From a virus: 20,293 bases of DNA. A model generated the notes under the pieces. The model ran no database searches. It had not been told where the DNA came from and was given only the letters and a program-made list of their open reading frames with translations. This document shows, piece by piece, positions 1-20,293 of the stretch. Both the position numbers and the translations under genes were made by a program. Location: IMG/VR virus record IMGVR_UViG_3300036715_003246, positions 1 to 20,293 of that record. One strand, given 5' to 3'. Positions within the stretch are counted from its first letter, which is position 1. Every line of letters starts with the position of its first letter.

Positions 1-3
1 GTA

Positions 4-771
4 TTAATCGTTAGTTAAAATAGGTTCACACCAGCATCTGCAGTTTGGAAACATTCCAGCATGATAGTGTTTTCCTGGATCTACTTCAGGAGCATATTTC
101 CATGGGACAACAGCTCCATTCATTTTCCTGTGGCTTTCGCGCACTGTTCCATCCATTGAGCTCCTCCACACATAATGTGTAGATCCTACGTGAGTAGCAC
201 GCGCCATAGTGAGCCCAGACGCAGTTCTGGCAATCTCGGTTCGAGCAATTAATTGAGCTCGGCTTTCTGCCACCTCACCGGTTTGCAATATGTCACGCTT
301 TATCTGGTCAGCCCGTGCACCGGTAATCAAGTTTTCTAATGTCAACTTGTGAACACGGTCAGCTGCTTCAGTTGGTAAACTGGTTATTAATCTTACCTGC
401 TCGTTCAGAAATTCTTGCAACACAAAACCGGTTGGTGCTTCCTGAATCTCTTTACGTAAATTCCTACCAATTTGATTGCCCATCTCAATCCAAGCAAATT
501 CATCTTTTCGGGCAATACGGGTAACCATCTTTTCAGCTACACTTCTTGCCCAAGGTTCAACGGTCTTGGCATAGTCACGTAATACCTTTTGCAACTCTAT
601 AGAATTACGAACAACTCCTCCAGGAGCCATCCCTTTTACAATATGATCAATCTGACGAGTAAGCTGCCGCAAAGAACGCAGGTATTCAGCTTCCAACCGA
701 CTTGCCACGGCAAACCGTTCTTTCGCTTTGTGTCTTAATTCTCTGTCTGATAAATCGTCTTTGGTTAACAC
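4..771 (-). CDS. Phage head morphogenesis protein, Mu F / SPP1 gp7-like
   Basis: This 255-aa protein has the C-terminal signature of the Mu gpF/SPP1 gp7 minor head protein family. An ARTEIART helix lies at about residues 176-183, a VWRSSMDGTVRESHRKMNG core at about 201-219, and a closing PNCRCWCEPIL segment at about 242-252. In this family the protein joins the portal or procapsid early in head assembly and may be carried into the capsid. It lies two genes downstream of the portal, the usual family position. The first 130 residues are charged and probably helical. The start is GTG at 771, and only a weak GAAAG ribosome site precedes it, so the exact start is uncertain. The TAA stop is at positions 4-6, so the C-terminus is complete. 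The family call is secure; the molecular role is inferred from homologues. Confidence 0.85.
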   Translation of the reverse strand: MLTKDDLSDRELRHKAKERFAVASRLEAEYLRSLRQLTRQIDHIVKGMAPGGVVRNSIELQKVLRDYAKTVEPWARSVAEKMVTRIARKDEFAWIEMGNQIGRNLRKEIQEAPTGFVLQEFLNEQVRLITSLPTEAADRVHKLTLENLITGARADQIKRDILQTGEVAESRAQLIARTEIARTASGLTMARATHVGSTHYVWRSSMDGTVRESHRKMNGAVVPWKYAPEVDPGKHYHAGMFPNCRCWCEPILTND

Positions 772-774
772 AGA

Positions 775-1020
775 TTACTTTCGATATCCGCCAAAATACA
801 TACCATTAGATTTTAGTCCGGTTCCTACTCCTACTATTCTTTTGTTTACTCTTCCTATCAATTTACCAGCTTCATTGGTCCAAGTAACTCCGGAATGCAT
901 GGAGTTGACATGTGCCTTAAATGCTGATTCATTTTTAAAATAAGTTTCAAAAAGAGAGGGCAATGATTCTGCATCTTTGGTTTTTGTCTTAGCAATATGA
1001 ATATGAATATGTGTGGTCAT
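775..1020 (-). CDS. Small protein of unknown function between portal and head genes
   Basis: This gene encodes 81 aa. The start ATG overlaps the portal stop in an ATGA arrangement, and an AAGGA ribosome site sits 6 bases upstream, inside the portal gene, so translational coupling is likely. The N-terminus is striking: alternating His and Ile (THIHIHIAK, residues 3-11) followed by Lys/Thr/Asp-rich sequence. The C-terminal half is rich in Gly, Val, Lys and Arg and ends MYFGGYRK. No membrane segment, signal peptide or Cys motif is visible. I do not recognise a domain. Its place between portal and head morphogenesis genes suggests a virion assembly accessory role, but this rests on position only. 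Confidence 0.75.
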   Translation of the reverse strand: MTTHIHIHIAKTKTKDAESLPSLFETYFKNESAFKAHVNSMHSGVTWTNEAGKLIGRVNKRIVGVGTGLKSNGMYFGGYRK

Positions 1021-2480
1021 TTATCTTCCTTTTCTAACTGGGTGGGATTTCCTTCTTGTTCTAGATTAACTCCTTCAGGAATAGGTGGTCCGGCAGCTTC
1101 AGCTTCGGCAATCATCTCGTCTGTTATGTTTGTAAAGATGCCTGTTACTAGTGAAGACTGGCGCAACTCTTTCAAGGCAGTCGCCCGATCAATCAAACCT
1201 GATTCTTCTACTTTGGATACAGTATCGGCAACCTTGCTAGCCACGTCAGCTTTGGTCTCATCCGACATTTGCCACAGTGAACGGAAACTAATCCGGGTAC
1301 CTTCTGGGAAAACTATCCCCTCAGATGCCGCCATGGCGCGATAGACTTTTGTTATCCCTACTCGTAATTCTTTTTCCTGCTGTTGATTGATAGTATCATA
1401 ATAATTACGTAGATCGGTTTCGCCAGTACTGAATCCCATCGGTGACTGACCGAACAACCGAACCAATGGAATTTGTAATGCACCGGACAACTGTTGACCA
1501 AATTGGGACAATGCATCTGACAAACCACCGAACGCACTATGCGAATCCGCAGTCATATCATCTTCGGCATCAATTAGAGTGATACCCTCGATCCCTTGGA
1601 ATCGGCGCATCATGTCTACATATTTAGTAACACCGTTCAAAGCCTCACCGCCCATGGAAACTACTTCACGTAAATCTTTAATCTTCATCGTACGCAGGTA
1701 AGACTTGTAAACCAATTGGGCGGCACCAGTGGTAGCTGAATCAAAAGCAATCATACGATCATACAAACGTTCGATGACGGATAGACCCCAAAGATTTTCC
1801 ATTAGACGCTGCCAGTAAGGTAAACGAATACCTTCTAATCGGATGCAGCGACTATGGTGAATTTTCATACTTGACAATGCAGGCGCCTGAGCGGTGACAG
1901 TGTAGAATTTTGGAAGTCCTAGATTTGGACCATAATCGGTAACAAGATCATTCAAGCTTGGTTCAACCATCCAGCGGTCTAGACTTAATAGTCCACAGAA
2001 TTGGTCTTTACGAATGGTGTTCAGCCGTAACGGTGTTTCTGGATCTTGACCATCTATCAATATAACCGCAATTGCACCACCGTATAAACGTGCCCATTTA
2101 ATTGTGTCATTTAATACGCCCCAGATATTCAAATTAACGCCGACTTCAGATAGACGGGCGATATCTTCAGGTTTCATTTCACCATGTATGTCAATACCTG
2201 CACGGGTCATATCATCAGCTACTACGTCGATGGCAACGCCGCCCAACCAGGATCCCCGATGCACCCATTCTAAAAGAGTGCGGTTACGGGTTACTGGATT
2301 GAAACCGTACGAAGAAGAGCTCATGGCATTGTCAGCGCCGATGCCTAGATTATGTTGGAAGTTTACGAAGCTGTCAGCGGTACTACTTTTACCTGCTTTG
2401 GCGCGTGCTTTTGCATCCTGATTGGTTGCAGTTTTGGCAGTTCTAACTACGCTCTTACTTTTCGGCGGTGATTGCTGCAT
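1017..2480 (-). CDS. Phage portal protein (DUF1073 / Phage_portal_3 type)
   Basis: This is the portal, the dodecameric ring at the capsid vertex through which DNA enters and leaves. The N-terminal core, with segments such as NRTLLEWVHRGSWLGG, DVVADDMTRAGIDI, DTIKWARLYGGAIAVI and FGQSPMGFSTGETDLRNYYD, matches the DUF1073 portal family. The size (487 aa) is normal for portals. An upstream in-frame ATG at 2519 has no ribosome site nearby, while the ATG at 2480 has GGAG 9 bases upstream, so I chose 2480. A perfect TATAAT hexamer overlaps the upstream ATG, which also argues against that start. Some DUF1073 proteins carry an Acb1-like anti-CBASS part; no such phosphoesterase region is evident here. 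The C-terminus (PPIPEGVNLEQEGNPTQ) is acidic and probably disordered. Confidence 0.9.
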   Translation of the reverse strand: MQQSPPKSKSVVRTAKTATNQDAKARAKAGKSSTADSFVNFQHNLGIGADNAMSSSSYGFNPVTRNRTLLEWVHRGSWLGGVAIDVVADDMTRAGIDIHGEMKPEDIARLSEVGVNLNIWGVLNDTIKWARLYGGAIAVILIDGQDPETPLRLNTIRKDQFCGLLSLDRWMVEPSLNDLVTDYGPNLGLPKFYTVTAQAPALSSMKIHHSRCIRLEGIRLPYWQRLMENLWGLSVIERLYDRMIAFDSATTGAAQLVYKSYLRTMKIKDLREVVSMGGEALNGVTKYVDMMRRFQGIEGITLIDAEDDMTADSHSAFGGLSDALSQFGQQLSGALQIPLVRLFGQSPMGFSTGETDLRNYYDTINQQQEKELRVGITKVYRAMAASEGIVFPEGTRISFRSLWQMSDETKADVASKVADTVSKVEESGLIDRATALKELRQSSLVTGIFTNITDEMIAEAEAAGPPIPEGVNLEQEGNPTQLEKEDK

Positions 2481-2659
2481 AAGGGATTGCTCCGGATTGA
2501 TACAAGTAGACCTTTCCATTATATATTTGTATTATTTACTGGGTTATTGGTAATTGATCCTTTATTTTGAATTATTTTAGATTATTTTTGGAATAAGTAG
2601 TCATCATGAGGCATCACTAAAAGAATTGCTCCGGTGCTGCCCAGAATGTCGTGAACGGA
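2481..2659. other. 179-base gap between portal and large terminase genes
   Basis: This AT-rich gap holds a 10-mer, ATTGCTCCGG on the plus strand, at 2625-2634. The same 10-mer occurs at 2486-2495, where its complement CCGGAGCAAT supplies the portal ribosome site. On the minus strand the first copy is followed by a 10-codon reading frame (MPHDDYLFQK). A minus-strand TATAAT lies at 2518-2523, suitably placed for the portal start at 2480, but no good -35 hexamer was found. No terminator hairpin is visible. Confidence 0.4.
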
Positions 2660-4099
2660 TCAACCTCGTCCGAGATTCATCCAAGTAGAAAGGTTATTAG
2701 TTGCCAAGGCATTGAAAGCATCAGCCGAGGCATCTACTTGGTCATCGTGGCTGGTGCCTAGACCGAAGGCTTCCAGCTCTGAAAAGTAAGCCTCGTTCCA
2801 AACACCTCGAAGAACATCCACGTTACCCGCTTGCCATTGTGCCGAAAAGGGCTCAGCACGAGTAACCTTATCACCCGAAATTCGTTCTGTGGTAATGCTG
2901 AATCCTGCTAATTCTTTGGTATAACTTTCACCTTGTTCCTTACCAGCTTGACCTGGATCGATTGCCATATGAACTTTAACTCTTCTGGAATCATTTATTG
3001 CTACCCGTTTAACCAGCTCACGTACTTTAGCACTTCTGAATCGCTCATGTATACAATCCAAAACAATATATTTACCATTCTTACGAACTGCAATCAATAC
3101 TCCAGCTGTCCAGTCTGGGTCTTTATTTGCTTCACTTGGTTCAGTAGCAGCAAGATCCCATGCCCTGACCAATTTGACAAGGTCGTCCGGTACGGTATCC
3201 ACAATAGTACATTCACTTCTCTTGAAATACATACCAGTCACAGTCCGGACTTTCCAGTTTCCATGAAGCAATCGTTCCCGCTCCACCCTTGTTAGTGCCA
3301 TCAAGTTAGCCTTGTAGTCCGGATCAGCATCTGTTAGTGCTTTATTGTCGGATAACTTAGCAGGAATGAAAGTCATTGACTTTGGACGGACCTGATCCTC
3401 ATGGTCATCCGGAAGATCAGGTTTACCGTATTTATCGATAAGTTCTTGTCGACTGTCCGCCCACACAATCGCCTCGGCAACTCGAATGAACCAACGAACA
3501 GCTCCACCGCGTTCAGGAATAGGGTATCCTGTTTCTTGATCGATCCACCAAGCAATGAACTCGGCTACCCAACTTTCACTGTCTGGATTTGTCGTTGCGC
3601 GGACGTATGGTTTAACACCACACACGGAGCGGTTGCGGGATAACATGTAGAAAAACTGGGCTTGTGAAAAATGGGTAAGCTCATCAAACACTATCAAAGG
3701 TATCTGGGATCCTTGCCAATCAAGAACAGAATTCTCATATTCTAAATGTCCCATTTTCACTTTGCCACCCTTTGGCCACCGCCATTCCAGGATGGTGGCA
3801 ACAGGCTGACCACCGGCGAGAGGATAGAGTTTCATTGACTCATCCCATAGACCACCAGGATTACGTATATGAGTAGCATTCTTTCGGAAAAAGACAGCGA
3901 AAAAGTCTTTTACGCTAGTAACATAGCGGAGTGCTTCCAGCAGGATAGCAAAAGATTTTCCAGAACCTGCCGCGCCGCCATAAATGATTATATCAGCATC
4001 GATGGATAGAAAATCTTCTTGAGGTCCTGCCTGCGGTTTAATTACTTTGCGATAAGGTACATTTCTTGGTTTATTATTCTTGTTGGTAAGAGCAGCCAC
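2660..4099 (-). CDS. terL: Terminase large subunit (packaging ATPase and nuclease)
   Basis: The 479-aa protein is the motor that pumps DNA into the procapsid and cuts the concatemer. The N-terminal ATPase has Walker A GGAAGSGKS (residues 41-49), Walker B LIVFDE (135-140, with catalytic E140) and a coupling motif around ATTNPD (168-173). The C-terminal RNase H-like nuclease shows its acidic residues in AWDLAATEP (D315), AIDPGQAG (D381) and SHDDQVDA (D452/D453). The length and motif order fit the Terminase_6 family. It begins 3 bases after the small-subunit stop. All catalytic residues look intact. Whether packaging is cos or headful cannot be told from the sequence alone. Confidence 0.95.
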   Translation of the reverse strand: MAALTNKNNKPRNVPYRKVIKPQAGPQEDFLSIDADIIIYGGAAGSGKSFAILLEALRYVTSVKDFFAVFFRKNATHIRNPGGLWDESMKLYPLAGGQPVATILEWRWPKGGKVKMGHLEYENSVLDWQGSQIPLIVFDELTHFSQAQFFYMLSRNRSVCGVKPYVRATTNPDSESWVAEFIAWWIDQETGYPIPERGGAVRWFIRVAEAIVWADSRQELIDKYGKPDLPDDHEDQVRPKSMTFIPAKLSDNKALTDADPDYKANLMALTRVERERLLHGNWKVRTVTGMYFKRSECTIVDTVPDDLVKLVRAWDLAATEPSEANKDPDWTAGVLIAVRKNGKYIVLDCIHERFRSAKVRELVKRVAINDSRRVKVHMAIDPGQAGKEQGESYTKELAGFSITTERISGDKVTRAEPFSAQWQAGNVDVLRGVWNEAYFSELEAFGLGTSHDDQVDASADAFNALATNNLSTWMNLGRG

Positions 4100-4102
4100 A
4101 GT

Positions 4103-4705
4103 TTACCCCTCGTTATTATTCTCGCGACCATTATTCGGTAAATAGAATTGAACAATTGAAGCTTCTTTTTCACCATCGGGATCAGTAGCAGCTATCTTAG
4201 TCGGTTTATCCAAACCCAGCAAACGGGAGCGGCGTTCTTGAATACGCAACAAACGGTCAATAGCTGCCAATACCGGACCGGAATCTTGAATACGAACAGT
4301 TACCGGATTCTCGTTTTCATCCAGGACAGGTCTACCATCAGCATCCTCCACAATATCTCTAACTACAGCTCCTGAACTAATAATAGGATGAAACCGCTGG
4401 AGCACTTCCATAGCATCTGTATACATTTTATCAAGGCGGACTACTTCCAGCTTGCGTACATCGGCTACATTGTCCAGGATAATTGATTTTAAGGCTTGGC
4501 GATATAATTTGCGAACATAGGTTTCTGAATATCCCAAAGCTTGAGAAATGGTAGCGAAACTTGGATTGTCACGATACATTTCCAAGATTTTATTCTGAAC
4601 ATGCTTAGTGTTTTCGCTCGGCGTAGCGGTATTACGAGTTCCCTTATCACTTGGCGAACCAGTAGTAGATTGATAACAGTCTTTTGGTGCTCGAAATCGT
4701 GCCAT
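4103..4705 (-). CDS. terS: Terminase small subunit
   Basis: This 200-aa protein lies directly upstream of terL with a 3-base gap. A helix-turn-helix is visible at about residues 50-72 (FATISQALGYSETYVRKLYRQ), as expected for small terminase subunits, which recognise the packaging site and stimulate the large-subunit ATPase. The middle holds a likely coiled-coil oligomerisation segment (residues about 85-105), and a second helical region follows (LAAIDRLLRIQERRSRLLGL). The N-terminus is low in complexity and the tail is Asn/Glu-rich. An AAGGG ribosome site lies 8 bases before the ATG. A perfect 8-bp inverted repeat ends immediately at this ATG. The identification rests on HTH plus position; small subunits diverge strongly in sequence. 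Confidence 0.88.
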   Translation of the reverse strand: MARFRAPKDCYQSTTGSPSDKGTRNTATPSENTKHVQNKILEMYRDNPSFATISQALGYSETYVRKLYRQALKSIILDNVADVRKLEVVRLDKMYTDAMEVLQRFHPIISSGAVVRDIVEDADGRPVLDENENPVTVRIQDSGPVLAAIDRLLRIQERRSRLLGLDKPTKIAATDPDGEKEASIVQFYLPNNGRENNNEG

Positions 4706-4745
4706 GTTAGGATGCCCTTAATGAATAGCCTAAGAATATCCTAAC
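4706..4745 (-). repeat. Inverted repeat abutting the terS start codon
   Basis: GTTAGGAT (4706-4713) and ATCCTAAC (4738-4745) are perfect 8-bp arms with 24 bases between them. The inner arm on the minus strand touches the terS ATG, and the ribosome site lies in the loop. It could be a protein-binding site such as a terminase recognition site, or an RNA hairpin that limits terS translation. It lacks a T-run and so is not a typical terminator. Confidence 0.5.
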
Positions 4746-4757
4746 CTAGCACGGATA

Positions 4758-5381
4758 TCAACCGTAGGTAGATCCCTGATACCGTGGAGTAAATACCACT
4801 TGTGATGTTGCTTGAGTAGACCAGGTTGAAGGGATATCAGCTTCGTATTTATAAGATTCCAATATCTTCTCAATGTAATGAATCTTGACAATTTCGTTAT
4901 CCAACGAGTCCAGGATCATTCGTTGCCTTGCAATATTGTTATTCAAGATGGCAAATAGAATTTTGTTGTCACCTTTTAACCGAACAACAGCTTGTTCATA
5001 TTTTTCAATCTTCCGCAGGATGCCGAGACGAGTTGAAGCACTCTGGGCTACCACTGTATTTAGATGAGCAGCCATAGATGCCAATATGTCCACAGTTGAA
5101 ATATCGTGTGTTTGATTCAGCGTTGACATTAACAATTCATTTAGTGCCATCATGGCTTGAGCGTGCATGCCGTCCGGATTACCATCATCACCGGTTTCGT
5201 CATAACGAGCGCGTTTCTCTTCATCAGACAAGAGGTCATAGGCATGCTTGACCTTGCCAAATATTTCAGCATCACCTGTATCCTTGTCAGGGTGATGCTT
5301 TTGTGCTAGCTTCTTATAAGCTGTTTTAATTTGCTCGGCAGTGGAATCTTGAGCAATGCCTAGTATTTCATACAAGTCCAT
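4758..5381 (-). CDS. Phage J-domain (DnaJ-like) co-chaperone
   Basis: The first 65 residues form a full J-domain: MDLYEILGI at the N-terminus, the AYKKLAQKHHPDK helix II with the essential HPD at residues 30-32, and the KVKHAYDLLSDEEKRARYDE helix III-IV region. J-domains stimulate the ATPase of a DnaK-type Hsp70. No Gly/Phe-rich linker or zinc domain follows, so it is a class III J-protein. Residues about 75-207 are mostly helical and unrecognised, and presumably bind a specific client. The ATG at 5381 has AAGGA 7 bases upstream; a longer frame from 5417 would overlap the previous gene and lacks a better site. It lies just upstream of terS, so a role in recruiting host DnaK to head assembly or to replication complexes is an inference. 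Confidence 0.9.
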   Translation of the reverse strand: MDLYEILGIAQDSTAEQIKTAYKKLAQKHHPDKDTGDAEIFGKVKHAYDLLSDEEKRARYDETGDDGNPDGMHAQAMMALNELLMSTLNQTHDISTVDILASMAAHLNTVVAQSASTRLGILRKIEKYEQAVVRLKGDNKILFAILNNNIARQRMILDSLDNEIVKIHYIEKILESYKYEADIPSTWSTQATSQVVFTPRYQGSTYG

Positions 5382-5382
5382 T

Positions 5383-5685
5383 TTAAATTCCTTGGTATTT
5401 GATGTGGTAGATTTCATTGGTGTAATGTTTCACCTCTCCATTTTCACCCTTTACCATCCAATCCCCTACTCTTAAAGTGAAGATTTCATTATTTAATCTG
5501 ACCATTAAGAGATCATCATATTTAAGCAGTCGGCATACAAGCCCTGAACAAAGTTCTTGCATCTTGTCCAGGTTGCTACCATCCCATTGCACTGATTCCC
5601 CATAATAGGCAACCTTTTTACAATTATATCGATAGTGCAATCCATCATTACCGTTAGTGCCAACTATATCTATTCTGCTAGTCAT
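5383..5685 (-). CDS. Conserved small phage protein with GDWMVKGENGE motif
   Basis: This 100-aa protein has a C-terminal stretch VGDWMVKGENGEVKHYTNEIY that resembles a very common phage protein type. Its members carry a GDWI(I/V)KG(V)xGE motif, usually followed by a short Cys/Lys/Pro segment and an Asp/Glu-Ile-Phe/Tyr end. The function of that family is unknown to me. The chosen ATG at 5685 overlaps the preceding stop as ATGA, and an AGGAG site lies 11 bases upstream; an in-frame ATG at 5712 is possible. Its stop lies one base before the J-domain gene start, so the two are probably coupled. Two Cys residues (YNCKK, ELCSGLVC region) do not form a clear metal site. Confidence 0.72.
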   Translation of the reverse strand: MTSRIDIVGTNGNDGLHYRYNCKKVAYYGESVQWDGSNLDKMQELCSGLVCRLLKYDDLLMVRLNNEIFTLRVGDWMVKGENGEVKHYTNEIYHIKYQGI

Positions 5686-5933
5686 TTGATAAGTAACTCC
5701 TGTTGGTGGCATAATTCGGCGGCAAATTCTAGGTCACTGGTATAGAGCAATTTATCTTCAGTTGTCCAAATTCGAAAGTGTGTTTGCTGACACGGGGTAG
5801 CTGCAGCTATCTGCTTATCAGTGAGGCGCGGTTCTTCTACTGGGATAAGGGATGTAATCAACCAGTAGAATAAAGAACCCAAGATGAGGGCTGGTAAAAG
5901 TATAGTCAGGATATTTCTATGTGCGAGTGTCAT
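5682..5933 (-). CDS. Small single-pass membrane protein, unknown function
   Basis: This is an 83-aa protein with one hydrophobic segment at about residues 9-30 (ILTILLPALILGSLFYWLI), after a short N-terminus with His/Arg. It therefore looks like a signal-anchored inner-membrane protein with a soluble C-terminal domain of about 50 residues. The soluble part contains two Cys (TPCQQTHF and AELCHQQE) that could form a disulfide if the domain is periplasmic. The layout is superficially spanin-like, but no holin, endolysin or nested Rz1 lipoprotein is seen nearby, so lysis is not claimed. The end overlaps the next gene as ATGA. A weak AGAGAG site precedes the ATG. Confidence 0.7.
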   Translation of the reverse strand: MTLAHRNILTILLPALILGSLFYWLITSLIPVEEPRLTDKQIAAATPCQQTHFRIWTTEDKLLYTSDLEFAAELCHQQELLIK

Positions 5934-6027
5934 TCTGTAAATCTCTCTTAAAATTAGCAGTGGAATCTTCTTTGAACATTTCTTTCCAACATTTTAGTAA
6001 GTCAATTACTTCTTGTATGTTATTCAC
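5917..6027 (-). CDS. Possible 36-aa ORF with GTG start
   Basis: A short frame (NNIQEVIDLLKCWKEMFKED at the start) fills the space between two firmer genes. Its GTG overlaps the stop of the upstream 56-aa gene by a few bases and its stop overlaps the next gene start by 17 bases. The peptide looks helical and protein-like. No clear ribosome site precedes the GTG, so it would depend on coupling. It could equally be untranslated spacer. Confidence 0.4.
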   Translation of the reverse strand: MNNIQEVIDLLKCWKEMFKEDSTANFKRDLQNDTRT

Positions 6028-6190
6028 TGTTTAATTGGTCATGCTCATCTTCATCATCCTTCTCACTGCGTTTGTCCATATCCATTTCTTCCTGCAATTC
6101 TCTCCTGCGGTAATCGTCTTCCTCGCGCTTCATTTCCAAGCGCTGTGCTTCATTGTAGCCGCCAATTAACTTCCATGCTTCATGTGTCAT
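6020..6190 (-). CDS. Highly charged 56-aa phage protein
   Basis: This frame is too short for a length-based call but is well supported. The ATG overlaps the previous stop as ATGA, and a very strong GGAGGAG ribosome site lies 5 bases upstream, inside the preceding gene. The product starts MTHEAWKLIGGYNEAQRLE and continues as an almost uninterrupted run of Glu, Asp, Lys and Arg that is probably a single long helix. I do not recognise a family. The strong ribosome site predicts high translation relative to its neighbours. Confidence 0.8.
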   Translation of the reverse strand: MTHEAWKLIGGYNEAQRLEMKREEDDYRRRELQEEMDMDKRSEKDDEDEHDQLNSE

Positions 6191-6381
6191 CCCAGCTCCT
6201 CCGGCATAAATACCTGACTATTGAGAGTCTGCACTAATTTTGCTTCGCGTAGCCGTCTAACCTCAGTGGCAAGTATCGTGCACACTACGCGCCAGCCTTG
6301 TGAGCCTTCGTGGAATGTCATTCCTTGCATCCACTCATCTGCGTATTCTAACGCCTCGTCTACTGTCATTTTTACTTGCAT
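6187..6381 (-). CDS. Conserved small phage protein (64 aa)
   Basis: The sequence MTVDEALEYADEWMQGMTFHEGSQGWRVVCTILATEVRRLRE belongs to a small protein type I recognise as recurring in phages and prophages of proteobacteria; its function is not known to me. It reads as two helices joined by a GSQGW turn. An AAAGGA site lies 6 bases before the ATG. An in-frame internal Met (residue 5) is an alternative start but is less well placed. The 3' end carries the GGAGGAG site for the next gene. Confidence 0.8.
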   Translation of the reverse strand: MQVKMTVDEALEYADEWMQGMTFHEGSQGWRVVCTILATEVRRLREAKLVQTLNSQVFMPEELG

Positions 6382-6383
6382 AA

Positions 6384-6524
6384 TTATTCCTTTCTAAAAA
6401 TTTGAATACGTTTACTCGGCTTGTATTGACTGCCGTTTATGCAGGTGTAGATAGCCCCGCAGCTATTGTTGCGCCAAACGAAATTAGCGCACTGGCGGCA
6501 ATCGAGTTGAATGTTAACTTTCAT
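6384..6524 (-). CDS. Cys-rich 46-aa phage protein, probable metal binder
   Basis: This short gene starts with an ATGA overlap on the preceding gene, and a GAGGT ribosome site lies 6 bases upstream. The product begins MKVNIQLDCRQCANFVWRNN and carries four Cys (C9, C12, C22, C28), a spacing fitting a small zinc-binding knuckle. Phage proteins of the kind DCRxCxxF...C...INGSQY are familiar, again without known function. It ends 2 bases before the start of the next gene, and its last codons contain that gene's AAAGGA site. Confidence 0.8.
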   Translation of the reverse strand: MKVNIQLDCRQCANFVWRNNSCGAIYTCINGSQYKPSKRIQIFRKE

Positions 6525-6850
6525 GGTTTAACCTCACATTCTGGCGCTGCTAATAACATGGATTTGTAACCACAAATAACAAGATTCCGTAGTTGATTAA
6601 CAATTCCAGATGAGTGTGAATCTGCCCACTTCTTATAAGTCTTATAATAATTATCTGAGTGTTCTAAACATCCTGCCTGAATAATTAGTTCATCTGGCTC
6701 AACAGGAACAAGTTTCCAACCGTCAGGCGCTTTCATTGCATCCTCAATCATTGCTCGGAGTTTGGCTTTTTCTTCATGGTATGAAATAGTACCAGGTATG
6801 TACAATTCAACAGTTTCTACCTGCTGCATAATTTCATCTATCTTGGTCAT
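6521..6850 (-). CDS. Hypothetical phage protein with DGWKLVPVEP motif
   Basis: This 109-aa protein contains the phrase APDGWKLVPVEPDEL (about residues 41-55) and ends with YKSMLLAAPE, a pairing widespread in phage hypothetical proteins of enterobacteria and relatives. The N-terminal 40 residues are a likely helix (KAKLRAMIEDAMK). No catalytic motif is visible. An AAAGGT ribosome site lies 5 bases before the ATG, and the stop overlaps the next gene as ATGA. The function is unknown; these proteins are often built from interchangeable segments. Confidence 0.78.
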   Translation of the reverse strand: MTKIDEIMQQVETVELYIPGTISYHEEKAKLRAMIEDAMKAPDGWKLVPVEPDELIIQAGCLEHSDNYYKTYKKWADSHSSGIVNQLRNLVICGYKSMLLAAPECEVKP

Positions 6851-6860
6851 GATTTACCTT

Positions 6861-7328
6861 TCATTTTTCAAGTTGTGATTTTACAAAATGCTTCATGTCG
6901 TTACATCCAACTAGATACGAAGGCATATCGCTATCATCTTCTTGCCAACTATTAGCCCATTCAATCAGCTCGGATGGCATCTCTTGTGCTGGCTTTGGTT
7001 CGGCACCAGCATGCAAATATAATGCATCAAGTTGGTAGCAGTCATTGTGGTATTTTTTAGCAGCATCAATATCAGTAAATAGAACCCTATCAGAATCACT
7101 AACTGATGGCTTCAGATTGCCAAATGCTACCGGCTCCTGCTCACGTAGCCGCTTAATCTCTGCTTCAAGCTCTTTGTTCTCTGATTCAAGCTCTTTGTTG
7201 CGCTGGATGGTTGGTTCAACATCTTCGTACATACATATCTGCCCAGATGGGTGTTCTGTAAGTACAACCTGATTATCACCTGATTTTAATTTTATGTCAG
7301 ATGGATAATATCTTTTAATTTCACTCAT
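6861..7328 (-). CDS. Hypothetical phage protein with coiled-coil segment
   Basis: The 155-aa product has three visible parts: a beta-rich N-terminus (about 1-40), a coiled coil (NKELESENKELEAEIKRLRE, about 43-62), and a C-terminal part starting QEPVAFGNLKP and including DALYLHAG. The last is typical of phage proteins with a PVA(W/F)...LY module. I chose the ATG at 7328, which overlaps the previous stop as ATGA, rather than a GTG 9 bases upstream. The ribosome site is weak (GGGTGG), consistent with coupling to the preceding gene. The function is unknown. Confidence 0.75.
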   Translation of the reverse strand: MSEIKRYYPSDIKLKSGDNQVVLTEHPSGQICMYEDVEPTIQRNKELESENKELEAEIKRLREQEPVAFGNLKPSVSDSDRVLFTDIDAAKKYHNDCYQLDALYLHAGAEPKPAQEMPSELIEWANSWQEDDSDMPSYLVGCNDMKHFVKSQLEK

Positions 7329-7942
7329 AGCGTCCACCCGTCGAGTGCTTTACCTGTTAGTCGGTAGGCATATATGGTGCGGAGTGACCAACAATGCTCA
7401 CTGGGACTTTTTTCTGCTACTATTACTTTACCTGGGTAGGCGTGAACCATATACTCAAACTCCAGCCCATCAGGAATGGGGCAAGCCCCACCTACCCATA
7501 CTGTCCATGGTTGGTCTGGCGCTATCTGTATATCACTTGGTTTAACTTCAAATACTTCTAAGTCTCTATCCACAGTTTTCGAGGTCGCGCCACCTCTGTA
7601 ACAGCGCACCATATCTTGACTAAACGAACTGTAACAGCGCACCATACGTTCTCCTTTTCCTAAGCAAGTACCAACAACGGTAACAAGTGTATCAACTGGC
7701 AGCTTAGTCCAATCTATTTGCTTTAGCTCGGATTTCATGCGAAGGTCGAAAGGACTGCTGATAAATGGGGTAATATATCTTCCGTTTGCACAATACGCTA
7801 ATATATTATCCCCATCCTGCACGATTAACTGCTTATCCGCCTTCGCAGTAGGTATATATGCAATAAACGACACTGTGGTTCCGACTTCTTTTTCAATTGG
7901 TTCGCCAGCTATGGCGCGTTGCAAATCAAACTCGTTATTCAT
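7325..7942 (-). CDS. Hypothetical phage protein, FDLQRAIAGEPIE type
   Basis: This 205-aa protein begins NNEFDLQRAIAGEPIE, a hallmark of a family of phage proteins that usually carry further beta-rich segments and an xGGxCP(I/V)P turn; here the turn is VGGACPIPDGLEFEY. The function of the family is unknown to me. The sequence holds an in-frame 18-base perfect direct repeat (7596-7613 and 7629-7646) with a 33-base period, giving MVRCY twice. The start overlaps the upstream gene as ATGA, and so does the end with the next gene. No membrane segments are present. Confidence 0.78.
   Translation of the reverse strand: MNNEFDLQRAIAGEPIEKEVGTTVSFIAYIPTAKADKQLIVQDGDNILAYCANGRYITPFISSPFDLRMKSELKQIDWTKLPVDTLVTVVGTCLGKGERMVRCYSSFSQDMVRCYRGGATSKTVDRDLEVFEVKPSDIQIAPDQPWTVWVGGACPIPDGLEFEYMVHAYPGKVIVAEKSPSEHCWSLRTIYAYRLTGKALDGWTL
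7596..7646. repeat. 18-base direct repeat inside a coding gene
   Basis: CTGTAACAGCGCACCATA occurs at 7596-7613 and again at 7629-7646. The period is 33 bases, or 11 codons, so the reading frame is preserved. The 15 bases between the copies are not repeated. This looks like a recent local duplication or slippage product. Confidence 0.85.
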
Positions 7943-8331
7943 TTCAATTTCTCCGCTAACAAGACTGCCACCTTATTCCACCCGGTTCTAAGTTCCATCG
8001 CCATTTTCAATCCTTCAGCAATATTACCATTCAATACCGCATTTTCAAACTTTAACTTGATCTTATCAATTTCGACAGTAAGGGCGGAATAGTCGTTTGG
8101 ATTGTCTGTATATCCTACAGCATCAGAAACGGACTTCTGAATATGGTTAAGGTACTCGGGAGCTTTCTCGACAAAAATGAAACCACCTATACAAGACGGC
8201 AAACCTTCAGCTTGCCTTGCCTCATCAAAACCATGACAAGAGCCAGCTCCTAGTCCTGTGGTAGCAACGTTATGTTGGTTTGCACAACCGGTACAACTAA
8301 TAGATTCTTTTACAGTGTATTCAGATTCCAT
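7939..8331 (-). CDS. Hypothetical phage protein with N-terminal Cys cluster
   Basis: This is a 130-aa protein. The N-terminus has four Cys in SCTGCANQHN, SCHGFDEAR and LPSCIGG (C13, C16, C32 and C47, approximately), a spacing consistent with a zinc site and familiar from small phage Cys proteins. The C-terminal 70 residues look helical (YSALTVEIDKIKLKFENAVL and AEGLKMAMELRTGWNKVAVL). AGGAG lies 5 bases before the ATG, and part of this site is shared with the stop of the 25-aa peptide gene upstream. The function is unknown; the Cys cluster may be structural. Confidence 0.75.
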   Translation of the reverse strand: MESEYTVKESISCTGCANQHNVATTGLGAGSCHGFDEARQAEGLPSCIGGFIFVEKAPEYLNHIQKSVSDAVGYTDNPNDYSALTVEIDKIKLKFENAVLNGNIAEGLKMAMELRTGWNKVAVLLAEKLK

Positions 8332-8340
8332 TTTAAACTC

Positions 8341-8418
8341 CTAGAACAAAAGATAAGATGCCCAGCCAACAAGGCAGAACAGAATAAATATTACAAACAA
8401 TAATCGAAGGATGAACAT
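8341..8418 (-). CDS. Possible 25-aa hydrophobic membrane peptide
   Basis: An ATG at 8418 opens a 25-codon frame encoding FILRLLFVIFILFCLVGWAS plus a few residues: one uninterrupted membrane-spanning helix with a single Arg near the N-terminus. AAGGA lies 10 bases upstream, and the TAG stop runs directly into the ribosome site of the next gene, as expected for coupled translation. It fills an otherwise empty 100-base gap. Short hydrophobic frames arise by chance, so it needs conservation support. Confidence 0.45.
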   Translation of the reverse strand: MFILRLLFVIFILFCLVGWASYLLF

Positions 8419-8431
8419 TTTGAATTATTCC

Positions 8432-8638
8432 TTAGATACCACAATTGATTATGTGTAAAGCTTCTTTCAAACTAAAAACGGTTATTTCTTTGTCGAAATT
8501 GCTGCCAGTGAAAAAACAATCATTTGGCGTTATCCAGGCAATGAATACATTTCCGCGGATATCTTTGATGCGGTATGTTTCACCTTGCTTCTTGATACTT
8601 TTGATATTGTCGAAATATTGACCGGCTCTTTTAATCAT
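8432..8638 (-). CDS. Small hypothetical phage protein (68 aa)
   Basis: A 68-aa product with a beta-rich middle (TYRIKDIRGNVFIAWITPND) and a C-terminal helix (SLKEALHIIN). AAGGA lies 8 bases before the ATG. It is the first gene after the leftward promoter at 8691-8719, with an RNA leader of roughly 45 bases, so it should be the most strongly transcribed gene of this small-gene cluster. No domain is recognised. Promoter-proximal small genes in phages are often host-takeover or defence-blocking factors; that is only a guess here. Confidence 0.75.
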   Translation of the reverse strand: MIKRAGQYFDNIKSIKKQGETYRIKDIRGNVFIAWITPNDCFFTGSNFDKEITVFSLKEALHIINCGI

Positions 8639-8690
8639 GATACATTTCCTTAATTTGTCAGGTTTATCTAATTGCTTACTTAATGATTAA

Positions 8691-8719
8691 ATTATAGTCT
8701 ATCTAGAATAAAAGTGCAA
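8691..8719 (-). promoter_or_regulatory. Strong sigma70-type leftward promoter
   Basis: On the minus strand, TTGCAC (-35, 8719-8714) is separated by exactly 17 bases from a perfect TATAAT (-10, 8696-8691). The surroundings (8639-8788) are non-coding and AT-rich. It points at the small-gene cluster and everything beyond it, up to the terminase, portal and head genes, because no terminator is visible further left. Confidence 0.8.
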
Positions 8720-8788
8720 CCTGTTTATACTAATCTTCTAGTTCGATTGAGCCACTTAGAAATTTCTGAATCCAAAATTAACATTCTC

Positions 8789-9295
8789 CTAGAAGGCTCT
8801 ATCATCTACAGTATCTTCAATGCCGTGTTCTTTCAGCAATCTTTTATAACCTTCATTGTGTAGCTCTAGTGTTGATATTTCACGATGCAAACGATGGCGG
8901 TAATCCTTGACACCATCCGGCTCAAATATTTCCAACCAATGATTTGCCCGCTCCTCAAAGAAACTGCTGTCAAATATTGACTCAGGTGGAACAAAGGCAG
9001 CACAATGACGCAGGTCGTAGGCACAGCGCCTTGCTGCTTTAATTAAGAGCTGATACAATTCGGCACCGAACTCATCAGGTGGCGGCGATTGTAATTTGGT
9101 CAAGGCTTCCAGAATAAAATCACGATTAACTTCGGCCTCAGCCGCGGTGTTAGCATAAGTCTGGATTCCACACATATGCAGTTTGCCACCTCTGCCATAT
9201 CTAACATCTATTCCAGCAGAAAACAAACTACCTTCACTGCCCCGTGAAGCAGGATATTCTTCTCGTGTAAATGCCGCCAATTTAAAATCAGTCAT
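8789..9295 (-). CDS. Hypothetical protein (168 aa)
   Basis: I do not recognise this protein. It has a Gly/Ser-rich N-terminal third (YPASRGSEGSLFSAGIDVRYGRGG) with a probable beta-sheet character, then an Ala-rich helix (AEAEVNRDFILEALTKL), then more helices with Arg, Leu and Glu (YRHRLHREISTLELHNEGYKRLLKEHG). Three Cys are scattered. AAAGGA lies 8 bases before the ATG. It sits between the PD-(D/E)XK nuclease gene and the promoter for the next cluster, so it belongs to the replication-side transcript. Confidence 0.75.
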   Translation of the reverse strand: MTDFKLAAFTREEYPASRGSEGSLFSAGIDVRYGRGGKLHMCGIQTYANTAAEAEVNRDFILEALTKLQSPPPDEFGAELYQLLIKAARRCAYDLRHCAAFVPPESIFDSSFFEERANHWLEIFEPDGVKDYRHRLHREISTLELHNEGYKRLLKEHGIEDTVDDRAF

Positions 9296-9338
9296 GATTC
9301 TAATCCTTTATCGATTGAAAAATTAATTATATTCTAGA

Positions 9339-9776
9339 TTAACGTTTCGGTAACTGGTTTTGTAGATGCAACTTGAACCAAACTAGAAAAGTTTCCAGAG
9401 CAATATCTACCGGACATTTCACTCTACTCTTATCGCTTTGGAGTACTCCGAACATGACCACACGCCATTTAACTCGATTTTGCTTGTATATTAAAATGGG
9501 CAGCATATTTGGTCCGGCTTGCCGCTTTGCTTGACTCCACCAATCTTTTAAATGTAGAGTCTCCTGGCATTTAACTTCTAATGCCATCCACTCCAATCCA
9601 ACTATATCATGACCACCTTTCATACTCTGCATTAGATTACGTTCCAACTTTGGAGTATTCTCTTCTGAATATCCTGCCTCCATATATACTGTGTCCACAA
9701 TAGGCTGGAGTAATCCAACTACTGCTCGTTCACACCGCTTTCCTTTTTGTATCGCAAAATTTGCTGCTTTAGCCAT
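9339..9776 (-). CDS. PD-(D/E)XK nuclease, possible phage Holliday junction resolvase
   Basis: The 145-aa protein shows the PD-(D/E)XK fold motifs: E16 in the first helix (KRCERAVVGLL), D57 in GGHDIVG, E67 and K69 in ALEVKCQE, and Q82 in WWSQAKRQAG on the following helix. A beta-strand LPILIYKQN and a WRVVMF strand complete the core. Stand-alone small members of this superfamily in phages include junction resolvases and other structure-specific nucleases acting on replication or recombination intermediates before packaging. It lies next to the primase gene and the origin-like gap, in keeping with such a role. AAAGGG lies 8 bases before the ATG. The exact substrate cannot be read from the sequence. 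Confidence 0.78.
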   Translation of the reverse strand: MAKAANFAIQKGKRCERAVVGLLQPIVDTVYMEAGYSEENTPKLERNLMQSMKGGHDIVGLEWMALEVKCQETLHLKDWWSQAKRQAGPNMLPILIYKQNRVKWRVVMFGVLQSDKSRVKCPVDIALETFLVWFKLHLQNQLPKR

Positions 9777-9807
9777 AATCTAATCCCTTTTAATGGTGTT
9801 GTAATAA

Positions 9808-9824
9808 GTTAGTAGAGTACTAAC
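9808..9824. repeat. 17-bp palindrome upstream of the nuclease gene
   Basis: GTTAGTA-GAG-TACTAAC is a perfect inverted repeat with a 3-base centre, 32 bases before the nuclease ATG. On the minus strand it sits between weak -35 (TTCACT) and -10 (TATTAC) hexamers, so it may be an operator. The promoter hexamers are too poor to call on their own. Confidence 0.5.
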
Positions 9825-9840
9825 AGTGAAAAAGCCTTTA

Positions 9841-9945
9841 AATACAAGCTTTTATATATATATGTTAATATGTTAATAAATATATATATATTTATTTATA
9901 TAGGGTTCCCGATATTTCCTTATAAGGACCCCTTAAACCCTTAAA
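9841..9945. other. Candidate replication origin: AT-rich tract with short tandem repeats
   Basis: This lies within the 225-base gap between the primase-polymerase and nuclease genes. Positions about 9850-9902 are almost pure A and T. They contain tandem TGTTAATA (9863-9870, 9871-9878) flanked by alternating TATATA runs, a typical easily melted stretch. Beside it lie a 10-bp palindrome CCTTATAAGG (9918-9927) and tandem CCCTTAAA (9930-9937, 9938-9945), which resemble short iterons. The place next to the primase gene supports an origin, but none of this proves one. No gene of convincing length is present in 9777-10001. Confidence 0.45.
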
Positions 9946-10001
9946 TTCATTATCTCATTGTTTTTTAACAGAAAACCGCCTAACATGCCCATAACATTGA
10001 G

Positions 10002-12230
10002 CTAATTGTTAGTGAAGCCTCTGCCAATTCCATAAGCCACTCCAGAATAATCATACTTTTCCGCCAATTGTGGTTTGGCAATTTCGACCAACATTCCTGA
10101 ATCAATCATGACCTGCACGTTACGTTTTAAAGAGTTGGTGGCGCCCATCTTATCCGCTTTGAAACTAGACAATGAAGCAGTCTGTCTAATTAAATAAGCA
10201 TACGGAATAATTTTGGCGGCATGTAACTTGCGCCCAATATCTGTTCTTGCTGCGAAAGCACAATCGGGTTTGTAATACAATTCCACTACCCTGCGCAGGT
10301 CTGCCAATTGCTTGCTGTCACCAGTGCCCACATCCCCTTCTTTAAACCGCGCCACAACTAGGCTTACGTCAGCGACAACGAAAGTGATAGCCCACTGGGC
10401 AAGCTCGGCGGTGACAACTGGGTTATGCGGGTTTATGCCCACTGCTAATAGTGCAGCTAATTTCAATGCTTTCAAGTGGGCACGGTTCCACACTTGCATT
10501 TCCACGTCCATTTTCGCACTATTCATAATTGCATCTGCGCGAATATCAAAATCGTCCAATAGTTGTAAACTGTGGTCATCTATAGTTACTTGCTTGACCA
10601 TATTATTATTAGTGGTAGTCAAACTAATAGTAATCAAATCGGCAAATTTCTGTGCCAGGTCCTTGGATGGCGGATGATTAGGATTGCGATTGCGTGGCGG
10701 ACGATCGCCGGTATATTCTATGATAGAAAAACGCGGAATTAGACCTTCAGCAATGTGGCTGGAATCCAAACCATCGAAAAAGGTTTCCGGAGTTGACTCA
10801 CCTAGAATCGATACATTGGGTGATTGCACTATGGCAGTATTCTTTTCTGTATCACTATAAACGGAGGATCTTAGCATTCTATTCCATCCAGATTTAGCAT
10901 AAAGGTCGAGCAATACTTTGCGTAGCATCACCTGCGAACTATTGGCGCGGCGGTCTGATATTTGTTGCAGGGTCAAACCAAACTCGCCTAGTACTGAAAC
11001 AAAGCAAGGGCGATCATTTAATACTTTGACTAAAGCCTGTCCGGATGCGAAAGCTGCTGGACCGAGGAATTGGTCTGCCATTGGCAATTGTGGGCGGATA
11101 GCTGCTATTAAATTTTCAATACCGGATAGGGCGCCTTCTTTACCGGATCCTGTTCTGGCTAATAGAATTAGATATTGATTAAGACCAGAACCACTAATGT
11201 TGTAACTTCGCCCGCTTACCCCTGCGACTACGGCAAGGGCAGCGGCCAATGCTATTTCACGAACAGGGCGGATAGCAGTACTATAAAAGTATTCAGCTAA
11301 TTCGCCGACTAATCCTGGAGGATAATCAAGTGCCTGTTTAGACACAATTACCTGCTTGGGTTTAGGCTTGGTTAATGGTTCGGCATTAAAGGATAGCTGT
11401 GTCATATCCACAGGTGGTGGTTGCTGGGCGCGTATTTTACCGAGGGCGAAATCCAGATAGGTATTGTTGCGGATGGCTTTTTCGCGCTTGCCAAGTTTCG
11501 ACATCCTGAATAACCTGCGCACTTGTTCGTCACTACGAGAATAATAAGCCAGGATGGATAACAAGGCGAAATCAGCTTCGGATTGGCTTTCATAACCCGT
11601 TTGGTTCCCTTGGCAGAGTGCGTCGAACTTGTCCCCGTTGCTAGCAGCCGATGCCATGTTAACAATATCTATATCTTCCAGGCTTTGCCCCTGTTCTATC
11701 AAATCGCTAGTTTCAGATGGCTTCATTTCCCCGTAGAGTACGTTAAGTAAAGCTTGGTAGTCCACTATCGGGATATTACGCAGGATATTGCCGGTACAAA
11801 CCATATAGCGTTCTGATGAATAAACTTCCACATTATCCCTATGAACACCTGCAGGTAATTTACCTTTGACTATTATATGGACGCCAGTGCCCGAAGTACT
11901 CAACTCGGTATAGCTATTGAACGACTCATATATTTTCTGGTGCCGCGCTAGCTGTTCCGGTGTACAGGGTTTATCTGCTTTATTATCCAGGTCAATAATC
12001 GTGTAGGGATCATCAGCGGTTAGGACTAAACCAATACCATCATAATTACCCTTTTGACTGGCTAGTAAAGCAGTATTAAAATCAGTCCAGGTATCTGACT
12101 TGGTAACACTTGCCTTAGACTTACGAGTTGCACAATAAGGAATTTTAGTTTGTTTGCCGTCGATTGTTTCATATTTCCAAAGTACCCATTGATGCAGATT
12201 TTTCAATTCTGCTGGAATGTTAGTTAACAT
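10002..12230 (-). CDS. Primase-polymerase (AEP) fused to helicase-like ATPase
   Basis: This 742-aa protein has two parts. Residues 1-165 are an archaeo-eukaryotic primase (PrimPol) domain: an HQWVLWKYE...KTKIPY-type entry (11-32), TWTDF (47-51), YDGIGLVL (63-70), the metal-binding IIDLDN (D80, D82), the STSGTGVHI motif (111-119, H118) and VEVYSSERYMVCTG (134-147). Residues about 190-270 match the helical region of NrS-1-like phage polymerases (YESQSEADFALLSILAYY). Residues 300-740 form a DUF3987-like ATPase with Walker A ARTGSGKEG (359-367). Such fusions prime, and in some phages also polymerise, while unwinding the template. AAAAGGG lies 9 bases before the ATG. No other DNA polymerase is present in the window. 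Confidence 0.85.
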   Translation of the reverse strand: MLTNIPAELKNLHQWVLWKYETIDGKQTKIPYCATRKSKASVTKSDTWTDFNTALLASQKGNYDGIGLVLTADDPYTIIDLDNKADKPCTPEQLARHQKIYESFNSYTELSTSGTGVHIIVKGKLPAGVHRDNVEVYSSERYMVCTGNILRNIPIVDYQALLNVLYGEMKPSETSDLIEQGQSLEDIDIVNMASAASNGDKFDALCQGNQTGYESQSEADFALLSILAYYSRSDEQVRRLFRMSKLGKREKAIRNNTYLDFALGKIRAQQPPPVDMTQLSFNAEPLTKPKPKQVIVSKQALDYPPGLVGELAEYFYSTAIRPVREIALAAALAVVAGVSGRSYNISGSGLNQYLILLARTGSGKEGALSGIENLIAAIRPQLPMADQFLGPAAFASGQALVKVLNDRPCFVSVLGEFGLTLQQISDRRANSSQVMLRKVLLDLYAKSGWNRMLRSSVYSDTEKNTAIVQSPNVSILGESTPETFFDGLDSSHIAEGLIPRFSIIEYTGDRPPRNRNPNHPPSKDLAQKFADLITISLTTTNNNMVKQVTIDDHSLQLLDDFDIRADAIMNSAKMDVEMQVWNRAHLKALKLAALLAVGINPHNPVVTAELAQWAITFVVADVSLVVARFKEGDVGTGDSKQLADLRRVVELYYKPDCAFAARTDIGRKLHAAKIIPYAYLIRQTASLSSFKADKMGATNSLKRNVQVMIDSGMLVEIAKPQLAEKYDYSGVAYGIGRGFTNN

Positions 12231-12244
12231 ATACTCAAACCCTT

Positions 12245-12460
12245 TTAAGAAACTATCGAAGTACCGGCTAAGTGTTCGTATAAAAATTGAACGCGGTTGA
12301 CACTGGGATTACGAAATTCACCTGTTGCAAATTTTCGTAACCAGTAAAATGATATTTTTGTTTCTGAATAGACTTCAAGTAAATCCCGTTCCTTTAATAG
12401 CCGGATGGTTTCCGTCATTAAAGTACCAGGTTGATCAAACTGCGCATCTTTTTTAGGCAT
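12245..12460 (-). CDS. Small helix-turn-helix regulator
   Basis: The 71-aa product carries an HTH-like core, YSETKISFYWLRKFATGEF, followed by RNPSVNRVQFLYEHLAG, a pattern found in XRE/Cro-like proteins and small phage regulators (WLxKFxxGxxxNPSVNRxxxLYxxL). It is the first leftward gene at the divergent control region, the classical place for a Cro-like or CI-like protein that controls both directions. GGGAG lies 6-7 bases before the ATG. It lacks any cleavage or dimerisation domain, so it is more Cro-like in size. Autoregulation through the inverted repeat at 12484-12519 is an inference. Confidence 0.75.
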   Translation of the reverse strand: MPKKDAQFDQPGTLMTETIRLLKERDLLEVYSETKISFYWLRKFATGEFRNPSVNRVQFLYEHLAGTSIVS

Positions 12461-12483
12461 GTCAAACTCCCGTTGGTTGAAAA

Positions 12484-12519
12484 TGCCATTATATATTAAA
12501 TTTTATAATTATAATGGCA
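12484..12519. promoter_or_regulatory. Inverted repeat in divergent control region, probable operator
   Basis: TGCCATTATA (12484-12493) and TATAATGGCA (12510-12519) are perfect 10-bp arms separated by 16 AT-only bases. Each arm contains a TATAAT-type hexamer in minus-strand reading or nearby (12508-12513 and 12488-12493), so the leftward promoter probably lies inside this element, although its -35 is not clear. The site is suited to binding by a dimeric HTH protein such as the one encoded just to the left. Confidence 0.6.
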
Positions 12520-12545
12520 GTATTTTAATGGGAACAGGATAAGTA

Positions 12546-12574
12546 TTGACCGTACCCTACGGGGTGTATATAAT
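12546..12574 (+). promoter_or_regulatory. Strong rightward promoter with palindrome in its spacer
   Basis: TTGACC (12546-12551), a 17-base spacer and a perfect TATAAT (12569-12574) make a near-consensus sigma70 promoter. Its start would lie about 25 bases before the AUG at 12606. The spacer holds CCGTA-CCC-TACGG (12550-12562), a perfect interrupted palindrome overlapping the -35 end. A protein bound there would block the polymerase, so the promoter is probably repressible. Confidence 0.85.
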
Positions 12575-12605
12575 TGTATCACTACCCACCACTAAGGAAA
12601 GAAAA

Positions 12606-13058
12606 ATGGAAACGAACGTTGCAGAATGCCAACCGGATGACCCTGATAATAAATATGCCAAGTTGGAAGAATGGCGTCAGGCTTTGTTAGCTGCCGCAGA
12701 TGCCAAGGCTATCATCGAAACCGAACAGCGCCTGCGTAAAGAAGTAACCGCCTTATTCTTCCCAGAACCAAAAGAAGGTACTAACAACTTCGATCTTGGT
12801 TCTGATTGGAAATTGAAGGCTGTCTATAAAATAGATCGCAAAGTAGATGAAGCTGCATTGCCTTCGGTTTTGGATGAATTACATAAGCTGAAAGTGGTTA
12901 CCGATAATTTAGTGGTTTATAAGCCGGAAGTATCTACCTCTACTTATAAAGCATTGAAAGAAGTCAATCCCGATGCTGCCAAAGTATTTGAGCAGGCATT
13001 GATTATCAAACCAGGTTCAGGTACTTTGGAATTAATCGTACCGAAAGCAAAGGCATAA
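12606..13058 (+). CDS. Conserved phage protein of unknown function in recombination operon
   Basis: This 150-aa protein is first in the rightward operon. The order is an N-terminal helix (KYAKLEEWRQALLAAADAKAI), a KEVTALFFPEPKEGTNNFDLG segment, a WKLKAVYKIDRKVDEAALP strand-helix part, and a C-terminal TLELIVPK end. I recognise it as a family that recurs in this operon position in many phages with a DUF669/RecA-like set, but not its function. The frame is open further upstream to 12546, yet that region is the promoter. The ATG at 12606 has AAGGA 8 bases before it, so I chose it. It is acidic and soluble. Confidence 0.82.
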   Translation: METNVAECQPDDPDNKYAKLEEWRQALLAAADAKAIIETEQRLRKEVTALFFPEPKEGTNNFDLGSDWKLKAVYKIDRKVDEAALPSVLDELHKLKVVTDNLVVYKPEVSTSTYKALKEVNPDAAKVFEQALIIKPGSGTLELIVPKAKA

Positions 13059-13060
13059 TC

Positions 13061-13243
13061 ATGGCTAATGATAGTATTGCTAAAGTCTTGATGGAACGGG
13101 ATGGTATGTCGGCAGATGAAGCTGAGTTGGCAGTACGCGATGCCCGTATGCGGGTTTGCGATGGGGAAGATCCCGAAGAGATTTTGTATGACGAATTTGG
13201 TTTAGAACCTGATTATTTTTTCGATTTAATGGAGACTTTGTAA
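13061..13243 (+). CDS. Small acidic phage protein (60 aa)
   Basis: This 60-aa protein reads SIAKVLMERDGMSADEAELA, then VRDARMRVCDGEDPEEILY, ending DEFGLEPDYFFDLMETL. It has the look of a familiar phage small protein: two helices, a DGEDPEEIL turn and a GLEPDY(F/V)FDL end. It is strongly acidic. Its function is unknown. It begins 2 bases after the preceding stop and its own stop directly touches the ATG of the ATPase gene, so it is cotranslated with both. It may be a partner or inhibitor of one of its neighbours, but only position suggests this. Confidence 0.82.
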   Translation: MANDSIAKVLMERDGMSADEAELAVRDARMRVCDGEDPEEILYDEFGLEPDYFFDLMETL

Positions 13244-14074
13244 ATGGGAATTTTAGATTATGTGAATCATTCATCACAGCGCACCGGTATTCGTGCTGTG
13301 ATATCTGGTGTTGAAAAGGTTGGTAAGACCACCTTGGCATGTTCAGCACCTCGGGTGCTCCTAGTACCTTTAGAGCAGGGGTATGGTGGAGTTAGTGTTA
13401 ACAAAACACCAATGCTGGAAACCTTTGCAGATTTAACGATGTTGATGGAAGAGATTATAGTGAAGGTGCAAGCCGGACAATTTCCCTATCAGACTTTAAC
13501 TTTTGATAGTGCTACTGCATTGGAGCGACTGATCCATGATGCAGTGCTGCGCACTGATCCCACTTGGGGAAAAGGTAATCCCAGAGCATTAACTATGGAA
13601 TCTGCCTTGGGTGGTTACGGTAAGGCTTATCAATACGCTAATGAGTTGTTCCACAATTTCCTGGTTAAATGTGATTGGCTGGCAAATAACGGTGCCATTA
13701 ATATTCTGTTAACCTGTCATGTCTTTCCTGCTAGAGTGGTTGATCCAACTGCTGGTGAGTATGATTCTTGGGACTTGTTATTGCATTCACCTAAGAATCA
13801 AAAGGCATACGGCAAACGAGAAATGCTTACCCAGTGGGCGGATTTGATTGGTTTCCTGCACGAGCCTCTATTCGTCACCGAGGGCAAAACCTTGAACAAA
13901 GGTATTAGCGCCAACAAAGGTCGTATTCTGGCAGTGAATAGAACACCCGCCTATGTAGCGGGTAATCGATATGGTATAATTAACGATGTAGCAATACCAC
14001 AAACTAGCGGTTGGAATCATGTGGCGCAAGCCATACATACTTCATGTGGTCAAGACTTTTTTAACAGAGACTGA
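13244..14074 (+). CDS. RecA-like ATPase, AAA_24 / Sak4-type single-strand annealing protein
   Basis: The 276-aa protein has Walker A GVEKVGKTTL (residues 22-31), a Walker B-like strand TLTFDSAT (84-91, D88), and a later ILLTCHVFP strand. The short RecA-core layout without RecA's DNA-binding domains fits the AAA_24 family, which includes the Sak4 phage annealases. Those proteins pair complementary single strands and work with the phage SSB. Here a DUF669 SSB-like gene lies two genes downstream and an exonuclease-type gene follows, completing a recombination set. It starts directly after the preceding stop, with GGAG 9 bases upstream. Distinguishing Sak4 from other AAA_24 members would need a profile search. 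Confidence 0.82.
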   Translation: MGILDYVNHSSQRTGIRAVISGVEKVGKTTLACSAPRVLLVPLEQGYGGVSVNKTPMLETFADLTMLMEEIIVKVQAGQFPYQTLTFDSATALERLIHDAVLRTDPTWGKGNPRALTMESALGGYGKAYQYANELFHNFLVKCDWLANNGAINILLTCHVFPARVVDPTAGEYDSWDLLLHSPKNQKAYGKREMLTQWADLIGFLHEPLFVTEGKTLNKGISANKGRILAVNRTPAYVAGNRYGIINDVAIPQTSGWNHVAQAIHTSCGQDFFNRD

Positions 14075-14085
14075 AAGGTAGCAAA

Positions 14086-14268
14086 ATGGAAAATCTCACT
14101 ATGTCACAAAAAGGCAATATTCTTACCATTGAAATTGACATCAGTAAGCGCGGCAATAAAAGCACTTCTGGTAAATCAATTATTGTTGCCTCTACCGGTG
14201 GCAATATAGCAGTTCCAGGCAATGAGCACGTGAAACTAGGTCTCAATTGCTACGTAGCAGCAAAGTAG
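14086..14268 (+). CDS. Conserved small phage protein (60 aa), beta-rich
   Basis: The product reads LTMSQKGNILTIEIDISKRG, then a Ser/Lys-rich turn STSGKSIIVASTGGN, then PGNEHVKLGLNCYVA. This two-part beta pattern (GNxLTIxIDxSK and SGKxxxxASTxGN) is common in phage proteins of this size, usually beside recombination genes; the function is not known to me. GAAAGG lies 7 bases before the ATG. It is sandwiched between the RecA-like ATPase and the SSB-like protein, so a helper role in strand annealing is possible. Confidence 0.82.
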   Translation: MENLTMSQKGNILTIEIDISKRGNKSTSGKSIIVASTGGNIAVPGNEHVKLGLNCYVAAK

Positions 14269-14300
14269 TATCTTTTTAATCCAACAGGAGATTTACAATC

Positions 14301-15008
14301 ATGGCAACACTTAATTTTGATTCAACTAATGTAGCACCAGCAGTCGCCCCTGAAGCTATCCCTGCAGGCTGGTATCCAGTCTATATGTCAGCTTCCGAAA
14401 TGAAACCAACTACTAAAAACGATGGTTTCTATCTGTCAACAGAATTTACCATTATGGACGGTCCTTATGCTAAACACAAGCTGTACGATCGTATAAATTT
14501 GCAGAATGCCAATCCAGTAGCAGTGGACATCGCATATAAAACCTTGTCAGCTATCTGCCATGCTGTTGGTGTAATCCAAGTAGCTGATTCCGCTCAACTG
14601 CATAATCGTCCACTAATGGCGAAAGTATCATTGCGCGCTGCCGGTCTTGGTGCAGATGGCAAGCAATATGATGCTAGTAATGAAATTAAAGGTTATAAGG
14701 CTTATGAACAAGTCATGGCAGTACCCGTGCAAGTTGCCCCGATTGCTCCACCGGTTATTGCGGCACCGGTTGCCGCACAACCAGCATGGGCAGCAGCACC
14801 CGCACCAGTTGCACCGGCACCGGTCGCAGCAGCGCCAGTTGCACCACCTGTTACCCAAGCAGCACCTATTCCAGCAGCACCAACTCCTGGAAATTGGGCA
14901 CCTCCTGCTCAAACGGTAACTGAAGTACCGGCAGCACCTGTTCAAGCAGCGCCGGCAGCTGAGGTTCCTGCAAGTAGTGCACCGGTTCCACCTTGGATGG
15001 TAGGTTAA
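14301..15008 (+). CDS. DUF669 protein, single-strand DNA-binding-like
   Basis: Residues 1-140 match the DUF669 pattern: LNFDSTNV at the start, PAGWYPVYMSASEMKPT, FYLSTEFTIMDGPYAKHKLYDRINLQN, YKTLSAICHAVGV and LMAKVSLRAAGLG(A)DGKQYDASNEIKGY. This family is regarded as the SSB-like partner in phage recombination operons. Residues about 145-235 are a low-complexity Ala/Pro/Val tail ending SSAPVPPWMVG, comparable to the flexible tails of SSBs that recruit partners, but without the acidic DDDIPF-type tip. Dense antisense Cys/Arg/Trp frames over this tail are only shadows of the biased composition. AGGAG lies 10 bases before the ATG. Confidence 0.85.
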   Translation: MATLNFDSTNVAPAVAPEAIPAGWYPVYMSASEMKPTTKNDGFYLSTEFTIMDGPYAKHKLYDRINLQNANPVAVDIAYKTLSAICHAVGVIQVADSAQLHNRPLMAKVSLRAAGLGADGKQYDASNEIKGYKAYEQVMAVPVQVAPIAPPVIAAPVAAQPAWAAAPAPVAPAPVAAAPVAPPVTQAAPIPAAPTPGNWAPPAQTVTEVPAAPVQAAPAAEVPASSAPVPPWMVG

Positions 15009-15018
15009 TTAGTACATT

Positions 15019-15087
15019 CCATTCTCGAAAGAGAGTGGTTTGTTGAAGGTAGCAACTGTGGTCAAACTGCTATCTTCACCAAACTAC
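15019..15087 (+). ncRNA. Tandem RNA hairpins immediately before the nuclease gene
   Basis: In the 91-base gap after the DUF669 gene, two hairpins can form in the transcript. The first pairs 15019-15026 with 15031-15038 (8 pairs, one G-U) around a GAAA tetraloop. The second pairs 15035-15054 with 15068-15087: 19 of 20 positions pair, two of them G-U, around a 13-base loop. The long stem ends one base before the GAGGAG ribosome site (15088-15093). The stems share only 15035-15038, so they compete slightly. No T-run follows, so this is not an ordinary terminator. It is better seen as a processing or translation-control element. Confidence 0.65.
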
Positions 15088-15099
15088 GAGGAGCAATAA

Positions 15100-16083
15100 A
15101 TGAAACTTGCCACATTAACGTTAGCAGCTATCGAAGAATCATTAGTTAAAGATCAGGGCGCCAGATTTCGCGGCTTTCTTGGGGAATTGATGCCCCTTGC
15201 TGGCGATGCTTACAGTACAAAAGAAGATGATTTCCGGAATCATCTTGGGGCATCTTTAATAGGTAGGGAATGTGCCCGTGAAGTCTGGTACGGCTTTCGC
15301 TGGGCTACCCGCAAACGTTTTGATGGTCGTATGCTTAGACTATTTAATCGTGGGCATCTTGAGGAACCACGTTTTGTAGCCTTGCTTATGATGATAGGTT
15401 GTGAAGTTTGGCAAGTGGATGTCAATGGCAAGCAATTTAGAATCGGCGGTCACAAAGGTCATTTTGGTGGTTCCATGGACGGAGTTGTTCGAGGTTTGCC
15501 TGATTTGCCCAATGAAGCAGTACTGACAGAATTCAAAACTCATGGTGATTCCTCATTTACCAAATTAGTGGCTTCAGGGGTATTGTCTGCTAAATGGGAA
15601 CATTTTATTCAGATGCAAATTTACATGGGTAAAAACGGTCTACAGTGGGCATTATATGCAGCGGTGAATAAAAACAACGATGCTATTCATATGGAATTGG
15701 TTCAATTTGACAATGTCCAATACCAGCGTTATTTGGATCGCTCAGTTATGATAATAGATTCCCTAACTCCGCCGCCTAAAATAAATGAAAGTCCAGGCTG
15801 GTTCAAGTGCAAATTTTGCGACCACAAAGATGTCTGTCATGGCAAAGCATTACCTGATAGAAACTGTCGAACTTGTGCACATGCTGCACCGCTGGAAAAT
15901 GGATTATGGGAATGTGATTTGCCAGTGTGTGTGGAATGCCTAAAGCCACAGAAACTGGCAAACGGTTGGGTTTGTGATAATGGGCACGGTGGTGCGGATT
16001 TCATTCATGAATTAATTACACCAGAAAAACAGCGTGTCGGTTGTGATGCTTATGAAATGAATCAGTCTATTAAAGGATTGTGA
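15100..16083 (+). CDS. RecB/Cas4-like PD-(D/E)XK nuclease with probable 4Fe-4S site
   Basis: The 327-aa protein has RecB-family nuclease motifs: H86 (NRGHLEE), D127 (GGSMDGVV), E144 and K146 (LTEFKTHGD), and Q171/Y175 (HFIQMQIYM). Cys58 (RECARE) with C237, C240 and C246 (CKFCDHKDVC, a C-X2-C-X5-C) reproduces the split Cys pattern that holds a 4Fe-4S cluster in Cas4, AddB and Dna2-type nucleases. A further Cys-rich tail follows (C256, C259, C272, C277, C280), probably zinc-binding. It likely resects DNA ends to feed the annealase. GAGGAG lies 6 bases before the ATG, just after a strong hairpin. The stop overlaps the helicase start by one base. Confidence 0.85.
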   Translation: MKLATLTLAAIEESLVKDQGARFRGFLGELMPLAGDAYSTKEDDFRNHLGASLIGRECAREVWYGFRWATRKRFDGRMLRLFNRGHLEEPRFVALLMMIGCEVWQVDVNGKQFRIGGHKGHFGGSMDGVVRGLPDLPNEAVLTEFKTHGDSSFTKLVASGVLSAKWEHFIQMQIYMGKNGLQWALYAAVNKNNDAIHMELVQFDNVQYQRYLDRSVMIIDSLTPPPKINESPGWFKCKFCDHKDVCHGKALPDRNCRTCAHAAPLENGLWECDLPVCVECLKPQKLANGWVCDNGHGGADFIHELITPEKQRVGCDAYEMNQSIKGL

Positions 16084-18791
16084 TGAAACCGCGCGACTAC
16101 CAGGAATATGCGGTTAACAGTATATTCGACTATTTCATCAAAGGCGGTACCGGCAATCCGCTGGTTGCCATGCCAACCGGCTGCCATGCTGCGGGACAGG
16201 GCATTCTGATGTTTGATGGAACAATCAAATTAGTTGAGCAAATCGAAATAGGTGACAAGTTAATGGGACCGGATTCTACTGCCAGGACGGTTCTGCAGCT
16301 TTGTAGAGGGCGACAAAACATGCGTAGAATTGTTCCGACTAAGGGAACCGCGTGGGAAGTGAATGAAGACCATATTCTTGCTCTATATCGTTGTCAACAA
16401 AAAACCAATTCCAAATTCAAAAGTCATAAAAGCGGATTTCTGAATCAGAGTATTGTTGAATATGAAAAAACTAGTAAATGGAATCAACATTTCCACAAGT
16501 TATATAGAGTGGGTGTAGATTTTCAAGAGACTTGCTCGCTTCCACTTGATCCCTATTTCCTAGGTGTTTTTCTTGGGGATGGTAGCTATACTCAGCCCGG
16601 TGTAAATATTACATCCATGGATTCTGAAATTTTAGAATATTGCGAAAATATTATATTAAGTCACGGAGACTTAATTCGACTTTCTTCTAATGGTTCCAAA
16701 GCCTCTTGTCTGTTTGCAACAACTAAAAAACGGGGTCGTGGACCTCGAACCAATACCGCCTATTTTTTAGACGCTCTAGGATTACGAGGCAAAGACTCTT
16801 TTTCTAAGTTTATTCCTTCGATTTATAAAACTGCGTCCAGAAAAAATAGATTAGCATTGCTTGCTGGATTGATAGATACTGATGGATCATGTGACGGGTA
16901 CGGTTACGAATACTGTACTGTTTCTAAGCAGCTGGCAGACGATTTTTTATTTATTGCAAGAAGTCTTGGATTAGCTGCATATTCTAAATATAAGAACAAA
17001 GGGTCTGGGTATTATCGGATAAATTTGAGCGGAAATTTAGAAGAGGTTCCTTGTCTGCTTCCTCGAAAACAAGTTTCTAAAAGAACTCAAAAAAAGAACG
17101 TATTAGTTACCGGTTTTAAGATAGAAAAATTACCAGAAGCAGAATACTATGGTTTCACATTGACTGGGGATCATTTATACTTATTGGATGATTTCACAGT
17201 GACTCATAATACCGGTAAATCTGTGATCCTAGCTGAATTTATTCGCAGAGCATTTGAGCAGTATCCTTATACTCGAATAATGAAGCTAACTCATGTAAAA
17301 GAATTAATCGAGCAGAATTGGGAAAAGCTGCTGTTAATTTGGCCGACTGCCCCTGCTGGTGTTTATTCATCTGGACTTGGTAAAAAAGAGGCCGGATTTC
17401 CAATTACCTTCGGTGGTGTGGGAACAGTAGCTCGTGCTAAACCTGAATCTTTCGGTAGGGTAGACTTATTACTTATTGATGAATGTCATTTGGTATCCCC
17501 GAAAGAAAGTACCCAGTACCAAAAAGTGATCAGTATGTTGAAGGTGGCTGCTCCTCATTTGAAAGTGATAGGCTTTACTGCTACCCCGTATCGGTTGGGA
17601 CAAGGTATGCTTACGGATGAAGGTGGATTGTTTACAGATGTTTGTTGCGATATGACCACACTTGATTCCTTCAATTGGTTTATCGACGAAGGTTATTTGG
17701 CACCCCTCATTCCAAAACGTACTTTGGTAACCTTGGATGTATCGGGTGTACACATAAGCGGCGGTGAGTTCAAAGCGGACGAATTACAGGCTGCAGTAGA
17801 TAAGAGTGAAATTACCCGTGCCGCAGTGCAGGAAATGATAGCACATGGAGAAGGTCGAGATCATTGGTTGGTATTTGCCTCGGGTATTGAGCATACTTTT
17901 AACGTTGCTGCCATGCTACAAAGTTTTGGTATTTCCACCACCTATGTTCATTCTAAAATGGGCGACGCGGAAAGAGATGCCAATATTGCCGACTTCGTAG
18001 CTGGTAAGTATAGAGTCATGGTAAACAACGGTATCCTTACTACCGGTTTCGATTTTCCAGGAATAGATTTAATTGGTATTTTACGCCCAACGCAATCCCC
18101 GTCCCTCTGGGTGCAGATGCTAGGCAGAGGGACTCGACCTTTTTATATTAAAGGTTACAATTTGGGAACTCGGGAAGGCAGATTGGAGTCCATTGCCAAC
18201 AGTGCTAAACAGAATTGTCTGGTAATGGACTTTGCAGACAACACCAAACGGTTAGGTCCAATCAATGATCCGGTTTTGCCTAGAAAGAAAAGTAAAGGCG
18301 CGTCCGGCACTGCTCCTGTTAAAATTTGCGAGGCCTGCAATACTTATAACCATGCTAGTGCTCGATTCTGTGTTAGTTGTGGTCAGGAATTTCCGAAGCT
18401 TGTCAAAATACGGCAATATGCAAGCACTGATGAATTAATTGCGTCAGGGCAAGCCGAAATGCCGATTACCGAAATCTTTAAGGTGGATCGGATCATATAT
18501 AATGAGCACCGGAAAGATGGGCGCCCTGCTAGTATTCAGGCTAGTTATTTCTGTGGTATGCGCATGTTTAAGGATTGGATATGTTTGGAACACGGTGGTT
18601 TGGCAGCTAAGAAAGCAAGGGATTGGTGGCGCAAGGCTTCAGGTGAACCGCCAGCTAGCACTTTAGAAGCCTTATCCAGGTTGGACGAATTAAAGTCCCC
18701 AATGTTTATCAAAGTATGGCTGAAGCCTAAGTATGATGAAATTTTAGGGGTCGATTATGAAGGTAATGGTAATTTTGGAGATATTAAATGA
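16083..18791 (+). CDS. SF2 DEAD/DEAH-type helicase precursor interrupted by an intein
   Basis: The 902-aa precursor is a superfamily 2 helicase whose Walker A motif is split. MPTG (residues 30-33) and TGKS (377-380) are parted by a 343-aa intein, and splicing would leave a 559-aa enzyme with MPTGTGKS. Other helicase motifs are the DECH box (466-469), TAT of motif III (499-501) and QMLGRGTRP of motif VI (678-686). A C-terminal zinc ribbon follows (C749, C752, C763, C766). It probably unwinds DNA during replication or recombination. The ATG at 16083 shares one base with the nuclease stop; a GTG just before it is less likely. Without splicing the P-loop is broken and the helicase should be inactive. 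Confidence 0.92.
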   Translation: MKPRDYQEYAVNSIFDYFIKGGTGNPLVAMPTGCHAAGQGILMFDGTIKLVEQIEIGDKLMGPDSTARTVLQLCRGRQNMRRIVPTKGTAWEVNEDHILALYRCQQKTNSKFKSHKSGFLNQSIVEYEKTSKWNQHFHKLYRVGVDFQETCSLPLDPYFLGVFLGDGSYTQPGVNITSMDSEILEYCENIILSHGDLIRLSSNGSKASCLFATTKKRGRGPRTNTAYFLDALGLRGKDSFSKFIPSIYKTASRKNRLALLAGLIDTDGSCDGYGYEYCTVSKQLADDFLFIARSLGLAAYSKYKNKGSGYYRINLSGNLEEVPCLLPRKQVSKRTQKKNVLVTGFKIEKLPEAEYYGFTLTGDHLYLLDDFTVTHNTGKSVILAEFIRRAFEQYPYTRIMKLTHVKELIEQNWEKLLLIWPTAPAGVYSSGLGKKEAGFPITFGGVGTVARAKPESFGRVDLLLIDECHLVSPKESTQYQKVISMLKVAAPHLKVIGFTATPYRLGQGMLTDEGGLFTDVCCDMTTLDSFNWFIDEGYLAPLIPKRTLVTLDVSGVHISGGEFKADELQAAVDKSEITRAAVQEMIAHGEGRDHWLVFASGIEHTFNVAAMLQSFGISTTYVHSKMGDAERDANIADFVAGKYRVMVNNGILTTGFDFPGIDLIGILRPTQSPSLWVQMLGRGTRPFYIKGYNLGTREGRLESIANSAKQNCLVMDFADNTKRLGPINDPVLPRKKSKGASGTAPVKICEACNTYNHASARFCVSCGQEFPKLVKIRQYASTDELIASGQAEMPITEIFKVDRIIYNEHRKDGRPASIQASYFCGMRMFKDWICLEHGGLAAKKARDWWRKASGEPPASTLEALSRLDELKSPMFIKVWLKPKYDEILGVDYEGNGNFGDIK
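16182..17210 (+). mobile_element. Intein with LAGLIDADG homing endonuclease
   Basis: This in-frame insert encodes 343 aa from Cys1 (CHAAGQGILMFDG) to Asn343, followed by Thr as the +1 residue. Splicing blocks are complete: block A at 1-13, block B GTAWEVNEDHIL (55-66, H64), block F EYYGFTLTGDHLYLLDD and block G FTVTHN with the penultimate His342. The central endonuclease keeps both dodecapeptide motifs, YFLGVFLGDG (125-134, D133) and LLAGLIDTDG (226-235, D234), so it may still cut an intein-less allele and spread. The insertion point, inside a P-loop that tolerates no change, is typical of inteins. Confidence 0.95.
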
Positions 18792-18997
18792 ATACCTATG
18801 GTGAAAATATAAATGATTTTAGAGACATGAGTACCGTGTTATTTGGAGAAAATATCAAGCGGCAGATAATAAAATCCTGCCTTAATTGTATAAATTTTAA
18901 TGAGAAGGATGAAACCTGTTTATTGGCAAAAGCGCGCCCACCTGCTCGGATAATAGTATTCGGTTGTCCTCAGTGGGATGCAGATATACCGTTTTGA
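18788..18997 (+). CDS. Small Cys-containing phage protein (69 aa)
   Basis: The product holds SCLNCINFNEKDETCLLAKA and ends RPPARIIVFGCPQWDADIPF. The pattern CxxCxxF...ETCxLAxxRPPAxxIVxGCxxWxxDIPF is one I recognise as recurring in phages, always small and of unknown function. The four Cys (31, 34, 43, 60, approximately) could bind zinc or a cluster. The ATG overlaps the helicase stop as ATGA, and GGAG lies 7 bases upstream, so it is coupled to the helicase. It is the last gene before the terminator at 19008-19040. Confidence 0.82.
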   Translation: MNTYGENINDFRDMSTVLFGENIKRQIIKSCLNCINFNEKDETCLLAKARPPARIIVFGCPQWDADIPF

Positions 18998-19007
18998 ATT
19001 AGACCCT

Positions 19008-19040
19008 ATATAGCCTGATTAGAAATTGGGCTATATTTTT
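19008..19040 (+). terminator. Rho-independent terminator of the recombination operon
   Basis: ATATAGCC (19008-19015) pairs perfectly with GGCTATAT (19029-19036) around a 13-base loop and runs into five T (19036-19040). It lies 10 bases after the last stop of the rightward operon. The stem is AT-rich but the T-run makes it convincing. Confidence 0.75.
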
Positions 19041-19091
19041 GTCCGAAAGATCAATCAAATAAAAATAATTGGTTTTGTTCGCAGAAAGGTG

Positions 19092-19120
19092 TTGCAAACC
19101 TTATAAGGTCATCTTATAAT
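19092..19120 (+). promoter_or_regulatory. Strong rightward promoter with 12-bp palindrome as spacer operator
   Basis: TTGCAA (19092-19097), a 17-base spacer and a perfect TATAAT (19115-19120) form a sigma70 promoter. The spacer starts with the perfect palindrome ACCTTATAAGGT (19098-19109). The core CCTTATAAGG recurs only at 9918-9927, in the origin-like gap, and a near-copy CCTTATAGG overlaps the ribosome site region (19171-19179). The rest of 18998-19188 holds only the upstream terminator and the leader. Confidence 0.85.
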
Positions 19121-19188
19121 GGGTACATGGTTAGGAAAACATCAAATCCAAACCATAAATCAACAGCCACCCTTATAGGAGTAACATC

Positions 19189-19767
19189 ATGGAAAACGTA
19201 AAATTTTATTCTACCAAAGCCAACGCAAATCGCGCAGCCAAAGCCAAATTTGCAGAGTTTACAACAGTTGAAGTCGAGGGTCAAGGTTGGAAAATCCTGG
19301 AACTCGAAGCCAAACCAGTTGCCCCTTCCGTATCAGAAATCGGTGACGATGTTTATGCTTACAACATTCACGGTTTATTAAATTGCCCGCATTGTGGTTG
19401 CCACCTTTCAAACGGGATTGGCGAACATATGGATGAGGTTAACGGTAACTATATTAAACATGACAAATATCAATTTGAATGTTTGGCTTGCAACAAAGAA
19501 TTTGGTCCAGAAATTCTCAAGCCGTTAAAAGGGTCAAAAGCTACGCACACTGTTGCTAACTTTTCAACAGTCGAACGCCCATGTAAAAAGGTTTGGTGGA
19601 TTGCAGACGAAATGATAACCGCTAATCCTAAGGTAAAGCGCGGCGCAGTTCTAGCTGAATGTGTAAAACAGGGCATTGCCTTTTACACAGCTCGTACCCA
19701 GTACCAGCAATGGTTGAGCGTTCGCAAAGAAATGGCAGAGCGCGAAGCACAACAGGCTACTAAATAA
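19189..19767 (+). CDS. Zinc-ribbon phage protein with C-terminal VWxIADEM module
   Basis: This 192-aa protein has three parts. Residues 1-50 (FYSTKANANRAAKAKF) are basic and helical. Residues about 65-105 form a zinc ribbon with CPHCGC and FECLACNKEFG. Residues about 125-180 carry RPCKKVWWIADEMITANP, then KRGAVLAECVKQGIAFYTARTQYQQW, a module common in phage proteins and HTH-like in appearance. It probably binds DNA or RNA, but the target is unknown. AGGAG lies 7 bases before the ATG. It is the first gene of a separate transcript with its own operator-bearing promoter and is followed by a hairpin, so it may be an abundant early product. Confidence 0.8.
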   Translation: MENVKFYSTKANANRAAKAKFAEFTTVEVEGQGWKILELEAKPVAPSVSEIGDDVYAYNIHGLLNCPHCGCHLSNGIGEHMDEVNGNYIKHDKYQFECLACNKEFGPEILKPLKGSKATHTVANFSTVERPCKKVWWIADEMITANPKVKRGAVLAECVKQGIAFYTARTQYQQWLSVRKEMAEREAQQATK

Positions 19768-19774
19768 TTAAAAT

Positions 19775-19795
19775 CAGGGCGATTTCGTCGCCCTG
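19775..19795 (+). terminator. GC-rich hairpin between two genes, possible partial terminator
   Basis: CAGGGCGA (19775-19782) and TCGCCCTG (19788-19795) are perfect 8-bp arms around TTTCG. On the plus strand only TTACT follows, so termination would be leaky. On the minus strand ATTTTAATTATT follows, a somewhat better tail. Partial termination would lower expression of the next gene compared with the zinc-ribbon gene. Confidence 0.6.
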
Positions 19796-19820
19796 TTACT
19801 AAACTATAAAGGACTATATC

Positions 19821-20293
19821 ATGTCAAAATATATGCTTATCGATGTTACTTCTGATTCCACAATTTCGCTGCTCAAAATAGCACCTTTACGAGAAATTCA
19901 ATTGTGGGGTAAAATCTATCAAGCTGAAAATAAAAAGGTGATGGCACCGCCGGTACTTGGGCGTGGCTTTGCCAAGCTTAATTTGTTACAGCTACAGTAC
20001 CTATATTACCACCTAACCGATGGTAAAGTTCCGCCTGCTGATTATACAGAACTGACTGCTGCTTGTTTTGCAATCGTTGGCGCTATGCCTTTGGATGAAA
20101 CCCCGATAAAATCGTTACAAACAAAAGTAGATAAATTGTATCCAGATGGTGGTCTAACCGCCAAGTCCCAAGAAGAAGCAAAAGAGAAAAAGCAGAAGGT
20201 CAAAGATCCATTAGAACGACCAAAGGCTACCTCCACCACTGGTTTGGTTTGGGAAATTTGTGATGGTCTTTTTGCCAAAGCCAATGCGATGCC
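19821..20293 (+). CDS. Phage protein with C-terminal VWEICDG module, cut by window end
   Basis: An ATG with AAAGGA 7 bases upstream opens a frame that stays open to the window end, giving at least 157 aa. The N-terminal part (KYMLIDVTSDSTISLLKIAP) is mixed, then an aromatic stretch LLQLQYLYYHLTDGKVPP, then a Lys/Gln/Glu-rich linker (KSQEEAKEKKQKVKDPLER). The visible end, RPKATSTTGLVWEICDGLF, repeats the theme VWxI(A/C)D seen in the preceding gene. Phage proteins with RPKxxxxTGxVWEIAD are familiar; their function is not known to me. The 3' end is missing. Confidence 0.78.
   Translation, partial: MSKYMLIDVTSDSTISLLKIAPLREIQLWGKIYQAENKKVMAPPVLGRGFAKLNLLQLQYLYYHLTDGKVPPADYTELTAACFAIVGAMPLDETPIKSLQTKVDKLYPDGGLTAKSQEEAKEKKQKVKDPLERPKATSTTGLVWEICDGLFAKANAM

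Follow-up and report, generated by a model that had tools for sequence, protein, structure and literature searches.

A class-1 intein with a LAGLIDADG homing endonuclease in the Walker A motif of a RadD-like phage helicase

The Walker A loop of an SF2 helicase encoded by a tailed phage (IMG/VR record IMGVR_UViG_3300036715_003246, positions 1 to 20,293; this whole 20,293-nucleotide stretch is referred to here as the window) is interrupted by an in-frame insert that, with a probability we place at about 95%, is a mobile class-1 intein carrying a LAGLIDADG homing endonuclease, its splicing and homing being predicted from comparison. The helicase is RadD-like. Inteins lying in the P-loops of helicases, recombinases and phage terminases are already established (PMC5874633, PMC5050341, PMC6195587), and with such elements known from phage ATPases the window intein taken alone is an ordinary case. 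Its value lies in being well resolved and accompanied by relatives with empty sites, and in giving access to a large family whose register of insertion tracks the intein lineage and not the host protein; it opens the question of how endonuclease target and splicing compatibility jointly confine inteins to Walker A loops.

The precursor gene occupies positions 16080..18791 (+) with 903 open codons, starting at either a GTG (16080) or an ATG (16083) that overlaps the stop of a Cas4-type exonuclease gene. It matches the DNA helicase family phrog_16 at 3e-85, and Pfam recognizes ResIII, Helicase_C and Hom_end_hint, the first two placed outside the insert. The N-extein (16080..16181, +) ends in MPTG, with which Walker A (motif I) begins, and the C-extein (17211..18791, +) opens with the other half, TGKS, whose Thr is the +1 residue, and continues as the body of a RadD-like SF2 helicase that includes a Cys4 zinc finger. 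Similarity to RadD/YejH spans both RecA-like domains (E. coli RadD, PDB 6jde, 2e-45, residues 377-686). The match to the RadD equivalog model NF053632 (1e-66) scores 225 bits, below the 720 bits required for membership, and by sequence the enzyme is a phage relative within phrog_16 and not RadD itself.

The insert begins at codon 35, a Cys at 16182, and ends with Asn343 at 17210, exactly 343 amino acids between MPTG and TGKS (16182..17210, +), an assignment in which boundaries, Pfam, sequence match, alignments and predicted structure were all brought to bear. It displays the features of a class-1 intein, namely an invariant Cys at position 1 as N-terminal nucleophile (block A, 16182..16184, +), a block B N61-E-D-H64 (16362..16373, +) whose His is invariant in both intein alignments, a penultimate His and terminal Asn (His342-Asn343, block G, 17205..17210, +) followed by the +1 Thr, and a Hint fold. 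Between the two Hint halves lies a homing-endonuclease domain at about intein residues 118-305 (16533..17096, +), with the two motifs of a LAGLIDADG enzyme and an acidic residue in each: FLGVFLGDGSY with Asp133 at the catalytic position (16557..16589, +) and LAGLIDTDG with Asp232 (16860..16886, +). Pfam matches inside the insert are Hom_end_hint (PF05203, 8e-20), LAGLIDADG_3 (1e-9) and Hom_end. Residues C1, H64, D133, D232, H342 and N343 are unchanged across the window intein and 31 diverse relatives, and among the matches listed Cys1 and the terminal His-Asn are present in every complete intein relative (168/168). The sequence-only reading had proposed a full-length intein here, with all splicing blocks and two intact LAGLIDADG motifs, and its coordinates, length and motifs proved exact. 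The G+C content of the insert (0.379, with GC3 of 0.289) is lower than in the extein (0.437, with GC3 of 0.40); this would be consistent with a foreign origin but proves nothing. Searches for RNA families and tRNAs found none.

An AlphaFold model of the intein, built from the alignment of 32 natural sequences, has a mean pLDDT of 93.8 and a pTM of 0.91. Its best Foldseek match is PI-SceI (1e-23), which is also matched by sequence (8e-21), and the VIA-align superposition with PI-SceI takes in residues 1-343, both intein ends included (Z 31.7, rmsd 3.2, 330 aligned). The model aligns also to the Prp8 and DnaE inteins, and I-DmoI-type structures align to residues 117-305. PI-SceI, the yeast VMA1 intein (PDB 1ef0/1lws/1vde), is thus the best solved relative by sequence and full-length fold, and like the window intein it has class-1 splicing residues and a two-motif LAGLIDADG endonuclease; it differs in its length (454 aa vs 343), is about 25% identical and interrupts the V-ATPase A subunit at IYVG/CGERG (a slash marks the insertion point), some 20 residues N-terminal to the P-loop site. 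The idea that PI-SceI is itself a P-loop intein was considered and ruled out, since the alignment of chain 9cop (IYVG/C...N/CGER) and published data (PMC2814812) put its site about 20 residues upstream.

Evidence for an inserted element also comes from relatives that lack it, the closest helicases (57-63% identical) having an unbroken MPTGTGKS. The nearest public-phage helicases, those of Variovorax phage VPv64, Pseudomonas phage Baskent_P4_1 and Stenotrophomonas phage vB_SM_ytsc_ply2008005c, are 62-63% identical to that of the window, and in each of them MPTG-TGKS or the equivalent sequence is continuous. Several IMG/VR relatives, 51-58% identical, likewise have an unbroken Walker A motif, and MPTGTGKS is uninterrupted in L022, L023, L024, L012, L002, L035 and others. 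Excising the insert from the window gene produces this same MPTGTGKS. A chance origin of the insert is excluded by the E-values together with this exact restoration of the empty site. That the insert might be an ordinary helicase domain or an assembly chimera, as the continuous reading frame through it would allow, is hardly credible: it is a complete Hint plus endonuclease unit, the relatives without it restore the motif exactly and already refute the idea, an identical gene occurs on a second IMG/VR contig (sibling contig 3300035661_000401), and another phage contig has a 62%-identical intein at the same site. The comparison of close phages with and without the insert, proposed from the sequence alone, thereby came out in favor of an intein and against a normal helicase domain.

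We propose that the precursor is translated whole and that Cys1, Thr+1 and Asn343 would carry out standard splicing, in which the 343-aa intein is set free and MPTG becomes linked to TGKS; the product would be an active helicase about 559 aa long (559 predicted from the ATG at 16083, 560 from the GTG at 16080), an expectation that rests on residue conservation and on the resemblance of the fold to PI-SceI. Either the excised intein or the precursor would then cut this site in co-infecting phages whose alleles lack the intein, and repair would copy the intein in. The P-loop may be favored as the most conserved stretch, offering a stable DNA target at which imprecise loss would destroy the enzyme. 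That the intein has spread is shown by the disagreement between intein and helicase histories, by the empty sites among the nearest helicases and by members of one intein family occupying an identical register in P-loop ATPases that are unrelated to each other.

On a tree of 39 helicases, intein presence changes 7 times, at least 5 of these changes being forced by well-supported branches, and the window helicase is placed beside empty alleles; the sample was joined from separate intein and helicase searches, so that the count of 7 describes patchiness and is not an estimate of rate. The closest intein (L036), 62% identical and at the same site, resides in another phage contig within a helicase that is 55% identical to the window's. 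Other inteins remain about 40-50% identical, with values of 40-46%, while their host helicases fall from 50% to no detectable similarity, and it is this persistence of intein identity that shows, by sequence comparison, that the intein has moved horizontally between host genes, with homing as the presumed mechanism. Related phages lacking the intein, which the sequence-only reading had envisaged as targets, do exist, and the joined 40-bp site of the window, the candidate endonuclease target, is identical at 34/40 bases to those of Baskent_P4_1 and VPv64. Cleavage even at this nearest empty site is uncertain given the 6/40 differing bases; judged from anatomy and phylogeny, endonuclease activity and an advantage during co-infection are plausible. 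Inteins commonly pass through cycles in which the endonuclease decays, and the window intein could be one that still splices while its endonuclease is dead and its inheritance now vertical only. We consider this unlikely and the endonuclease probably active, in view of the two intact LAGLIDADG motifs with D133 and D232 (each invariant, 32/32), the full-length endonuclease fold predicted with high confidence, and the conflict between intein and host trees in the window's own neighborhood. The intein of the sibling contig is identical, so selection on the endonuclease is not measurable from that pair.

The surroundings of the gene bear on what the helicase does. It closes a cluster that comprises a Sak4-like annealing ATPase (13244..14074, +; phrog_124, 9e-22), a DUF669/single-strand-binding-like protein (14301..15008, +; Pfam and PHROG matches) and, directly upstream, the Cas4-domain exonuclease (15100..16083, +; phrog_1990, 8e-104). 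This exonuclease is also shared by Baskent_P4_1 and VPv64, where it adjoins the helicase; Baskent_P4_1 has the same exonuclease-helicase gene order. On the other strand is a 742-aa primase/helicase with an NrS-1 polymerase-type domain (10002-12230, -; PF22763, phrog_3022), the probable replication initiator. A role of the intein-bearing helicase in recombination and repair during replication is likely, and the earlier suggestion that splicing might gate the timing of replication finds no support, because the helicase is nearest to RadD/YejH, lies in a recombination cluster apart from the NrS-1-like primase, and has close relatives without an intein.

More broadly, the intein could be a regulatory switch whose conditional splicing, responding to redox state, metals, temperature or stage of infection, times helicase activity. 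Other P-loop inteins, that of mycobacterial DnaB among them, are documented to splice conditionally, and a P-loop RadA precursor lacks ATPase function (PMC6195587); in the window protein, too, ATP binding would have to await splicing. The sequence holds no evidence on the rate or control of splicing, and we regard a switch as very improbable, for the nearest phage helicases work without an intein, the intein shows the patchy distribution that a mobile element should have, the splicing residues are all canonical, the enzyme is a RadD-like helicase of a recombination cluster and not a replicative fork helicase, and the P-loop terminase inteins of mycobacteriophages spliced quickly in a reporter (PMC5050341).

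Several known phage inteins resemble that of the window. Those in helicases of Klebsiella phage YX3973, Jedunavirus JD001 and Salmonella Jerseyvirus belong to the same family, are 39-45% identical and also lie in Walker A, whereas their host helicases are only distantly similar to the window's (under 30% or no detectable similarity). The YX3973 intein has exactly the register of the window intein; those of JD001 and the Salmonella phages lie three residues downstream (GK/T). GenBank phage records already use the annotation 'intein containing helicase precursor', although a search of the available papers for such a helicase in Salmonella phages found nothing. The mycobacteriophage terminase inteins TerL1-a and TerL1-b are likewise phage inteins within Walker A, in a different host protein and in two registers, TerL1-a at K/T and TerL1-b one residue away, and splicing (of TerL1-b and others) and cleavage have been shown experimentally (PMC5050341). 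The archaeal V/A-ATPase intein site also lies between Lys and Thr (PMC2814812). Bacterial DnaB P-loop inteins are of the same family as the window's but form a separate intein clade, occupy the GK/T register and interrupt a cellular replicative helicase.

Family searches seeded with intein residues only, without extein sequence, matched at least 570 viral and at least 440 cellular-genome relatives. Among the matches listed, all 171 relatives with both intein ends start in a Walker A loop, some of these loops being degenerate; the query alignment consisted of P-loop inteins, and relatives outside P-loops may be under-sampled. The window's register, G/xGK, accounts for 90 of the 171 and GK/[ST] for 76, while five are unclassified (one with the Walker A Lys replaced by Met, one with a degenerate GLHK/T and three DnaB-like genes with GK/ on the N side). 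Host proteins include DnaB, a Toprim-DnaB primase-helicase, archaeal Cdc6, ClpX, a type II/IV secretion ATPase, AAA proteins and several SF2 helicases. Mapped onto the intein tree, the register changes only 3 times, against a mean of 44.6 after shuffling, and it is therefore heritable with the intein lineage, which it follows even across unrelated ATPases.

These patterns allow the tentative reading, to which we assign somewhat less than an even chance, that the lineage of the window intein is specialized for Walker A loops as such, having kept a single register (G/xGK) while jumping among non-homologous P-loop ATPases (SF2 helicases, Cdc6, ClpX, the secretion ATPase, primase-helicase) with phages as carriers, and that a separate lineage keeps GK/[ST]. 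If so, the P-loop would be a common landing pad recognized across genes. A description of this register-by-lineage pattern was not found in a shallow search of a literature collection with few subscription journals. Two candidate explanations of the register or site were rejected. Intein residue 2 is His in 84/90 inteins of the first register and Leu in 66/76 of the second, but L165 and L102, which break this rule, have the residue typical of their clade, and residue 2 is better read as a lineage marker than as a determinant. Extra conservation of the site at the DNA level was likewise discarded, as wobble positions hold 0.23-0.30 bits vs 0.8-1.4 at codon positions 1-2; the flanking conservation, limited to positions 1 and 2, is explained by protein constraint.

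Within the family, seven Cdc6/Orc1-like proteins of archaeal Nitrososphaerota MAGs (L125-L128, L138, L139, L141) carry an intein of this kind in the Walker A loop, their host family being assigned by Pfam for L125 and by matching flanks for the other six. In three DnaB-like genes (L170, L188, L193) the match to the intein family extends over 651-945 residues beginning at Walker A, which suggests two inteins in one gene or one much longer intein. One intein-bearing helicase (L080) has its Walker A lysine replaced (TGMS), and the spliced enzyme would probably be without ATPase activity, unless the change is a sequencing error.

Elsewhere in the window, the terminase (2660-4099, -) is closest, at about 50-53%, to those of Rhizobium phages and Methanoculleus (archaeal) viruses, affinities that differ from those of the helicase and exonuclease (Pseudomonas, Stenotrophomonas and Variovorax phages) and therefore point to a mosaic genome. 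A J-domain (DnaJ-like) protein with an HHPDK motif (4758-5417, -), whose PHROG matches are of unknown function, adjoins the terminase genes. Finally, the sibling contig (L001/L016) is identical to the window over 13182-19229 and then shows 70 differences up to 20288, a sharp boundary (19230-20288) suggesting either that phage variants have recombined or that the assembly is chimeric.
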